Assembly: GCA_947494975.1 (NCBI GenBank)
Contig: CANLXA010000004.1
Coordinates: forward strand, 467,001-531,000
Reading direction: 5' to 3'
DNA length: 64,000 nucleotides
Origin: an uncultured Roseicyclus sp.
Lineage (GTDB): Bacteria > Pseudomonadota > Alphaproteobacteria > Rhodobacterales > Rhodobacteraceae
Positions 1-64,000 of the stretch are shown here, piece by piece; the first letter of the stretch is position 1; each line of letters starts with the position of its first letter. The translations under genes and the position numbers were made by a program. Below the pieces are notes generated by a model. The model was not told where the DNA came from. It worked only from the letters and a program-made list of their open reading frames with translations, and did not search any database.

Positions 1-844
1 GGATCGGGGGCGCTTTGCCGATGCCTATCATCGCATGAATGAATGCCCCCTCGGGGCGGCTGCCTTGGCCGGCACGTCTTTCCCGATTGACCGGGAGATG
101 ACGGCGAAAGCCCTTGGCTTTGACCGTCCCGCCGCCAATTCGCTCGATGCGGTCTCGGACCGGGATTTCGCGCTGGAGTTCCTCTCTGCCGCGTCGATCT
201 GCGCCATGCACCTGTCGCGCTTTGCGGAGGAGTTGGTGATCTGGTCGTCGGCCCAATTCCGTTTCGTGTCTCTGTCGGACCGGTTCTCTACCGGGTCTTC
301 GATCATGCCGCAGAAGAAGAACCCCGACGCGGCGGAGCTGATCCGCGCCAAGATCGGGCGGATTTTCGGGGCGAATGTCGCGCTCATGACGGTAATGAAG
401 GGCCTGCCGCTCGCCTATTCCAAGGACATGCAGGAGGACAAGGAACAGGTCTTCGACGCCGCTGACAATCTGATGCTGGCTTTAGCGGCGATGGAAGGCA
501 TGGTGGGCGACATGCAGGCGCGTGTGCCGGAGTTGGAGGCCGCGGCGGCCAGCGGATTTTCGACTGCGACGGACCTCGCCGATTGGCTGGTGCACTCGCT
601 CGACATGCCGTTCCGCGATGCCCACCACGTGACCGGCAGCCTCGTGAAACTGGCCGAGGACAAGGGCTGCGACCTGCCGGACCTGTCACTGGACGATATG
701 CAATCGGTCCATGGCGCGATCACGGACGATGTCTTCGGTGTGCTGGGTGTCCATAATTCCGTTGCGTCGCGCACATCCTATGGCGGCACGGCGCCGGTGC
801 GTGTTCGCGAGCAGGTGGCGCGGTGGCAAAAGCTGCTTGGGTAG
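1..844 (+). CDS. argH: argininosuccinate lyase, C-terminal part (5' end outside window)
   Basis: Catalyses the last step of arginine synthesis, splitting argininosuccinate into arginine and fumarate in the cytosol. The open frame enters from the left edge (first full codon at base 2), so about 280 C-terminal residues of a roughly 460-residue enzyme are present. The fumarase/aspartase superfamily signature [11 protein letters not shown], which carries the catalytic serine loop, is intact at about bases 293-325. It is followed by the helical C-terminal domain ending in a TSYGGTAP segment typical of ArgH. The small lipoprotein gene follows after about 100 bases, an arrangement I recall from related Rhodobacteraceae. 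No sign of damage. Confidence 0.97.
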
Positions 845-940
845 AGCCCCGTCCGGGGTCGACGGTGGGTGTGGCCGGTGCCAAGCGGGGTTGTGGCCTT
901 TGGCAAGCCGGGCCAGACTGCCGGTGACAGGAGGTGCCCC

Positions 941-1093
941 ATGGCAAAGTCTCGCATCGCTCTCACGCTGATCATGGCGCTTGCCCTCGCGGCCTGCGGC
1001 GCCGACGGAGAGCCTGAGCGCCCGGATCGCGCGGCGGCGCCCGGCCTTTCGATCACGGGCAGTGTGGAGGTCGGCGTGACGGGATCGCACTGA
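941..1093 (+). CDS. small lipoprotein downstream of argH
   Basis: A 50-residue protein with a hydrophobic signal segment (residues about 5-18) ending in a lipobox LAAC, so Cys19 should be lipidated and the mature part is only about 32 residues, acidic then Gly/Val rich. The start is chosen because a strong Shine-Dalgarno CAGGAGG lies 6 nt upstream of this ATG; longer in-frame versions lack a ribosome site and a lipobox at the right distance. The function is unknown. Short lipoproteins of this type are often found next to argH or lysA in Proteobacteria. It was probably cotranscribed with argH and ends before a hairpin terminator. Confidence 0.75.
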
Positions 1094-1167
1094 GCGTCGC
1101 CGATGGGCAGAAAACCCTGCGCAATGCCAGTTGATCCTGCCCGCATTCGCGCCTAACTTCGTATCTT

Positions 1168-1199
1168 CCCGGCTGGCACCTGCCACGGCCGGGCTTTTA
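1168..1199 (+). terminator. rho-independent terminator before greA
   Basis: Stem CCCGGC plus TGGCA pairs with TGCCA and GCCGGG (one 2-nt bulge, CC loop), followed by CTTTTATTT. It ends the argH-lipoprotein unit; greA begins 30 nt later, so greA probably has its own promoter or relies on readthrough. Confidence 0.7.
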
Positions 1200-1229
1200 T
1201 TTGTTCTCGCTGTCGCAAGGTGTCGACCG

Positions 1230-1700
1230 ATGGAAAAGATCCCGATGACCCCCAAGGGCCTCCACGCCCTGAACGACGAACTCAAGCAGCTCAAGAGCGT
1301 TGAGCGGCCCGCGATCATCAAGGCGATTGCCGAGGCGCGCGAGCATGGCGATCTGTCGGAAAATGCCGAGTACCATTCAGCCAAGGAAAAGCAGTCCTTC
1401 ATCGAGGGGCGGGTCAAGGAACTCGAAAGCATGATCAGCCTGGCCCAGGTAATCGATCCCAAGACCCTCTCGGGCCCGATCAAGTTCGGCGCGACGGTGG
1501 ATCTGGTCGACGAGAACACCGAGGAAGAGAAGACCTACATGATCGTCGGGGAAGCCGAGGCCGATATCGAAAAGGGCCTTCTGAATATCAAATCCCCGCT
1601 GGCCCGTGCCTTGATCGGCAAGGAAGAGGGCGATAGCGTCGAGGTACGCACGCCGGGCGGGTCCAAGGATTACGAGATCGTCAAGGTGTCCTACGTCTGA
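1230..1700 (+). CDS. greA: transcription elongation factor GreA
   Basis: A 156-residue GreA, the usual family length. It rescues backtracked RNA polymerase by inserting its N-terminal coiled coil into the secondary channel and stimulating transcript cleavage. The coiled-coil tip signature [18 protein letters not shown], with the acidic residues that act at the active site, is intact. The C-terminal half is the FKBP-like domain ([17 protein letters not shown]...). The start MEKIPMT is chosen because homologues begin there; an upstream extension of the frame would run through the terminator hairpin. Confidence 0.97.
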
Positions 1701-1745
1701 TGGGGCGTCGGCGCGCGACGTTGCCGGATAAATATGAGGCAGCCG

Positions 1746-2783
1746 ATGGCGCCCTCTGACCCGCCGCAGCCTGCTGTGGCCCACACTACGCCAACTGCAT
1801 TGGACCTCGGGCTTTATGCCCGGGGGGATACCGGACCGCGGATCACGGCGATCGAGGTTGTGGCGCTGATCGTGTCGATCCTCTGGATCGGGGCGGTGGT
1901 GTTTCTGGGCTTTGGCGGTGGCGAGGGAGAATCTGCGCGCAGTGGGCTCAGCATGCTGCTGTCGATCCTCGCCGTGGTGTTGCCGCTGGCCCTGATCTGG
2001 GTGGCCGCCATGGCCGCGCGTACCGCCCGCGCATTGCGCCACGAGGCCGCGCGGCTTCAAGCCTCCATCGATGCGATGCGCGCGGCCTATGTCGAACAGC
2101 AGCAGCGCCAGTCGATGGAGATGAAGCCGGAACTGGCCCAGAAGCTGGATGATCTGGTGGCCGCCCAACAGGCCGCTGATACGAAGCTGGCCACCTTCAC
2201 CTCCCTGCGAGCCGTCGATCCCGGCGAAATGCGCGCCGTTGTTCCGCCCGCCACCACGGACGCGGCCACACCGCAGCCCGCCCTGGCCCTCGCCCAGGAG
2301 ATTGAGCGCGAACCGATTTCCATCAGTGATTTCATCAAGGCCCTGAATTTTCCGGAAAACGAGCATGACAAGGAAGGGTTCCGCACCCTGCGCCGGGCGC
2401 TGGAAGACCGCGCGACGGAACGCCTGATCCGCGCCAGTCAGGATGTGCTGACCCTGCTGTCACAAGACGGGATCTACATGGACGATCTGCGCCCGGACCG
2501 GGCGCGCCCCGATGTCTGGCGGCGCTTTGCCAAAGGTGACCGGGGGCGGCCCATTGCGGCGCTGGGGGGTATTCACGACCGCTCGTCGCTGGTGCTGGCC
2601 GCGGGGCGGATGCGGAAAGACCCGGTATTCCGCGACGCGGTCCACCACTTCTTGCGCCATTTCGACCGGACCTTCATGGAGTTTGAAAAGAACGCCAGCG
2701 ACGCGGAAATCGCCGGGCTGGCAGACACGCGCACCGCGCGTGCCTTCATGTTGCTGGGTCGGGTAACCGGGACCTTCGACTAG
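1746..2783 (+). CDS. conserved membrane protein with coiled coil, function unknown
   Basis: About 345 residues. A Pro-rich N-terminus is followed by two transmembrane helices (about residues 37-57 and 72-93), then a charged, likely coiled-coil stretch rich in Ala, Arg, Gln and Glu, and a soluble C-terminal domain of about 170 residues (from about EPISISDFIKALNFPENEHDKEG onward, no enzymatic motif seen). An ATG 12 nt upstream is possible, but the chosen ATG has GAGG at 6-nt spacing. I do not recognise the family; proteins with this layout are common hypotheticals in Rhodobacterales. It lies 45 nt after greA and may be cotranscribed with it. Confidence 0.75.
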   Translation: MAPSDPPQPAVAHTTPTALDLGLYARGDTGPRITAIEVVALIVSILWIGAVVFLGFGGGEGESARSGLSMLLSILAVVLPLALIWVAAMAARTARALRHEAARLQASIDAMRAAYVEQQQRQSMEMKPELAQKLDDLVAAQQAADTKLATFTSLRAVDPGEMRAVVPPATTDAATPQPALALAQEIEREPISISDFIKALNFPENEHDKEGFRTLRRALEDRATERLIRASQDVLTLLSQDGIYMDDLRPDRARPDVWRRFAKGDRGRPIAALGGIHDRSSLVLAAGRMRKDPVFRDAVHHFLRHFDRTFMEFEKNASDAEIAGLADTRTARAFMLLGRVTGTFD

Positions 2784-2929
2784 AGGCCCGCGACGGGGGT
2801 GCGGCAGGGCGATGTTTGGCTATGAGTCCAAATGAGACCTTCGCCGAAGCGCCGCGAATGGCGAATGTGAACGCTCAATTCAAACTGTTTCGTGGCTTGT
2901 AGAATTGCGCGTGAACATATCGACTGCCA

Positions 2930-4147
2930 ATGGATGACACGATGAGACGCCCCCTTGCGCTTTCAAATCCGGAGTTGAGAAAGCTCTTATCTGCTCAGGT
3001 GCCAGCGGATTTTGCCGATTGGCTCGACTTTGTGGCAATTGGTGCCTTGTTGGCCTTTAGCTGGAACGCAGAACCGATTGTCTTTGCGGTACTCGCGGTC
3101 AGCATGGGGCTTCCCTATCTTCTTCTTGGGCCCTTCGCGGGTGTGTTGGTGGATCGCATAAACATCCGCGCGGTTCTGATCTGGAGCAATATCGGTCGAG
3201 GTCTGTTCACGGCGTCCTTCTTCTTGGCTCCGGACTGGGTCATTCTGATGGGTCTGATCGCGGCCAGAAGCTCAGTCGACACCTTCTTCACGCCGGCCAA
3301 GCAATCAGCGATCCAAGCTTTGACACGCAAGGCTGAGAGGACAAGCGCCAATGGGCTGAGCCACGCGATCAATCAGGCCTCGAAGATTGTCGCCCCGGCG
3401 GCGGGCGGAGGGCTGTTGATCTGGATCGCACCGCAGAGCGTGTTCTTGCTAAACGCCGCTGTTTCTGTCCTCGCGGCCCTGATGCTGCTCAGGCTTCGCA
3501 ATCTGCCGCGAGGCGCCTCGGATGTGGAGGAACATCCCCCGGGAATGTTTCAGGAGGTCAAAACCGGGCTCCGCGATGTGAGCATCCATCCAGTGCTGCG
3601 CCCCGCAATCCTGATGGTTGCAGCCAGCTTTTTTGCAATGTTCTTCTATGACACACTGATTGCTCCGCTGACGCGTGATCTTGGGTTCACGCAAACCCAC
3701 CTCGGTCTGGCATTGGCGGCGGTCGGGGCGGGGGGTGTTCTAAGCGCTGTCGTGTTGAGCTATCTTCCCGACTTGCGGCGCCCCTTCCTTTGGATCGCGG
3801 TCGGCTCGTTCATCGGCGGCTCCGCGGTTGCGTTTCTGGGGCTGACGGAAATGCGTGATGAGACGATTGGCCTGATCGTTTTCATATCCCTGTTTGGGTT
3901 GCTCGGCGTAACCTCTGCGATGAAGGTTGTCCCCTTTCGGACGATTGTGCAAAACTCTGTGCCGCCAAACCGCATAGGGCGTGTCACCGCGTTGAGTGAA
4001 GCGGCCAACACCATCGCGCTTCTGTTTGCGCCTTTCATTGGCGCAGCAATCGCCTCGGTGACATCGATTGGTACGGCCTTTGTATGCGGCGGTGCTGTGA
4101 TGCTCTTGGTTGCAATCAAGGCATTAACGATGCGCAATCATCGATAG
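2930..4147 (+). CDS. MFS transporter, EntS/MFS_3-like exporter
   Basis: A 405-residue major facilitator with about 11-12 hydrophobic helices. The N-terminal half has FAGVLVDRINIRAVLIWSNIGRG, the loop 2-3 MFS signature as found in the MFS_3 (enterobactin exporter EntS-like) group, so export of a small molecule is likely though the substrate is unknown. No good ribosome site precedes either candidate ATG (2930 or 2942). Codons are visibly less GC-rich at third positions than in neighbouring genes, and the flanking spacers are AT-richer, which fits later acquisition. It stands alone between a rightward and a leftward operon. Confidence 0.85.
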   Translation: MDDTMRRPLALSNPELRKLLSAQVPADFADWLDFVAIGALLAFSWNAEPIVFAVLAVSMGLPYLLLGPFAGVLVDRINIRAVLIWSNIGRGLFTASFFLAPDWVILMGLIAARSSVDTFFTPAKQSAIQALTRKAERTSANGLSHAINQASKIVAPAAGGGLLIWIAPQSVFLLNAAVSVLAALMLLRLRNLPRGASDVEEHPPGMFQEVKTGLRDVSIHPVLRPAILMVAASFFAMFFYDTLIAPLTRDLGFTQTHLGLALAAVGAGGVLSAVVLSYLPDLRRPFLWIAVGSFIGGSAVAFLGLTEMRDETIGLIVFISLFGLLGVTSAMKVVPFRTIVQNSVPPNRIGRVTALSEAANTIALLFAPFIGAAIASVTSIGTAFVCGGAVMLLVAIKALTMRNHR

Positions 4148-4275
4148 CGAACGGGCTGTCCGCAAGCAGACACCAACCAAACGTCCGCCGTGTCCGCACA
4201 GCTGCAAATCCAACTGTCCTGCCGCCGCAGCGCCCGCTGCCGTTCCCTGCGGGCGGCAGCCTCGGCCGTGCGGTA

Positions 4276-4899
4276 TCAATTCCGCGGCGGGCGGGATTTG
4301 TAGACCGGGAGGCTCCATCCGAACAGAAGCGATCCGGCGCGCAGGGCGAAGGTTGTGGCGATGCAGGCCAAAGGTGGGGCCAGCGGGTGGGGTAGGACAG
4401 CCGCCGCGATCAGGGCGGCGCCCGCGCCCGCGAAGGCCGTTGTCACGTAAAGCTCGCCCTGTTTGAGAACCAGCGGAACCTCGTTGGCCACAACGTCGCG
4501 CATCAGCCCGCCGAAGGTGCCCGTGGCGATTCCCATCACGACAACCACCGGCATGCTGGCGCCCATGCTGCGGGCCACGGCGACGCCTGCGGCCACGGCG
4601 ATGGCTAGCGCCGCCGCATCAAGCCAGATCAACCACTTCAGACGGCTTTCCAGCAGATGCGCCGTGAAGAAGACAAGCACCGCCGCGGCCGCCGCGATAC
4701 CAAGCGGCGTTGGGTCGGCCATCCAGAAGACCGGGTCCCGGTCCAGCAGCAGATCGCGCAAAGTGCCGCCGCCTACCGCTGTCAGGCTCGCGAAGAAGAT
4801 GAAGCCCACGATATCGAGCTGCGCGGGTGAGGCTGCGAGCGCCCCGGTCAGCGCGAAGATCAGGACCGAGCCGTAATCGAGAGCAAGCGCAATGCTCAT
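4276..4899 (-). CDS. TRIC/UPF0126-family trimeric cation channel homologue
   Basis: A 207-residue membrane protein with seven predicted helices and an internal duplication: two GG(x)xxRD motifs, AVGGGTLRD (residues about 41-49) and GTFGGLMRD (about 127-135), one per half. This is the hallmark of the prokaryotic TRIC (YadS/YicG, UPF0126) family, whose members form trimeric potassium-permeable pores in the inner membrane. The start overlaps the rnhA stop in an ATGA arrangement, so it is translationally coupled as the last gene of a four-gene leftward unit. Confidence 0.88.
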
Positions 4900-5345
4900 T
4901 TGAACGGCGCCATCCCTGTGCGGGCCAACTCATCGGCGCGTTCATTTTCGGGATGGCCCGCATGGCCCTTGACCCATTCCCACGTTACATCGTGGCGGGC
5001 TTGCGCCTCATCCAGGCGTTGCCAGAGGTCGACATTCTTGACAGGCTTCTTGGTCGAGGTTTTCCAGCCGTTTCGCTTCCATCCATGGAGCCACCCGGTG
5101 ATGCCATTCTTCACATAGGCACTGTCGGTGATGATCGTCAGTTTCGACGGCCGCTCCAGCGCCTCCAGCGCCGAGATCGCGGCCAGAAGCTCCATCCGAT
5201 TGTTGGTGGTGTCGGCCTCGCCGCCCTTCAATTCCCGCTCCTTCAGGATCGTATCGCCGTCCTTGGCCAGCATCAGCGCGCCCCAGCCGCCGGGGCCGGG
5301 ATTGCCGGAGCAGGCGCCATCGGTATAGGCGAACAGATCAGGCAT
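4896..5345 (-). CDS. rnhA: ribonuclease HI
   Basis: A 149-residue RNase HI that removes RNA from RNA-DNA hybrids. The catalytic residues are visible: D9 ([12 protein letters not shown]), E52 (NNRMELLA), D74 (ITDSAYV) and D138 (NERADELA), with the KGHAGH loop at 126-131. The basic-protrusion region is present around residues 85-105. The length is standard. Its 5' end overlaps the upstream methyltransferase by 8 nt and its 3' end overlaps the channel gene by 4 nt, so expression is coupled. Confidence 0.97.
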
Positions 5346-5937
5346 GTGTCGGCTTCACCGCATGGAGCAGGATGAACGGATCGACGGAGCCGGAAAAGCC
5401 CGCCTCCTTGCCGGTTTCGCGGTGGGTGATGCGCAGGCCCAGATCGGTCAGCATCGCTTCGAATTCCGCATCGGTGAAGTAGCTGTAGCGCCGCCCCAGA
5501 TCGTCACGTCCCTCCCCGCTGCCGGTTTTCATGCCGAGAAAGAAGGCACCGCCCGGTTTCAGCGCGTGGGCGAGGGCTGCAAGGTGGCGCGGGATATCCG
5601 CGCGAGGGGCGTGGAGCAGACTGAAACTGGCCCAGATGCCGTCATAGAGCGCCTCACCCACGATATCGTCGAACGTGGCGAGCCGGGCGGGCACGCCCCT
5701 GGCGCGGGCCGCGTCCACAAAGGCCTGCGTCGCATCGATGGCGTCGACATTGTGCCCTTCGGCGATCATCGCGGCCGCATGGAGGCCGGGGCCGGACCCC
5801 ACATCAAGGATATCGGCGTGGTCGGGCAGGGCGGAGAGGAAGGTTTCTATCGCCCGCGCCTGGGTCGGCGAGATGCCGAGATCGGCGTAGCCTTCGGCCT
5901 TGGATTGATAAACAGCGATGGTCTCACGATCTGTCAT
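5338..5937 (-). CDS. class I SAM-dependent methyltransferase
   Basis: A 199-residue Rossmann-fold methyltransferase. Motif I is [15 protein letters not shown] (about residues 43-57), the acidic residue of motif II is in VDAIDATQ (about 67), and the motif IV region is [14 protein letters not shown]. The substrate is unknown; it resembles UbiE/tellurite-resistance-like small methyltransferases. The start MTDRET is chosen because it overlaps the stop of the upstream DUF3429 gene by 4 nt; a longer frame exists only inside that gene. Confidence 0.88.
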
Positions 5938-6392
5938 GGCAAAAAGAGGAACCCTATGGCGAGGCAAAACACAACCACGCCTGTCAGGAGCAGACGCAGG
6001 GGCATCCACCAGCCCGGCGCGATGCCGTGGCGCGCACAGGTGTAATCGATCAGGAGAAGGCTGACGAATCCGCCGATCAGCGCAAGGATTTGGATCCTGT
6101 CTGAGTGTGCGGTGAAGAAGAAGATCCACAATGCGGGTGTGACGGAGAGCGCAAGGCCAATCGGCATCCACGGATCACCCGCCTTGGCGGCGAACCCCCA
6201 GATCACACCGGCCATGAAACTGAGGATGATCGTGCCGTAGGTGATCAGCAGAGACGAACCGACAAAAACCGGATCGAGTGCCGGAACAGGCATGTATTCC
6301 AGCAATAGGCTGACCGAACTGGATGCGCCCCACAGGAAGGGGATCAGGCCCGCAAGGCCAAGGATCAGGGCGGATGTGGGGATGCGTGTCAT
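5934..6392 (-). CDS. DUF3429 inner-membrane protein
   Basis: A 152-residue, very hydrophobic protein with about five helices and the motif SFMAGVIWG, which matches my memory of the DUF3429 family, uncharacterised membrane proteins of Proteobacteria. It is the first gene of the unit DUF3429-methyltransferase-rnhA-channel, with every junction overlapping. Only a weak ribosome site (AGGCGCCC) precedes the ATG. No function can be assigned. Confidence 0.8.
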   Translation of the reverse strand: MTRIPTSALILGLAGLIPFLWGASSSVSLLLEYMPVPALDPVFVGSSLLITYGTIILSFMAGVIWGFAAKAGDPWMPIGLALSVTPALWIFFFTAHSDRIQILALIGGFVSLLLIDYTCARHGIAPGWWMPLRLLLTGVVVFCLAIGFLFLP

Positions 6393-6551
6393 GGGCGCCT
6401 ATGTGGCGCGGTCGGTGCGGATCGGCAAGGGCCCTGACATGGGCGCGCTTCAGTGATCCGGTCTGCCTGTTGGGCCGACATTCGGGTGGTGTGTAATGCG
6501 TGGACGGGCCGGGTTGAGGCTGAATTGAATGACCGGTAACAGAGCTGCCGG

Positions 6552-7166
6552 TCAGGCGCGTTCGAGGGCGAGGCGTCCGGCCAGCAGGGCGAAGATGGCC
6601 GCGAAGGAGCGGTTCATCCAGGCCATGATGCGCGCCGAGCCGAGGATCCAATCCCGCGCCTGGGCGGCGAAGAGGCCGTAGAGGACGAAGACTGCAAATG
6701 TCATGGCCATGAAGATCCCGCCGAGGATGAGTGTTTCCTGTGTGACCGTGGCCGGGTTGCCGCTCAAGAACGGCGTCAGTAGCGATAGAAAGAAGATCGA
6801 GAGTTTGGGGTTGAGAATGTTGATGAGCGCGCCGCGCCGCGCGATGGCGATGCCGGGCTCCTGCTGGGTACTTGGCTCCAGATTCAGGGCGCCGCCGGAT
6901 TTCAGCGCGGAATATGCGAGGTAAAGCAGGTAGGCCACGCCAAGAAACTTCACGATATTGAACAGCAGCGCGGATGTGTGAAGCACCGCGGCCAGGCCCA
7001 ATGTCGCCGCCAGAAGGTGCGGCACGATCCCGAAGGTACAGCCAAGTGCCGCCCATAACGCTGCCCTGCGCCCGCGCCCCAGGCCGAGAGCGAGCGTGTA
7101 GAGGACACCGGTGCCGGGCGCGATCACCACGACCAAGGCCGTCAGAAGGAACTGGGCAGAAATCAT
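6552..7166 (-). CDS. LysE/RhtB-family exporter
   Basis: A 204-residue inner-membrane protein with about six helices. Family features are the N-terminal VIAPGTGVLYTLALGLGRGRRAAL, the middle ALKSGG segment, and the conserved NPKLSIFFLSLLTPF motif before the second helix block. Members export amino acids such as lysine, homoserine or threonine; which one here cannot be told. The start overlaps the stop of the upstream PPOX-fold gene by 4 nt (ATGA). Confidence 0.9.
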   Translation of the reverse strand: MISAQFLLTALVVVIAPGTGVLYTLALGLGRGRRAALWAALGCTFGIVPHLLAATLGLAAVLHTSALLFNIVKFLGVAYLLYLAYSALKSGGALNLEPSTQQEPGIAIARRGALINILNPKLSIFFLSLLTPFLSGNPATVTQETLILGGIFMAMTFAVFVLYGLFAAQARDWILGSARIMAWMNRSFAAIFALLAGRLALERA

Positions 7167-7636
7167 GGGATCGGCCTTTCGGGCTTGGCCAGCGCAGGGC
7201 CAGTTCGGAAGAAGCTGACATCGTTGGTGAAAATCGACGCGGGTGCAAGGCGGATCAGTCGCCCGTCCGGATCGTCGATGCGCGCGACGGTTTCGACGAA
7301 CCAGCTGTTTTGCTGGTCCTCAGGCCCCAGATAGCGGCCCAGGAGACGGCGGAAGAGCGCGGTATCCATTGGCTCGACGCTGGCCGCGCCGCGCAGGCCG
7401 ACATGGCGCAGGATACCCGATGCATTGTCGTAGTCCACGATTTCGACGGCGACATGAGGGGTCCGGGTGATCCGCTTCGCAGTACTGGACCCGGCATCTG
7501 ATAGCATCCAGAGCACGTTGGCCTCCCACGCAAACCAGACCGGCGCGTTGCGGGGCTCCCCCTGCGCGCTGATTGTTGCAAGGTTGGCCATGAGGGGACG
7601 GGAGAGGACAATCTCGGGATCGAATTCCGTGGGCAT
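7163..7636 (-). CDS. pyridoxamine 5'-phosphate oxidase-fold flavin-binding protein
   Basis: A 157-residue split-barrel protein. The N-terminal block RPLMANLATISAQGEPRNAPVWFAWEANVLWMLS is characteristic of the PPOX/F420-type class (strand with xxATxxxxGxPxxxPVWF). It may bind FMN, F420 or heme; the exact reaction is not deducible. It lies directly upstream of the LysE-type exporter with a 4-nt overlap and is separated by 51 nt from a leftward acetyltransferase gene. Confidence 0.85.
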   Translation of the reverse strand: MPTEFDPEIVLSRPLMANLATISAQGEPRNAPVWFAWEANVLWMLSDAGSSTAKRITRTPHVAVEIVDYDNASGILRHVGLRGAASVEPMDTALFRRLLGRYLGPEDQQNSWFVETVARIDDPDGRLIRLAPASIFTNDVSFFRTGPALAKPERPIP

Positions 7637-7687
7637 GGGGCACCTTCAGATTGGAGCGGAGGGCGGGGCGCAGGCGTTACACGTCAA

Positions 7688-8098
7688 TCATTCGACAAAT
7701 CGTGTCATGCCGGGCCCGAGTTGGTTGGTGGGGCGTGGCGTGAACCCTGCTGATATGTAGAGTTCTTCAGCGCCCTTGGCAGCCATCAGCCCGATTGTGG
7801 CCCCCGGCGCGGCCAAGGGGCCAATCTCGGACAGCAGTCGATCGACAATCGCGCGCCCGATGCCTTGGCGGCGAAACTCGGGCGCGACGATGATGTCTTG
7901 CAGGTAGAAATAGAGCGCGCCGTCCCCGACGACGCGGCCCACCGCCACAAGGGTCTCGCCGTGGTGGCCGGTGACGATGGCCGTCGATGTGGCGAGGGCG
8001 CGGCGGGCGGTCTCAACGGAGATCGTGCCCCAGCCGCAGGCCGAGCGCAGGGCGACAAACGCCTGGGGGTCAGGGGCCAGATTGGTTAGCGGGATCAT
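7688..8098 (-). CDS. GNAT-family N-acetyltransferase
   Basis: A 136-residue GNAT protein. Motif A, the acetyl-CoA pyrophosphate loop, is FRRQGIGRAIVDRLL (R/QxxGxG/A), preceded by the strand LYFYLQDIIVAPE; the C-terminal EELYISAGF completes the fold. The acceptor substrate is unknown. The start MIPLTN is chosen because GGGGGA lies just upstream at good spacing; a much longer frame runs into non-coding DNA. Confidence 0.88.
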   Translation of the reverse strand: MIPLTNLAPDPQAFVALRSACGWGTISVETARRALATSTAIVTGHHGETLVAVGRVVGDGALYFYLQDIIVAPEFRRQGIGRAIVDRLLSEIGPLAAPGATIGLMAAKGAEELYISAGFTPRPTNQLGPGMTRFVE

Positions 8099-8583
8099 GC
8101 GTTCCCCCGTAGGGTGGAGAGGGCGCTGGTCGGCGGTTGGCGGGAGATCAGGCGGATGTGCATTCCGGCAGAATTGGCCGGGAGGGCCGAGAGGCGCAAG
8201 TGGGGTGCCGGGAAAGGTCCGAAAATGGTCAAACCCACCGTGACGGCGACGCCGTATCTTAGGCTGCTCAACATCCCGGATTTGGTCCAGATAACCGGTG
8301 AGAAGAGCAATTGGAGATTGGTGTTTTCCGGTCAAAACGGATACCAGCATCGATGCCGCAACACCAGGCGTGGTCGGGATTGCCACCAAAACGTACCAAA
8401 AAGGCGGAACCTCTGCCCGGTTTACGGGTTTCCTTACCTAAATGTGATTGGAATCGGGGCTTTGGGGACTTGTCCACAGGCACCCCAACGCAAACAATGA
8501 CATCAGCCGATTCTATTCGGTGAATCAGCGCGCAGATCGCGCGGACACCGAATTGACCGAAGACGATCCGAAGGACGACAGAT
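8099..8583. other. 485-nt intergenic region, no gene recognised
   Basis: Between the divergent acetyltransferase and L,D-transpeptidase genes. Short open frames exist on both strands but have no ribosome site, no recognisable composition and overlap one another. The right half (8320-8583) is AT-richer than the surroundings and must hold the transpeptidase promoter, but I cannot point to a convincing -35/-10 pair. A small RNA cannot be excluded. Confidence 0.4.
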
Positions 8584-9204
8584 ATGCTCAGCCGCCGCCA
8601 TTTCATAATCACGACTGCCACGATGTTCTCGGCCCCGCTGGCGACATCCGCGCTGGCTCAGGATGCCGTGGGTATCGAATTCGACGAGGCCATTGAACAG
8701 GCCAGTCCCGGCGGGAACAACCCGTGGGGGCTGCATTCCCGCTTCATGCCACAGCGGGTGGCCCACAATCCCGGCCTCACCCCAGGTAATATTCATGTCG
8801 ATCCAACCGCGCGCTATCTTTACCACATCGGCTCGGACGGAACCGCGATGCGCTATGGCGTGGCCGTGGGTCGCGCGGGTCTCTATCAGCCCGGCAATTT
8901 CCGTATTCAGCGTGTGGTCGAATGGCCGTCCTGGACACCGACCGCCAACATGATCGCCCGGGAACCTCATATCTACGCCCAGTATGCGGGCGGCGTTCCC
9001 GGTGGGCCGGACAATCCGCTCGGCGCGCGCGCGCTCTACCTGTATGCCGGTGGTCGCGATACGTATCTGCGAATCCACGGCACGCCGCAGCCATGGTCGA
9101 TCGGCACCTCGGCATCGTCGGGTTGTGTGCGTCTGGTCAACGACCACGTGATTCAACTGGCCGAGCAAGTGAACCCCGGCAGTCGCGCCATCCTGCACAG
9201 CTGA
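8584..9204 (+). CDS. L,D-transpeptidase (YkuD domain), secreted
   Basis: A 206-residue peptidoglycan-modifying enzyme of the envelope. It makes 3-3 cross-links or attaches proteins to the cell wall. The N-terminus SRRHF followed by a hydrophobic run and ALA|QD looks like a Tat-type or long Sec signal peptide. The catalytic motif HGTPQPWSIGTSASSGCVRL gives His165 and nucleophile Cys181 with the conserved Gly and Arg. The start lies 5 nt or more after GGACGAC. It stands alone, with a short hairpin (GCACCGGCGTGGGG region) before the convergent next gene. Confidence 0.92.
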   Translation: MLSRRHFIITTATMFSAPLATSALAQDAVGIEFDEAIEQASPGGNNPWGLHSRFMPQRVAHNPGLTPGNIHVDPTARYLYHIGSDGTAMRYGVAVGRAGLYQPGNFRIQRVVEWPSWTPTANMIAREPHIYAQYAGGVPGGPDNPLGARALYLYAGGRDTYLRIHGTPQPWSIGTSASSGCVRLVNDHVIQLAEQVNPGSRAILHS

Positions 9205-9255
9205 AGCTGCCGACCCGCACGTATTTCCATACCCCTGCGCCACCGGCGTGGGGGT

Positions 9256-9531
9256 TCATTTTTGCTCGAAATCCAGCCAGGTGCCATTCAACTTTGCGAC
9301 CTCGTCCAGGCATCGCAGGCAAATCAGGCGCGGGCCACCGGACGTCCGTTTTTGAAATTCCTCGATATCGGCCTGCCAGCAGGCGTCGCAGAAGGCCTGG
9401 ATGTCGCCATCGTCTTCCTCGAACCACGTCAGGCCGACTGCGCGGCGCGTTGTGAGCGACGTGAAGATATGGGCGCACACGAAGGCGGGCCCCTGTGCGC
9501 CGTGGCGGTCGCAGATGACATCCTTGGGCAT
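9256..9531 (-). CDS. small cysteine-rich protein, probable zinc binding
   Basis: A 91-residue protein with four Cys/His pairs in order: CDRHG, CAH, CDAC and CLRC, a spacing that suggests two zinc sites. The middle part LTWFEEDDGDIQAFCDACWQADIEEF resembles hypothetical proteins seen in Rhodobacterales. No enzyme motif and no membrane segment. It converges on the transpeptidase gene. The function is unknown. Confidence 0.65.
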   Translation of the reverse strand: MPKDVICDRHGAQGPAFVCAHIFTSLTTRRAVGLTWFEEDDGDIQAFCDACWQADIEEFQKRTSGGPRLICLRCLDEVAKLNGTWLDFEQK

Positions 9532-9594
9532 GGCGGCCCCTCCAATCGGCTGGCCGGAATGTGCCCAAGGAAATTGGCGAGAGTGAGGCGTCGC

Positions 9595-10248
9595 TCAGCC
9601 CGGCAGCTTGGCCATCCGCAGGTAGGGCAGCTTCGTGTCGATGGAGCCATATTTGGCGATGGCGTCCTCGTCCGACACGGCCACTGGTACCACGACATCC
9701 TCACCCGGAACCCAATTGGCCGGGGTCGCGACATTCTCTTTCGCAGCTGTCTGCAACCCGTCGAGCGCGCGCAGGACTTCGGCAAAGTTGCGGCCCACAT
9801 TCATCGGATACGTCATGGTCAGCTTCAGCTGCTTATCGGGCCCGATGATGAAAACCGAGCGCACCGTGGCGGTGTCGGCAGGGGTGCGACCGTCAGGCAG
9901 ATAGGCCTCGGCCGGAAGCATGTCGAACGCCTTGGAAATCTCAAGCCCGGTATCGGCAACGATGGGGAAGCCCGCCTTGGCACCGCCCACGGCCTCGATA
10001 TCGGCCTTCCACTTCACATGATCTTCCACGCCGTCCACGGAGACACCCAGAACCTTGGTGTTGCGCGCGGCCCATTCATCGGCCAGCTGCGCCACGGCGC
10101 CAAACTCCGTGGTGCAGACGGGGGTGAAGTCCTTGGGGTGCGAGAACAGGATCATCCAGCTGTCGCCGATAAAATCGTGCAGCGTCATCGTGCCCTGATC
10201 GGTTTCGACCGTCAGGTTCGGGATCGTGTCATTGATGCGGAGGGCCAT
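9595..10248 (-). CDS. 1-Cys peroxiredoxin (PRDX6/AhpC-TSA family)
   Basis: A 217-residue thiol peroxidase that reduces peroxides. The peroxidatic motif FTPVCTTEFG places Cys45. A C-terminal domain of about 60 residues (ENVATPANWVPGEDVVVPVAVSD) is the type found in PRDX6-like enzymes, and no resolving cysteine is visible, so it is a 1-Cys enzyme. The start MALRIND has GGACAATT upstream; an N-terminal extension of the frame is unlikely. It is divergent from an aldehyde dehydrogenase gene, with about 220 nt between them that include the palindrome ATCGC-TT-GCGAT (10320-10331). Confidence 0.93.
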   Translation of the reverse strand: MALRINDTIPNLTVETDQGTMTLHDFIGDSWMILFSHPKDFTPVCTTEFGAVAQLADEWAARNTKVLGVSVDGVEDHVKWKADIEAVGGAKAGFPIVADTGLEISKAFDMLPAEAYLPDGRTPADTATVRSVFIIGPDKQLKLTMTYPMNVGRNFAEVLRALDGLQTAAKENVATPANWVPGEDVVVPVAVSDEDAIAKYGSIDTKLPYLRMAKLPG

Positions 10249-10466
10249 GGGAATTGTCCTTTCGATGGTCAGTCCATTCGAAGGCAACATAGGCATGCGA
10301 TGGCCCTGCGCAAAGTGCCATCGCTTGCGATAAGGCGCCGCGTCCGGCGGCCCATGGGTCACGCGAACGTCCGTTTCGGTGCGGATCGCTGCCGCGAACG
10401 CGGGGCCTTGCGAAGCGGCGCGGCCCCTGTCACGGTCCCGCGCGAAACGTGCACCGGGAGGCTGTC

Positions 10467-11900
10467 ATGCAAAACGCGAAGAACTTCTATATCGATGGAA
10501 AATGGGTGGCTCCGGCCAAGGCGCGCGACCTCGCCGTGATCGATCCGTCGACCGAGGAAATCTGCGAAACCATCTCGCTCGGCGATCAGGCAGATACCGA
10601 TGCCGCCGTCGCCGCCGCGAAACGCGCCTTCGAGACCTGGGGCTGGAGTGATCCGGCGGAGCGGATCGCCTTGGCAGAGAAGCTGCTGGAGATCTACAAC
10701 GCGCGCGCCGAAGAGATGGCGCAGGCGATCAGCCTTGAAATGGGCGCCCCGCAGGATCTGGCGCGGGCGCAGCAGGTTGGGGCGGGCTCGTGGCACCTGG
10801 AGGGGTTCATTCGCGCCGCCAAGGATTTCGTCTGGGATCATCCCCTGGGCGACTGGGCCCCGAATGAGCGCACGGTTTATGAGCCCATTGGCGTGTGCGC
10901 GCTGATCACGCCGTGGAACTGGCCGATGAACCAGATCGTCCTGAAGGTTGTGCCCGCACTGCTGGCCGGGTGTACGATGGTGCTGAAACCGTCCGAGATC
11001 GCGCCGCTTTCGGGCCTTTTGTTCAGCGAGTTCATGGATGAAGCGGGCGTGCCCGTGGGCGTTTACAACATGCTCAATGGCGATGGGCCCGGCGTTGGAT
11101 CGCAATTGTCGGCCCATGCCGATGTGGACATGGTCAGCTTCACCGGCTCCACCCGAGCCGGGCGGCTGATCTCCATCGCCGGAGCGGATACGATCAAGCG
11201 CGTCTCTCTGGAACTGGGGGGCAAAGGCGCGAACATCATCTTTGCCGACGCCGACGAGAAGGCGGTGAAGCAAGGGGTCATCCGCTGCTTCCGCAACACC
11301 GGGCAGAGTTGCAATGCGCCGACGCGGATGCTGGTGGAGCGCACGCGCTATGACGAGGCTGTCGAGCAGGCCGCCGAGACCGCCGCGAAGGTCACTGTTG
11401 GCCCCGCCAGCGAACAGGGACGGCATATCGGCCCCGCGGTCAGCGAGCTGCAATTCGACAAGATCCAGAACCTGATCCAGGTGGGGATCAACGAAGGCGC
11501 GCGCCTGCTTGCCGGTGGCACGGGGCGCCCCGAGACCCTCAATCGCGGCTACTACATCCGCCCGACTGTCTTCGCCGATGTGACACCGGATATGACGATC
11601 TATCGGGAAGAGATCTTCGGGCCCGTCCTGTCGATCCTGCCATTCGATGATGAGGATCACGCCGTCGCCATCGCCAATGACACCGATTACGGCCTGACGA
11701 ACTACGTCCAGACGGGGGATGTCGACAAGCTGCGCCGGGTCGCGCGGCGGCTGCGCTCAGGCATGGTCGAAGGCAACGGGCAGGGGTTTGGCCAAGGCTC
11801 CCCCTTCGGCGGTTACAAGCAATCCGGCAACGGCCGTGAAGGCGGGCGGTTCGGCCTGCATGAATTCCTTGAGACGAAGGCCGTCAGCGGCTGGGGCTAG
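10467..11900 (+). CDS. aldehyde dehydrogenase family protein
   Basis: A 477-residue NAD(P)-dependent aldehyde dehydrogenase. It has ITPWNWP with the catalytic Asn151, the Lys174 of KPSE, the FTGSTRAG cofactor loop (about 225-232), Glu249 in LELGGKG and the nucleophile Cys282 in NTGQSCNA. The EEIFGPVLSI block and the C-terminal GYKQSGNGREGG are also present. Substrate unknown. The ATG at 10467 is preferred because CGGGAGG sits 5 nt upstream; a GTG 18 nt earlier has none. It is monocistronic, followed by a strong terminator. Confidence 0.95.
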   Translation: MQNAKNFYIDGKWVAPAKARDLAVIDPSTEEICETISLGDQADTDAAVAAAKRAFETWGWSDPAERIALAEKLLEIYNARAEEMAQAISLEMGAPQDLARAQQVGAGSWHLEGFIRAAKDFVWDHPLGDWAPNERTVYEPIGVCALITPWNWPMNQIVLKVVPALLAGCTMVLKPSEIAPLSGLLFSEFMDEAGVPVGVYNMLNGDGPGVGSQLSAHADVDMVSFTGSTRAGRLISIAGADTIKRVSLELGGKGANIIFADADEKAVKQGVIRCFRNTGQSCNAPTRMLVERTRYDEAVEQAAETAAKVTVGPASEQGRHIGPAVSELQFDKIQNLIQVGINEGARLLAGGTGRPETLNRGYYIRPTVFADVTPDMTIYREEIFGPVLSILPFDDEDHAVAIANDTDYGLTNYVQTGDVDKLRRVARRLRSGMVEGNGQGFGQGSPFGGYKQSGNGREGGRFGLHEFLETKAVSGWG

Positions 11901-11926
11901 GCGACGGCACACAGATGAGGCGCTTG

Positions 11927-11962
11927 AACGGCGGGTTCCGGAAACGGACCCGCCGTTTTTTT
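11927..11962 (+). terminator. rho-independent terminator after aldehyde dehydrogenase
   Basis: A 10-bp perfect stem (AACGGCGGGT with ACCCGCCGTT), 11-nt loop, then a run of T. Confidence 0.85.
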
Positions 11963-12036
11963 GACTGGGCGTCCGGCGTTGCGCCGCTATCTCGCCGGAA
12001 AGACCGCGCCAGACAGGCGCCAAACGACCGGACGCA

Positions 12037-12741
12037 ATGGCCATGGCCCACTCCAAGACCTCCGTGCTGATCATCGGCAGCGGGCCGAATGCAGTCCTGG
12101 CGCGGGATTGGGATCGCGGCGCCTACACACATATCGTGGCCATCAACAACGCCTGGCGGGTGCGACCGGATTGGGACATCTCCATTTTCCCCGAAGATTT
12201 TCCGCCCGAGCAACAGCCGGAATGCCTCGGACAACAACGTCGCGTCAGCGCGGCGGATTATGTGCCGGTGCAGAATCGCTACGGCGGGTTTGTCTATGCC
12301 GGTGGCACGATGGCGTTTACCGCCGGGTACTGGGCGCTTGGGGCCCTGAAGCCTGATGTGATGGCCTTCATTGGATGCGACATGGTCTATCCCGCCAACG
12401 GAAATACGCACTTCTATGGAACGGGCGCGGCGGATCCGCTTCGCGAAGATGTGACGTTACAGTCATTGGAGGCGAAATCGGCGCGTCTGGCGCTTCTGGC
12501 CGCTGAGGCGGAGTGCGTTTGCGTGAACCTCTCGGGCGATCCCAGTCGGTTGGTGTTTCCGCGGATTGAGAAGGCGCTGGTGCCGGACAAGGCAAGCCTG
12601 ACGGCCGCGTTGGCGCGCGAGGCGGAGCTTGGCTACATGGTCCCATCCGGCCGCTATTGGGAGGTTCAGCAAAGCTTCGATGCGGCGGCCTTGCGGGATC
12701 TGGATGCGCTCTGGCTCGCGGCCTATGCCGCCGCGACTTAG
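12037..12741 (+). CDS. hypothetical protein, possible sialyltransferase/MptE-like fold
   Basis: A 234-residue soluble protein. The N-terminus VLIIGSGPNAVLARDWDRG followed by HIVAINNAWRVRPDWDISIFPEDF recalls the GxGPS start of GT42 sialyltransferases and of DUF115/MptE-like proteins, where the glycine loop contacts a nucleotide. The middle holds AGGTMAFTAGYWAL and FIGCDMVYP, and NTHFYGTG is also reminiscent of this fold. This is a resemblance, not an assignment. It converges with the RluA gene (4-nt overlap) and starts 75 nt after a terminator. Confidence 0.7.
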   Translation: MAMAHSKTSVLIIGSGPNAVLARDWDRGAYTHIVAINNAWRVRPDWDISIFPEDFPPEQQPECLGQQRRVSAADYVPVQNRYGGFVYAGGTMAFTAGYWALGALKPDVMAFIGCDMVYPANGNTHFYGTGAADPLREDVTLQSLEAKSARLALLAAEAECVCVNLSGDPSRLVFPRIEKALVPDKASLTAALAREAELGYMVPSGRYWEVQQSFDAAALRDLDALWLAAYAAAT

Positions 12742-13388
12742 AACGGCACCGGCGCGCGGAACAGCATCCCCTTGCCGCCATCGGGATGGCGCAGCTTCAG
12801 GCTTTCCGCGTGGAGCATCAGGCGGGGGAAATCCCGCGCGGGGCCGGTGGCGTAGAACGGATCGCCGAGGATCGGATGCCCGATCTCGCGCATATGGACG
12901 CGCAATTGGTGCGACCGGCCGGTCTTGGGGAACAGCCGCATCCGCGTGGTGCCATCTTCGATCTTCATCCGCCGCCAATCGGTCTGGGCGGGTTTGCCGG
13001 CCTCGAAGTTCACGTGTTGCAGTGGGCGGTTTGGCCAATCGACGATAAGCGGCAGGTCGATATGGCCCTCCTTCTCCGCCACCGTGCCCCAGACGCGGGC
13101 GACGTAGGATTTTTTCATGTGCCGTCTCTCGAATTGCAGCCCCAGATGGCGCTGCGCCGATGGGGTGCGGGCAAAGACCATCACGCCCGACGTGTCCATA
13201 TCCAACCGGTGAACCAGAAGTGCCTCGGGATAGGCCGCTTGCAGCCGAGCCATCAGGCAATCGGCGAGATGCTCGCCCTTGCCAGGCACCGAAAGGAGGC
13301 CCGCCGGTTTGTTGACAAGAATCAGCTCGTGATCGTCATGGATGATGTCCAGCGGAACATCCGGCGGCGCGTAGATGAACTCAGCCAT
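12738..13388 (-). CDS. RluA-family pseudouridine synthase
   Basis: A 216-residue enzyme that converts uridine to pseudouridine in rRNA and/or tRNA. The catalytic motif HRLDMDTSG (residues 60-68, catalytic Asp63), the KSYVARVWG strand, and the RSHQLRVHMREIGHPILGDPFY motif are all intact. The short length without an S4 domain matches RluA (23S U746 / tRNA U32) rather than RluC/D. The start codon overlaps the stop of the upstream 89-residue gene by 1 nt (TGATG). It is the last gene of a four-gene leftward operon. Confidence 0.9.
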   Translation of the reverse strand: MAEFIYAPPDVPLDIIHDDHELILVNKPAGLLSVPGKGEHLADCLMARLQAAYPEALLVHRLDMDTSGVMVFARTPSAQRHLGLQFERRHMKKSYVARVWGTVAEKEGHIDLPLIVDWPNRPLQHVNFEAGKPAQTDWRRMKIEDGTTRMRLFPKTGRSHQLRVHMREIGHPILGDPFYATGPARDFPRLMLHAESLKLRHPDGGKGMLFRAPVPF

Positions 13389-13657
13389 CAGCCGCCGCGG
13401 GCGGCAAGAACGTCGATCGCGATCATGGTGACCAACACGAAGGTCAGGAAAAACAGCGTCTTGCGATCATTGCGATCCTCTTCGCTGCTCAGCCAGAATT
13501 TCAGCTGCGCCATGAACCCGCCGGTGGACGGGAACGGCCCGCCGGTCTGGTCTGCGTCACGAGCGTGGATCGTGAACAGCATCCGGTACATCATGAAGGC
13601 CCAGGCGATGAAAACCAGGGCTTGCAGGACAAGGCGGATGGTTTGGCCGGTCGTCAT
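13388..13657 (-). CDS. small membrane protein, function unknown
   Basis: An 89-residue protein with two predicted membrane helices (about 7-25 and 68-85) and a polar middle segment containing Asp, Ser, Gly and Lys/Arg. It overlaps its neighbours by 4 nt upstream and 1 nt downstream, so it is certainly translated as part of the operon. I do not recognise a family. Confidence 0.75.
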   Translation of the reverse strand: MTTGQTIRLVLQALVFIAWAFMMYRMLFTIHARDADQTGGPFPSTGGFMAQLKFWLSSEEDRNDRKTLFFLTFVLVTMIAIDVLAARGG

Positions 13658-13857
13658 GGCTGTGGTCCTTTCCAGAGGCGCCAGGCGGAATGGAGGGCCG
13701 AGCTGGCAAAGAATGCGCCACCGAAGAGCGCGATTTCAAGGGACGCAATTCCACCGATGCCATTGGTGGCGTAAGCGCCGGTCAGAAGGGCAAGGCCGCC
13801 AAGGCTGATGACAAGGCGCAATTTCAGCTCGCCGCGGGTCGGACCAAACCGGTTCAT
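13654..13857 (-). CDS. small membrane protein, function unknown
   Basis: A 67-residue protein beginning MNRFGPTRGELKLR and containing two short hydrophobic stretches (about 14-32 and 37-55, rich in Gly and Ala). The start is chosen for the 4-nt ATGA overlap with the upstream methyltransferase; a longer frame would lie inside that gene. The function is unknown. Confidence 0.7.
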   Translation of the reverse strand: MNRFGPTRGELKLRLVISLGGLALLTGAYATNGIGGIASLEIALFGGAFFASSALHSAWRLWKGPQP

Positions 13858-14582
13858 GCATCTGTGGCCGTCGTCGCCTTGGTGGCCTTGATGTACCATC
13901 CCGGCGCAGAGGACCACACCGTTTGTCCGCGTCGCCCCGAATAGATACGCGCATTGCCAAACCGCGCCCTGGCTTCCAGAATATCGAATGCGGCGGCCCA
14001 GCTTTCGACAATGCCCCTTACCAGCTTGTCGCCTCGACCCTTGATCTGAAGAGCGGACGTTCGTCGCCCGAAGACGAGGGGCAATAAGCTGACCTCTTCA
14101 CACCCAAGTCCGGCTAGTGTCGCCGCCCACCAGCTTGGCGTATGGCGGTTGAAATCATCCGGGTGACCATGAACGGGGTACATCCACGGCACGATGATAT
14201 GGAGTGCGCAGCCGGGTTTCAGAACCCGGGTGATATCGGCCAGCGAGCCCTGATCGTCGTAAATGTGCTCTAGCGTGTTGAATGTGATCACAGCGTCGAA
14301 TTGGGCATCTTCAAACGGGATCGGATCACCGATGGCGACAAGATCCGTTGGATTGAATTCATCAGAAATGTTCACCGACCGAAGTGTCAGGCCGCTCGGC
14401 AGGTGGCGCCGGTAATTTGTGGTTTCTCCACCGCCGAAATCCAGAACCTCGCCGCTCAACTCAAGCTGCGAGATCAGATCGATCTCCATCCGGCGTAGCA
14501 TCGTCAGCTTGCCCCCATAGTTTCGCAGGTGGCGAAATTGGGCGAAACTCGGTAGCGGGGGATCGAGGAGTGTAAAGGACAT
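13854..14582 (-). CDS. class I SAM-dependent methyltransferase
   Basis: A 242-residue methyltransferase. Motif I is degenerate but clear, GEVLDFGGGETTNYRRHLP (about 44-62). FDAVITFNTLEHIYDDQGSLADITRVLKPGCALHIIVPW is the typical motif IV-VI block of methyltransferase_11, and HPDDFNRHTPSWW suggests a carbohydrate or lipid substrate of the kind seen beside polysaccharide genes. It is the first gene of the operon that ends with the RluA gene. Its ATG is 3 nt from the right end of the DNA that precedes the stress locus. Confidence 0.87.
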   Translation of the reverse strand: MSFTLLDPPLPSFAQFRHLRNYGGKLTMLRRMEIDLISQLELSGEVLDFGGGETTNYRRHLPSGLTLRSVNISDEFNPTDLVAIGDPIPFEDAQFDAVITFNTLEHIYDDQGSLADITRVLKPGCALHIIVPWMYPVHGHPDDFNRHTPSWWAATLAGLGCEEVSLLPLVFGRRTSALQIKGRGDKLVRGIVESWAAAFDILEARARFGNARIYSGRRGQTVWSSAPGWYIKATKATTATDA

Positions 14583-14714
14583 GACGGCCGATCAGTTGGT
14601 CAATTTCCGTCTCGGTCGCGCACTTTGCCGAGTGTTGCAAGGGTGCGGCGCATCGATACCCAAAAAACCGGACCTGTTAAGGCAGGGCGTTTGCGCCTCT
14701 GTAATTGGGCGGCT

Positions 14715-15356
14715 TCAGATGCCGACGAAAGGTTGCGCCAATCGGGGCAACAGGCCTTGGAATTTCAGCTTCGCATCGGTGGCGACAAGGCAGATGCAGT
14801 CCTCGCCCGGCTCGGCAATCGGTTGGTGATTGATCTCGGCATCGGCCACCTCGATATCGCCTCGCGTGAACACGCCGTCTGCATCGCGGAAAGCACCTTT
14901 GAGAACCAGCGTCATTTCCGTGCCAAGGTGACTGTGGGCAGGCATGGCACGACCGGCGGGGATCAGCAGCAGGCGCGCCGTGCCATCCTCATCGGAATGC
15001 AGCACACATTGCTTGACGCCCCTCCCGACCGAGCGCCAGCGCACGGCGGCCTCGTCGCCGCCAACGGCATCCTGCAGCGGTGTCGGGAACACGCCGGATG
15101 TCGGCACCGGACGTCTGATCGGGGCCATGCCGCCGATTTTCGCAAGTGTCTGTTTCAGGCTGTCATGGGCGATATCAGCAGTGCCGACATCTTCCAGCAC
15201 GGCCCCGCCAATCGCTTCGAGGCTTTCCAGCCGGGCGCGGGACTCATCGCTCAGCGACACGTGCGATGCGACCACGAGGTCAAAGGCCCGGGGCAATACG
15301 CCGGTCGCGTAGCCCATGAGGATATCATCGGGCAGGTTGTGTTGAATATCGGTCAT
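14715..15356 (-). CDS. chrR: ChrR-type anti-sigma factor with serine in place of both zinc-ligand cysteines
   Basis: A 213-residue protein that, by homology to Rhodobacter sphaeroides ChrR, binds and inhibits RpoE and releases it under singlet oxygen. The C-terminal cupin domain keeps all four zinc ligands at the same numbers as in R. sphaeroides: His141, His143, Glu147 and His177. The N-terminal anti-sigma domain keeps His6 and the His of the HxxxCxxC motif (here His32), but the two cysteines are serines (Ser36 AGC, Ser39 TCC; segment SHVSLSDES). The family fold is otherwise intact (DDILMGYATGVLPRAFDLVVA). It is cotranscribed with rpoE, 34 nt downstream. Whether it still binds zinc in that domain is open. 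Confidence 0.9.
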   Translation of the reverse strand: MTDIQHNLPDDILMGYATGVLPRAFDLVVASHVSLSDESRARLESLEAIGGAVLEDVGTADIAHDSLKQTLAKIGGMAPIRRPVPTSGVFPTPLQDAVGGDEAAVRWRSVGRGVKQCVLHSDEDGTARLLLIPAGRAMPAHSHLGTEMTLVLKGAFRDADGVFTRGDIEVADAEINHQPIAEPGEDCICLVATDAKLKFQGLLPRLAQPFVGI

Positions 15357-15390
15357 CTGGTCGTCTTCTATTTGGTCGTATGGTCTGTGT

Positions 15391-15939
15391 TCAGCTCATC
15401 GAATGTCGTAGCCGATCCAGCGCCAACCTAATTCGGGACTTGATCGTGCCAAGGGGCAGACCGGTCTCGGCTGCGATCTCGGAATGGGTGAGATCACCGA
15501 AATAGGCGCGATGGATGAGCATACGCTGCTTCTCTGGAAGCTTGCCGATGGCGTCGGCAAGGCGGGTCGAATCCTGTTGCAGGGCGATGACATCCGCCTG
15601 ATCGGGTGCCGCTTCGGGCCCCCAGGGCAGCTCTTCCGGTTCCGGTCTGGCATAGCGCCGCAACAGATCAATCCTGCGGTTCCGCGCGATCGTGAAGATC
15701 CACGTGGCCACAGAGGCCCGCGACGGATCATACAAATGCGATTTATGCCAAAGCGTGGCCATGACGTCCTGCATACATTCTTCAGCGAGGCTTTCATCGG
15801 CCCCGGATTTGATCAGGAACGCCTTCACCCTTGGGGCGAAATGCCGAAACAACTCGGCAAAGGCCTTCCGATCCTGGTCCCGCGCAACGGCCGCCATCCT
15901 GGTGACCCATCGCGCATCTGTTCGTTCATGTGCCGTCAC
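15391..15939 (-). CDS. rpoE: ECF11-group RNA polymerase sigma factor RpoE
   Basis: A 182-residue ECF sigma factor. Region 2 includes FAELFRHFAPRVKAFLIKSG and DVMATLWHKSHLYDPSRASVATWIFTIARNRRIDLLRR; region 4 includes AYFGDLTHSEIAAETGLPLGTIKSRIRLALDRLRHSM. The sequence is close to R. sphaeroides RpoE (singlet-oxygen response), with LPWGPE in the linker. The start is a GTG 2 nt after GGGAAGA; an internal ATG at residue 15 would delete part of region 2. An ECF11-type promoter lies about 100 nt upstream on the same strand, indicating autoregulation. chrR follows. Confidence 0.95.
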   Translation of the reverse strand: MTAHERTDARWVTRMAAVARDQDRKAFAELFRHFAPRVKAFLIKSGADESLAEECMQDVMATLWHKSHLYDPSRASVATWIFTIARNRRIDLLRRYARPEPEELPWGPEAAPDQADVIALQQDSTRLADAIGKLPEKQRMLIHRAYFGDLTHSEIAAETGLPLGTIKSRIRLALDRLRHSMS

Positions 15940-16044
15940 GGTCTTCCCACGCGGTTAGGGATGCCCGATGGCCGCCATCATCTGGCCACCAAGGTGCGCC
16001 CCATGGGTTGGGTCTGCGTGGTCGTTCGCGACAAGCATACAGGT

Positions 16045-16072
16045 CTTACGGAGCCAAGCCCAGAACGGATCA
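16045..16072 (-). promoter_or_regulatory. sigma-E (ECF11) autoregulatory promoter of rpoE-chrR
   Basis: Read on the minus strand: TGATCC (16072-16067), 16 nt, CGTAAG (16050-16045). This fits the ECF11 consensus TGATC...CGTA(A) as I recall it. Transcription would begin near 16038, leaving a leader of about 100 nt before the rpoE GTG. Confidence 0.8.
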
Positions 16073-16131
16073 CATTAATCTATCGTCTGAAAAACTTTCA
16101 TGTGAAGCCAATGCCTGCCCGACATTATCTT

Positions 16132-16159
16132 TGATCTGCTTGGGGTTGCGCCCCGTACC
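16132..16159 (+). promoter_or_regulatory. sigma-E (ECF11) promoter of the flavoprotein operon
   Basis: TGATCT (16132-16137), 16 nt, CGTACC (16154-16159): the same two boxes and the same spacing as the rpoE promoter on the other strand. The predicted start is near 16166, with the ATG at 16196 about 30 nt downstream and AGGGGATAGGGG as ribosome site between. Confidence 0.75.
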
Positions 16160-16195
16160 CCGTTCGATCAGATATCTCAGGGGATAGGGGACCAC

Positions 16196-17488
16196 ATGCC
16201 ATTTGAGACACCGCCGGCCGCGGCGAAGAAGATTGCCGTGATCGGCGCCGGAATTTCCGGCATGGCGGGGGCTTATCATCTGGCAATCGACCACAACGTC
16301 ACCCTGATCGAGGCAGAACCGCGCCTCGGCGGCCATGCGCGCACGATCATGGCGGGCAAGAATGGCGATCAGCCCGTCGATACCGGCTTCATCGTGTTCA
16401 ACCGGGTCAACTACCCCAATCTGGTGCGCCTTTTTGAAGAACTCGACGTGCCCGTCGCGCTCTCGGACATGTCGTTCGCGGCCTCCATCGGTGGTGGGCG
16501 GATTGAATACGGTCTACGCAACCTGCGCGCGCTTTTCGCGCAGCCGCAAAATTTGGTGCGTCCGGGCTACCAGCGGATGATCCGCGATCTATTGCGCTTC
16601 AATGATAAAGCCATGGACTTTGCCACTGACAGCACGATCACGCTCGGCGAGCTGATGGATCAGATGCAGATGGGCCGCTGGTTCCGAGACTATTATCTGA
16701 CGCCGATCTCCGGCGCGATCTGGTCGACTCCGAAAGAGGAGATCATGGATTTCCCGGCCCAGGCGCTGGTGCGGTTCTTCCAGAACCACCACTTGCTGCA
16801 ATCCTCGGGTCAGCATCAATGGTATACGGTTCAGGGCGGCTCCATCGAGTATGTCACCCGGCTGGAAAGCGCGATGCGGGCGCGCGGTGTCGAGATCCGA
16901 CTGGGGCGTGGCGTGCAGAAGGTGCGCCGGACGCCAATCGGAGTAGAGGTGCAGCAAGACGGCCATTGGGAGGCCTTTGACGAAGTTGTCTTCGCGACCC
17001 ATTCCGATGACAGCCTGTCCATGCTCGCCGATCCCACCCCTGCCGAACATGCGGCCCTGTCCGCTGTGCGGTACCAGCCCAACACCGCAATCCTGCACGC
17101 CGATGCCCGCGCCATGCCGAGGCGCCGCGCCACGTGGTCGAGCTGGAACTACACCGAACGTCCGGGCCATGAGGGCGGGCCGATTGACCTGACCTACTGG
17201 ATGAACTGCCTGCAGCCGATTCCGGAAAGCGACCCGCTCTTCGTGACCCTCAACAGCCGCGCGCCGATTGATGAGGCGCTAATCTACGATGAGGCGCAAT
17301 TCCGTCATCCGGTCTACGATCTGGCGGCGCTGGCCGCGCAATCCACGATCCGCAACCTGAATGGTGACAATTCCACGTGGTTCTGTGGGGCCTGGATGAA
17401 GAACGGGTTTCACGAGGATGGTTACGCCAGCGCCATGGATGTGGTGACGGCGATCAAAGCGCGCGATCCGGGTATACTGGCCGCATGA
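16196..17488 (+). CDS. FAD-dependent oxidoreductase, amine-oxidase/UfaD-like
   Basis: A 430-residue flavoprotein. The N-terminal Rossmann motif IAVIGAGISGMAGAYHLA (GxGxxG at 17-22), with the acidic end at Glu39 and GGHARTI, binds FAD. The body has WSTPKEEIMDFPAQALVRFFQNHHLL and ends with NSTWFCGAWMKNGFHEDGYASAMDVV. Together with the gene order this matches the sigma-E target operon of R. sphaeroides that begins with RSP_1091; I recall that gene as UfaD, a dehydrogenase in furan fatty acid synthesis, so a role in modifying membrane acyl chains is inferred. It is coupled to the next gene by a 4-nt overlap. Confidence 0.88.
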   Translation: MPFETPPAAAKKIAVIGAGISGMAGAYHLAIDHNVTLIEAEPRLGGHARTIMAGKNGDQPVDTGFIVFNRVNYPNLVRLFEELDVPVALSDMSFAASIGGGRIEYGLRNLRALFAQPQNLVRPGYQRMIRDLLRFNDKAMDFATDSTITLGELMDQMQMGRWFRDYYLTPISGAIWSTPKEEIMDFPAQALVRFFQNHHLLQSSGQHQWYTVQGGSIEYVTRLESAMRARGVEIRLGRGVQKVRRTPIGVEVQQDGHWEAFDEVVFATHSDDSLSMLADPTPAEHAALSAVRYQPNTAILHADARAMPRRRATWSSWNYTERPGHEGGPIDLTYWMNCLQPIPESDPLFVTLNSRAPIDEALIYDEAQFRHPVYDLAALAAQSTIRNLNGDNSTWFCGAWMKNGFHEDGYASAMDVVTAIKARDPGILAA

Positions 17489-18249
17489 GCGCATCCATCG
17501 ATCATATCGCGGGCGAGACGTTCCATGGCCGCAAAGGTGCGGTTGAGAACGCGTTCCGCTACGGGATCGACTACGTGATGCTGGATGCCGAAGGTGACGC
17601 GCGGGGCCCGGCATTGTTCGGGCGCAACCGGGCCGGGTTCTTTTCGCTCTGGGATCGGGACCACGGCGGTAAGCCGAAGGCAGGCAATGGCGCGCCCTGG
17701 GCGCGGGAGGTTCTGGCCGCCCACGGATTGACGGATGTGGCCGATGGCAAGCTGATGCTGTTGGCCCAACCGCGCGTGTTGGGGCACGTGTTCAATCCCG
17801 TGTCCTTTTGGTTGGCACAGGATCGGCAAGGCCGTTTGCTGGCGGTGATTGCTGAAGTATCCAACACGTTCGGCGACCGGCATTCCTACCTCTGCGCCCA
17901 TCACGATCACAGGCCCATCAGCCGGGAAGATACGCTGACGGCGCAGAAGATCTTCCACGTCTCGCCGTTCCAGCCGATCGAAGGCGGCTACGCCTTCCGT
18001 TTCGACATCCGCCCGGATCGCGTCGGCATCTGGATCCAATTCACGACCGGCAATGAGGGCCTCTACGCCACGCTCACTGGCCCGCGGGCGGAGCTGACCA
18101 CAGGTTCGATGTTGCGCGCGGCGCTCCGCCGCCCCTTCGGATCGCGGCGAGTCCTGGGCCTGATCCACTGGCAGGCGGTGAAGCTTTGGTGGAAAGGCGC
18201 GCGCTATCGCGTCCGACCAGACCCCCCGGCGGAAGATGTCTCGCGGTGA
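17485..18249 (+). CDS. DUF1365 protein
   Basis: A 254-residue protein with the DUF1365 core RVLGHVFNPVSFWLAQD and AVIAEVSNTFGDRHSYLC, and QKIFHVSPFQPIEGGYAFRF. The biochemical role is unknown; genes of this family almost always sit beside an amine-oxidase-like flavoprotein and often beside cyclopropane fatty acid synthases, as here with the flavoprotein. The start overlaps the upstream stop (ATGA) and the stop overlaps the next GTG start. Confidence 0.9.
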   Translation: MSASIDHIAGETFHGRKGAVENAFRYGIDYVMLDAEGDARGPALFGRNRAGFFSLWDRDHGGKPKAGNGAPWAREVLAAHGLTDVADGKLMLLAQPRVLGHVFNPVSFWLAQDRQGRLLAVIAEVSNTFGDRHSYLCAHHDHRPISREDTLTAQKIFHVSPFQPIEGGYAFRFDIRPDRVGIWIQFTTGNEGLYATLTGPRAELTTGSMLRAALRRPFGSRRVLGLIHWQAVKLWWKGARYRVRPDPPAEDVSR

Positions 18250-19472
18250 GCCGCGCCAAGCCGTCGCTGCCCGGATACGCCGTCTTTGCCGCCATGCTCG
18301 CCAGCGCGGGGCTGCCGATCTATATCCACGCGCCGAAATTCTACGTTGATACCTATGGTGTCAGCCTGACGGCCTTGGCGGCGGTGCTATTTGGCCTTCG
18401 TTTGTTCGACGTGGTGCAGGATCCGGTGCTGGGATGGCTGGTGGGCCGGTGGCGGTCCAATCGCAAGGCGGCAGTCATCGGCGGCGGTCTTCTTATCGCG
18501 GCGTCGATGCTCGGCCTCTTCGCCATCGCCCCGCCGCTGCCGCCGCTTGTGTGGTTCACCCTGACGATGATTGGCCTCTTCTCGGCGTTCTCCTTCCTGA
18601 CGATCGCGATGTATTCCGAGGGTGTCACCGCCGCCGGACGGATCGGAGGCGGTGGTCACTTGAAACTGGCGGCCTGGCGGGAGACGGGCGCGCTTCTGGG
18701 GGTCTGCGTCGCCTCCATCGCGCCGCTTGTGCTTGGGTTTGCGGGCTTTGCATTGTCCTTTGCGGTTCTGGTGGCGGTGGCCGTCTGGCTGATGCGCGCG
18801 GAATGGGGCGCGGGCATTGCGCCCCAGGGTGGCGGTTTCGGTTTTGTGTTGCGCGACGCGCTGGCGCGGCGCTTGCTGCTGATTGCGCTGTTGAATGCGG
18901 CACCTGTGGCGGTGTCGTCCACCCTGTTCCTGTTTTACGTCGAAAGCGTGCTGGAGGCGGCGGATTGGGCCGGGCCATTCCTGATCCTGTTCTTCGTGAT
19001 GGCGGCAATCTCCGCCCCGGTCTGGAGCCGGCTGGCAAGAGCAAATGGCAGCCGACGCATGCTCTTCGTGGCGATGACGCTGGCCATTGTGGGCTTTCTG
19101 GGCGCGGTCGCGCTGGGGCCGGGAGACACGCTTCTCTTCGCCATCGTCTGCATCATCACGGGCTTTGCCCTCGGTGCGGACTTTGCCCTGCTGCCCGCCG
19201 CCTTCGCCGCACGGATGGAACAGGTCGCCCCGGAGGCGGGGGAAGGCTTCGGGCTCTGGGCGTTTGTCTCCAAGGCAACGTTGGCACTGGCGGCAATCAC
19301 GCTACTTCCCCCACTGGAAGCGGTGGGGTTCCGCGCGGGCGGCACGTCACCCGACGGTGCAATTGCGATGCTCACATACCTATATGCGGGCGTGCCCTGC
19401 GTGTTGAAGCTCGGGGCGATGGCCTTGTTGGCCGTCACGCCTTTGCCGAGCGATGAAGCGCTGACGCCCTGA
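18246..19472 (+). CDS. MFS transporter (MelB/GPH-like)
   Basis: A 408-residue membrane protein with about 11-12 helices. It starts with GTG overlapping the upstream stop (GTGA). The N-terminal stretch GLPIYIHAPKFYVDTYGVSLTALAAVLFGLRLFDVVQDPVLGWLVGRW carries the DxxxDPxxG motif of the GPH cation symporter group (MelB-like). It is the third gene of the predicted sigma-E operon; no substrate is assigned. A polyol or lipid-linked substrate would be guesswork. Confidence 0.87.
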   Translation: MSRAKPSLPGYAVFAAMLASAGLPIYIHAPKFYVDTYGVSLTALAAVLFGLRLFDVVQDPVLGWLVGRWRSNRKAAVIGGGLLIAASMLGLFAIAPPLPPLVWFTLTMIGLFSAFSFLTIAMYSEGVTAAGRIGGGGHLKLAAWRETGALLGVCVASIAPLVLGFAGFALSFAVLVAVAVWLMRAEWGAGIAPQGGGFGFVLRDALARRLLLIALLNAAPVAVSSTLFLFYVESVLEAADWAGPFLILFFVMAAISAPVWSRLARANGSRRMLFVAMTLAIVGFLGAVALGPGDTLLFAIVCIITGFALGADFALLPAAFAARMEQVAPEAGEGFGLWAFVSKATLALAAITLLPPLEAVGFRAGGTSPDGAIAMLTYLYAGVPCVLKLGAMALLAVTPLPSDEALTP

Positions 19473-19498
19473 CGGGGCGATGAACGAAAGGAGATCTG

Positions 19499-20236
19499 AT
19501 GCGGGATTGGAGCGGGAAACGATATTGGCTGGTGGGTGCGTCCGAAGGCTTGGGGCGCAGCCTCGCCCATTGCATGAGCCGGTCGGGCGTGGAGCTGGTG
19601 CTGTCTGCCCGTTCCGCCGATCGTCTGCAGGACCTGGTCGATGAACTGCCGGGAACCGCCAGGGCAGTGACCATGGACATCGCCGATCGCGCATCGGTCG
19701 AGGCGGCGGCCGCCGAGGTCGGTGACGTCGACGGTGTCGTGTTCCTCGCCGGTTTGGCGACGCTGATCAAAGCGACGGAATGGGATGCCGACAAGGTCGA
19801 GCAAATGTTCGACGTCAACCTGACCGGGGCGGCGCGCGTGATCGGGCAGGTGATTGGCCCGATGGTTGCGCGAAACACCGGGCACATCGTGATGGTCGGC
19901 AGCCTGTCGGCCTATCGCGGATTGCCGGGATCCATCGGATATTCCGCGTCCAAGGCCGGTTTGATGGCGCTGGCCGAGTCGATGCATGGCGATCTGAAGG
20001 ACACGAACGTCCTGGTGCAACTGGTCAATCCCGGCTACATTTCCACACGGATGCAGGACGACAATCCGCATCCCAAGCCCTTCATGATGACCCCTGATGT
20101 CGCCGCCAAGGAGGTGTTCGAACACATGAACACCGACGGGTTCCACAAGGCGTTCCCGTTCGGCTTCAGCCTTCTGTTCCGTTTTTCACGGTTCCTGCCG
20201 ACCCCGGTTTACGAATGGATATTCTTCCGGCGCTAG
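19499..20236 (+). CDS. SDR-family oxidoreductase
   Basis: A 245-residue short-chain dehydrogenase. It has a GASEGLG cofactor loop (13-19), NVNLTG-like DVNLTG, catalytic Ser135 (MVGSLSAY), Tyr148 and Lys152 (YSASK). The C-terminus has a hydrophobic end (FPFGFSLLFRFSRFLPTPVYEWIFF), as in membrane-associated reductases that act on long-chain substrates. A strong GGAG ribosome site lies 5 nt upstream. The 26-nt gap to the MFS gene places it in the same predicted sigma-E operon, as a fourth gene. Confidence 0.92.
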   Translation: MRDWSGKRYWLVGASEGLGRSLAHCMSRSGVELVLSARSADRLQDLVDELPGTARAVTMDIADRASVEAAAAEVGDVDGVVFLAGLATLIKATEWDADKVEQMFDVNLTGAARVIGQVIGPMVARNTGHIVMVGSLSAYRGLPGSIGYSASKAGLMALAESMHGDLKDTNVLVQLVNPGYISTRMQDDNPHPKPFMMTPDVAAKEVFEHMNTDGFHKAFPFGFSLLFRFSRFLPTPVYEWIFFRR

Positions 20237-20306
20237 CTTGATCCCTGTCAAAGTGGTCGGCTTGTGGATGTGGTGATGATACGCTCGTGAACAGGGAGGA
20301 TCGGAT

Positions 20307-20621
20307 ATGGAGATCTCTACACGCATCATCGCCCAAGTCATCCTGATGGGCCGTGAGTTGGAACGCGCCGAGGGGGAGCTTCGCGCCTTCATCGAACGCA
20401 TGGGGGAGGAAGAGCAGGCTGAGCTGGTCGCGCTCTTCTGGATCGGACGTGGCAGTTTCGAGGCCGAGGATTTCGCCGAGGCCAAGGAGACCGCGCAACA
20501 GGAGGCGACGGTGCCGACGGCGGATTACCTTTTCGGCAGCCCGCATTTTGCCGACCATCTGGAAGCCGGGGCCGAGGCCATGGATCTGGATGTGATGGCC
20601 GACGAGGAAGACCTTCTGTGA
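20307..20621 (+). CDS. DUF3775 protein
   Basis: A 104-residue acidic protein containing QAELVALFWIGRGSFEAEDF, the signature I associate with DUF3775, and the C-terminus YLFGSPHFADHLEAGAEAMDLDV, also typical of that family. It has a helical hairpin character and no membrane segment. Its ribosome site AGGGAGG precedes the ATG. The function is unknown. It converges with the saccharopine dehydrogenase gene, with 4 nt between the stops. Confidence 0.8.
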   Translation: MEISTRIIAQVILMGRELERAEGELRAFIERMGEEEQAELVALFWIGRGSFEAEDFAEAKETAQQEATVPTADYLFGSPHFADHLEAGAEAMDLDVMADEEDLL

Positions 20622-20625
20622 TCCA

Positions 20626-21672
20626 TCAGATTGCGGCGCGGTAGGTTTCGGCCGCCCGCGCCCAGACGCCATGGTTGATTTGCGGCAGGGCCAGCAGATG
20701 AGGCAGAAGCTGACCGGCGAAATCCTCCGAGCTTTCCAGCGGCAAAAGCGATGGCAGATTGTCGATGGCCATGACGTCCAGAGGCGGCGTGTCCGACACG
20801 CGCAGGACCGGCTCGTCCCACGTCGTCACGCGGTCATAGACCTTCACCGGCGAGAAATCCGAATCCGGATCGCAGGCGATATCCCCGATGACCGTCAGGC
20901 GGCGTTCTGCGACCAATGCGGATCGTGGCAGGAAGACCGGTACGCCGGGCATGGCGAGGATGCAATTCAGGAAGATGTCATGGATCAGGATCTCCGGGAA
21001 CGGGCCGCCATGGGCGGTCTCCGCCATGTCCCAGCCGGTGGGCGCGACACCCATCACGTCGCACAGTGCCTTTGCGCCCGATCCGGTGCGCCCCAACGCC
21101 CCGACGATGAGCGCCGTGGGGCGGGCATGCCCCACCTTGGCGAGCCGTTCCGTCAGGTCGAGGATCAGCGCCTCTTTCCGCGGCCAGTCGGTGACGGGCG
21201 GCATCGCCTCCCCGGCCTGTTGCGCCGCCCAGGCTGCCACGCTCAGCGCGGCGCCGACATAGCCGGCCCAGAACCCGAAGGCCGCGACGCGGCGACCAGT
21301 GTCATCCACCAGGTATTCCAGATCGAACAGCGTCCCGCCGCCCGCCTTGAACCGGTCGAGCAGATCAACGCCCGAGGGTTGGCCTTTGAATGCATGACCA
21401 AACAGGATGTGGCGGTGGACCAGTGGCCCGGTATCTCCGGGCAATTCCTTCAGCCCGAATATGATTGCGTCGGCCGGTGCAGCGCGCCACTGACCGGCCT
21501 GTGCGATCTGCGCCCCGGCGCTTTGATAGTCGGCCGTCGGGATGATCCGCGTTGCGCTGTCTTCGACCGTCACCTGCAGCCCGGCCGCAAGTAGCTCCTT
21601 CACGCCAGCGGGCGTCACACCCACCCGGCGTTCATTGGCGCGTTCTTCGGCGCGGACCCACAGATGCGTCAT
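20626..21672 (-). CDS. saccharopine dehydrogenase (NAD+, L-lysine-forming type)
   Basis: A 348-residue enzyme of the AlaDH/PNT-like saccharopine dehydrogenase family (LYS1 type), with the N-terminal WVRAEERANERRVGVTPAGVKELLAAG block and a second domain with TALIVGALGRTGSGAKALCDVMG, the NAD-binding glycine loop. It would link saccharopine to lysine and 2-oxoglutarate. Bacteria of this type use the diaminopimelate route for lysine synthesis, so a catabolic or spermidine-related role (as in carboxynorspermidine pathways) is possible. It is monocistronic and divergent from the DUF2383 gene. Confidence 0.88.
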   Translation of the reverse strand: MTHLWVRAEERANERRVGVTPAGVKELLAAGLQVTVEDSATRIIPTADYQSAGAQIAQAGQWRAAPADAIIFGLKELPGDTGPLVHRHILFGHAFKGQPSGVDLLDRFKAGGGTLFDLEYLVDDTGRRVAAFGFWAGYVGAALSVAAWAAQQAGEAMPPVTDWPRKEALILDLTERLAKVGHARPTALIVGALGRTGSGAKALCDVMGVAPTGWDMAETAHGGPFPEILIHDIFLNCILAMPGVPVFLPRSALVAERRLTVIGDIACDPDSDFSPVKVYDRVTTWDEPVLRVSDTPPLDVMAIDNLPSLLPLESSEDFAGQLLPHLLALPQINHGVWARAAETYRAAI

Positions 21673-21839
21673 TGATGCACGCTCCCCTTGCTGTGCGAGT
21701 GAGGGCGCATACTGGATCGCGGCACCGTTTCTTGCATGGGCGGAATGCTACCAGCCAATTGCGCGACGTGGAACCGATACCGTCCATCGCGGGTTTCCTA
21801 GGCGGAAGACAAACTGACCCACACCTGACGGAGGTTCCC

Positions 21840-22316
21840 ATGTCCACCCAATCCGCTCCCTACCCGCCGACCCCGCCGGTCGATAACCCGGCCCCGAGCT
21901 CTGATATCGACGCCGTACAAAAGGTCCTGACGCGCACGCTCGATGCGCTTGCAGGATATGACAAGATGCTGCCGGAGGCAGAACCCGATGTCGCGCCGGT
22001 GTTGCGCAAACTGCGTGAAACGCACCACTCCCATGCCAGCCAGCTCAGTGCCATGATCTCCGCGATGGGCGGCTCACCCGATACCGACGGGTCCATCATG
22101 AGCTCGGTCAACAAGGCCGTCGTCTCCCTGCGCGCCATGTTCGACGAAATCGACGATGATGCGCTGGAACGCGCCATCGAGGGCGAGGAATATGTGACGG
22201 AATCCTTCGGCGAAGCGATGGCGGAGGTCTCCGAGGAGCGCCACCGCGAGGGGCTGTCCGCGCTCCGTTCGGAACTCGAAGACGTGCTGATGGAAGCCCG
22301 CGCCATCGCGGATTAA
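21840..22316 (+). CDS. DUF2383 four-helix protein
   Basis: A 158-residue protein with a Pro-rich start and a DUF2383-like helical body: DAVQKVLTRTLDALAGYDKMLPEAEPDV, then LRKLRETHHSHASQL (a His/Glu-rich helix), then a third and fourth helix with ERAIEGEEYVTESF. Members of DUF2383 resemble ferritin-like bundles; metal binding is possible but not shown. The ATG follows GGAGGTTCCC. It converges with the response regulator gene (4-nt overlap of stops). Confidence 0.8.
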   Translation: MSTQSAPYPPTPPVDNPAPSSDIDAVQKVLTRTLDALAGYDKMLPEAEPDVAPVLRKLRETHHSHASQLSAMISAMGGSPDTDGSIMSSVNKAVVSLRAMFDEIDDDALERAIEGEEYVTESFGEAMAEVSEERHREGLSALRSELEDVLMEARAIAD

Positions 22317-23014
22317 GACCAGCGCACATCCCCCAGAAAGATGTAACCCGCGCCGTAGATCGTCTTGATCAGGCGCGGGTTTTTCGGGTCTTCCCGCAGC
22401 TTTGTCCGCAAACGCGAGATCCGGACATCCATGGCCCGGTCAAAGCTCTCCCCCGCGGCCCCGCCCAGGCTTTCCTGCATCTGCTGGCGGGAGATCAGGC
22501 GTTTCGGGGCCTCCAGAAACAGGCGCAGAACCTCGCCCTCCGCGTGGGAAAACGGCGTTTCCGATCCGTCCTCCGCGCTCAGAACGTAGCGATCGAAGAA
22601 GGCCGTCCAGCCGTTGAACTGCGCCTTGTTCTGAGCGCGTTCGGGGGCTTTGGGGCTACGGAGGCGGGCGCGGACCCGGGCCACAACCTCGACCGGATCG
22701 AAGGGTTTTATGATGTAATCATCGGCCCCCAGTTCCAGCCCCGTCACCCGGTCCTGCACCTGCGCCCGGCCCGAGATGATGATGATCGAAGAGCCGGACT
22801 CCAGCGCCAGACGGTGGACCAGCGCCAGCCCGTCCCGATCCGGCAGACCGAGATCCACGAGGCACACATCCGGCGTCGTTCGGCGGAGCGCGGCCTCGAA
22901 CTCCGTGGCGCGGGCGAAGGTGAGGGTGCGAAACCCCGCATCGTTCAGGGCCTCCGACAGCATCGCGCGGATCTGTGGTTCGTCGTCGAGGATTGTGACC
23001 AGTGGCGCAGTCAT
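22313..23014 (-). CDS. OmpR/PhoB-family response regulator
   Basis: A 233-residue regulator. The receiver has phosphoacceptor Asp54 (CLVDLGLPD), acidic pair D10/D11 and Lys103 in YIIKPFD. The C-terminal winged-helix DNA-binding domain contains AMDVRISRLRTKLREDPKNPRLIKTIYGAGYIF. It is coupled to the upstream hybrid kinase gene by a 4-nt overlap. Probable targets are the divergent acyl-CoA ligase/ABC transporter operon and possibly its own promoter. Confidence 0.94.
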   Translation of the reverse strand: MTAPLVTILDDEPQIRAMLSEALNDAGFRTLTFARATEFEAALRRTTPDVCLVDLGLPDRDGLALVHRLALESGSSIIIISGRAQVQDRVTGLELGADDYIIKPFDPVEVVARVRARLRSPKAPERAQNKAQFNGWTAFFDRYVLSAEDGSETPFSHAEGEVLRLFLEAPKRLISRQQMQESLGGAAGESFDRAMDVRISRLRTKLREDPKNPRLIKTIYGAGYIFLGDVRWS

Positions 23015-24951
23015 GCGGCGACCTCCCGCGTCAGAAGAGCTTGGAGCGCGCTGGCGTCAACCGGTTTGGTGAGCACAGGCCAGCGCGCGGCGCCGTCTTG
23101 GCGCAGCGGATCGGCGGGGGGCAGCGATGTCATCAAGGCAAGGCGCAGCGCCGGATGCCGGTCTGCAATCCCACTCAGAAGCGCCACGCCGTCCTTGCCG
23201 CCAAGACGGATATCCGAGATCACCCAATCCAAACCCGGCAGATCGGCCAGATCTTCGGCTTCCTCGGCGGAGGCGGCTTCCAGCACCTGATGGCCCTGCG
23301 CGATCAGACCCTCGCGGACCTGGGCGCGAATATCGTCCATATCATCCACCAGCAGGATCATACGCGGTCGTGCCAGCGCCTCCGCCGGGCGGAGCGGCAG
23401 GCGCAGGATGACGCGCGCGCCGTCATCCGTGTTGCCGATCCGGATCGTGCCGCCGGCCAGCTTAACCTGATCGTAGACCATGGTGAGCCCAAGGCCCGAC
23501 CCATCTTGCCCCTTGGTCGTGAAGAAGGGATTGAGCGCGTTGTCCAGCGCCTCTTGCGAAAAGCCAGCGCCGGTATCGTCGACGCGGATCTCCAGCCATG
23601 TTTCCTTGACGTCCCGCAGGCTCAGCGTGATCTGGCCAGCCCGGTCCATCGCGTCGCGGGCGTTCAGGACAAGGTTCAACAGCCCGTCTTGCAAGGATCC
23701 GGCATCCAGCATCAGGGCCGGGTGGCGCAGATCCGCGTCGATGTTCAGCGTGATGCCTTCCGGCAACGTGGCGCGGGCGAGCGGCGTGAACGCGTTCAGG
23801 AAATCGGCCATGACGACCGGGGCCGTCTGCACGTTCCGGGCGCCCGTCATGTCCGCGATCTTGTCGAGCAGAAGCCCGCCGCGCCGCACGGCGTGCCGTG
23901 TGGCGGAGGTCAATTCGTGGGCGCCGATTGGCAGGGGCATCTTTTCCAGCCGGGTCTGAAGGCCAAGGATGATGGTCAACAGATTGGCGAAATCATGGGC
24001 CAGGCCGGAGGTCAGCTGCGCTGCCAGCTCGCGTTTGTGGGTCTGCTCCAACGCGGCGCGGGCCTGGGTTTCCTCGGTCACGTCGGTGGACAGCAGATAA
24101 ACCCCGCCATCCCCCCGTTCGTCAGGCGTGAAGGCCGACCGGATGCGGCGGCCCGACGTGGGATCCGTGAACTCCATCAAGGCTGGTTCACCTGCCGCTG
24201 CCCGATCAAGCGTGTCGCGCAGGATCGTGGCCGTGTCCGGCCCCAGCGCCTCCTCAAACGACAGCCCGACGATATCGCTTTGCCGACCGGGCAGAAGTGA
24301 GGACAGGCGGCGGTTGGTGAAGGTATAGATCCCCTCCGCATCGACATGGGCGATATGGGCGGGCGTCATCTCGGTCACGAGACGGGTGCGGGCCTCCATT
24401 TCCGTCAGGGCGGCCTTGGCCTCCTGCAGCTGCGCGATGGTGGCCTCAAGCTGGCGATTGGTGCGGGCCAGTTCCTCGGAATGGGAAAGAACCTGATCGG
24501 ACAGTTCCTCCGATCGCGCGCGCAGGAGCGCCTCTTGCCGCTTGGCGGGGGTGATATCCGTGTAGACCGTCACCCAGCCGCCATCGGGCAGGGGGGAACC
24601 CTCGACGCTGATCGTATGACCATTGGCGCGGGTCCGTTCCATGTAATGGGGGACGAAGGCGCGGGCCTGTTCCACCCGCGTTGTCACAAATTCCTCCGGA
24701 TCGTCGACGGCGCCATATTCTCCCGCCTCGACAAGAAACCGGATCGTCTCGTCAAACGGGGCGCCGGGGGTGACCAGCCATTCCGGCAGACCGAACATGG
24801 TCTGGAACGGGCGGTTGCACACCGCCAGCCGCAAGTCCGCGTCATAGATCGACAGCGCCTGCTGGATCAGGTTGAGACCGGCCCTGGTGAAGGCTGCATT
24901 CATGCGCTGATCCGCACGCGATTGGCTGTTGGCTGGACGCTCGTCTGGCAT
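23011..24951 (-). CDS. PAS-containing hybrid sensor histidine kinase
   Basis: A 646-residue protein without membrane helices, so a cytoplasmic sensor. A PAS_7-type domain spans about residues 25-135, then comes a coiled coil (about 140-190), a second PAS (about 190-295), HisKA with His319 (GLAHDFANLLT), and HATPase with N430 (LVLNARDAMD), G-boxes DTGAGF and GSGLGL. A C-terminal receiver has Asp580 (VISDIRLGGKDG) and Lys629. No HPt follows, so the receiver probably acts internally while the separate response regulator is the output. It is the same architecture as kinases beside CoA-ligase clusters that sense organic acids. Confidence 0.93.
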   Translation of the reverse strand: MPDERPANSQSRADQRMNAAFTRAGLNLIQQALSIYDADLRLAVCNRPFQTMFGLPEWLVTPGAPFDETIRFLVEAGEYGAVDDPEEFVTTRVEQARAFVPHYMERTRANGHTISVEGSPLPDGGWVTVYTDITPAKRQEALLRARSEELSDQVLSHSEELARTNRQLEATIAQLQEAKAALTEMEARTRLVTEMTPAHIAHVDAEGIYTFTNRRLSSLLPGRQSDIVGLSFEEALGPDTATILRDTLDRAAAGEPALMEFTDPTSGRRIRSAFTPDERGDGGVYLLSTDVTEETQARAALEQTHKRELAAQLTSGLAHDFANLLTIILGLQTRLEKMPLPIGAHELTSATRHAVRRGGLLLDKIADMTGARNVQTAPVVMADFLNAFTPLARATLPEGITLNIDADLRHPALMLDAGSLQDGLLNLVLNARDAMDRAGQITLSLRDVKETWLEIRVDDTGAGFSQEALDNALNPFFTTKGQDGSGLGLTMVYDQVKLAGGTIRIGNTDDGARVILRLPLRPAEALARPRMILLVDDMDDIRAQVREGLIAQGHQVLEAASAEEAEDLADLPGLDWVISDIRLGGKDGVALLSGIADRHPALRLALMTSLPPADPLRQDGAARWPVLTKPVDASALQALLTREVAA

Positions 24952-25030
24952 GGCCGTCCCCCTCCTGGTCCCCCATGGCTAGCTTGCCGCCGGGCGCGCG
25001 CCAAGGCTTCACCGGGCCCTGTTACAATTC

Positions 25031-25058
25031 GTAAGGATTGCGAAAAAGTTAGGTAAGG
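25031..25058. promoter_or_regulatory. direct repeat GTAAGG, 22 nt apart
   Basis: Two GTAAGG hexamers begin at 25031 and 25053, exactly two helical turns apart, in the divergent control region between the kinase gene and the acyl-CoA ligase. Paired direct repeats are the usual form of OmpR-family sites, but spacing for that family is usually 10-11 nt, so this is suggestive only. Confidence 0.35.
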
Positions 25059-25075
25059 CTTGACCGCCAAGCCTT
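25055..25075. promoter_or_regulatory. perfect palindrome in the divergent control region
   Basis: AAGGCTTG, 5-nt spacer ACCGC, CAAGCCTT: an 8-bp perfect inverted repeat. It lies about 95 nt upstream of the ligase start and about 105 nt upstream of the kinase start. It may be a protein-binding site or an RNA hairpin; there is no T tract after it. Confidence 0.5.
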
Positions 25076-25134
25076 CTGTGGCACGTTAAGGGGTGCGATC
25101 AGCGCCCCGCCATTCCAGAGGGCGCGATTGTGCA

Positions 25135-25154
25135 CACCGGCGGGAGAGCCGGTG
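25135..25154 (+). other. hairpin just 5' of the ligase ribosome site
   Basis: CACCGGC, 6-nt loop, GCCGGTG: a 7-bp perfect stem ending 3 nt before GGGAGG. If transcribed, it could affect translation initiation of the ligase. Confidence 0.4.
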
Positions 25155-25168
25155 AATGGGAGGATATC

Positions 25169-27142
25169 TTGGCTGAACTGTCACCGCCTTCGGGCGCGCC
25201 GCAATCCGTGCCTGCCTTGTTGCGTCGCAACGTTACCCAATTCGGGTCCCGTGATGCGTATCGCGAAAAGGAATTCGGGATCTGGCAAAGCTGGACCTGG
25301 GCCGAGACCGTCGATGAGATCGAAGCGCTTGCCCTGGGGCTGTTGGCCCTCGGGTTGGACCGGGGCGATTATGTTGCCGTGATCGGGCGCAATCGCCCGG
25401 CGCTCTATTGGTCGATGGTGGCCGTGCAGATGGCCGGTGGTGTGCCCGTGCCACTCTACCAGGATGCCGTGACCGAAGAGATGACCTACGTGCTGGAACA
25501 TTGCGGCGCGCGGTTCGTGGTGGCCGGAGATCAGGAGCAGGTCGACAAGGTTATCGAGGCGCAGGAAACCCTGCATGGCATCGAGCATATCATCTATGCC
25601 GAAGCCCGCGGGATGCGGAAATATGACCATTCCAAACTGCATGCGCTGACCGATGTACAGGCCGAAGGGCGCGCCGCCCATGAACGGTTGGAACGCGAGC
25701 TTCGGGCCCGCGAGGCGGAGTTGGACTACGACAGCACCTGCGTGATGCTTTACACGTCCGGCACCACCGGCAAGCCCAAGGGTGTGGTCCTGTCGAACCG
25801 CAACATCATCGAGGCCTCACGCTCTTCGTCGGAATTCGATGATCTGCGCAAGGAAGACGAGGTTCTGGCCTATCTGCCGATGGCGTGGGTCGGGGATTTC
25901 ATCTTCTCCATCGGGCAGGCCTACTGGACCGGCTTTTGCGTGAATTGCCCGGAAAGTGCAGACACGATGATGACCGATCTGCGGGAGATCGGGCCCACCT
26001 ATTTCTTCGCGCCACCCCGTGTGTTCGAGACGTTGCTGACCTCGGTCATGATCCGGATGGAGGATGCGGGGAAGTTCAAGAAAGGCCTCTTCGACCGCGC
26101 CATGGCGCGGGCCAAAGTGATCGGGCCGAAGATGCTGGATGGAAAACCGGTGACCACCGGCGAGCGGCTGGCCTATGCGATGGACAATGCCTTGGTGATC
26201 GGGCCGCTGAAAAATACCTTGGGTATGAGCCGGATACGCGTGGGTTACACGGCGGGCGAGGCGATTGGGCCGGAAATCTTCGATTTTTACCGCGCGCTTG
26301 GGATCAATCTCAAGCAACTCTACGGCCAGACGGAGGCTTCCGTCTTCATCACCCAGCAACCCGACAGCGAAGTGCGCCCCGATACGGTCGGCGTGCCCTC
26401 ACCCGGCGTGGAGTTGAAGATCGGTGAGAACGGCGAAGTCTTCTACCGCTCTCCCGGTACGTTTGTGGAATACTTCAAGAACCCGGAATCGACGGCGAGC
26501 ACGAAGGATGCCGAGGGCTGGGTCGCGACGGGCGATGCCGGGTTCATCGAAGAGGATACCGGCCATCTGCGGATTCTGGACCGGGCGAAGGATGTGGGCA
26601 AGACCGCTGCAGGTGGGCTCTTCGCGCCGAAATACGTGGAAAACAAGCTCAAGTTCTATCCCGATATTCTGGAAGCGGTCGTTTTCGGGAACGAGCGGGA
26701 CTATTGCACGGCGTTCATCAATATCGACCTGAGCGCGGTGGGGAACTGGGCGGAGCGCAACAACATCGCCTATGCGTCCTATCAGGAGCTTGCCGGGCAT
26801 CCGCAGGTTCTCGCATCGATCCAAAGCCATGTGGAAGCGGTCAACCGGTCGGTCGCCGAAGATCCGATGCTGGCCCATTGCCAGATCGCCCGGTTCCTCG
26901 TGCTGCACAAGGAATTGGACGCCGATGACGGCGAGTTGACCCGGACGCGAAAGGTGCGACGGCGCATTATCGAGGAGAAATTCGCGGATCTTCTCGACGC
27001 GCTCTATTCCGACAAGACCTCCCAATACACCGAAACGGAAGTCACCTACGAGGATGGGCGGAAAGGCAAGATTTCCGCCACGATCGAGATCCGCGATGCG
27101 GTGACGGTGGCGGTGGATACGGCCCGGATGGCGGCGGAATGA
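25169..27142 (+). CDS. long-chain fatty-acid-CoA ligase-type AMP-binding enzyme
   Basis: A 657-residue ANL-superfamily adenylating enzyme that makes an acyl-CoA from a carboxylic acid and ATP. The phosphate loop YTSGTTGKPKGVV is at about residues 195-207. YGQTEASVF is the A5 motif, and TGDAGFIEEDTGHLRILDRAKDVGKTAAGGLFAPKYVE gives A7-A8 (the catalytic lysine region). The start is a TTG preceded by GGGAGG at 5-6 nt; a GTG 39 nt upstream lacks a ribosome site. As the first gene of a Liv-type operon it would activate the imported acid. The substrate is unknown. Confidence 0.92.
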   Translation: MAELSPPSGAPQSVPALLRRNVTQFGSRDAYREKEFGIWQSWTWAETVDEIEALALGLLALGLDRGDYVAVIGRNRPALYWSMVAVQMAGGVPVPLYQDAVTEEMTYVLEHCGARFVVAGDQEQVDKVIEAQETLHGIEHIIYAEARGMRKYDHSKLHALTDVQAEGRAAHERLERELRAREAELDYDSTCVMLYTSGTTGKPKGVVLSNRNIIEASRSSSEFDDLRKEDEVLAYLPMAWVGDFIFSIGQAYWTGFCVNCPESADTMMTDLREIGPTYFFAPPRVFETLLTSVMIRMEDAGKFKKGLFDRAMARAKVIGPKMLDGKPVTTGERLAYAMDNALVIGPLKNTLGMSRIRVGYTAGEAIGPEIFDFYRALGINLKQLYGQTEASVFITQQPDSEVRPDTVGVPSPGVELKIGENGEVFYRSPGTFVEYFKNPESTASTKDAEGWVATGDAGFIEEDTGHLRILDRAKDVGKTAAGGLFAPKYVENKLKFYPDILEAVVFGNERDYCTAFINIDLSAVGNWAERNNIAYASYQELAGHPQVLASIQSHVEAVNRSVAEDPMLAHCQIARFLVLHKELDADDGELTRTRKVRRRIIEEKFADLLDALYSDKTSQYTETEVTYEDGRKGKISATIEIRDAVTVAVDTARMAAE

Positions 27143-27200
27143 TGGGTAGACGCGCGTGCAGGCACGGCGCCCCACCCGCCATCCCGCGGGGGCGTTGCCC

Positions 27201-27455
27201 ATGACCTTGACTGCGGTTGGATTGTTTTTGCTGGGATTTGCGGCGTCCTGGGTCGCCGGACGGTATGTCCAAAAGGGCGCATCGATCATTCAGGGCGGGG
27301 CCGTGGGGATCTGCGGTGTGGCCGCGCTTTTCATCGGGATGGCGGAGGTGGTGGAGAGCAACTTCGTCTGGGCGCTGGTGGCGCTTCTGATCTACGGATT
27401 GATCGGCGCATTGATATTCAGATCGGCGCAGGCCGTGCGAGAGAAGGCAGACTAA
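27201..27455 (+). CDS. small membrane protein in ABC transporter operon
   Basis: An 84-residue protein with three hydrophobic helices (about 3-20, 27-45 and 52-72) and a charged C-terminal end AVREKAD. The ATG follows a weak ribosome site (GGGGGCG). It lies between the CoA ligase and the LivG gene and stops immediately before the LivG start. The function is unknown; the position suggests a role in transport or in insertion of its partners, but that is inference. Confidence 0.65.
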   Translation: MTLTAVGLFLLGFAASWVAGRYVQKGASIIQGGAVGICGVAALFIGMAEVVESNFVWALVALLIYGLIGALIFRSAQAVREKAD

Positions 27456-28277
27456 ATGCTTGATAATGCAGCAGAAGGATACGTCACAGCAGACGGTCGG
27501 CAGATCGGGCCGGTGGTGATGGAGATGCGCAATATCACGCTGCGGTTTGGCGGGGTGGAGGCGATCAAGAACATCTCGTTCGATGTGCGCGAGGGGGAGA
27601 TCCGGGCGATCATCGGGCCGAATGGGGCCGGCAAATCCTCGATGCTCAACGTGATCAGCGGCTTCTATCATCCGCAAGACGGCGAAGTGTTCTATCGCGG
27701 CTCCAGACGGCCGCCGATGAAGCCGTTTCAGGTCGCCCGCCAGGGCATTGCCCGGACCTTTCAGAACATCGCCCTGTTTGAGGGGATGAGCGTGCTCGAC
27801 AACGTCATGACGGGGCGCCTGAACCACATGAAAGCGGGCTTTCTGAGCCAGGCGTTTTGGTGGGGCAAGGCCCAGGACGAGGAAACGATCAACCGCCAGA
27901 AAGCCGAGGAAGTTATTGATTTTCTTGAGATTCAGGCGATCCGCAAGACGCCGGTGGGGCGCCTGCCCTATGGCCTGAAAAAGCGGGTTGAGCTGGCCCG
28001 TGCGCTGGCCGCCGAGCCGCAGATCCTGCTGCTGGATGAGCCGATGGCGGGGATGAATGTGGAGGAGAAGGAAGACATGTCGCGCTTCATCCTCGACGTG
28101 AATGACGAGTTCGGCACCACCATCGTTCTGATCGAGCATGACATGGGCGTTGTGATGGATCTGAGCGACCGCGTGGTCGTGATGGATTACGGCAAGAAGA
28201 TCGGTGACGGGACGCCCGATGATGTGCGCTCGAACCAGGAAGTCATCGACGCCTATCTGGGGGTCGCCCATGACTGA
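27456..28277 (+). CDS. ABC transporter ATP-binding protein, LivG-like
   Basis: A 273-residue ABC ATPase of the hydrophobic/branched-chain amino acid transporter class. Walker A is GPNGAGKSS (54-62), followed by NVISGFYHPQDG. The signature is degenerate: LPYGLKKRVELARALA instead of LSGGQ. Walker B is ILLLDEPMAG. The class insert ARTFQNIALFEGMSVLDNVMTG, typical of LivG, is present. Its C-terminus overlaps the next gene by 8 nt. Confidence 0.93.
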   Translation: MLDNAAEGYVTADGRQIGPVVMEMRNITLRFGGVEAIKNISFDVREGEIRAIIGPNGAGKSSMLNVISGFYHPQDGEVFYRGSRRPPMKPFQVARQGIARTFQNIALFEGMSVLDNVMTGRLNHMKAGFLSQAFWWGKAQDEETINRQKAEEVIDFLEIQAIRKTPVGRLPYGLKKRVELARALAAEPQILLLDEPMAGMNVEEKEDMSRFILDVNDEFGTTIVLIEHDMGVVMDLSDRVVVMDYGKKIGDGTPDDVRSNQEVIDAYLGVAHD

Positions 28278-28758
28278 GTCGGGCAGATATCTGCGGTATA
28301 TCCCCGGTATATCTACGGTATATCTGTGCGCCGGTCTGGCCGCGCCTGCCTCGGCCCAGATCGGGGACACCTTCGCCCAGTTTCAGGCGCGGTGCCTGAC
28401 GCCAATGGCGGAGGTGCGCGAGAGTGAGACCCAAGGCCTCACCCTGATGGCCTCGGACGCTCACCGCGAGATGTGGATGGCGGATTTTCGGGACTGGCAG
28501 ATGGTTGTCTCGACCCCCGATGCGGTTGTCCAGTTTTGCGCGATCCACGGGGCGTTCGGGACGGAGGTGGACGATTGGGTGCGGCAGGTGCTGGCAGACG
28601 GCACCTACATCCCCGTGCCCCGCGCCGATCCGGCGGACGGCGTGGCACCGCAGACCTTGCAATCGACCACGTGGCGGGAACCGCGGATCGAGGTGGAGAT
28701 CGACCGCACGAGCGAGCCGCGGAGCCTGACGGTTATCGAAACGGTTTTGGAGAGCTGA
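28270..28758 (+). CDS. exported protein of unknown function
   Basis: A 162-residue protein with an N-terminal Arg/Tyr-rich start, a hydrophobic segment GISTVYLCAGLAAPASA and a probable signal-peptidase site before QIGDTFAQF. The mature part has two cysteines (RCLTP, VVQFCAIHG) and no known motif. The start overlaps the LivG gene by 8 nt. The first codons contain three copies of CGGTATATC at an 11-nt period, which is unusual and AT-rich for this region. The function is unknown. Confidence 0.6.
   Translation: MTESGRYLRYIPGISTVYLCAGLAAPASAQIGDTFAQFQARCLTPMAEVRESETQGLTLMASDAHREMWMADFRDWQMVVSTPDAVVQFCAIHGAFGTEVDDWVRQVLADGTYIPVPRADPADGVAPQTLQSTTWREPRIEVEIDRTSEPRSLTVIETVLES
28294..28324 (+). repeat. 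three direct copies of CGGTATATC at 11-nt spacing
   Basis: Copies at 28294-28302, 28305-28313 and 28316-28324, identical over 9 nt and separated by 2 nt each, inside the start of the exported-protein gene and just after the end of livG. Confidence 0.85.
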
Positions 28759-28761
28759 GGG

Positions 28762-29118
28762 ATGGCAGACCGGACTGCGTCGGCATATGTGTCAGAGTTG
28801 ACCGGGATTTCGGAAACTCGCCTCGTCCTGTCGAACGATGTGGAGCGCGCGGCTTCGATTCTCGAGGAATACGGCGGGCTGAACGCGCTGACCGAAACGG
28901 AACGTCGCATCGCGTTGAACCGTTTCCTCGAGATCGCCCGGCGCTCGAAGCGCGGCCGGATGCTGCCGAGAGGGGACGGCATGCAACGTCGCCTTGATCG
29001 CGCGCTGCTGGGAGCGCTGCTGTCAATGGAACGGCTTCCAGAAAACGTTCGATCTGATGCAAGTGCGGAAATGCTGGCAGCCTGTAACTGTCGCCCCATT
29101 CCCCCAAGGCGACGCTGA
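28762..29118 (+). CDS. hypothetical protein inserted in the ABC operon
   Basis: A 118-residue helical, Arg-rich protein. The middle part LTETERRIALNRFLEIARRSKRG and the C-terminal tail CNCRPIPPRRR are notable, with no known motif. It lies between the exported protein and a membrane protein, with 3 nt before and a 1-nt overlap after (TGATG). Codons are less GC-biased than those of livG and livH. The function is unknown. Confidence 0.6.
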   Translation: MADRTASAYVSELTGISETRLVLSNDVERAASILEEYGGLNALTETERRIALNRFLEIARRSKRGRMLPRGDGMQRRLDRALLGALLSMERLPENVRSDASAEMLAACNCRPIPPRRR

Positions 29119-29645
29119 TGGACTTCAAGGCGCTCCAAGATTTTGTGAAGTACACCATGGTCCTTGCGTTGGCCGGATTGGGTTTTGCGCAAGCGACGAT
29201 CACCGTGCGTGACACGCTGTTCTTCGTTGGTCCGGAAGGCGCGACCATTCTGATGGCTGGCGCGACCCTATTCTTTTTTGCGGCCAGTTTCGTGGCGGGG
29301 CTTTTCTTCCTGTCCGGCATGGCGGGTCTTGCGACGCTGGACGCGCGGAAAGAGGATTTCGAGAAAGAGCGTGCACAACGGGACAGGGCTTTGGATCGGG
29401 GTAATCAGGGACTCTCCAAGAAATCCAGAGAGGAACAGCAAAATGAACGGGATATTGAGACCTACAGGACCGCGGCCCAAAGAAATGCAAATTGGCACTT
29501 CGGTTTTTTGGGTGTCGCCTATGTCGCGGCGGCAATCCTATTTTTCGAGAACCTGATAGACGGTCCCGACCCGGCACAATCATGTTCGTTGTCTATCGTC
29601 GATGGACAGATATCCGTGCCCGTTACCTGTGTGGGAGAACTATAG
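29118..29645 (+). CDS. three-helix membrane protein inserted in the ABC operon
   Basis: A 175-residue protein with helices at about 11-30, 40-62 and 128-147, and a charged coiled-coil-like cytoplasmic or periplasmic segment between the second and third (KEDFEKERAQRDRALDRGNQG). Third-position GC is visibly lower than in livG. The start overlaps the previous stop (TGATG). It ends just before LivH. The function is unknown. Confidence 0.6.
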   Translation: MDFKALQDFVKYTMVLALAGLGFAQATITVRDTLFFVGPEGATILMAGATLFFFAASFVAGLFFLSGMAGLATLDARKEDFEKERAQRDRALDRGNQGLSKKSREEQQNERDIETYRTAAQRNANWHFGFLGVAYVAAAILFFENLIDGPDPAQSCSLSIVDGQISVPVTCVGEL

Positions 29646-30632
29646 ATGCCTGAACAACTCGTCTTCGCGATGGAGGTCACGCTCAACGGTCTGATGACCG
29701 GGGTGATGTATGCGCTGGTGGCCCTTGGCTTCGTGCTGATCTTCAAGGCGTCGGGGATCTTCAACTATGCCCAGGGGGTCATGGCGCTGTTCGCGGCGAT
29801 GACGTTGGTGGGGATACAGCAGGGGCGGGTGCCGTTTGCCCATGTGATCAACGAGATCTTCGGGACCGATATCCACTATTTCGGGTGGGAGGTTCCGGCG
29901 CTGCTGGCGATCCTTCTGACCGTTATCGTGATGATCGCCTTTGCCTATCTGGTGCAGCGGTTCGTGTTCAAACATCTGGTGGGGCAGGAGCCGATCATCC
30001 TGTTCATGGCGACGATCGGTCTGGCCTACTTCCTGGAGGGCGTGAGCGACCTGATGTGGGGCTCGGAAATCCGCAATCTCGATGTGGGGTTGCCGCAGGG
30101 CATCAATGACTGGATCGATGTCACCACGTTCGAGGCGCTGGGATATGGCTTCTTCATCGACAATCTGGATATCGCCGCGACGCTGATCGCCGCGATCCTG
30201 GTGATGGGGCTGATCGCCTATTCGCAATACACCAAGAACGGCCGCGCGATGCGGGCGGTGGCCGACGACCATCAGGCGGCGCTGAGCGTCGGGATTTCAC
30301 TGAATTACGTGTGGGTGCTGGTCTGGTCGCTGGCGGGGATTGTGGCGCTGGTCGCCGGGATCATGTGGGGCAGCAAGTCTGGCGTGCAGTTCTCCTTGTC
30401 GCTGATCGCGCTGAAGGCGCTGCCGGTGCTGATGCTGGGGGGCTTCACGTCGATCCCGGGCGCGATCATCGGCGGGCTGATCATCGGGGTGGGTGAGGCT
30501 TTGTTCGAGTTCGCCATCGGCCCGATGATCGGCGGCGCGACGGAGAACTGGTTCGCCTATGTGCTGGCGTTGGTGTTCCTGGTGTTCCGCCCGCAGGGCC
30601 TGTTCGGGGAGAAGATCATTGAGCGGGTATAA
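29646..30632 (+). CDS. branched-chain amino acid-type ABC transporter permease, LivH-like
   Basis: A 328-residue inner-membrane permease with about eight helices. It opens with MEVTLNGLMTGVMYALVALGFVLIFKASGIFNYAQGVMALFAAM, the LivH signature segment. GLMLG-type features are seen in ALKALPVLMLGGFTSIPGAIIGGLIIGVGEAL, the coupling region to the ATPase. The ribosome site GGGAG lies 9 nt upstream. It partners the LivM-like permease 420 nt downstream. Confidence 0.93.
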   Translation: MPEQLVFAMEVTLNGLMTGVMYALVALGFVLIFKASGIFNYAQGVMALFAAMTLVGIQQGRVPFAHVINEIFGTDIHYFGWEVPALLAILLTVIVMIAFAYLVQRFVFKHLVGQEPIILFMATIGLAYFLEGVSDLMWGSEIRNLDVGLPQGINDWIDVTTFEALGYGFFIDNLDIAATLIAAILVMGLIAYSQYTKNGRAMRAVADDHQAALSVGISLNYVWVLVWSLAGIVALVAGIMWGSKSGVQFSLSLIALKALPVLMLGGFTSIPGAIIGGLIIGVGEALFEFAIGPMIGGATENWFAYVLALVFLVFRPQGLFGEKIIERV

Positions 30633-30637
30633 CGAGG

Positions 30638-31051
30638 ATGAGGGATGTCGCCTTGAACACCCTGTATCGTGCATCGGCGCTGTTCGGGATCTTTGTTGCA
30701 GTGCAGCTTCTCATATTGGCACCGGCACAGATTCAGAACGGCATAGAGGGTGGAATGCCGGCTTTCGGCTACATCGTCGTCGGCATTCTTATGACAATGG
30801 TCGTCTCGGTTGTGTTTCTAAGTGTTCGCCTCGGACGTTCGAGCGTTCGCAGGGTAGGGAAAAACAAGTTTTCCAAAGGCTTGTATTTCGTATCTTCGAT
30901 GATTGTTGGCGCGTACTCATTGCGCTTCTTCTTCATTGGCGAACCGCTGCTCGAGTTCGGAATACCGGCTGCCGCCTGCGGAGTTTGTGGCGTGTTAGCC
31001 GCACTGCTCGATGTGGACGATCATTCCGAACCAACCGGAACAGGGGGGTAA
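30638..31051 (+). CDS. hypothetical membrane protein between LivH and LivM
   Basis: A 137-residue protein with about three to four hydrophobic helices (about 12-30, 43-61, 84-100 and 108-122) and basic loops. Codons are less GC-rich than the neighbouring permeases. The translation start is uncertain: GAGG is immediately before the ATG, and a TTG 15 nt downstream has an AGGG at better spacing. I recognise no family. It is in the same direction and close on both sides (5 and 3 nt), so it is cotranscribed. Confidence 0.6.
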   Translation: MRDVALNTLYRASALFGIFVAVQLLILAPAQIQNGIEGGMPAFGYIVVGILMTMVVSVVFLSVRLGRSSVRRVGKNKFSKGLYFVSSMIVGAYSLRFFFIGEPLLEFGIPAAACGVCGVLAALLDVDDHSEPTGTGG

Positions 31052-31054
31052 TCG

Positions 31055-32140
31055 ATGTTCTACCGTGAAGCGGGCGATTTCAAGACGACTTACGCCGCCG
31101 ACAACCAGACGTTTCCGATCCTGTTCGACCGGTATCGGTATTATTTCGTGCTGTTCGTGGGGGTGGCGATCATCCCTTTCATCATCAACGATTATTGGGC
31201 AAATTCGATCCTGATCCCGTTCCTGATCTACGCGATTGCGGCGATCGGGCTGAACATCCTGACGGGCTATTGCGGGCAGGTGTCGTTGGGCACCGGCGGG
31301 TTCATGGCGGTGGGGGCCTATACGTCCTACAAGCTTATGACGGCGTTTCCGGGGCTCGACATGATCTCCATCACGCTGCTGTCGGGCGCGATGACGGCGA
31401 TGGTGGGTGTGGCCTTTGGCTTGCCGTCCCTGCGGATCAAGGGGTTCTATCTGGCCGTGGCGACGCTGGCGGCACAGTTCTTCCTGATCTGGCTCTTCAA
31501 CAAGGTGCCGTGGTTCTACAACTACTCCGCCTCGGGACAGATTAGTGCGCCGGAGAGGGACTTCTTCTACTTCATCAACATCCCGGTGACGGGGCCGAAC
31601 GCGGAGAGCTGGGCGAAATACCTGTTTTGCTTCCTGTTCGTGTTCGTGCTGGCCTGGGTGGCGCGGAACCTGACGCGGGGGTCCGTCGGGCGGCAATGGA
31701 TGGCGATCCGCGACATGGATATCGCGGCCGAGATCATCGGGGTGAACCCGCTCAAGGCCAAGCTGACGGCCTTTGCGGCGTCGAGCTTCTATGTGGGGAT
31801 CGCGGGGGCGCTGCTCTTCACCGTCTATCTGGGCGCGGTGGAGGTTGGGGAGGCCTATGGCATCACCAAGTCGTTCCTGGTGCTCTTCATGATCATCATC
31901 GGCGGGCTTGGCAGCATCTTCGGCAGCTTCGCAGGGGCGGCCTTCATGGTGATCCTGCCAGTGGTTCTGCGCAACATCCTGACCGGAACGATGGGCTGGG
32001 ACAGCGCGCTGGCAACCCATTTCGAATTCGTGATCGTCGGCGCCCTGATCATGTTCTTCCTGATCGTGGAGCCCCATGGCCTCGCGCGGCTCTGGGCGCT
32101 GGTGAAAGAGAAACTGAGATTGTGGCCGTTCCCGCATTGA
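31055..32140 (+). CDS. branched-chain amino acid-type ABC transporter permease, LivM-like
   Basis: A 361-residue permease with about nine or ten helices. It contains IAAIGLNILTGYCGQVSLGTGGFMAVGAY, the LivM signature, and GVNPLKAKLTAFAASSFYVGIAGALLF plus IGGLGSIFGSFAGAAFMVILPVVLRN, the ATPase coupling loop and following helix. It follows the small membrane protein by 3 nt and has GGGGGG as ribosome site. It forms the membrane channel with the LivH-like protein. Confidence 0.93.
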   Translation: MFYREAGDFKTTYAADNQTFPILFDRYRYYFVLFVGVAIIPFIINDYWANSILIPFLIYAIAAIGLNILTGYCGQVSLGTGGFMAVGAYTSYKLMTAFPGLDMISITLLSGAMTAMVGVAFGLPSLRIKGFYLAVATLAAQFFLIWLFNKVPWFYNYSASGQISAPERDFFYFINIPVTGPNAESWAKYLFCFLFVFVLAWVARNLTRGSVGRQWMAIRDMDIAAEIIGVNPLKAKLTAFAASSFYVGIAGALLFTVYLGAVEVGEAYGITKSFLVLFMIIIGGLGSIFGSFAGAAFMVILPVVLRNILTGTMGWDSALATHFEFVIVGALIMFFLIVEPHGLARLWALVKEKLRLWPFPH

Positions 32141-32216
32141 GGGCGGCTGCGCATATCCCGGCGCTGGGAGGCCCGGGCAACCCAAATCGGACAAAATCCA
32201 AGGGAGGAATGACCCG

Positions 32217-33497
32217 ATGAAGAAACTGGCATTTATTGCGGTAAGCGCGGCGATCGCTGCGGGAAGCCCTGCGGCGGCGGACCTTGTGTTCCCGTCGCTC
32301 AGCTACCGGACCGGGCCTTATGCGGCGGGTGGCATCCCGTTTGCGGATGGCTATGCGGATTACATGACGCTACTGAACCAGCGGGATGGCGGCATCGGCG
32401 GTGTGATGACACGCGTGCCGGAATGTGAGACGGCCTACAACACCGAGCGCGGCGTGGAATGCTACGAGAGCACGCGTGGTGACGGCGCGCTGGTTTATCA
32501 GCCGCTCTCGACCGGCATCACCTATCAGCTGATCCCGCGCACGACGGCCGATGGCATCCCGCTTCACACGATGGGCTATGGCCGGACCTCGGCCGCGAAC
32601 GGCAACGTGTTCAGCCATGTGTTCAACTATCCCGGGAACTACTGGGATGCGGCCTCGGTGATCGTGAACCAGTTGCTGGAAGAGAATGACGGCAGCTTGG
32701 AAGGGCAGACCATCGCCCTTCTCTACCACAACTCCGCCTATGGTCGGGAGCCGATCCGCACGTTGGAAACGCTGGCCGCGCAGCATGGCTTTGAATTGAG
32801 CCAGCTAGCCGTGGACCATCCGGGCCAGGAGCAGGGCAACCAATGGCTGCAAATCCGCCGGGAACGCCCCGATTACGTGGTGATGTGGGGCTGGGGTGTG
32901 ATGAACCAGGTCGCCGTGCAGGAAGCCGTGAACATCCGTTACCCGATGGAGAATTTCATCGGCAATTGGTGGGCCGGAGCCGAGCATGACGTGGCGTCGG
33001 TGGGCGCGGATGCGGCCGGTTACCGCTCGCTGAACATGAACCGCCTGGGTGATATGCCTGTCTTCGCGGAAATCCAGGAACATGTGATCGATGCGGGCCT
33101 GGCGGCCGGTGACGGCAGCAACCTGGGATCCGTGCTCTATACCCGTGGGATGTATGCCGCCTTCCTTGCGGCGGAAGCTGCGCGGACCGCCCAGGAGATC
33201 CACGGCGTGGCCGAGATCGATGCGTCGATGATGCGGGACGGGATGGAAGCGCTCGACATCACCAACGAGGTGATGGAAGCGGCGGGCATGCCGGGCATCG
33301 GGCCGGAATTCACCGTGACCTGCGAAGATCATGGCGGCACCGGCATGGCGATCATGCAGCAATGGGACGGCGAAGCCTGGGTCACCCTGACCGACTTCAT
33401 CGCCCCCGATGACAGCGTGACGCAGCCTCTGGTGGAGGAAGATTCGGCTCAATATGCCGAAGAGAACGGCATCGAGCCGCAATGCGCCGAGAGCTGA
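32217..33497 (+). CDS. periplasmic binding protein of the Liv-type ABC transporter
   Basis: A 426-residue type I periplasmic binding protein (Peripla_BP_6). Signal peptide MKKLAFIAVSAAIAAGSPAAA, cleaved before DLVFP. The mature protein has PYAAGGIPFADGYADYMTLLNQRDGGIGG near the N-terminus and CETAYNTERGVECYES, and TCEDHGGTGMAIMQQWDGEAWV near the C-terminus, as in binding proteins of CoA-ligase-linked clusters. The ligand is unknown. GGGAGG precedes the ATG. Expression is probably raised over the rest by the hairpin that follows. Confidence 0.9.
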   Translation: MKKLAFIAVSAAIAAGSPAAADLVFPSLSYRTGPYAAGGIPFADGYADYMTLLNQRDGGIGGVMTRVPECETAYNTERGVECYESTRGDGALVYQPLSTGITYQLIPRTTADGIPLHTMGYGRTSAANGNVFSHVFNYPGNYWDAASVIVNQLLEENDGSLEGQTIALLYHNSAYGREPIRTLETLAAQHGFELSQLAVDHPGQEQGNQWLQIRRERPDYVVMWGWGVMNQVAVQEAVNIRYPMENFIGNWWAGAEHDVASVGADAAGYRSLNMNRLGDMPVFAEIQEHVIDAGLAAGDGSNLGSVLYTRGMYAAFLAAEAARTAQEIHGVAEIDASMMRDGMEALDITNEVMEAAGMPGIGPEFTVTCEDHGGTGMAIMQQWDGEAWVTLTDFIAPDDSVTQPLVEEDSAQYAEENGIEPQCAES

Positions 33498-33506
33498 TCT
33501 GACCCC

Positions 33507-33536
33507 TCCGGCGGCGGCGCGGATGCCGCCGCCGGA
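33507..33536 (+). other. intercistronic 12-bp GC-rich hairpin after the binding-protein gene
   Basis: TCCGGCGGCGGC and GCCGCCGCCGGA form a perfect 12-bp stem with a 6-nt loop, 9 nt after the stop. ATTT follows but no long T run, so it may be an mRNA-stabilising element or a partial terminator between the binding protein and LivF. Confidence 0.7.
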
Positions 33537-33610
33537 ATTTGCATATTATTGGAACAAAGATGGGCAGGGCTGCGCGCGACGGGCGGGCGCGCCGTTAACC
33601 TTAACCGGGG

Positions 33611-34462
33611 ATGAATGGGATGCTGGATCAGGCGATTGATCAGAAGGTTGAGGCCGGGGCGGAGACGCTTCTGGAGGTCAACAATATCGAGGTGATCTAC
33701 AACCACGTCATCCTGGTGCTCAAAGGTGTGTCGCTGAAGGTGCCGAAGGGCGGCATCACGGCGCTTCTGGGCGGCAACGGGGCCGGCAAGACGACGACGC
33801 TCAAGGCGATTTCCAACCTGCTGAAATCCGAGCGCGGCGAGGTGACCAAGGGGTCGATCAATTATCGCGGCGAACGGGTGCAGCATCTGTTGCCGTCTGA
33901 CCTGGTGGATCGGGGTGTGATCCAGGTGATGGAAGGCCGCCATTGTTTCGAGCATCTGACGGTGGAGGAGAACCTGCTGACGGGCTCCTATTCGCGCAAG
34001 GATGGGCGCGGGGCCATCGCGGCGGATCTGGAGCTGGTCTATGATTATTTCCCGCGCCTGAAAGAGCGGCGCACGAGCCAGGCGGGCTATACGTCGGGCG
34101 GCGAGCAGCAGATGTGCGCGATTGGCCGCGCCCTGATGTCGAAGCCCGAGACGATCTTGCTCGATGAGCCGAGCATGGGCCTGGCGCCGCAGTTGGTGGA
34201 ACAGATTTTCGGGATCGTGAAGCGGTTGAACGAGGAGCAGGGCGTGACCTTCCTGCTGGCCGAACAGAACACCAATGTGGCGCTCAGGTTCGCCCATTAC
34301 GGTTACATCCTCGAAAGCGGGCGGGTGGTGATGGATGGCCCGGCCGCGGATCTGCGCGAGAACCCGGATGTGAAGGAATTCTACCTCGGCATGTCCGAGG
34401 AAGGACGGAAGAGCTTTCGCGATGTGCGGTCCTATCGCCGCCGCAAGCGGTGGCTGAGCTGA
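33611..34462 (+). CDS. ABC transporter ATP-binding protein, LivF-like
   Basis: A 283-residue ABC ATPase. Walker A is GGNGAGKTT (54-62), the signature is YTSGGEQQMCAIGRAL and Walker B is TILLDEPSMGLAP. It has a longer N-terminus and an Arg-rich C-terminal tail (RDVRSYRRRKRWLS), extensions often seen in LivF proteins of CoA-ligase clusters. GGGG directly precedes the ATG; another ATG 9 nt later is possible. It works with the LivG-like ATPase at the LivHM pore. Confidence 0.93.
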   Translation: MNGMLDQAIDQKVEAGAETLLEVNNIEVIYNHVILVLKGVSLKVPKGGITALLGGNGAGKTTTLKAISNLLKSERGEVTKGSINYRGERVQHLLPSDLVDRGVIQVMEGRHCFEHLTVEENLLTGSYSRKDGRGAIAADLELVYDYFPRLKERRTSQAGYTSGGEQQMCAIGRALMSKPETILLDEPSMGLAPQLVEQIFGIVKRLNEEQGVTFLLAEQNTNVALRFAHYGYILESGRVVMDGPAADLRENPDVKEFYLGMSEEGRKSFRDVRSYRRRKRWLS

Positions 34463-34484
34463 CTCTGACACGGGAGAGACTGCG

Positions 34485-34865
34485 ATGAAGATCTTGCTGG
34501 CGGGCGCGCTGCTCTGCGCGATGAGTGTTTCGGCCTGGGCGCAGGAGGCCTCCCGCGAGGAGCTTCGGCGCAGCCCGGTTCCGGGATCGGAGACCATGGA
34601 AGTGGTGGTGAGCCGCCTGTCGGTGCCGCCGGGGGCGACGATCCCGCTGCACACCCATCCCGGTGACGAACATGCCGTGGTGATCACGCCGACCACCGCA
34701 CAGGCCCCCAATGGCGCCATCATCGAATTTGCCGTGGGCACGCCGCTCTACTTCCCCGAGGGGGAGGTGCATGGCGGCCTGACCAATGTGGGAGAGTCCG
34801 ACATGGTGGCGATCACCACCCATGTGCTGCGCGTGGGCGAACCGTTCAGCGCGCTGGCGAATTGA
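34485..34865 (+). CDS. secreted small cupin protein
   Basis: A 126-residue protein with signal peptide MKILLAGALLCAMSVSAWA|QEA, then a single cupin barrel with PLHTHPGDEHAVVI (His/His/Glu-type metal ligands) and FPEGEVHGG. It is probably periplasmic and metal-binding. It sits 22 nt after LivF in the transport operon; GGGAGAG precedes the start. Possible role: binding or converting the transported acid outside the cytoplasm. This is inference from position only. Confidence 0.75.
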   Translation: MKILLAGALLCAMSVSAWAQEASREELRRSPVPGSETMEVVVSRLSVPPGATIPLHTHPGDEHAVVITPTTAQAPNGAIIEFAVGTPLYFPEGEVHGGLTNVGESDMVAITTHVLRVGEPFSALAN

Positions 34866-34877
34866 GGGCCAGGTCGG

Positions 34878-35447
34878 ATGGGCACGGCCTATGCCATTGT
34901 CGGATATCCCGGCGTCGGACGGAATGAGACGGCGCCCGCGTTGCGGGCCTGCGAGGCGGCGCTGCGTGCTGCGGGGTGTGTCGCCGGTGATGCTGATCCG
35001 GAGACCGCCTACACGAAGGATGTGCCGGTGTTCCGGCCCGGCCCGGCGGTGGGACTTGAGACCGAGGCGTATGACCTGCCGGACGTGACCTTGATCAAGA
35101 CCCTCAATGGCGTTGCGTCTTGCGGTCCCAGATACATCGACCATGGGCCCTTCATCGGCCCGCCGTCGTTTCGCTGCCCCGGCTGCGGCGTGCGGATCGA
35201 GCGGGACGACGGCCGGGCCGCGGCGCAAATGGAGCAATGTTTCGAGCTTTTTGCGACGTATTTTGAAGGTGATGATCCGTCGCGGGGTGGGACCTGCCTG
35301 ACCTGCGAGGCGCAGGTGGATGCGAACGATCCGATCGATGACGGGCCGCCGACCTTTGCACTGAGCGATGTGGCTGTCGAATTCTGGGAATGGCCGCCGG
35401 GGCGTTGGATTCCGCGATGGGGCAGGACCATCGCATGGGCTGGGTGA
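34878..35447 (+). CDS. hypothetical protein with zinc-knuckle cysteines
   Basis: A 189-residue protein with two CxxC pairs: FRCPGCGVRI (about 99-108) and GTCLTCEAQV (about 138-147), probably one zinc site. It starts MGTAYAIVGYPGVGRNETAPALRACEAALRAAG. I recognise no family. It is in the operon between the cupin gene and the PaaK-like gene, 12 nt from the former and 19 nt from the latter. Confidence 0.65.
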   Translation: MGTAYAIVGYPGVGRNETAPALRACEAALRAAGCVAGDADPETAYTKDVPVFRPGPAVGLETEAYDLPDVTLIKTLNGVASCGPRYIDHGPFIGPPSFRCPGCGVRIERDDGRAAAQMEQCFELFATYFEGDDPSRGGTCLTCEAQVDANDPIDDGPPTFALSDVAVEFWEWPPGRWIPRWGRTIAWAG

Positions 35448-35466
35448 AGGTATGAGGAGCGCGACG

Positions 35467-36696
35467 ATGCTGGATCAGAAGCAGGGATATTTTGACGCGC
35501 TGGAAACGCGCAGTGCCGATCAGCGGGCGGCCGAGCAATTGGCGGCGCTGAACACGCAATTGGAGCGGGTGCGCGCGGCAGACGGGAATTGTTTGCCGGG
35601 GGACGGGCCGCTTGGTGATCTGGCGGACCTGGCCGGGCTGCCGGTGCTGCGGAAGTCCGATCTGGTGGCATGGCAGGCGGAACAGCCGCCTTTTGGGGGG
35701 ATGCTTGTCGGCAATGTCGCCCATGTGTTCCAGAGCCCCGGCCCGATCTACGAGCCCGGCGGTGTGACGCATGATTGGTGGCGCATGGGGCGGTTCCTGC
35801 ATGCCGTGGGGATCGGCGCGGGCGATATCGTGCAGAATTGTTTCGGCTATCACCTGACGCCTGCGGGGATGATCTTCGAGAGCGGCGCGCGGGCCGTCGG
35901 GGCGGCGGTGCTGCCCGCCGGCGTGGGCCAGACCGAGCTTCAGGTGCGCGCGGCGAAGGATATCGGGTGCACCGCCTATGCCGGCACGCCCGATTACCTG
36001 AAGGTGATCCTCGACAAGGCGGACGAGATGGGCGTGGAGCTGGGCTTCACGCGCGCGGCGGTGGGAGGCGGGGCCCTGTTCCCGAGCCTGCGGCAGGCCT
36101 ATGCGGATCGGGGCATTGCGTGCCTGCAATGTTATGCCACGGCGGATCTGGGCAATATCGCTTATGAGAGCCCGGGGCCCGATTTTCCGGCACAGCCGCC
36201 CGAGGGGATGATCCTTGACGAGGGCGTCATCGTGGAGATCGTGCGCCCGGGCACCGGGGATCCGGTGGCAGACGGCGAGGTGGGCGAGGTTGTGGTGACG
36301 TCGCTCAACCCCGATTACCCGCTGATCCGGTTTGCGACCGGGGATCTGAGCGCCATCTTGCCGGGGCAGAGCCCGTGCGGGCGGACAAATACCCGCATCA
36401 GGGGGTGGATGGGGCGCGCCGATCAGACGACGAAGATCAAGGGCATGTTCGTGCGGCCCGAACAGGTGGCCGATCTGGTTGCGAAAACCGGCGTGGCGAA
36501 GGCGCGGGTGATTGCCGAGCGCGACGGGGAGATGGATGTGATGGTCGTCCGGATCGAAGCGGAGGGCGGTGACCCGGATGCCCTGTCGCAGGCCGTGGCC
36601 GAGACCCTGAAGCTGAAGGGCCGGGTGGAGGTTGTGGCTCCCGGCAGCCTGCCGAACGATGGCAAGGTGATCGACGATCAGCGCAGCTACGATTAA
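35467..36696 (+). CDS. phenylacetate-CoA ligase-like protein with altered ATP loop
   Basis: A 409-residue member of the PaaK/ANL group. C-terminal motifs are kept: RFATGDLSAILPG with GRADQTTKIKGMFVRPEQV, including the lysine that contacts the adenylate in PaaK proteins. The P-loop that should read like SSGTTGxP is replaced by FQSPGPIYEPGG (88-99), so adenylation may be weak or different. The start is chosen for GAGGAG at 7 nt; an ATG 15 nt upstream has a poor site. It closes the operon: its terminal position beside LivF is conserved in many Proteobacteria, as I recall. Confidence 0.85.
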   Translation: MLDQKQGYFDALETRSADQRAAEQLAALNTQLERVRAADGNCLPGDGPLGDLADLAGLPVLRKSDLVAWQAEQPPFGGMLVGNVAHVFQSPGPIYEPGGVTHDWWRMGRFLHAVGIGAGDIVQNCFGYHLTPAGMIFESGARAVGAAVLPAGVGQTELQVRAAKDIGCTAYAGTPDYLKVILDKADEMGVELGFTRAAVGGGALFPSLRQAYADRGIACLQCYATADLGNIAYESPGPDFPAQPPEGMILDEGVIVEIVRPGTGDPVADGEVGEVVVTSLNPDYPLIRFATGDLSAILPGQSPCGRTNTRIRGWMGRADQTTKIKGMFVRPEQVADLVAKTGVAKARVIAERDGEMDVMVVRIEAEGGDPDALSQAVAETLKLKGRVEVVAPGSLPNDGKVIDDQRSYD

Positions 36697-37019
36697 CGGC
36701 CCGACGGCTCATACCCGCCATCGGCGGCGCGGAGTTCGGCGGGCGTGGCGATGCCGTCGCCGTTCGCGTCGACCTGGCGAAACGCGATGCGGTACGCCCC
36801 GAAGCGCTGGATGCGGATCGAAAGCGGCGCGCCGGCCGCGGCCATGTTCTGGATAAAGACGCGGAATTCGTCGAAGGTCAGGTATTCGTCGCCGTTGGCG
36901 TCAGCCGCGAGAAACGAGGCGACACCTGCATCCTCGAACTGGGCGGCGGCTGGGACGGGCGCGATCGCAAGCGCTCCGATCACGAGAAGCGCGGCTGATC
37001 TGTGGATCCGAGGGAACAT
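36693..37019 (-). CDS. secreted EF-hand protein
   Basis: A 108-residue protein with a signal peptide (AALLVIGALAIAPVPAAA|QF) and two EF-hand loops, DANGDEYLTFDEF (about 40-52) and DANGDGIATPAEL (about 84-96), both with the acidic residues for calcium. It is periplasmic or secreted, and binds calcium by inference. The function is unknown. It converges with the PaaK-like gene (4-nt overlap) and is divergent from the following pseudo-caspase gene. Confidence 0.82.
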   Translation of the reverse strand: MFPRIHRSAALLVIGALAIAPVPAAAQFEDAGVASFLAADANGDEYLTFDEFRVFIQNMAAAGAPLSIRIQRFGAYRIAFRQVDANGDGIATPAELRAADGGYEPSGR

Positions 37020-37254
37020 GGGGCGTCCTTTCTTATCAGGTGCGGTGGCGTGCGAGGTTGGCCTTGCCCTTACTTAGGAAGGCGGGTGCGGATTACCCAT
37101 TGCAACTGCGGGGGAGGGCGGGATCGGCGGCGGGTTGCTGCCGATGGGCGCGCCGTCATCGGATGACCGTGCCGGGATGATCCTGCGTTATCCGTTAACG
37201 GGCGGTCCCCGTGCTAGTCAGGGGTGACACCGATTCGAAGACGGAGCTATTTTC

Positions 37255-38955
37255 ATGCGTTTCAACCTGATTGCCCTTGCCGCCGGAGTGCTCTCCGGCC
37301 TCCTGCCCGTTATGGCAGCCGCCGACACCGCCCTGTTGCTGGTCAACGACCGCTATTCCAACGCCCAGAACCTGCGCGAGGGGCGGGCGATCGAACGGCT
37401 GGAGGACGACCTGAGCGCCGCGGGGTTTGACGTGATCACGGTGTCGGATGGCGATGGCGCGGATCTGCGCGAGGGGTTGGGCCGCCTTCTGGATGCAGAC
37501 GAAACCGAGCGTGTCCTGATCGCCGCCGTGGGGCATTTCGCGCGGTCCGATAACGATAGCTGGCTGTTGGGCAGCCGCGTGGATGAACCCAGCCTTGCCT
37601 CGGTCAGCGGCGGCGGGCTGAGCCTTTCGGTGATGCTGGACGTGGCGGCAAGCGCGCCGGGGCGGTCGGTTGTGATGCTGGGGCTGGAGCGGCGACGGAT
37701 CGAATTGGGCACCGGACTTGGCGTCGGTGTCGGGCGGATCGATGCGCCGCAGGGTGTGACGGTTCTGGCCGGATCTCCGGACGCGCTGGCCACGTTCACA
37801 ACCGATGTGTTGCTGGTGCCGGGCACCGATCTGAGCGCTGCGTTGTCGCAGACGCGGGACCTGCGCGCCTTTGGCTTTGTCTCGCCGAGTGTGGCCTATT
37901 TTCCCGCGCGGGACGTGGCGGCGCCGCTGCCCGACGTTTCGCAACCGCCGGTCACCCAACCGGGCCAGGACGAGATCGCCCTGTGGGAGGCGGCTTTGGA
38001 GCTGGATACGCCGGCGGCCTACCGCGCCTATCTGAACCGCTATCCGAACGGAGCCTTTGCGGAAGAGGCGCGGGCGCGAACCAGCAACATCGAAAACGAC
38101 CCCATTGCCCTGGCCGAAGCCTCTGAGACCGCGCTGAACCTGTCGCGGCAGCAGCGCCAGCAGATCCAGCGGGGCCTCTCGATCCTTGACTACGATACAC
38201 GCGGGATCGACGGCATCTTCGGGTCGGGCACGCGCAGCGCGATCCGGGGCTGGCAGACGGCCCAGGGCATTGCCGTGACCGGCTTTCTGGACGCGGCGCA
38301 GATCAACACGATCAGCCAGCAGGCCGCCGTTCGTGCCGCCGAGCTGGAGGAAGAGGCCCGCCAGGCCGCGGAAGAGCGGGACCGGGCGGACCGCGCCTAT
38401 TGGCAGGTGACGGGCCAGGGCGCGACGGAACAGGGTTTGCGCGATTATCTCGACCGGTATCCCGACGGGATCTATTCCAATACCGCGGAATCGCTTCTGG
38501 ATATCGCCGAACGGCAGGCCCGCGCGCAGGCCGAGGCCGAGGATCGCGCGGCGTGGGATATCGCCCGCGGGAACGACACCGTGCCGGCTTATGGCGCCTA
38601 TCTGGACGATTACCCGAACGGCGCGTTCCGCGATCAGGCGCAGGGGCGGATCAACCAACTGACCGGGGGTGGCGGTGGCTTTACCGGGCAGCAGATTGCC
38701 CAGTTCGAAGCGCGGGAAGCGGCGCTGAACCTGCCGCCGGTGACCCGGTCGCTGATCGAACAACGCCTTGATGCCCTTGGGCTGGAGCCGGGGCGGGTGG
38801 ATGGACGGTTTGATGACCGCTCGCGCCGCGCGATCCGCCGCTACCAGGAATCGCGGGGATTGGATGTGACGGGATACCTGAACCAGCAAAGCGTGGTGCG
38901 CCTGTTGGCCGAAACGGTCGGCGGTATCATCCGGCTGGACGGAGTGAACCGCTGA
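37255..38955 (+). CDS. periplasmic caspase-like (inactive) and peptidoglycan-binding protein
   Basis: A 566-residue protein with a signal peptide ending AAA|DT at about 23. Residues about 24-170 resemble a peptidase C14 domain: the His94 of AAVGHFARSDNDSWLLG aligns with the GHG motif, but at the nucleophile DACR position there is LGLE (Glu145), so it is probably a pseudo-enzyme. Two PG_binding_1 domains follow (about 290-345 with RGIDGIFGSGTRSAIRGWQ, and about 495-560 with GRVDGRFDDRSRRAIRRYQ), separated by a helical part with two copies of a YLxRYPxGxF-like repeat. It is coupled to the next gene by TGATG. Confidence 0.82.
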   Translation: MRFNLIALAAGVLSGLLPVMAAADTALLLVNDRYSNAQNLREGRAIERLEDDLSAAGFDVITVSDGDGADLREGLGRLLDADETERVLIAAVGHFARSDNDSWLLGSRVDEPSLASVSGGGLSLSVMLDVAASAPGRSVVMLGLERRRIELGTGLGVGVGRIDAPQGVTVLAGSPDALATFTTDVLLVPGTDLSAALSQTRDLRAFGFVSPSVAYFPARDVAAPLPDVSQPPVTQPGQDEIALWEAALELDTPAAYRAYLNRYPNGAFAEEARARTSNIENDPIALAEASETALNLSRQQRQQIQRGLSILDYDTRGIDGIFGSGTRSAIRGWQTAQGIAVTGFLDAAQINTISQQAAVRAAELEEEARQAAEERDRADRAYWQVTGQGATEQGLRDYLDRYPDGIYSNTAESLLDIAERQARAQAEAEDRAAWDIARGNDTVPAYGAYLDDYPNGAFRDQAQGRINQLTGGGGGFTGQQIAQFEAREAALNLPPVTRSLIEQRLDALGLEPGRVDGRFDDRSRRAIRRYQESRGLDVTGYLNQQSVVRLLAETVGGIIRLDGVNR

Positions 38956-39488
38956 TGCGATCCATCGGGCTGGCCGCCATCGGCCTGATGCTCCTGCCCC
39001 TCGGGGCGGGCGCGGTGCGGGCGCAGGAGGCCGCGGAATTGGCGGCGGCGCGCGCCGTCCTGTTGCAATTGCAGCCGCGCAGCTTCGCGGAGAACCTTGA
39101 ATATTGCGGCTATATCGGGCGGATGCCCGGCGGCCAGCTTGCCGCCACCGAGGTGACGCGGGGCGATGCCTGGGGCTGCCTGAGCCGGGGCGATGAAAGC
39201 CGGTTTGTGGAGGTTGTGGCGAGCTTCCACACCCATGCCGCCTTTGACCGCGCGGCCGATAGCGAGGTTCCGTCCTCCGACGATATGCGGGGCGACATGG
39301 AAGAGGGCGTGAACGGCTATGTCGCCACGCCCGGCGGGCGGCTGTGGTTTATCGACGGGACCCGCGGCGTGGCCAGTCAGGTTTGCGGGCTGGGATGTAT
39401 GGGGCAGGATCCGGGGTTCATTCCGGGCGATTCCGGCCCGATCGCGCAAAGCTACACGCTGGGTGACCTGATCGCGCGGGAGCGGTAA
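38955..39488 (+). CDS. secreted DUF4329 protein (JAMM/JAB-like fold)
   Basis: A 177-residue protein, signal peptide ending VRAQ|EA. DUF4329 motifs: ENLEYCGYIG (Glu49), then SFHTHAAF (His92, His94) and VPSSDD (Ser107/108, Asp109/110). The order Glu, HxH, Ser/Asp is that of JAMM metalloproteases, though with a longer gap between the histidines and the serine. It may be an active periplasmic hydrolase; this is inferred. The start overlaps the upstream stop, so it is made together with the pseudo-caspase/peptidoglycan-binding protein. Confidence 0.78.
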   Translation: MRSIGLAAIGLMLLPLGAGAVRAQEAAELAAARAVLLQLQPRSFAENLEYCGYIGRMPGGQLAATEVTRGDAWGCLSRGDESRFVEVVASFHTHAAFDRAADSEVPSSDDMRGDMEEGVNGYVATPGGRLWFIDGTRGVASQVCGLGCMGQDPGFIPGDSGPIAQSYTLGDLIARER

Positions 39489-39493
39489 GGCGC

Positions 39494-39664
39494 TTACGGG
39501 TCGAGGTTGATATCGGCGGGCGTCGCGCCGCCGGGCGCGGGGCAGGATTGCGTGGTGCTGTCGGGCGTGCAGGGGGCCTGGCCCCCGCTATCCTGCGCGA
39601 TTGACGGCAGGGCCGTCAGGACAAGCAGGGCAAGGGCGGTCGGGGCAAGGCGGCGGAGGAACAT
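39494..39664 (-). CDS. small secreted protein
   Basis: A 56-residue protein with signal peptide PTALALLVLTALPSIA|QD and a short mature part with two cysteines (APCTP, QSCPA) that could pair. The start codon ATG has CGGAGGA-like AGGAAC upstream on this strand. It overlaps nothing but ends 5 nt after the DUF4329 stop. The function is unknown; small size makes it less certain. Confidence 0.5.
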   Translation of the reverse strand: MFLRRLAPTALALLVLTALPSIAQDSGGQAPCTPDSTTQSCPAPGGATPADINLDP

Positions 39665-39774
39665 GGTGGCATGTCTTTCGGTTTGAAATGGGCGCCCGGG
39701 CAGAGCCGGTTGCCCAATCCTAGCGGGGATCGCCCCAAAGCTGCGATGGAGGAGAACCGGTAGGGCCTGCGCCG

Positions 39775-42450
39775 TCACGTTTGTGTGTTCCTGCCCCCCA
39801 ATCGCCGATCCGCCCAGGCCAGTGCCGTGAGAACCAGGCCGAGGATCAGGAAGCTGAGCACGCGGGCCAGCCCCTCCAACCCGGAGGCATCGATGAGCAT
39901 CGCCTTGGCCATCGTCAGGCCGATCACGATCAGCCCGGCCCGGCGCACCAGATCGCGCAGGTTTGCCTGCACCAGCGTCGAGATCCAGATCGTGGCGGCG
40001 CCCAGCATCACCATCAGGACGGTATAGGTTGTCTGTTCGCCGGGCAGTATGGGCGCGCTGGCCATCGCGGGCCCTTGCCAGACATGCCGCGCGGTGAGGA
40101 AGATCCAGGCCAGCGTCAGCACAAGGCTGAGCCCGCCGAGGCCGATCCGGAACAGGTCCGTGTTCGGGGGTTTGGCGGCGGGCAGGATCCGAATAGCCAG
40201 AAAGAAGAGCGTGGCGGGCGCCAGATAGGTGACGGCAAGGCTGTTGAGCAGGATCGGGCCGCGGACCAGTTCGCCCGGCGCCACCAGCGGGGAGAACATG
40301 GTGGCGGCGGCGAGCACGGTCAGAACACCGGGTGCCGTGATGATGAGGCAGGCGCCAAGGCGCAGGTTGGTTCCGAAATCGCTTGCCATCTGACGGGGGC
40401 GCAGGCCAAGGCCGGAGGCGAAGATCGCCATGCCCGCCAGCGCCATGGACCAGTGGGAGGGGCCGGGGAAGACGGCGGCGGGGCCCGCCTCGATCCGGAA
40501 GAGGACCAGGCAGAAGGTGGCGGGTACGAGGATGCCGAGGCCCACCATGGCCGTGTCGCGAAGCGTGGGTTTTTCCGCGCGGCGGGTCAGCAGGGTGATG
40601 GCGGCGAAGGCCGCAATCGTGCCGCCATAGGCCAGCGCAAGCTGGAGCCAGCTGGCTGACCACCCCCAATCGAGGCCGGGATAGAGGACCAGCCGCACCG
40701 CGAGGCCGCCCACCGCCAGCGCCGAGGCCTCGGCCACGTAGGGCAGCCGCAGGCGGAGATTGAGGATCGCCGCCAGAACCAGGGTGATCGACAGGGCGAT
40801 CGTGAGCGCCGCGGCGTCGAATGTGACGGTCAGGGCGAGTGCGATCAGGCCCCCGGCGGCGATGGTGTAGAGGCCGGACGCCTCCAACCGGCCGGTGATG
40901 GTCTTGGCCCAGGTGGCCCCGAACGTGGCGATGGCGGCCGCACCCATCAGCGCCAACGACCAGGGATAGGCCCCGAGGGTTTCGGCCGGGCGCGTGGCGT
41001 ATTCCAGCGCGCCAAAGGATCCGCCGGTGATCAGCGCCGCCCAGAACGCCCACGCCACATTGCCTCCGCGCGCCATGGTGCGAGTGGCGTAGATGATGGC
41101 CATCAGCGATGCGATCAGAAGAAGCGTGATCGCGCTCCAGCCGGGGCCGTCCTGGGCCGCATGGCCCAGAACGAGGAGGAGGGCGGAGATCAAGGGGAGC
41201 GCGGGCAGCTCCGCCAGCAGTTTTTTGCGCTCCTGTACGATCATCGCCAAGGCCGTGGCGGCCAGAAGAAGGCCGCCGGTGAGGGCAAGCTCGGCTAGAT
41301 CCAGAGAGACGACGATAAAGGCGAGATGGGTGACGGCGAGCACGATCAGGGTCGTGAACAAGGGGACGGATCGCTCCCAAGCCCTTGCCGGGTCCGCGGC
41401 CTTGGCGACCAGGCGGTCCGGCGCGAGGGGATGGATCAGCGCGCCGAGCCACATGAAGGTGCCGATGACAACAAAGAGGCCGAGGGCCGGCCAGTTGCCG
41501 CTTGAACCCGCCTGGGCGGGCAAGAAGCCGAGGCCAAGGGCCAGCGCCCCGGCCAGCGGCGTCAGGACATGCCAGCCGCGGAACCAGGCCAGCGCCACAC
41601 CGATGATCGCCAGGGCCCCGTAATAGGCGGGCATCATCAGGTCCGATTGCGGGGTGCCGCCAACGATCCAGGGCGCGAACGCCGCTCCGATCAGGCCGAA
41701 GGCCGACAGGAACATCGCGTGCCGCCCGCCGAGCGCCAAGGAGATGGTGGCCACGCAGACCAAGAGGATCAGCGCGCCGGTTTCCGACAGGAACCCATAG
41801 AGCAGATCGGCGGCGGCGACGGTGCCGTAGAGCGTGACAAGCCCGGCCCCGGCCAGGATGGCGGGCACGATATCGTCGGGGAAGCGGGGTGTGCGCCGGC
41901 GCAGCCATTCGCCCGCGCCGATCAGGGTGCCGCCCAGAATAGCGGCCATGATGACCCGGACGGCGGGTGTGATGAAGCCCTGTTCGATCCCGTAGATCAC
42001 CAGATAGATCCCGGCGAAAGCCAGGGACACGGCGGCGCCAACGGCAATCCAGTTGGCCGCCAGCCACGCCTTGAGCGGGCCCATCCGATCCGGCCGCGGG
42101 GTAGGTGAGACAGGCGGAGGGGGAGGCGTTGATTTGCCGGTGGTTGCGGGCGCGGCGACCTTGGCGGCGGCGGTTTGCGGCGGTGTATTCGCGGGGGTGC
42201 CCGGATCGGTTGTGTTGCCGGACCACGCGCGCCCCTTGGAGGTTGGACGCGTCTCGGAGGCAGGTTTTTGAACCAGTGGGGTGCTTGTTGCGGAGGGTTG
42301 CGTGGTTGCTGGCGCGATAGATCCAGAGGCGGATCTGAGCGCCTGCACTTCGCGGTCGAGCCGATTTGCCTTGGTGAGGGCCACAAGGGCGACAATCGGC
42401 GTTCCGATGGCCCAAGCCAGACCCAGGATAATCAGAATGCCAAAATCCAT
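39775..42450 (-). CDS. large DUF2339 membrane protein
   Basis: An 891-residue inner-membrane protein with more than 20 hydrophobic helices in the C-terminal 750 residues, preceded by a single N-terminal helix, a polar coiled segment and a Pro/Ala/Thr-rich linker (about 45-125). Features such as WLAANWIAVGAAVSLAFAGIYLVIYGIEQGF match DUF2339, a family of unknown function. The start MDFGIL is chosen for GGAAGGGG upstream; an earlier ATG pair is less good. Long frames on the opposite strand are composition shadows. Confidence 0.85.
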   Translation of the reverse strand: MDFGILIILGLAWAIGTPIVALVALTKANRLDREVQALRSASGSIAPATTQPSATSTPLVQKPASETRPTSKGRAWSGNTTDPGTPANTPPQTAAAKVAAPATTGKSTPPPPPVSPTPRPDRMGPLKAWLAANWIAVGAAVSLAFAGIYLVIYGIEQGFITPAVRVIMAAILGGTLIGAGEWLRRRTPRFPDDIVPAILAGAGLVTLYGTVAAADLLYGFLSETGALILLVCVATISLALGGRHAMFLSAFGLIGAAFAPWIVGGTPQSDLMMPAYYGALAIIGVALAWFRGWHVLTPLAGALALGLGFLPAQAGSSGNWPALGLFVVIGTFMWLGALIHPLAPDRLVAKAADPARAWERSVPLFTTLIVLAVTHLAFIVVSLDLAELALTGGLLLAATALAMIVQERKKLLAELPALPLISALLLVLGHAAQDGPGWSAITLLLIASLMAIIYATRTMARGGNVAWAFWAALITGGSFGALEYATRPAETLGAYPWSLALMGAAAIATFGATWAKTITGRLEASGLYTIAAGGLIALALTVTFDAAALTIALSITLVLAAILNLRLRLPYVAEASALAVGGLAVRLVLYPGLDWGWSASWLQLALAYGGTIAAFAAITLLTRRAEKPTLRDTAMVGLGILVPATFCLVLFRIEAGPAAVFPGPSHWSMALAGMAIFASGLGLRPRQMASDFGTNLRLGACLIITAPGVLTVLAAATMFSPLVAPGELVRGPILLNSLAVTYLAPATLFFLAIRILPAAKPPNTDLFRIGLGGLSLVLTLAWIFLTARHVWQGPAMASAPILPGEQTTYTVLMVMLGAATIWISTLVQANLRDLVRRAGLIVIGLTMAKAMLIDASGLEGLARVLSFLILGLVLTALAWADRRLGGRNTQT

Positions 42451-42591
42451 GACCGCGTCCCCTTCCGAATGCCCCGACATCACCAGATGTGATCGGGCCG
42501 AGAGGTTTTGAACCTACGGGTTTCCGTAGGTCGACAATGTGGCAGATATTTGGATTTCCGGTCTGACGTTGCGTCAAAACTCCCGCAAACG

Positions 42592-42625
42592 AAAAAAAAG
42601 CCGCCCCCGAAGGAGCGGCTTTTTC
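42592..42625 (-). terminator. rho-independent terminator of rpmJ
   Basis: Read on the minus strand: AGCCGCTCC, loop TTCG, GGGGCGGCT, then TTTTTTTT. The stem has one G-U pair and a UUCG tetraloop. On the plus strand the run of A/T also makes it usable for DUF2339's opposite side. Confidence 0.85.
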
Positions 42626-42645
42626 GATCTGGTGCTCGGTGGATC

Positions 42646-42771
42646 TCAGCCCTGGCGGGCTTTGAACCGGCGCTGCGTCTTGTTGATCACATAGACGCGG
42701 CCCTTACGGCGCACAACGCGGCAATCGCGATGGCGATTCTTGAGCGAGCGGAGCGAGTTCTTGACCTTCAT
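42646..42771 (-). CDS. rpmJ: 50S ribosomal protein L36 (zinc-free type)
   Basis: A 41-residue basic protein beginning [17 protein letters not shown] and ending [11 protein letters not shown], a typical L36 with the [14 protein letters not shown] core. Only one cysteine remains of the four-ligand zinc ribbon of the short type, so this is the longer, zinc-independent paralogue. It is monocistronic and ends at a strong terminator. Too short to be listed among long frames; found by reading the minus strand. Confidence 0.95.
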
Positions 42772-42910
42772 GGGTCTTCTCCTTCATCGCGGCGCGTCAT
42801 TTGCGCCTGGTTGATCCATGAACGCGTCGGGCGCGTCCGGCGAATATTTCGGGCCCGTGACCGGGCTTGCTGTCGGAACCGCCGCTGCGCGGCGACCCTG
42901 TCGCTCCGAC

Positions 42911-42928
42911 ATTTTGCGGACGCAAAAT
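42911..42928. other. perfect palindrome next to the tRNA 3' end
   Basis: ATTTTGCG, GA, CGCAAAAT: an 8-bp inverted repeat with a 2-nt spacer, 7 nt beyond the CCA end of tRNA-Val. It could be a processing or termination hairpin, but no T run follows. Confidence 0.5.
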
Positions 42929-42934
42929 ATCGGT

Positions 42935-43009
42935 TGGTGGGCGATACTGGGATCGAACCAGTGACCCCTTCGATGTCAACGAAGTGCTCTACCGCTGAGC
43001 TAATCGCCC
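42935..43009 (-). tRNA. tRNA-Val (anticodon GAC)
   Basis: A 75-nt cloverleaf including an encoded CCA: acceptor GGGCGAT pairs with ATCGCCC, D arm TAGCTCAGCGGTAGAGC, anticodon loop TTGACAT (GAC, valine), T arm GGTTCGATCC. On the minus strand. This gene is separated from rpmJ by about 160 nt. Confidence 0.95.
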
Positions 43010-43191
43010 GTATTGCCCCTTTGGCCCGTCCGATCCACATTCCGGACCCTGCCAAACGGCCATAGGTCCAGAACGCGGGGGCCGCGTGGGTGAGCGGTCG
43101 TATAAAAGGAGTCCCCCCTACGCGCAAGGGCTTTTGGCCGACACAAAAAACCGGCTATATCGTAATGTATCATTTCGTGGTCGGAGCGCCA

Positions 43192-44049
43192 ATGCACCCC
43201 GCTTTTCGTCTGGATCTGCCGCGCGAGCTTACCAGCTCGGTCATCGTGGCCTCGCCCCATTCCGGGCGCCATTACCCCCCCTCGTTTCTGCGGGCCTCGG
43301 TGCTGGATGAGCGTATGATCCGCTCATCGGAGGATGCATTCATTGACCGTCTGGTGGCTGCGGCGCCGTCCCTGGGCGCGCCGCTTCTGACGGCGGAATG
43401 GCCGCGCGCCTATCTGGACCTGAACCGGTCCTCCGATGAGCTGGACCCCGGGGTGATCGACGGTGTGGGCCGGGTGGTGCAGACGCCACGGATCAATTCG
43501 GGCCTCGGCGTTGTGCCGCGCGTCGTGGCCAATGGGCGCGCGATCTATCGCGGCAAGCTGCCCCGGGCCGAGGCGGATGCGCGGATCAAGCAGATCTGGC
43601 GGCCCTACCACGCCGAGCTGGAGAATCTGATGAGCCGTGCGAAGGCGCAGTTCGGCCAGGCGGTGCTTCTGGACTTTCACTCGATGCCCCATGAGGCGCT
43701 GGATACGGTCGCGCGGCCCGGTACGCCGCGCCCGCAAGTGGTGCTGGGGGATCGGTTCGGGGCCTCGGCCGGAAGCGAGATCGTCGATGTTCTGGAAGAC
43801 GGATTTCTGCAGGCCGGCCTCGTCGTGAGCCGCAATGCGCCCTTTGCGGGGGCATATATCACGCAGCGCTACGGCCGCCCGACGATCGGGTTTCACGCGG
43901 TGCAGGTCGAGATCGACCGGAGGCTTTACATGGATGAGCGCACCGTGCGGCCCAATGCGGCCTTCGAGGAGACCAAGCGGATCATCAGCCAGGTTCTGGC
44001 CCGCGTGATCGGCGCGCTGCCCGGGCGTGTGCCGTTGGCAGCGGAGTAG
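43192..44049 (+). CDS. N-formylglutamate amidohydrolase family protein
   Basis: A 285-residue metallohydrolase of the family that splits N-formylglutamate to formate and glutamate in histidine degradation. Motifs: SPHSGRHYP (about 21-29), DLNRSSDELDP, and DFHSMPH (about 159-165), which contribute metal ligands. The start MHPAF is chosen for GGAG at 5-nt spacing; ATGs 27 nt and longer upstream lack ribosome sites. No other hut genes are nearby, so the physiological substrate is open. Confidence 0.88.
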   Translation: MHPAFRLDLPRELTSSVIVASPHSGRHYPPSFLRASVLDERMIRSSEDAFIDRLVAAAPSLGAPLLTAEWPRAYLDLNRSSDELDPGVIDGVGRVVQTPRINSGLGVVPRVVANGRAIYRGKLPRAEADARIKQIWRPYHAELENLMSRAKAQFGQAVLLDFHSMPHEALDTVARPGTPRPQVVLGDRFGASAGSEIVDVLEDGFLQAGLVVSRNAPFAGAYITQRYGRPTIGFHAVQVEIDRRLYMDERTVRPNAAFEETKRIISQVLARVIGALPGRVPLAAE

Positions 44050-44056
44050 GATTGGA

Positions 44057-44103
44057 GGGGTGGGAGGGCCCGCCCTCCCACCCCTTTTGGGGGCGCTGCC
44101 CCC
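44057..44103 (+). terminator. strong terminator plus second hairpin, possibly a REP-like element
   Basis: GGGGTGGGAGGGC, CC, GCCCTCCCACCCC: a 13-bp perfect stem followed by TTTT, right after the amidohydrolase gene. A second hairpin, GGGGGC-GCT-GCCCCC, follows at 44089-44103, and CCCCGGGTATTTGAAACC after it. I recall similar strings as dispersed intergenic elements in Roseobacter genomes. Confidence 0.75.
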
Positions 44104-44159
44104 TTGCCCCCCCCGGGTATTTGAAACCAGTGGAAGATAGGGGGTGGCCGGGGCGGTGG

Positions 44160-45413
44160 TTAGCGCAGGGCGCGGCCCTTGAGGATCGCATCGGCGCCGA
44201 ACCGTTCGCGGATCGCATCCGTGGCGCGCTCGGCCTTGAGGCGGGCGGCCTCCTGCGGGTCCAGCAGGTTGCCTTCCCGGTCGGCCTGATCGGCGGGGAT
44301 GAGATCGGCCACGCCGACGCCCAGAAGCCGGTAGGGCGAGGGGTGGTCCATCCGGTCGAAGAGCGCGCGGGCGGTGTTGTAGATCCGGTCCGCGGTTTGC
44401 GTGGCATCAGGCAGGGTCGTGCGGCGGGTGATCAGCTTGAAATCGGCGCGTTTGAGTTTCAGCGTCACCGTGCGCCCGGCGATGCCCTTGGCCTTCAGGC
44501 GCCCGGCGACCTTTTCGGACATGCGCCAGATATGACCGTCGAGCAGATCGACACTGTCGATGTCGTCGTGAAAGGTCGTCTCGTTCGAGATGCCCTTGAC
44601 GGCGCGGTCGCGTTTGACGGAGCGGTGATCTTCGCCGCGGGCCAGATGCCAGAGCCGTTCGCCCATGGAGCCGAAGCGGTCATGGAGCGCCTCCCGTTCC
44701 CACCGTTGCAGATCCGAAAAGGTCTGAATGCCGGCCTTGTTGAGAGACGCCTGCCCAACGGCGCCGATGCCCCAGATCAGGCGCACGGGCTTGTCGGAGA
44801 GGAAATCCAGCGTTTCCGCCGCGCCAATGACCGAGAACCCGCGGGGTTTGTCGAGATCCGACGCAATCTTGGCGAGGAACTTGTTGTGGCTGAGCCCGAT
44901 GGAGCCGGTGATCCCGATCTCCTCCCGCATCCGTTTCACCAGCCGGGCCAGCATGACGGCGGGGGGGCGGCCATGGGCCCGCGCGGTGCCGGTGAGATCG
45001 AGGAACGCTTCGTCCAGCGATAGCGGTTCGATCGAAGGTGTCATCTCCTCCATCATCTGGCGGATCTGTTTGGAGACCTCCACATAGGTGTCCATCCGGC
45101 CCCGCACGACAACGGCCTCCGGGCAGAGCTTGAGGGCCTGGAACATCGGCATGGCCGAGCGCACGCCCTTGATGCGCGCGATGTAGCAGGCGGTGGAGAC
45201 AACGCCGCGCCGCCCGCCGCCGATGATCACGGGTTTGTCCCGCAGCTCCGGATTGTCGCGCTTTTCGACGCTGGCGTAGAAGGCGTCGCAGTCCATGTGG
45301 GCGATGGACAGATCGAACAGTTCGGGATGCGAGGTGACACGCGGCGACCGGCAGGCCGGGCAGCGGCGGCCTTCGTCAAACATCTCCAGACAATCGCGGC
45401 ACAGGGCGGGCAT
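44160..45413 (-). CDS. dinB: DNA polymerase IV with N-terminal zinc ribbon
   Basis: A 417-residue Y-family translesion polymerase. The catalytic motifs AHMDCDAFYASVE (Asp41, Asp43) and LSLDEAFLDLTG (Asp134, Glu135) are intact, along with the little-finger region. The first 30 residues add a CxxC...CxxC ribbon (C5, C8, C18, C21), an extension I recall from alphaproteobacterial DinB proteins. The likely role is SOS-linked lesion bypass; the C-terminus ends in GRALR without an obvious clamp-binding motif. Divergent from the DUF6958 gene. Confidence 0.94.
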   Translation of the reverse strand: MPALCRDCLEMFDEGRRCPACRSPRVTSHPELFDLSIAHMDCDAFYASVEKRDNPELRDKPVIIGGGRRGVVSTACYIARIKGVRSAMPMFQALKLCPEAVVVRGRMDTYVEVSKQIRQMMEEMTPSIEPLSLDEAFLDLTGTARAHGRPPAVMLARLVKRMREEIGITGSIGLSHNKFLAKIASDLDKPRGFSVIGAAETLDFLSDKPVRLIWGIGAVGQASLNKAGIQTFSDLQRWEREALHDRFGSMGERLWHLARGEDHRSVKRDRAVKGISNETTFHDDIDSVDLLDGHIWRMSEKVAGRLKAKGIAGRTVTLKLKRADFKLITRRTTLPDATQTADRIYNTARALFDRMDHPSPYRLLGVGVADLIPADQADREGNLLDPQEAARLKAERATDAIRERFGADAILKGRALR

Positions 45414-45502
45414 GGGCGAAGGATACGCCTATTCGGCGGGCACCAAAAGGTCGGGCTGAATGCTGCTGCCGGATTCGGTATGGCTTTGGAAGGAGGAGAT
45501 GG

Positions 45503-45814
45503 ATGGCCAAGGATGAGATTGAGCGGGTTGCCTGCCGCACGCCGGTGGAGGGCCGGGACGGCACGAGCAACATTCCCGTCTGGAAGTTCGATCTTTTGCG
45601 GGCTGCGATCCTGAAGGTTGTCGGGGCGGCGGGCCCGGAAGGGATGCTGAACAAGGATCTGCGCGATGCGGTGGCCGCGGAGATATCGCCCGAGGATCTG
45701 GAGCGGTTGGGCAAGCTTGGCTGGCACGTCGTGACGGTGAAGCTGGAGCTGGAAGTGCGGGGAGAGATCGCCCGGATGGACGGGAAGGGGCCGCTACGGA
45801 TCCGGCTGGCCTAG
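45503..45814 (+). CDS. DUF6958-like protein
   Basis: A 103-residue protein. The arrangement of SRTPVEG-like CRTPVEGRDGTSNI..WKFDLLRAAILKVV, then LGWHVVTVKLELEVRGEIARMDGKGPLRIRL, agrees with the DUF6958 family as I recall it, small winged-helix-like proteins of unknown role. GGAGGAG precedes the ATG at 5 nt. It converges with the acetyltransferase gene, overlapping by 21 nt. Confidence 0.7.
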   Translation: MAKDEIERVACRTPVEGRDGTSNIPVWKFDLLRAAILKVVGAAGPEGMLNKDLRDAVAAEISPEDLERLGKLGWHVVTVKLELEVRGEIARMDGKGPLRIRLA

Positions 45815-46261
45815 GGGCTTTTCCATGTAGACGCGGTTGAGGCCCCGTTCGGTGACGCGGTGGGTGATGGTGAAGCCCGCGCGTTGATAGAGCGCGATGT
45901 TGGCGGCCATTTTCTCGTGGGTATAGAGGCGCAACCGGTCGAAGCCGGACTGCCGGGCGCGGGTCTCGGCCAGCCGCATCAGTTGCGCCCCATGGCCTTT
46001 GCCCTGCGCGTCGGGCGCGACGGCGACGTTGTCGAGCAGCATCGCATCGGGCAGGGGGATCAGAACAAGGATCGCCTCGATCCTGCCCTGGCCCTCCAGA
46101 ACCGTGACCTGCCCGGCCGCAATCGCCTGGGCGTGATCATCCATCATCGGGCCGGGCCTGGCGCCGATCACCGAAATCCACGGTTGGTAGGCGGCCTGTA
46201 TCACCGCCTCGACCGAGGAGAGGTCGTTTGGGGTTGCGGGGCGGAGGTGCGGTGACGTCAT
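45794..46261 (-). CDS. GNAT-family N-acetyltransferase
   Basis: A 155-residue GNAT enzyme. Motif A is AVAPDAQGKGHGAQLMRLAE (QGKGHG acetyl-CoA loop), preceded by the strand LLDNVAV and followed by LYTHEKMAANIALYQRAGF. The acceptor is unknown. Its 3' end overlaps the convergent DUF6958 gene. It is unrelated to the two other GNAT genes in the window beyond the fold. Confidence 0.88.
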   Translation of the reverse strand: MTSPHLRPATPNDLSSVEAVIQAAYQPWISVIGARPGPMMDDHAQAIAAGQVTVLEGQGRIEAILVLIPLPDAMLLDNVAVAPDAQGKGHGAQLMRLAETRARQSGFDRLRLYTHEKMAANIALYQRAGFTITHRVTERGLNRVYMEKPLGQPDP

Positions 46262-46385
46262 GAAACCCCTGAACTGGGAGTGGAGCTACGGAATTCCCCC
46301 GTCGATTAGGGGTGGAGTCAAGGGCGCATAGGCCGCATATCGTGTGCATATGAAGCTAGAAGACCAATTCAGAGGTATATTAGCC

Positions 46386-47264
46386 ATGCTTGAAGACCTG
46401 ATCGGGGGCGGCGGAGTCATCCTTGCCATCGCCCTATTCATCATCCTTTGCATCTACCTGGGCATTCGGATCGTCCCGCAATCCGAAAAGCACGTGGTGG
46501 AGCGGTTCGGGCGCCTGCGCTCGGTTCTCGGGCCGGGGATCAACCTGATCGTGCCGTTCCTCGACCGGGTGGCGCACAAGGTGTCCGTGTTGGAACGTCA
46601 GTTGCCCAACGCCGAGCAGGACGCGATCACCAAGGACAACGTGCTGGTCAAGATCGACACCTCGGTCTTCTACCGTATTCTTGAGCCCGAAAAGACTGTC
46701 TACCGGATCCGCGACGTGGACGGCGCCATTGCCACCACCGTGGCCGGGATCGTCCGGGCCGAGATGGGCAAGATGGACCTGGATGAGGTGCAATCGAACC
46801 GCGCCGCCCTGATCGGGCAGATCAAGAACCAGGTTGAAAGCGCGGTGGACGATTGGGGGATCGAGGTGACACGCGCCGAAATCCTCGATGTGAACCTCGA
46901 CCAGGCGACCCGCGATGCGATGTTGCAGCAGCTCAACGCGGAGCGCGAACGCCGCGCCGCGGTGACGCGCGCCGAAGGTCAGCGCCGCGCGGTCGAGCTG
47001 CAATCGGATGCGGAGCTCTATGCCGCCCGGCAGGAAGCCGAGGCGCGCCGCGTGACCGCCGATGCCGAGGCTTATGCCACGGGCGTGGTGGCCGAGGCCA
47101 TTGCCAAGGGTGGCCTGGAAGCGGTGCAATACAACATCGCGCTGGAGCAGGTGAAGGGCATTTCCGCCATGGCAGCGGGTCAGGGCAATTCCACCATTAT
47201 CGTGCCGGCCGATGCGGCCGATGCCTTCGGCAAGGCCTTCCAGATGCTGAAAGGGCGGGTCTGA
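46386..47264 (+). CDS. SPFH/stomatin-family membrane protein (QmcA-like)
   Basis: A 292-residue protein with one N-terminal membrane helix (about 8-28), then an SPFH domain (IVPQSEKHVVERFGRLRSVLGPGINLIVPF) and a coiled coil with DAELYAARQEAEARRVTADAEAYATGVVAEA typical of stomatin-like proteins. It assembles membrane microdomains, often with NfeD proteases as partner, here the next gene. The start is uncertain: I prefer ATG 46386 (AGAGG 10 nt upstream); an ATG or GTG 36-42 nt earlier is in frame. Confidence 0.92.
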   Translation: MLEDLIGGGGVILAIALFIILCIYLGIRIVPQSEKHVVERFGRLRSVLGPGINLIVPFLDRVAHKVSVLERQLPNAEQDAITKDNVLVKIDTSVFYRILEPEKTVYRIRDVDGAIATTVAGIVRAEMGKMDLDEVQSNRAALIGQIKNQVESAVDDWGIEVTRAEILDVNLDQATRDAMLQQLNAERERRAAVTRAEGQRRAVELQSDAELYAARQEAEARRVTADAEAYATGVVAEAIAKGGLEAVQYNIALEQVKGISAMAAGQGNSTIIVPADAADAFGKAFQMLKGRV

Positions 47265-47542
47265 TGGATCCGCTCTGGGCGCAATGGTGGGTGTGGGGGA
47301 TCGCCGCCGTCACGCTTGGGGTGGGCGAGGTTCTGCTTCCCTCCTACGTGCTTCTGGGCTTCGGGATCGGGGCCGGTCTGGTGGCGATCCTGCTGCTGAT
47401 CGGGGTACCGGTCGCGGCGTCCTGGACGGTTCTGGCCCTGGTCTTTGCAATCGCGTCGTTGGCGTCCTGGCTGGCGCTGCGGCGCTGGCTCGGCGTGCAT
47501 CATGGCCAGGTGAAAACCTTCGACCACGATATCAATGACTAA
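47264..47542 (+). CDS. NfeD-like membrane protein (short type)
   Basis: A 92-residue protein, three membrane helices and a short C-terminal end, with GVGEVLLPSYVLLGFGIGAGLVAI, similar to the short NfeD (YbbK) proteins that work with SPFH partners. The start overlaps the SPFH stop by 1 nt (TGATG), and the stop overlaps the next gene by 8 nt. The usual C-terminal OB domain is not seen here, so it is a truncated form of the family. Confidence 0.85.
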   Translation: MDPLWAQWWVWGIAAVTLGVGEVLLPSYVLLGFGIGAGLVAILLLIGVPVAASWTVLALVFAIASLASWLALRRWLGVHHGQVKTFDHDIND

Positions 47543-48326
47543 CCTGTCGGCCTATGCGCCGCTGTCCGAACGGGTGGCGGCGCTGGGGGAGGAAGATGAT
47601 CTGGCCCTCACGCCTGGCCTGTTTCCGGGCGAGCTGGCGGAGGCCGAGGCGCTGGGCAACCTCGTGATCCGGGGTCCGGGGCGTCGGTTTCTCTCCGACA
47701 GCAGCCTGCCCGACCTGCCGTTCGAAGTGACGGATATGAGCCTTGGCCATGATTGGTATGCCGAGGCGGAGACCTATCGCCGGATCGGCCTCTGGCTGTT
47801 TCATCTGCTGTTCTCGGGCCGCGACTTTGCGGGGCTGACCCTCGGCCACCCCGACAGTCGTTTCGCCGAGCTATGGGTTCTGCTTACGCGCCCGGACCTG
47901 CCCCGCTCGGGCCTGCTGCACGCCTCCGGCCCGCTGAGATACGAGCGCTACGACTACGTCCCCACACCGGTTGTGCGCCACCCGTTCTGCGCCCCACCGA
48001 TGGGAGAGCCTGAACGCCTCGACCCCGAGGATCGGCCCATGTTTCGCTTGGGCTGGTCGGTGCCGGGCGAGCGCTACACGGGCCGGACGGAGAGTGCGGA
48101 TCAGGTGATCCTGTCGGTGACGCCGGAAGGCCTTTGCGCGCTGGCCGGGCTGTTTCTCGATTTTGCGGCCCCGCGCAACGACGTGGTGGAGATCAACATG
48201 GAACCTCCATTTGTGGGCTTTGCGGCGACCCAGCCATTGAGCCTCGAGGCGCGGTTCTGGTTGCCGGGAAGTTTCGGGTTCTATGCCGACACGCTGGATC
48301 AGATGAGTTTTGAGGGCATGGCCTAG
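47535..48326 (+). CDS. hypothetical protein, soluble
   Basis: A 263-residue protein with no membrane segment or signal peptide. Features: DLALTPGLFPGELAEAEALGNLVIRGPGRRFLSDSSLPDLPFEV near the start, and CALAGLFLDFAAPRNDVVEINMEPPFVGFAATQPLSLEARFWLPGSFGFYADTLDQ at the end. I recognise no family. The 8-nt overlap with the NfeD-like gene puts it in the same operon. It converges with pyrF across a short hairpin. Confidence 0.75.
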   Translation: MTNLSAYAPLSERVAALGEEDDLALTPGLFPGELAEAEALGNLVIRGPGRRFLSDSSLPDLPFEVTDMSLGHDWYAEAETYRRIGLWLFHLLFSGRDFAGLTLGHPDSRFAELWVLLTRPDLPRSGLLHASGPLRYERYDYVPTPVVRHPFCAPPMGEPERLDPEDRPMFRLGWSVPGERYTGRTESADQVILSVTPEGLCALAGLFLDFAAPRNDVVEINMEPPFVGFAATQPLSLEARFWLPGSFGFYADTLDQMSFEGMA

Positions 48327-48334
48327 GCAGCGTT

Positions 48335-48357
48335 ACTGCTGGCCAGAGGCCAGTAGT
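48335..48357. terminator. bidirectional hairpin between convergent genes
   Basis: ACTGCTGGCC, AGA, GGCCAGTAGT: a 10-bp stem with one mismatch in the 47-nt spacer between the hypothetical gene and pyrF. No T run; factor-independent termination is uncertain. Confidence 0.45.
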
Positions 48358-48373
48358 CGGGTGCGCCCACCTG

Positions 48374-49063
48374 TCAGGGCAATTCCGAGATCACCATCTC
48401 CGCCGCCGCCCGCGGATCCTCGTGCTGCCAGATCGGGCGGCCCACTACAATATGGTCGGCGCCGTCGCTGATGGCCTGGCGCGGCGTGGCGACGCGTTTT
48501 TGGTCGTTCGGGGCAGCGCCCGCGGGCCGGACACCGGGCGTGACGATGAGGCGGCCCGCGGCCTCGGGCAAGGCGCGGATCATCGCGGCTTCGTGGGGCG
48601 AGGCGATGACGCCGTCGGCCCCGGCGTCAAAGGCGCGCCCGGCGCGCTCCACCACCAGATCGGGGATCGCGCCGTCGCGGATCAGGCAGTCGTCGAGATC
48701 CTCCCGGTCGAGCGAGGTGAGTACGGTGACGGCAAGGATCCTGGTCTGGCTGCCTGCGGCACCTTCCTTGGCGGCGCGGACCACATGGGGATCGCCGTGC
48801 ACCGTCAGGAAATCGAGGTTGAACTGGGCCAGGCCGCGCACGGCGGCCTCCACCGTCGCGCTGATATCGAACAGTTTCATGTCGAGAAAGATGCGTTTGC
48901 CGTGGTCCTGCTTGAGCTCATTGGCCAGGGCGAGGCCCCCGCCGGTCAGCATTCCGAGCCCGATCTTGTAGAACGACACGGCATCACCGATGCGATCCGC
49001 GAGGGCCAGGCCCTGCACCACGTTCGGCACATCCAGTGCCACGATCAGACGGTCGTCAGACAT
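48374..49063 (-). CDS. pyrF: orotidine 5'-phosphate decarboxylase
   Basis: A 229-residue TIM-barrel enzyme of UMP synthesis. Motif DMKLFDI holds Asp61, Lys63 and Asp66, the charge network that acts on the substrate carboxylate. The next residue is Ser68 where most family members have Pro (DIP). VTPGVRP and VGRPIWQHEDPRAAA bind the phosphate. Length and fold are normal. A small gene follows upstream on the same strand. Confidence 0.95.
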   Translation of the reverse strand: MSDDRLIVALDVPNVVQGLALADRIGDAVSFYKIGLGMLTGGGLALANELKQDHGKRIFLDMKLFDISATVEAAVRGLAQFNLDFLTVHGDPHVVRAAKEGAAGSQTRILAVTVLTSLDREDLDDCLIRDGAIPDLVVERAGRAFDAGADGVIASPHEAAMIRALPEAAGRLIVTPGVRPAGAAPNDQKRVATPRQAISDGADHIVVGRPIWQHEDPRAAAEMVISELP

Positions 49064-49129
49064 TGCGCTTCCCCTTTTTCCAGCCGCGCCCTGATTAGGG
49101 GCGCTGGTGGGGGAAGTCCATCTTGGCCC

Positions 49130-49318
49130 TTAGCCCGCGGAGAGCGCCGCATCGCGCAGGCCGGTTGCGATCCGCTTGAATTCGGCTGTCGTGGGGCCGC
49201 GCCAGAGGATCGGACGGCGGTGAATGCCACGGGCATCCACAATCTGCGCCTCGGCCCGAAAGGCGGCGGCGATGGGGTCATAGGCGACACGATGCAGGCT
49301 GAGGCATGGGGTCGACAT
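49130..49318 (-). CDS. small hypothetical protein upstream of pyrF
   Basis: A 62-residue basic protein (LHRVAYDPIAAAFRAEAQIVDARGIHRRPILWRGPTTAEFKRIATGLRDAA) preceded by GGAG at 8 nt. It lies 66 nt upstream of pyrF on the same strand, so may be cotranscribed. No known domain; similar small genes occur near pyrF in Rhodobacterales as I recall. Moderate certainty because of size. Confidence 0.55.
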   Translation of the reverse strand: MSTPCLSLHRVAYDPIAAAFRAEAQIVDARGIHRRPILWRGPTTAEFKRIATGLRDAALSAG

Positions 49319-49621
49319 GGGCTTTACTCCGTTTCTTAGGCCGTGTGGCTACCATCTGTGGGGGTTATGTCGGAATACAACTCAACATGTCGAGATCAGG
49401 TTCCCCTTACCTGCATGCCCAAAAAGTGGCCCGGACTGCTCAACACCAAAAAAGCAGTCCGAGCCGACGCGCACAGAAATACGCGTGCGCGTATCTTGGG
49501 GGAGGGCCACGCCCTGAAGGGGGAGGGAGGCGTGGCCAGGGACAATACTCTGCGTCCCATGCCTTAGGATGTGGGGAGGCAGGCGGGCCCTTTCGCGGGG
49601 AAAACCCGGCGGGTCTTCCCG
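49319..49621. other. 303-nt intergenic region with three perfect inverted repeats
   Basis: No gene seen. It holds CGGACTGCT...AGCAGTCCG (49432-49461, 9-bp stems), ATACGCG-TG-CGCGTAT (49479-49494) and GGCCACGCC...GGCGTGGCC (49505-49537, 9-bp stems), all within about 106 nt. This density of perfect hairpins is not explained by either flanking gene, and none has a T run. A structured RNA, an attenuator or a mobile-element relic are options. Confidence 0.6.
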
Positions 49622-50245
49622 TCAGGGCCCAAGCGGGAAGGTGCGCGACGAGATGTTGAGGTCCCCCCAATCCGCCTGCGGGATGGGCACGGCGGGGGCG
49701 CGGGCATCGAACAGGGTCCAGGCGGTGCCGTCGAAATCCAAGCGTGCGGGATGGCAGATCAGCGGCGCGGCGGACCGGGCGCGCAGCGTGACGATCTGCC
49801 GGTCGCGGATCGCCTCGGCCAGCGCGATGACGTAGGGATCTGTCGCGACCGGGGCCGACCGGGCGGTGATGGTGGCGGCCATCGCCTCATGGGCAAGGCG
49901 GGACCGGTCCGGCAGGCTCTCGGCCAGCTTGGCGCGGGCGATGTGAAACTCATCGATCATCCCCAATGCCTGCACCGCCGGGCTGGGCGTGGCCAGTTGA
50001 ACAGCCATCGCGCGCGCTTCGCCATCGGTCAGGCCGGTCAGCCGGGTGCGGTAATTGAACCCCAGCTCGATCCCGCCCTGATTGCCCTGATGCACGATGA
50101 TTGGCAGGCCGGCTTCGGTCATGGCATCGACGTCGCGCAGGATCGTCCTGGGCGCGCATTCCAGCTCTGCCGCCAATTGTCCGGCCGTCCGCCGCCCCCG
50201 GTTTTGCAGGATCAGCAGGATACGGAGAAGACGAGAGGCGCGCAT
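49622..50245 (-). CDS. YafY/DeoR-type HTH transcriptional regulator with short WYL-like domain
   Basis: A 207-residue regulator. The N-terminal HTH_11 domain is SRLLRILLILQNRGRRTAGQLAAELECAPRTILRDVDAMTEAGLP, followed by GGIELGFNYRTRLTGLTDGEARAM. The C-terminal part is shorter than full WYL regulators and has RDRQIVTLRARSAAPLICHPARLDF. It is divergent from an SRPBCC gene with a palindrome in between that fits as its operator. It probably senses a small ligand; direction of regulation is not known. Confidence 0.85.
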   Translation of the reverse strand: MRASRLLRILLILQNRGRRTAGQLAAELECAPRTILRDVDAMTEAGLPIIVHQGNQGGIELGFNYRTRLTGLTDGEARAMAVQLATPSPAVQALGMIDEFHIARAKLAESLPDRSRLAHEAMAATITARSAPVATDPYVIALAEAIRDRQIVTLRARSAAPLICHPARLDFDGTAWTLFDARAPAVPIPQADWGDLNISSRTFPLGP

Positions 50246-50258
50246 GGCCCCGATTTAA

Positions 50259-50279
50259 ACATGACAGAAGATGTCATGT
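50259..50279. promoter_or_regulatory. operator palindrome between regulator and SRPBCC gene
   Basis: ACATGACA, 5-nt spacer GAAGA, TGTCATGT: a perfect 8-bp inverted repeat. It lies 14 nt upstream of the regulator start and 39 nt upstream of the SRPBCC start, placed to control both. The half-site ATGACA is the kind of sequence I associate with YafY-type repressors in Alphaproteobacteria. Confidence 0.75.
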
Positions 50280-50317
50280 AAGGGGCGATAGGGAGGGCGT
50301 GATGCATCGGAGGACCT

Positions 50318-50734
50318 ATGCGATTTTATGAGGCAAAACGGGTGATTGCAGCGAGCCCGGAGCAGATTTGGCCGATTCTCACGGACGCCAGGCGGCTGGA
50401 AGACGGCACGTTCAGTATCGTGAAGATCGAGGGCGACATTGTGCAGGGGCGCAAGATCAAGCTGTGGTCGGAGGTTGATCCGTCGCGCGCGTTTTCGCTC
50501 CGTGTGGATCGGCTGGAGGCACCCCGCGACATGATCTGGTCCAGCGGCATGCCGCTGGGCCTGTTCCGGGGCACAAGGCGGTTTCGCCTGACCCCGGTGG
50601 CCGGTGGGACGGAATTTCATGTGCGGGAGGATTACACCGGGCCGATGGCCGGCATTATCTTCAAGCAGATCCCGGATATGACAGCATCGATGGAAAAATT
50701 CGCTGCGGCTTTGGCGAGGGAGGCAGAGGCATGA
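50318..50734 (+). CDS. SRPBCC-family protein (polyketide cyclase/START-like)
   Basis: A 138-residue small helix-grip protein beginning MRFYEAKRVIAASPEQIWPILTDARRLEDGTFSIVKIEG and ending with an amphipathic helix GIIFKQIPDMTASMEKFAAALAREAEA. These bind hydrophobic ligands, and the ligand here is unknown. A good GGAGG lies 5 nt before the ATG. The gene overlaps the next one by 4 nt and is probably controlled by the divergent YafY-type regulator through the palindrome. Confidence 0.88.
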   Translation: MRFYEAKRVIAASPEQIWPILTDARRLEDGTFSIVKIEGDIVQGRKIKLWSEVDPSRAFSLRVDRLEAPRDMIWSSGMPLGLFRGTRRFRLTPVAGGTEFHVREDYTGPMAGIIFKQIPDMTASMEKFAAALAREAEA

Positions 50735-51150
50735 TTACCTATGGCGATGGCACGGCGGAGGATCCGTGGCGGCTGAAGACCCCCCCGGGGAGTAGTGAAT
50801 ATCAGGCGTGGCGCGACGATACACGGGATCCACCCGCTCTGGTTGTGCAGGTGGGCAAGACGCAGCTGAGCTACCAGTGGCGCGCGGTGGATGACGCGGC
50901 GGATATGCTGCGGGACCGGGGCGAGTGGATCGATCTGGGCAATGCGGATGAGGGCAAGCCGGTGAAGGACGGCACGCTGGAGGCCTGGGCCCGGGATGAG
51001 GGTAACCCGGTCGGTGGCTATTACGGGCTTCGCAAGGGCTATCGCGGGCGGTTCGCGAATTACGTGGGCCCGGTGCTGGAGTTGTTGGGCTTGGCGGAGC
51101 TGGAGCACAAGCCGCGCGGCAACCGGATCAGGGCGCGGGAATTGGGGTAA
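50731..51150 (+). CDS. hypothetical protein (DUF6855-like)
   Basis: A 139-residue protein. PWRLKTPPGSSEYQAWRDDTRDPPALVVQVGKTQLSYQWRAVDDAADMLRDRGEWIDLGNADEGKPVKDGTLEAWARDEGNPVGGYYGLRKGYRGRFANYVGPVLELLGLAELEHKPRGNRIRAREL reads like the conserved family I recall as DUF6855, with no assigned role. It is coupled by a 4-nt overlap to the SRPBCC gene, so it may belong to the same small regulated unit. Confidence 0.7.
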   Translation: MITYGDGTAEDPWRLKTPPGSSEYQAWRDDTRDPPALVVQVGKTQLSYQWRAVDDAADMLRDRGEWIDLGNADEGKPVKDGTLEAWARDEGNPVGGYYGLRKGYRGRFANYVGPVLELLGLAELEHKPRGNRIRARELG

Positions 51151-51192
51151 ATCGCCCGGAATCAAGGCCGCGGGCCGCCGGTGCATCGCCGT

Positions 51193-51222
51193 CGCGCCCC
51201 ACCGGGGCCGCGATCCGTTTTT
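51193..51222 (+). terminator. possible rho-independent terminator
   Basis: CGCGCCCC, ACC, GGGGCCGCG (one bulge), then ATCCG and TTTTT, 45-70 nt after the DUF6855-like gene. Confidence 0.5.
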
Positions 51223-51327
51223 GTCAGGCAATGGGGCCCTGTCGGAGGGATGTGGCGGCGAAGCCAACGCGCCGCCCCAGCGTGACGGCGATGGACTGCC
51301 GTCGCACTTCGGGGCAAACTCTCCGCC

Positions 51328-51834
51328 ATGCGCCAGCCCAAGGACATCGCCGCCGCCCTTGCGGCCTTCGACGGCAAGCACACCGCGCCGCTCAAGGCGG
51401 CTCTCGCCGACGACCTCTCCCCCGACGCGGAAGCCGCCCTGATCGCGGCCGTTCCCGGCCCGGACGAAGTGGCCGCGACATGGGTCGTGAAGGCGCTCGT
51501 CGAAAAGAACCGGCTGGGTCAGCACCACCTCGCAACCCTTTTCGACCGGCTTCCGCAAATCACCGAACCCGATGCGGCTTTGCACCTTCTACAATGCGCG
51601 CAACACGCGCCCGACGCGGCGCGGATCCTGCGCCCGCACCTTGTCGCGTTCTATGGCCACACGAAGATCCTTCTGCGGGTCTGGGCGTTTGATGCCTATT
51701 GCAGGGGTGCGGACGGATCCGAAGACCTGAGCGAGCGGATCAGGCAGGGGCTGGCCGACCGCTCCGCCGCGATGCGGGCGCGGTCGAAAGCCTTGGCCAA
51801 CGAGTTCGGGATTGATCTTGAGAACGGCCCCTAG
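51328..51834 (+). CDS. hypothetical protein, HEAT-repeat-like, before clpB
   Basis: A 168-residue Ala/Leu/Asp-rich helical protein. Pairs of helices such as AALAAFDGKHTAPLKAALADDLSPDAEAAL and PEEVAATWVVKALVEK are compatible with HEAT-like repeats but no family is recognised. It ends 90 nt before the clpB start, and the heat-shock promoter of clpB overlaps its last codons. It may be transcribed separately or as part of a longer message. Confidence 0.65.
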   Translation: MRQPKDIAAALAAFDGKHTAPLKAALADDLSPDAEAALIAAVPGPDEVAATWVVKALVEKNRLGQHHLATLFDRLPQITEPDAALHLLQCAQHAPDAARILRPHLVAFYGHTKILLRVWAFDAYCRGADGSEDLSERIRQGLADRSAAMRARSKALANEFGIDLENGP

Positions 51835-51845
51835 CCTCCCCATCT
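51817..51845 (+). promoter_or_regulatory. sigma-32 (RpoH)-type promoter of clpB
   Basis: CTTGAGA (51817-51823), 14 nt, CCCCATCT (51838-51845). This matches the RpoH consensus CTTGAAA, N13-17, CCCCATnT with one base change. It begins inside the upstream gene. Transcription would start about 75 nt before the clpB ATG. Confidence 0.75.
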
Positions 51846-51923
51846 AGTCCGGTGAGGCCCACAGGGCCGCGTGCCGCCAAGCGGGCGTGGACCATCCGGG
51901 CGCTTTGAGTGAGGAGAGACGAC

Positions 51924-54539
51924 ATGAACTTGGAGAAGTTCACGGACCGCGCACGCGGCTTCCTTCAGGCCGCGCAGACCATTGCGCAACGCGAGGACCA
52001 CCAGAAACTGGTGCCCGAGCATCTTTTGAAGGCCCTTCTGGACGATGACCAAGGCCTTGCCAGCACGCTGATCGGGCGCGCAGGCGGATCGGCGGCACGG
52101 GTGCGTGAGGCGCTCGATATGTCGATGGCCAAGCTCCCGAAAGTGACCGGTGACGGCGCGCAGGTCTATATGGACAAGCAGACCGCCAAGGTCCTCGATG
52201 AGGCCGAGAAGCTCGCCGAAAAGGCGGGTGACAGCTTCGTTGCCGTGGAGCGGTTGCTGACCGCTTTGGCGATGGTCAAATCCCCCGCCAAGGACGCGCT
52301 GGATGCGGGGGCGGTGAATGCCCAGGCGCTCAACGCGGCGATCAATGATCTGCGCAAGGGCAAGACGGCGGACAGTGCATCGGCGGAAGACAATTACGAT
52401 GCGCTGAACAAATATGCCCGCGATCTGACCGAGGCCGCACGCGAGGGCAAGATCGACCCGATCATCGGCCGGGACGAAGAAATTCGCCGTGCTATGCAGG
52501 TGTTGAGCCGCCGGACCAAGAACAACCCCGTTCTGATCGGGGAACCCGGCGTGGGTAAGACCGCGATTGCCGAGGGCCTTGCGCTGCGGATCGTGAACGG
52601 CGACGTGCCCGAGAGCCTGCGGAACAAGACGCTGATGGCGCTCGACATGGGTGCGCTGATTGCCGGGGCCAAGTATCGGGGTGAGTTCGAGGAACGCCTG
52701 AAAGCGGTTCTGGGCGAGATTTCGAATGCCGCGGGTGAGATCATCTTGTTCATCGATGAGATGCACACGCTTGTGGGTGCAGGCAAAACCGATGGTGCGA
52801 TGGATGCGGCCAACCTGATCAAGCCGGCGCTTGCGCGCGGTGAGCTGCATTGCGTGGGGGCCACGACGCTCGATGAATATCGCAAATACGTCGAGAAGGA
52901 CGCGGCCCTGGCGCGTCGGTTCCAGCCGCTCATGGTGGAAGAGCCGACGGTGGAAGACACGATCTCCATCTTGCGGGGCATCAAGGAGAAGTATGAGCTT
53001 CACCACGGCGTGCGGATTTCCGACAGCGCGCTTGTTGCGGCGTCCACCTTGTCGCATCGCTATATCACCGACCGGTTCCTGCCCGACAAGGCCATCGACC
53101 TGATGGACGAGGCCGCCAGCCGGTTGCGGATGGAAGTCGACAGCAAACCCGAGGAACTGGATGCGCTTGATCGGCAGATCCTGCAGATGCAGATCGAGGC
53201 CGAGGCGCTGCGCCGTGAAGAAGATGCCGCCTCCAAGGACCGGCTGGACAAGCTGGAAAAGGAGCTTGGCGATCTGCAACAGCAAAGCGCCGAGATGACC
53301 GCCAAATGGCAGGCCGAGCGGGATAAGCTGGAAAGTGCCCGTGGGCTGAAGGAGAAGTTGGACCATGCCCGCGCGGAGCTTGATCAGGCCAAGCGCAATG
53401 GCGATCTGGCCAAGGCCGGGGAGCTGTCTTACGGCGTGATCCCGCAGCTTGAAAAACAACTGGCGGAGGCCGAGGACCAGGACGATGACGTCATGGTTGA
53501 AGAGGCCGTGCGCCCCGAGCAGATCGCGGAAGTGGTGGAGCGCTGGACGGGCGTGCCCGTGGCCAAGATGCTCGAAGGCGAGCGCGAGAAGCTGCTGCGG
53601 ATGGAGGACGAGATCGGCAAGCGCGTGATCGGTCAACAGCAGGCGGTCAGCGCCGTGTCCCGCGCCGTCCGCCGGGCGCGCGCGGGGTTGCAGGATGAGG
53701 CGCGGCCGCTGGGGTCGTTCCTGTTCCTCGGGCCCACCGGCGTGGGCAAGACCGAGTTGACCAAGGCGCTGGCCGAATACCTGTTCGACGACGATCAGGC
53801 CATGGTCCGCATCGACATGTCGGAGTTCATGGAGAAGCATTCCGTGGCCCGTCTGATCGGCGCGCCTCCGGGCTATGTGGGCTATGATGAGGGCGGTGTC
53901 CTGACCGAAGCGGTCCGGCGCAGGCCCTATCAGGTGATCTTGTTCGACGAGGTCGAAAAGGCCCATCCGGAGGTCTTCAACGTGCTGTTGCAGGTCCTGG
54001 ACGATGGGCGGCTGACCGATGGTCAGGGCCGTCAGGTGGATTTCAAACAGACCTTGATCGTGCTGACGTCGAACCTTGGCAGCCAGGCCCTGAGCCATCT
54101 GCCCGAAGGCGCCGATGCGGGCCAGGCCCGGTCGGACGTGATGGATGCCGTACGCGCCCATTTCCGGCCGGAATTCCTGAACCGTCTGGACGACATGATC
54201 GTGTTCGATCGCCTGACGCGGGCGGATATGGATGGCATCGTCAAGATCCAGCTGAAGCGTCTGGAGCGGCGGCTGGCCGACCGGAAGATCCATCTGGAGC
54301 TGGAAGACAGCGCCAGAACCTGGCTTGCGGACGAGGGGTATGATCCCGTCTTCGGGGCCCGTCCGCTCAAGCGGGTGATCCAGCGCAGCCTGCAGGACCA
54401 ACTGGCCGAGATGATCCTGTCTGGTGACGTGATGGATGGCGATACGATCCCGGTGAGTGCCGGGGCCGATGGCCTGATCGTGGGCGACCGGATTGCACCG
54501 TCGAACCGTCCGAAACCGGATGACGCCGTGGTGCACTGA
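51924..54539 (+). CDS. clpB: ATP-dependent disaggregase ClpB
   Basis: An 871-residue AAA+ chaperone that works with DnaK to dissolve protein aggregates. Clp_N repeats at the N-terminus, first Walker [14 protein letters not shown] (about 205-217), first Walker [11 protein letters not shown], a coiled-coil middle domain (about 410-525) with [20 protein letters not shown], second Walker [13 protein letters not shown] (about 604-615) and Walker [15 protein letters not shown], and the C-terminal [15 protein letters not shown] motif. The ATG is chosen for GGAGAG at 6-9 nt. A sigma-32 promoter lies upstream. The large frame on the other strand is a shadow. Confidence 0.98.
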
Positions 54540-54597
54540 TGGCCTGATCCGGGGCCATATGCCCCAAGCGAGTAGATCAATGCTACATCAATTCCCG

Positions 54598-54631
54598 TCC
54601 CGCCGTTCCCGGTGGGGCGGGATTTCCTTTT
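54598..54631 (+). terminator. rho-independent terminator of clpB
   Basis: TCCCGCC, 11-nt loop, GGCGGGA, followed by TTTCCTTTT, about 60 nt after the stop. Confidence 0.7.
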
Positions 54632-54689
54632 GGCGAATTCCCTCTAGGATGATCCGGATATCCCCCATCCGCCAGCCAGGAGCCCGCCG

Positions 54690-55331
54690 ATGACCAATCC
54701 GAAAATCACCCCCCGTGACGATGGACCGCTGATGGTCAGCAATCCGCCGATCCTGCGTCACAGGTCCGGCGCGGAGATCGAAACGAAGGATGTGGCGGCG
54801 CTGTGCCGGTGTGGGTTGTCGTCCAACAAACCGTTTTGCGACGGCTCCCATCGGGACACGTTCACCAGCGCCCCGGATCACACCAAGATCCGCAATGCGG
54901 AGCTGACCTATTCGGGTGAGGTTGAGGGCCAGGACGTGACCATCGCGTACACACCCGTCCTGTGCTCCCATGCGGGCGAATGCTCCAAACGGGCCGCGTC
55001 GGTGTTCAAACCGAAGGAGAAGCCATGGGTGCAGCCGGAAAACGGCTCGTTGGCGGAAATCCTGGAGGTGATGGCAGCGTGCCCGTCGGGGGCGCTGAGG
55101 GTGTCGGTCGCGGCGCGGACGGATCCGCAACACCTGACGCGCGGTGAGGCCGAGATCGAGGTGGAACCGCACGGGCCGTATTGGGTGAAGAACGTGGAGC
55201 TGGAGGCCGAGTTCAACGGTGTCGGCGCCAGCCGGGCGAAATACGTGTTGTGCCGGTGTGGCCTGTCGAAGAACAAGCCGTTTTGCGACGGGACGCATTA
55301 TGATGCCGGTTGGCGGGATGATGCGGAATGA
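54690..55331 (+). CDS. double-CDGSH iron-sulfur protein with central Fer4-like domain
   Basis: A 213-residue soluble protein. Two CDGSH domains with the C-x-C-x8-C-x3-H ligand pattern: CRCGLSSNKPFCDGSH (39-54, His54) and CRCGLSKNKPFCDGTH (188-203, His203), each binding a 2Fe-2S cluster. In between, Cys92, Cys98 and Cys131 fit a Fer4_19-type iron-sulfur site (CSHAGECSK and ACPSGAL). Three potential clusters on one chain make electron transfer or iron-sulfur handling likely. Monocistronic; the ATG is 12 nt after GGAG in GCCAGGAGCC. Confidence 0.92.
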   Translation: MTNPKITPRDDGPLMVSNPPILRHRSGAEIETKDVAALCRCGLSSNKPFCDGSHRDTFTSAPDHTKIRNAELTYSGEVEGQDVTIAYTPVLCSHAGECSKRAASVFKPKEKPWVQPENGSLAEILEVMAACPSGALRVSVAARTDPQHLTRGEAEIEVEPHGPYWVKNVELEAEFNGVGASRAKYVLCRCGLSKNKPFCDGTHYDAGWRDDAE

Positions 55332-55464
55332 AATGGTCCGGCTTGAATGGGCGTTTGGGGTGAGGAGAAGGGATGCTCCTTTGGCGGAACGAAGCTGACC
55401 TTGCGTGTCCCGCCAGGGTCATCGCACAATTCTGTCGCAAGGACCCCGTACCAGTTGTGAGCCG

Positions 55465-55926
55465 ATGATCATTCGCCCCGCCCACGAAGATGACGCAGCT
55501 GGTATTGCCGGGGTTCTCCATGATCTCGTCAAGGCGGGGAAGCGGACCAAACAGGCCGACCCCGAATTCGCGCTGACGCATTACATCGCGCATCCCGACA
55601 AGATCGAATGCCATGTCGCGGAAGATGACGCGGGCCATATCATGGGGTTTCAATCCCTCAAGTGGGCCGAGATCGGAAATGAATATGGCACGCCGGCAGG
55701 ATGGGCTATGATCGGAACCCACATAAGTCCGAAAGCCGCGCGGCGCGGGATCGGCAAAGCACTCTTCGCGTCGACATTGCAAGCAGCTCACACCTCGGGT
55801 GTCCCTGCGATTGAGGCATTCATCGGCGAGGCCAATGTCGAGGGCCAAGCGTATTATGAGGCCATGGGCTTTGCCGACTATCGGCGCGCGGATGGCGCAA
55901 TCTGCAAGGCGCTCCACATACGTTGA
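55465..55926 (+). CDS. GNAT-family N-acetyltransferase
   Basis: A 153-residue GNAT protein starting MIIRPAHEDDAAGIAGVL. Motif A is THISPKAARRGIGKALFASTLQAA (RRGIGKA acetyl-CoA loop), with the C-terminal YYEAMGFADYRRA. It is the last gene before the polysaccharide region. The longer frame upstream lacks a ribosome site. The substrate is unknown. Confidence 0.87.
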   Translation: MIIRPAHEDDAAGIAGVLHDLVKAGKRTKQADPEFALTHYIAHPDKIECHVAEDDAGHIMGFQSLKWAEIGNEYGTPAGWAMIGTHISPKAARRGIGKALFASTLQAAHTSGVPAIEAFIGEANVEGQAYYEAMGFADYRRADGAICKALHIR

Positions 55927-56241
55927 GGGCTCAAGGTCCGATCAATATGCCGCTCGGCCCGATCCGGCGGAGCCGCTCGTCATTTCCTCGGTCCCGCATC
56001 GCGGTAATGCGTCCGGCCGCGCGCGGGCGCGCGATACAGAGAATGCAGCCCACCGTCCAACGGGCAAACTCTTGCGCCGACGTGTTCGAATGTGGTGCTG
56101 CGCAATAGCCTGAGCGGCACCGGTGGTACGGACATGATAAAGGTGCGGCTCGGCAAGGCTCCGCGCACGCGCCGGTGAGTGAGCTTGCGGAACCGATCCC
56201 GATATGGGCCTCTTTGGCGCTGGCTCGTCGAGGAGTGGCCT
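55927..56241 (+). other. 315-nt intergenic region, left edge of polysaccharide cluster
   Basis: No gene recognised. It probably holds the promoter of the glycosyltransferase gene that starts at 56242. No clear -10/-35 or palindrome; somewhat less GC-rich than the genes on its left. Confidence 0.4.
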
Positions 56242-57396
56242 ATGACACGCGTGATCTTCTTTGCGAACGACATAGCCGAGGCTGCGCAGATCCGCCGCAT
56301 TCAAGGGATCAGGGCGCTGGGCCATGAGGTGACCTCGATTTCATTTCGCCGCGACAACATGAATGAAGCCTTCGATCCCGATTGGCGCGATGTGAATATC
56401 GGCCGGACCCAGAACAACCGTCTCTTCCAACGCGTGCTGAAACTTGGTGTTGGCGTCGTGCGCACCTGTCGCGCCCGCCGCTTTCTGGACGACAGCGATG
56501 TCTGGGTCGCCCGCAATTTCGATATGCTGGCTATCGCCTGTGCGGTCCGGTTCCTGCTGGGCCGGCACCAGGTGCGGCTGGTGTATGAATGCCTTGATAT
56601 CCATGGGCTGTTCACGCGCGATGATGTCATCGGGCGCGCCATGCGATGGATGGAGCGGCGGTTGCTGGCGCGAACGGCGCTACTGGTCGTGTCGTCGCCG
56701 GGATTCCTTCGGGCCTATTTCACGCCTGTTCAGCACTATGTCGGCAAAACGGCCCTGATCGAGAACAAGCTATGGCTTGGTGACAGGCCTGTGCCACGGC
56801 CAGCGCCTCCCGTGATGCGCGATCCCGATGCACCGCTTGTTCTGGGCTGGGTCGGATCGCTCAGATGCGCCGATAGTCTGTCGTTGCTTGCCGCAGCGGC
56901 GGAAGCGCTTGGCCCGCAGATCCGCATCGTCTTTCACGGGAACGTCCACCGAAACGCGGTGCCGGATTTCGACGCGATCGTGGGGCAGTTGCGGAACGTC
57001 GAATACAAAGGGCCTTATGCATATCCCGACGGGCTGCGGCGGATCTACGGGGCATGCGATCTGGTCTGGGCGCAGGATCTTTGGCAACGCGGTGCAAATA
57101 GCGACTGGTTGTTGCCGAACCGGATCTACGAGGCCAGTTTCTACGGCTGCCCATCTATTGCGGTTTCGGGAACCGAGACGGGCCGCCGGGTTGCGGCCAC
57201 GGGGCTTGGCTTCGTGATTGCCGAGCCATCGGCCAAGGATCTCATCGCACTCCTGAGATCATTGACGCCGGATGAAATCGCTGCAGCCGCACAACGGATT
57301 TTGGCCAAGGAAGACCGCGAATTTCGACTGTTCCCCGATGAGCTGCAAGACCACCTGTCGCCGGTTCTTTCACCGCGCGAGCGGCATGCCGCGTGA
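56242..57396 (+). CDS. glycosyltransferase (GT4/GT1-like)
   Basis: A 384-residue protein with two Rossmann-like halves. The N-terminal half is VIFFANDIAEAAQIRRIQGIRALGHEVTSI, the C-terminal half has LVLGWVGSLRCADSLSLLAAAAEALGPQIRIVFHGN and the donor region LPNRIYEASFYGCPSIAVSGTETGRRV. It acts at the cytoplasmic side on a sugar nucleotide; sugar unknown. The start MTRVIFF is chosen for GAGGAG 6 nt upstream. Ends before a spacer with palindromes. Confidence 0.85.
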   Translation: MTRVIFFANDIAEAAQIRRIQGIRALGHEVTSISFRRDNMNEAFDPDWRDVNIGRTQNNRLFQRVLKLGVGVVRTCRARRFLDDSDVWVARNFDMLAIACAVRFLLGRHQVRLVYECLDIHGLFTRDDVIGRAMRWMERRLLARTALLVVSSPGFLRAYFTPVQHYVGKTALIENKLWLGDRPVPRPAPPVMRDPDAPLVLGWVGSLRCADSLSLLAAAAEALGPQIRIVFHGNVHRNAVPDFDAIVGQLRNVEYKGPYAYPDGLRRIYGACDLVWAQDLWQRGANSDWLLPNRIYEASFYGCPSIAVSGTETGRRVAATGLGFVIAEPSAKDLIALLRSLTPDEIAAAAQRILAKEDREFRLFPDELQDHLSPVLSPRERHAA

Positions 57397-57769
57397 CGTG
57401 CATTTGGGCGCGGATCGGCGCTCCAGAAAATAGCCGAATCTGTGATGTTCTGGAGTTCTGTTGACCGGTACCGTACTGAATCCACCCACTTTTTACGCAA
57501 GACGCCCTGATTTGAAGCAGGATGCTTCATCGGGTGGTTCAAGGGCAGAGTCCGGGTAAAACACAAGGTCTAGATACATCAGGCGACTGAAGTCTACATG
57601 TTGAGAAAACTAATTTTTGGAGCGCGGGATTGCGATGATTTCCGCTGATCGGGCCAGATGGGATCGGCAGGTCGCCGCCGCAGTGCAGCACGAAGGTAAA
57701 AAAGGCCTGCTCTTTCAGGTATCGGTTCGTCACTACTAGGGCACCTGACCGACATCGGAGATAGCTGCC
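57397..57769 (+). other. 373-nt spacer before exoY-like gene, with inverted repeats
   Basis: No gene recognised; AT-richer than its flanks. CTCCAGAA (57421-57428) pairs perfectly with TTCTGGAG (57448-57455), followed by TTCTGTT, a possible terminator of the preceding gene. CGGTACCG (57466-57473) is a short palindrome. TGAAGCA-GGA-TGCTTCA (57513-57529) is a perfect 7-bp inverted repeat, a candidate operator for the polysaccharide genes downstream. A long 5' leader (over 200 nt) would remain. Confidence 0.5.
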
Positions 57770-58486
57770 ATGGCGATGAGCAACCACACCGGCGATATCG
57801 AGTTCCAGCGGAGCGGGCGGTTTTCCGCGCCGGGTTCTGCAAGTGCAGAGATCTTTTGGCCCCAGCCTACGGCGAAGGGCGGGGCGGCGAAACGTATCCT
57901 TGATGTGGTCGGCGCGCTGATCGCCCTTATGATCTTCTTGCCGCTCTTCGTTTTCGTCGCGATCGCGATCCGGCTGACAAGCCCCGGACCGGCGTTTTAC
58001 GGACATCGGCGCGTCGGCTTCGGGCGGCGTCCGTTCAAATGCTGGAAGTTCCGTTCCATGCGCATAGACGCCGACGTGGCCTTGCAGCGCTATCTGGATG
58101 AAAACCCCGAATTGCGGGAGGAATGGCGCGCGACACGCAAGTTGAAAAACGATCCGCGCGTGACACCCCTGGGGCAGGTGCTGCGGGATTACAGCGTCGA
58201 TGAACTGCCGCAATTGATCAACGTCTTGCTTGGCGACATGAGCTTTGTCGGCCCCCGCCCTGTGGTGGACGAGGAGTTGGACCGCTACGGCGACGTCGCG
58301 CCGATCTACCTGTCGGCCCGGCCCGGCATCACCGGCCTTTGGCAGATCAGCGGGCGCTCCGACACGTCCTACGAGGAGCGGGTTCGCCTTGATCGTGACT
58401 ATGTCACCAATTGGAGCATTGGGGCCGACATCTCCATTCTTCTCAAAACGGTTCCGACGGTCATCGGCAAACATGGCTCGTACTGA
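57770..58486 (+). CDS. ExoY-like polyprenyl-phosphate sugar phosphotransferase
   Basis: A 238-residue membrane enzyme that starts a polysaccharide repeat by transferring sugar-1-phosphate to undecaprenyl phosphate. One helix at about 43-65 (ILDVVGALIALMIFLPLFVFVAI), then the catalytic region with HRRVGFGRRPFKCWKFRSM, DELPQLINVLLGDMSFVGPRP and ARPGITGLWQISGRSDTSYEERVRLDRDYV, all typical of bacterial sugar transferases of the ExoY class. The start MAMSNH is 7 nt after GGAGATAG. The sugar (galactose in ExoY) is inferred, not shown. Confidence 0.93.
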   Translation: MAMSNHTGDIEFQRSGRFSAPGSASAEIFWPQPTAKGGAAKRILDVVGALIALMIFLPLFVFVAIAIRLTSPGPAFYGHRRVGFGRRPFKCWKFRSMRIDADVALQRYLDENPELREEWRATRKLKNDPRVTPLGQVLRDYSVDELPQLINVLLGDMSFVGPRPVVDEELDRYGDVAPIYLSARPGITGLWQISGRSDTSYEERVRLDRDYVTNWSIGADISILLKTVPTVIGKHGSY

Positions 58487-58569
58487 GACTCTTGCGGGCA
58501 AGGCGATGGATCACGCGCCTGGCGGGGCGGGATTGTGACGGCCTGTCGCCGAAAGACTGAGATTCAGCA

Positions 58570-60066
58570 ATGACCGAGGCACACGCCATTCCAAGGTCGC
58601 CGGACACCGGCTTGGGCCAGAAAACAAGGGGATTGGCCCGCGCATCCGTCACCGGTGTGTTCTGGAACCTCGGTAATATGTCGGCGTCGGTGATCCTGAC
58701 CTTCGTGGTTTTCCTTGTGACATCGCGTGCGCTCGACCCTGCAGATTTCGGAGCGGTGGCCCTTGCCGCCGCGATCATCAGCATCGTGGCGACCGTCGTG
58801 CCGACGGCGTTTGGAGAGGCGCTGCTACAGCGCAAGGACCTGGCGCCGGCGCATCTGGACTCCGTGTTCTGGATGGCGCTGGGGATTGGAGGCCTGATGT
58901 TTGGGGGCATCACGGCCCTTGCAGCGCCGATCGCGGCGTGGGTCGACGTTGTCGAGGTTCGAGCCATCCTGCCGGTCCTTGCTTTGAGGTTGATATTCGA
59001 CGCGGCCGCGACGGTGCCCACGGCGCTCATCGCGCGACGCATGCAGTTCCGGTACGTGGCGATCCGGACAACCTTGGCCAACGCCGTCGGAGCGGCGGTC
59101 TGCCTGATCATGATCGCACAGGGGTACGCGCTTTGGGCCCTTGTCGTGTCGCAAGTCGTCAATTCCCTCATCGCCATGTCCGTCACCGCAATCGCCGCCA
59201 GGTGGCGGCCACGCGCTGCCTTCAGCCGTGAGGCGATATCTGACCTTGCACGCTTCGGGCTTTTCACGATGGGCGGTCGGGTTCTCAACCAGGCCCGGTT
59301 CGACCAGTTCCTGCTTGGGCTCGTTCTCGGAGCACCGGCGCTTGGGCTGTTCTATTTCGCGCGGCGTCTGTTCACCGTTCTGCGCGATGCCACGGTGGGC
59401 GTGTTCAGCCCCGTGACCAACGCCCTGATGGCCAGCCTGCAAGCCGATACCGACAAGCGGCGAGAAGCATACCTGATCGCAAGCTTCGCCTCTGCCGGGC
59501 TGGCATTTCCCGTTTTTGGCGGTTTGTTCGCCATTGCCCCAATGGCGGTTCCCATCGCCTTCGGCCCGCAATGGACGGAGGCCGTCTTTGCCGTGCAATG
59601 CCTGTCGGTCATCGGCCTGATGGCGGCGCTCGGGATCATTCAAGCCTCCTCGATCCGCTACCTGGGCCGACCCGATTGGTGGTTCCGCTACCAAGCCGTC
59701 GTTCAGCTTTCCAGTATCCCGATCATTCTCGTGCTCTACCCGTTTGGGCTCAACGTCATCATGGTCGCCATGGCGGTGCGGACGCTGATCCTGTGGCCCT
59801 TGTCGGTGCGCATGGCCCAGAACCTGCTCGACATACCGCTATCGACATACCTTCGAAGCCTGCGTGGGCCCGCTTTGGGGTCGGTCGTCATGGTCGTGGC
59901 TGTCCTCGCGCTGCCTTACGGCGCGCCGGACATCCACGGTGGCGGCCTTGTGGCGCTTCAAATCGGTCTTGGGGCCACAATCTACGGGGGTGTTCTTGCC
60001 CTCCTGTCCCACCGCCAGATCATGGGAATCCTTGCCATGCTGCGCCAGCGGAGAGTGGCTTCGTGA
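58570..60066 (+). CDS. polysaccharide flippase (Wzx/ExoT-like MVF superfamily)
   Basis: A 498-residue membrane protein with about 12-14 helices, which would flip the lipid-linked repeat unit across the membrane. The N-terminal TGVFWNLGNMSASVILTFVVFLVTSRALDPADFGAVALAAAIISIV is typical of the Wzx/RfbX fold. Codons are slightly less GC-biased than upstream. The end overlaps the pyruvyl transferase GTG start (GTGA). ATG 58570 follows AGAAAGACTGAG; weak ribosome site. Confidence 0.9.
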   Translation: MTEAHAIPRSPDTGLGQKTRGLARASVTGVFWNLGNMSASVILTFVVFLVTSRALDPADFGAVALAAAIISIVATVVPTAFGEALLQRKDLAPAHLDSVFWMALGIGGLMFGGITALAAPIAAWVDVVEVRAILPVLALRLIFDAAATVPTALIARRMQFRYVAIRTTLANAVGAAVCLIMIAQGYALWALVVSQVVNSLIAMSVTAIAARWRPRAAFSREAISDLARFGLFTMGGRVLNQARFDQFLLGLVLGAPALGLFYFARRLFTVLRDATVGVFSPVTNALMASLQADTDKRREAYLIASFASAGLAFPVFGGLFAIAPMAVPIAFGPQWTEAVFAVQCLSVIGLMAALGIIQASSIRYLGRPDWWFRYQAVVQLSSIPIILVLYPFGLNVIMVAMAVRTLILWPLSVRMAQNLLDIPLSTYLRSLRGPALGSVVMVVAVLALPYGAPDIHGGGLVALQIGLGATIYGGVLALLSHRQIMGILAMLRQRRVAS

Positions 60067-60977
60067 AACTCACCTATTTCAGGCACAGCCCATCGAATTT
60101 CGGGGATGAGATCAACGCCACGATGTGGTCGCACCTGCTGCCACCGGGCTTTCTGGACGACGATGACCGCGATTTGTTTTTGGGCGTCGGCTCCATCCTG
60201 TGGCCGCATCTGCCGAAATCCGCGATGAAACATGTGATTGGCTCGGGCTGGGGTGGCTATTCCGGCACGCCTGACGTGTCGGATGGCTCATGGAATTTCG
60301 TCTGGGTACGCGGTCCGATCACCGCGCGGCAGCTTGGCCTTTCACCCGAAAGCGCCATCACGGATGCCGCCGTTCTTCTACGTGAAACGCCTGTACCACC
60401 ACCCAAGCCGGGCCAGGGACCGGCCTTCATGCCCCATTTCGAAAGCACGATGCGCGGCACATGGGAGCGTGCCTGCAAGCTGGCGGACATCACCTATCTC
60501 GACCCGCGCGCCGATCCGGGTGTTTTGCTTGGAGAGATCCGGGGCGCACCGCTGATCATCACCGAGGCGATGCATGGCGCGATCATCGCGGATGCCTTCC
60601 GGATACCGTGGATCGGAATCGTGCCGTTCTTTCCTCAGCACCGCATGAAATGGACGGATTGGGCGCAGTCGCTTGATATCGAGTTGCGGCCCGTGACCCT
60701 GCCGCCGTCCTCCATGCTAGAAGCTTACACCTTGTTGACCGGCCGTCCCGGCAAAGGCGCAAAATCGAACCGGATCTTGCGTGGGCGGGCAGCGGCGCCA
60801 GCCAATGCCGCACTGTCTTACGTGGCGGCCAATCGCCTGTCCAAACTGGCGAGGTCACATGAGCCCCAGCTCAGCAGCGATGCGGCGATTGAGCGGGCAA
60901 CCGATCGATGCATGGCGGCGCTGCACCGGTTCGTCTTGCAGCGCACGGCGCCGCGGCAAAGCGGGGTCGGCCGCTAG
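60063..60977 (+). CDS. polysaccharide pyruvyl transferase family protein (ExoV-like)
   Basis: A 304-residue enzyme that would put a pyruvate ketal on a sugar of the polymer, from phosphoenolpyruvate. It starts with GTG overlapping the flippase stop. MKLTYFRHSPSNFGDEINATMWSHLLP with NFGDEIN is the conserved N-terminal motif, followed by FVWVRGPITARQLG and LIITEAMHGAIIADAFRIPWIGI, both diagnostic of ExoV. Converges on the leftward glycosyltransferase with a 4-nt overlap of stops. Confidence 0.92.
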   Translation: MKLTYFRHSPSNFGDEINATMWSHLLPPGFLDDDDRDLFLGVGSILWPHLPKSAMKHVIGSGWGGYSGTPDVSDGSWNFVWVRGPITARQLGLSPESAITDAAVLLRETPVPPPKPGQGPAFMPHFESTMRGTWERACKLADITYLDPRADPGVLLGEIRGAPLIITEAMHGAIIADAFRIPWIGIVPFFPQHRMKWTDWAQSLDIELRPVTLPPSSMLEAYTLLTGRPGKGAKSNRILRGRAAAPANAALSYVAANRLSKLARSHEPQLSSDAAIERATDRCMAALHRFVLQRTAPRQSGVGR

Positions 60978-61990
60978 AACTGACGCGCGTCAGGGCGGCG
61001 ATCCACCATCACCGTGACAAAGAGGCCGGGCATCTTCAGCGGAAGCCACGGATCGAAGCGGAGCAGGCGGCGGAAGGCCTTCAGCGGCGGCCGCTTCAGT
61101 TTGAGCATCATTCGGATGAACAAAAAAGCATAGGCGCGGCGCGATATCCGCGCGCGATCGAGCGCAAAGGCCAGGCGCACCTGATTCAGGGCCGGTTGAC
61201 GCATGAGTTTTTCGGCAAACAACAACTGGCACCCAACCCGTTCCACGGTGGCAGGGGAATTCCAGTCATAGGCCGAGAAAAACAGGTTCACGCCCCTGCC
61301 GCACGTCACATTGCAGGCCCAGGATATCGCAATACGGGCCCCCGATAGCGCTACCGAGATCCAGAACATCCGATCCTCGCTGGCACTGCGCAGGTCGGGG
61401 TCAAACCGGATGTCGCGCACAGTTTGTGCCCGGACGACAACGGTGGAGGTGTGGCTGAGGTAGCTGGTCACAAATTGGTCGTCGAGTGCATGGGGCGCGA
61501 AGCCAAGCTTCGGACCTGCCGGGTCATGCAATTGAGCGTATGCCGCAAGCGCCTCGCCGCCGTTTCTCAAGACCGGCACGTCTTCGGAAAAGCGCTCGAA
61601 CGATCCGGGCCGCGTATTGTCGCAACAGTAGAAATCATACCCGCGTTCCAGGAGCTCCAACGCATCGGATAGATGCTGAGGGGCCCAGATATCATCGGAA
61701 TCCAGAAATGCCACGAAGTCGACATTCCCCGCTGCCTTTACATGATCGAGGCCGCAATTGCGGGCCTGGCCGGGCCCGCCATTTGGCTGCTGCATGATCG
61801 CCAGGGACAGGGTTGGCGTCTCGGAAAACTGTGCCAACTCAACGGATGCGGGGTGCGGTGAGGCATCGTCGATCACGATGATCTGCACGACGGTGTCCTG
61901 CGGCAACACCTGCGACGCAATGCTGTCGACGGCGCGGGACAGGATGCCAGCGTCGGTTTGGAAATACGGAATGATGACCGCGATGATCAC
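60974..61990 (-). CDS. family 2 glycosyltransferase
   Basis: A 338-residue GT-A fold protein. VAVIIPYFQTDAGILSRAVDSI is the N-terminal nucleotide-binding strand and loop; IDDASPHPAS and FLDSDDIWAP (DxD, metal) are in place. The C-terminal half has EDRMFWISVAL and, near the end, a basic tail. Start overlaps the upstream GT4 gene by 4 nt. Likely adds one sugar to the repeat unit; which one is unknown. Confidence 0.9.
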   Translation of the reverse strand: MIIAVIIPYFQTDAGILSRAVDSIASQVLPQDTVVQIIVIDDASPHPASVELAQFSETPTLSLAIMQQPNGGPGQARNCGLDHVKAAGNVDFVAFLDSDDIWAPQHLSDALELLERGYDFYCCDNTRPGSFERFSEDVPVLRNGGEALAAYAQLHDPAGPKLGFAPHALDDQFVTSYLSHTSTVVVRAQTVRDIRFDPDLRSASEDRMFWISVALSGARIAISWACNVTCGRGVNLFFSAYDWNSPATVERVGCQLLFAEKLMRQPALNQVRLAFALDRARISRRAYAFLFIRMMLKLKRPPLKAFRRLLRFDPWLPLKMPGLFVTVMVDRRPDARQF

Positions 61991-63141
61991 GCCCGGCTCC
62001 GCGACCGGATAATCGCACGCTGAATGATCGCGAAAAAGACGTCGTATTGCTTGTCCGGGTCAAGCTCGGGGCGACCTGCGAATATCCGTGCGGCGTCCGA
62101 ATACAGCCTGTATTGTTCGGGATTGTCCCACAGCCGACGCAATGTTTGAACCCATTGCTCGGGCGGGGCTTTTGGATCCAGGGTGAAGCCACCCGGACCG
62201 ATAGCCTCCGGCAGCCCCCCTTGGGTGGAGCCGATCACCGGGATGCCGCTGCAATGCGCTTCCGATGCGACCCTTCCCCATGCCTCGGCCCAGACACTCG
62301 GCGCAAGGAGGATGCGGGTCCTGCCATACACGGATCGGACATCGTCAGCTCTATGCTCGAAACGGATATTCGGAAACGGGCGTATGGCGGCCTTCAACGC
62401 CCGCAGATCGTCTGGCTGCAGCAGCCAGCTTTCGACGAACAGAAACGGGATATCCGGACATCTGGCCGCAATTTCAATGGCGCGCTCAACGCCCTTCTCC
62501 GCGACCGGATTGATGAAGGTGACGCATTGTCCGCTGGTTTCGGTTTGAAACAGGGATCTGTCAATCGTGGGTGGAATAACCGTCGATTCAATTCCAAATT
62601 CCGATTTGTAGGTTCTTGCGGTGAATTCCGAATTCGAGATGAATTCCGCACCTCTCAAACATCGCAGATCCCCTCCAAGCTCCTTGAATTCAACATTTCG
62701 CAAGTAGACGATTAATGGAACGCCCCGCGACTGGAATTCTTGCGAAATGGGAACCGTTCCATGGCACTGAACAACAGCGGCATCCGGTGACGTTTCCTTG
62801 ACGAAATCAGATACGGCTCGATCCGGAAACCATGATCGATATACCGGATAGCCGTGAAGGATGTCCCTGACCACGGCCGTGTGACTGAACTTGAGCCGCG
62901 TCCGCGCCGTAATCCCGAACAGGCCACGACCATATAGCGGCGCAAGTATGCTGGGCCTGTGACCATTCGCCATCAGACGCCGCGCCAGATCATCGGTACT
63001 GCTTTGCACACCGCCGCTGTCTTCCGGCGGGAAGCCGTTGCCACCGGCGAACGCGACGTTGATTAGCTTGGTGCGCGCCATGGGAAGCGCTTGCAAATCG
63101 CCCAAATTCCCGCTGCGCCGTCGTTCGAAAACCGGATACAT
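61987..63141 (-). CDS. family 4 glycosyltransferase
   Basis: A 384-residue GT-B enzyme. The N-terminal half has NVAFAGGNGFPPEDSGGVQSSTDDLARRLMANGHRPSILAP, and the C-terminal half has EAWGRVASEAHCSGIPVIGSTQGGLPEAIG, the donor-binding EX7E motif of GT4. The first ATG overlaps the sulfotransferase stop (TGATG), supporting this start over a Met 60 nt in. Partner of the flanking GT2 and sulfotransferase in one leftward operon. Confidence 0.92.
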   Translation of the reverse strand: MYPVFERRRSGNLGDLQALPMARTKLINVAFAGGNGFPPEDSGGVQSSTDDLARRLMANGHRPSILAPLYGRGLFGITARTRLKFSHTAVVRDILHGYPVYRSWFPDRAVSDFVKETSPDAAVVQCHGTVPISQEFQSRGVPLIVYLRNVEFKELGGDLRCLRGAEFISNSEFTARTYKSEFGIESTVIPPTIDRSLFQTETSGQCVTFINPVAEKGVERAIEIAARCPDIPFLFVESWLLQPDDLRALKAAIRPFPNIRFEHRADDVRSVYGRTRILLAPSVWAEAWGRVASEAHCSGIPVIGSTQGGLPEAIGPGGFTLDPKAPPEQWVQTLRRLWDNPEQYRLYSDAARIFAGRPELDPDKQYDVFFAIIQRAIIRSRSRA

Positions 63142-63938
63142 CAGCGCGATCTTCCGCCCAGAACGACACGCCGGACTCGGCCGCCGATCCGCCGGTGGAC
63201 CGGTTGGCGGTGTTGCCGCTCATCCGCAAATCGCTCAACCCACTCATTCGTGCGCCCGGGTTGCCTCTGCCGTTTGGTTTGGGTCCTTACGCTCAGGTTT
63301 TGATCGGGTCCGATCACACCCGCGAACCGGGCAATCGAGTTGATGACTATCCCGATGTCCTGGACGGCCTCCTCATACGTGATTTCAAGCGGTTGAATAC
63401 CACATTCTTTGAACAGGGACGTCCATAGCGCGTTTTGAACGGCAATCTCTTCCAGGCAATCCGCGATCAGGTCACGATCGTATGTCGCCGTATCGGAGGT
63501 GGCCACCTGGCCATCGATCCACACACCCGTCTGGCGGGCAACCGCGAAGGAAATGGCCTGTCGCAGGACATCGGCACGCCGCAGATGCACGACCCGGACG
63601 TTTGGCAGTGCGGCGATCAGGTTGTCCGCACCGCCCAGAACCGCGCCATGCTCATAATGGCACTTGATGCCAAAGATACCGTTGGGCGTACTGCGCCGCG
63701 CCATCAGGGCCTTCAGGGTTGCCTCGGGCGTGTCCTGTTCCAGGCGCCGCATCCATTCGGCCATGTTGGCCCGGTTGCAATATTCGAAGGGAACGCCAAG
63801 CTGCCCCGTGCGCATCATTGCATGACCTACCATGTGGCTGCCGCATCGCGGGGTCGAGGCGATCAACAATGTGCGCACCTTGCCCTGCGGCGCCGGTTGG
63901 TCATGGATATCGAGGAATTGCGACTCGTAAAGATTCAT
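63141..63938 (-). CDS. Stf0-type sulfotransferase
   Basis: A 265-residue enzyme. The PAPS-binding start is ASTPRCGSHMVGHAMMRTGQLGVPFEYCN (about 28-55), which agrees with the Stf0 family (trehalose 2-sulfotransferase type, TPRSGSTLL...GxPxEYF). RVVHLRRADVLRQAISFAVARQTGVW (about 114-139) is the second conserved block. It would put sulfate on a sugar or on the polymer. Its 5' end is near the right edge; no start problem seen. Confidence 0.88.
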   Translation of the reverse strand: MNLYESQFLDIHDQPAPQGKVRTLLIASTPRCGSHMVGHAMMRTGQLGVPFEYCNRANMAEWMRRLEQDTPEATLKALMARRSTPNGIFGIKCHYEHGAVLGGADNLIAALPNVRVVHLRRADVLRQAISFAVARQTGVWIDGQVATSDTATYDRDLIADCLEEIAVQNALWTSLFKECGIQPLEITYEEAVQDIGIVINSIARFAGVIGPDQNLSVRTQTKRQRQPGRTNEWVERFADERQHRQPVHRRIGGRVRRVVLGGRSR

Positions 63939-64000
63939 GCGCTCAGCATACAGGATAAGCCAATTATCTCAGCACTTTCATTCTTTCAGTGACTGTTTCC
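63939..64000 (-). other. right-edge intergenic segment
   Basis: 62 nt upstream of the sulfotransferase start; AT-richer. Not long enough to assign a promoter. Confidence 0.3.

Follow-up and report, generated by a model that had tools for sequence, protein, structure and literature searches.

A ChrR anti-sigma factor of Roseicyclus with one of the four zinc ligands left in its anti-sigma domain

A chrR gene in the stretch of DNA analysed here (64,000 nucleotides from an uncultured Roseicyclus sp., hereafter the window) raises the question of whether a ChrR can work without the zinc that pins its anti-sigma domain in R. sphaeroides. The gene and its partner are located as follows.

14715..15356 (stop codon included), minus strand: chrR, encoding a ChrR anti-sigma factor of 213 aa (TIGR02451, Cupin_7, 2Z2S/2Q1Z, AF2 and Foldseek); anti-sigma domain at about residues 1–80, cupin domain at about residues 95–213
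15391..15939, minus strand: rpoE, encoding the ECF sigma factor partner, directly upstream of chrR (Sigma70_r2, Sigma70_r4)

Window ChrR scores 182.1 bits against TIGR02451, the ChrR subfamily model of NCBI, above the cut-off of 124.5, and 155.5 bits against NF051881, the NCBI equivalog for cadmium/peroxide/UV responsive ChrR, below the cut-off of 300. It possesses the features of ChrR membership in its C-terminal Cupin_7 domain with His141, His143, Glu147 and His177, and in RpoE as its ECF sigma partner. The ZAS ligand set H-x24-H-x3-C-x2-C is absent, the four positions being held by Asn7, His32, Ser36 and Ser39. The only solved relatives found by sequence at E 0.001 are the R. sphaeroides ChrR structures 2Z2S and 2Q1Z, and the top six Foldseek matches of the window model are all R. 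sphaeroides ChrR chains (TMt 0.90–0.91, 43–46% identity). The anti-sigma domain is predicted by AF2 to consist of the same four helices in window ChrR (residues 10–17, 23–35, 37–54 and 66–75; pLDDT 92.1) and in a ligand-complete homologue (residues 9–17, 22–34, 36–54 and 65–74; pLDDT 93.3), with the ten N-terminal residues at a pLDDT of 87 and 95, respectively; the model was built from an alignment with zinc-containing homologues and cannot alone prove a zinc-free fold. A second ChrR carrying the zinc function was considered and rejected, the window's genome giving one match to the ChrR protein at E 0.001. A search of the same genome with the TIGR02451 model counted two ChrR, the second being absent among the matches listed (down to E 1.1e-7).

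The ligand positions were assigned through a HMMER alignment to chain B of R. sphaeroides 2Z2S, which is gap-free over the ligand stretch. In this alignment I3-R4-H5-H6 of R. sphaeroides pair with I4-Q5-H6-N7 of the window, and H31, C35 and C38 pair with His32, Ser36 and Ser39; residues 32–40 (15237–15263) read HVSLSDESR. The codons concerned are the following.

15336..15338, minus strand: AAC, Asn7, which replaces zinc ligand His6 of R. sphaeroides
15261..15263, minus strand: CAC, His32, the sole retained ligand position (R. sphaeroides His31)
15249..15251, minus strand: AGC, Ser36, which replaces Cys35
15240..15242, minus strand: TCC, Ser39, which replaces Cys38, probably via Ala (GCC)
14826..14936, minus strand: codons of the cupin zinc ligands His141, His143, Glu147 and His177, all kept

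The anti-sigma domain has lost three of its four zinc ligands, and only His32 is left. An earlier note on this DNA had read both cysteines as replaced by serine (AGC, TCC), with His32 and the four cupin ligands retained, and the alignment bears out both readings. It had also counted the ligand His6 as kept, which proved wrong: the aligned position holds Asn7, and the window's His6 is the counterpart of the non-ligand His5 of R. sphaeroides, a neighbour of the ligand. Column 7 (window numbering) does act as the ligand column, with His in 217 of the 217 rows that have both Cys; in column 6 this number is only 203 of 217.

How widespread is this loss? ChrR relatives were sampled at the genus, family, class and phylum levels. 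Of the 273 distinct rows sampled first, the window and R. sphaeroides among them, 217 possess all four ligands and 56 are incomplete; of the incomplete rows, 56 had lost C39, 48 C36, 34 H7 and 7 H32. When the set was enlarged to 355 distinct ChrR, four ligands were found in 279, three in 0, two in 31, one in 34 and none in 11; two or fewer are left in 76 of the 355. The cupin HHEH is intact in every one of the 355 rows, a count that partly reflects how the relatives were found, because the queries carried the cupin. Within the genus, full-length ChrR occurs in 12 of 13 genomes, the thirteenth (G008) showing a fragment only; C39 is absent from all 12 and both Cys from 10, while L004 and L005 keep C36. 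Devosia has an independent form, His-His-Ser-Gly, at the ligand positions. Relatives with a complete zinc site are up to about 60% identical.

The eight rows with one Cys (L004, L005, L013, L016, L057, L150, L211 and L235) all keep C36, and in all of them His7 has given way to Gln, Ser, Pro or Tyr. The aligned rows give the impression that sites with three ligands are avoided. The count of three-ligand proteins (0 of 355, with about 2 expected among the 76 incomplete rows by a hand calculation) is not significant alone, and column 7 cannot be aligned with certainty in the most divergent rows.

The history of the site was followed on a tree built solely on RpoE and cupin positions (222 rows, LG+G4 model, quick search), in which the window lies within a 25-row clade without any complete site (SH-aLRT 98). 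The complete/incomplete label needs 14 changes on this tree, at least 8 of them forced by starred branches, and likewise 14 on a FastTree tree of 257 rows; the incomplete rows L257 and L268 were placed where long branches meet, according to a program warning. Direction is not given by these counts, and regain of a whole site would be far less likely than its loss. Co-loss was assessed on 8 starred independent pairs by counting changes in the same way against changes in opposite ways. C39 and H7 changed the same way in a mean of 5.7 of the 8 pairs and oppositely in 0.0 (median p 0.031, range 0.031–0.0625). For co-loss with C39 the corresponding figures were 4.3 of 8 for C36 (median p 0.125) and 0.5 of 8 for H32, and among the control columns G19, L13 and G51 gave 0.0 and Y16 gave 1.2.

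As to whether the serine pair is lineage-wide, a point for which the earlier note called for an alignment of relatives, it was found in only 3 of 26 clade rows; the second Cys (C39) is absent from all 26. A direct Cys-to-Ser origin of Ser39 was rejected as improbable: 22 of the 25 clade rows carry Ala at this position, and a single nucleotide step leads from GCC to TCC. The AGC of Ser36 is one step from TGC, which is kept in L004, L005 and L013.

Over 12 chosen clade pairs, pn/ps was 0.10–0.28 for the anti-sigma domain and 0.07–0.27 for the cupin, the former being the higher in 9 of the 12 pairs, with dS above 1, near saturation, in several. These ratios indicate that purifying selection persists on the anti-sigma domain. 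At comparable cupin identity, the anti-sigma domains of the clade are more alike than complete ones in 4 of the 5 bands containing both groups, the pairs being non-independent; the exception is the 0.85–0.90 band (9 pairs per group), in which they are less alike. H6 and H32 are invariant in the 26 clade rows. Many other columns are conserved in the clade too, but their conservation is no separate proof, the clade having diverged far less than the complete rows. His32, kept in all these rows after the loss of the zinc ligands, seems to have a role beyond zinc.

Decay toward a pseudogene, or an assembly error at the site, might also account for the missing ligands, and the residues lost are invariant in the 279 complete rows, though completeness is defined by them. 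Against this stand the open frame, the low pn/ps, the fixation in the genus sample and the 14 tree changes with an intact cupin. In addition, a second genome, L002, whose ChrR has 94% protein identity to that of the window, shares all three residues, and a sequencing error is therefore unlikely. We regard decay or error as extremely improbable and rejected it, the low pn/ps and the genus-wide retention having largely refuted it already. By these comparisons of sequences, the loss is neither a local accident nor decay.

The neighbourhood of chrR resembles that of R. sphaeroides. The divergent genes are matched to RSP numbers by place and family and are presumably the counterparts; the promoter at 16044–16072 is read against the consensus of RpoE-type promoters.

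16044..16072, minus strand: RpoE-type promoter TGATCC-N18-TAAGA, upstream of rpoE (motif match)
16196..17488, plus strand: flavin amine oxidase, divergent, in place of RSP_1091 (Amino_oxidase)
17377..18249, plus strand: DUF1365 protein, in place of RSP_1090 (longest ORF, start codon uncertain)
18186..19472, plus strand: MFS_2 transporter, next in the divergent cluster (longest ORF, start codon uncertain)
19499..20236, plus strand: short-chain dehydrogenase, next in the divergent cluster

In R. sphaeroides the RSP_1091-1087 operon adjoins rpoE-chrR, and the positions were compared with passages of PMC3818230. In all 13 clade loci compared (67–95% identity) the amine oxidase and DUF1365 genes diverge from chrR; in 7 of 9 Devosia-type loci the two genes flank chrR at its other side and on the strand opposite to it. 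An rpoE gene is adjacent to chrR in 47 of 55 incomplete loci (window excluded) and in 209 of 216 complete loci. Eight divergent proteins with an incomplete zinc site (L028, L029, L079, L080, L266, L267, L274 and L276) lack any rpoE relative within the DNA retrieved around them; they may not be anti-sigma factors at all, being perhaps free-standing cupins or paired with another sigma.

The promoter form TGATC-N19-TAA precedes rpoE in the window and in 19 of 24 other clade loci, with 0.05 of 24 in shuffles; among complete relatives with more than 46% identity, 70 of 145 have it. Fewer loci carry the strict TAAGA form (6 of 47 incomplete and 11 of 207 complete). Because TGATC-N19-TAA is rare in the other incomplete loci (1 of 6 and 3 of 17), the promoter is a valid sign only within the window's clade. 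Before the divergent amine oxidase gene, TGATCT-N18-TACCC at 16132–16160 (plus strand) scores 7/10, no better than shuffles; TGATCT-N18-TAACC occurs at about the same position in several relatives, and R. sphaeroides has an RpoE promoter at the corresponding site (part of PMC3818230). A second match in the window, TGATC-N17-TAAGA at 52534–52560 (plus strand), differs in spacing. Nine of the 13 genomes of the genus have Photo_RC matches, and the one that holds the window has two; singlet oxygen is therefore a likely threat here.

How, then, could this ChrR work? We consider it likely that it is a working ChrR whose anti-sigma domain lacks structural zinc and is held by packing, with RpoE clamped and released via the cupin zinc. 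The three-helix bundle, which zinc pins in R. sphaeroides, would here be held by side-chain packing as in metal-free E. coli RseA, and the packed domain would still clamp RpoE. Release would be triggered via the conserved cupin zinc site, after which ChrR would be degraded with the aid of the divergently encoded RSP_1091-1090-type proteins, as R. sphaeroides genetics suggests. In this lineage, the response could then do without oxidation of zinc thiolates in the anti-sigma domain. Among the alternatives offered in the earlier note, that the domain works without zinc is the best supported, the loss being lineage-wide, recurrent and under purifying selection, with rpoE, the promoter and the divergent genes kept. 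The same note's suggestion that the oxidant switch has been lost in this domain holds insofar as the zinc site no longer has any Cys; there is no sign that the response to oxidants is itself lost, and the cupin site is intact.

Several known cases agree with a zinc-free domain (facts on R. sphaeroides ChrR mutants and structures were taken from parts of PMC6852236 and PMC6432622). RseA reaches a ChrR-like fold through protein-protein contacts (passages of PMC6852236). In the SigW/RsiW crystal complex, zinc-free oxidised RsiW still binds with little change (passages of PMC5358783), and an AXXA mutant of RshA still binds SigH (passages of PMC3427169). Cupin residues 147 and 177 are required for the singlet-oxygen response in R. 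sphaeroides (as described in sections of PMC6852236). As counterpoints, R. sphaeroides ChrR requires its zinc for inhibition (same sections of PMC6852236), and the affinity of RsrA for its sigma is 100-fold lower, and dissociation 400-fold faster, when zinc is absent (section 7 of PMC4960319). A compensating change in the domain is therefore expected, for which clade-enriched residues such as Asp26 and Glu47 are candidates.

The RsrA figures also speak for another explanation, in which the zinc-free domain holds RpoE loosely, so that the basal level of the regulon is raised or the trigger threshold lowered, as might be tolerated or favoured in an aerobic phototroph; the Photo_RC matches make chronic singlet oxygen plausible. 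However, purifying selection on the anti-sigma domain and the invariant H6 and H32 suggest that binding is still selected, and the site was lost independently in Devosia too, which is not usually phototrophic. A weakened inhibitor is thus unlikely in our estimation.

It might also be asked whether the retained His6 and His32 bind zinc or another metal together with nearby acids. Both His are present in all 26 clade rows, and acids are more frequent in the clade than in complete relatives at positions 11, 26, 38 and 47, Asp26 and Glu47 occurring in 26 of 26. However, acids at 37 and 38 are common in complete proteins too, 8 of 9 Devosia-type rows have Gly at position 38, and His6 aligns with a non-ligand of 2Z2S. 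The lost-ligand columns vary (H/S/N/T/Q at 7, S/N/C at 36 and A/S/V at 39), with entropies in the 26 clade rows of 2.12, 1.11 and 0.74 bits, respectively, compared with 0 in the 279 complete rows, where zero follows from the definition of completeness. The clade-specific columns include some acids but no new Cys or His. The idea of other ligands in the earlier note finds no support in these columns, and an alternative metal site seems decidedly improbable.

R. sphaeroides ChrR (2Z2S/2Q1Z), an ECF11 protein with an HHCC-type zinc anti-sigma domain and a cupin, shares with window ChrR the two-domain architecture, the gene order with rpoE, the divergent RSP_1091-1090-type genes, the cupin HHEH and the fold of the model; it differs in having the three anti-sigma zinc ligands that are missing here (Asn7, Ser36 and Ser39 in the window). 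Non-zinc class I anti-sigma domains, such as those of E. coli RseA and M. tuberculosis RskA, are likewise without the Hx3Cx2C motif, whereas the window protein is a ChrR with a cupin and belongs to a genus-level clade from which the site has disappeared. To our knowledge, neither B. subtilis RsiW nor M. tuberculosis RshA has a cupin. Sigma binding by these two proteins is reported to be zinc-independent (passages of PMC5358783 and PMC3427169), and unlike window ChrR they keep their Cys ligands. Zinc-free anti-sigma domains in general are well known: forms with and without zinc are interspersed in the family tree, and the motif is present in about 72% of the soluble ones (part of PMC7406223).

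In a literature search that covered some lists in part and some sources as passages or single sections, the matches listed contained no zinc-ligand loss in ChrR, Roseicyclus and Devosia ChrR included, no genus-wide fixation in phototrophs and no pattern of four or at most two ligands. The broader proposal, to which we give an even chance, is that the anti-sigma zinc-thiolate site has been deleted repeatedly, phototrophs included, with the cupin ligands kept in every protein sampled and no three-ligand form among them. If the singlet-oxygen response persists in such lineages, the thiolate site would not be the sensor, the cupin zinc alone would suffice, and a half-dismantled site would be selected against. 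ChrRs that are, by this reading, naturally zinc-free offer a natural test of which zinc senses singlet oxygen, a debated question. Swaps of chrR alleles could be used in place of point mutants that abolish inhibition, the other parts of the system that were examined being intact. These proteins would further reveal the residues that the fold tolerates once zinc is gone.

Outside the zinc site, Cys187 and Cys189 in the cupin of window ChrR are invariant across a 75-row alignment; in R. sphaeroides, Cys187 and Cys189 are dispensable for the response to singlet oxygen and organic peroxide (passages of PMC6852236).
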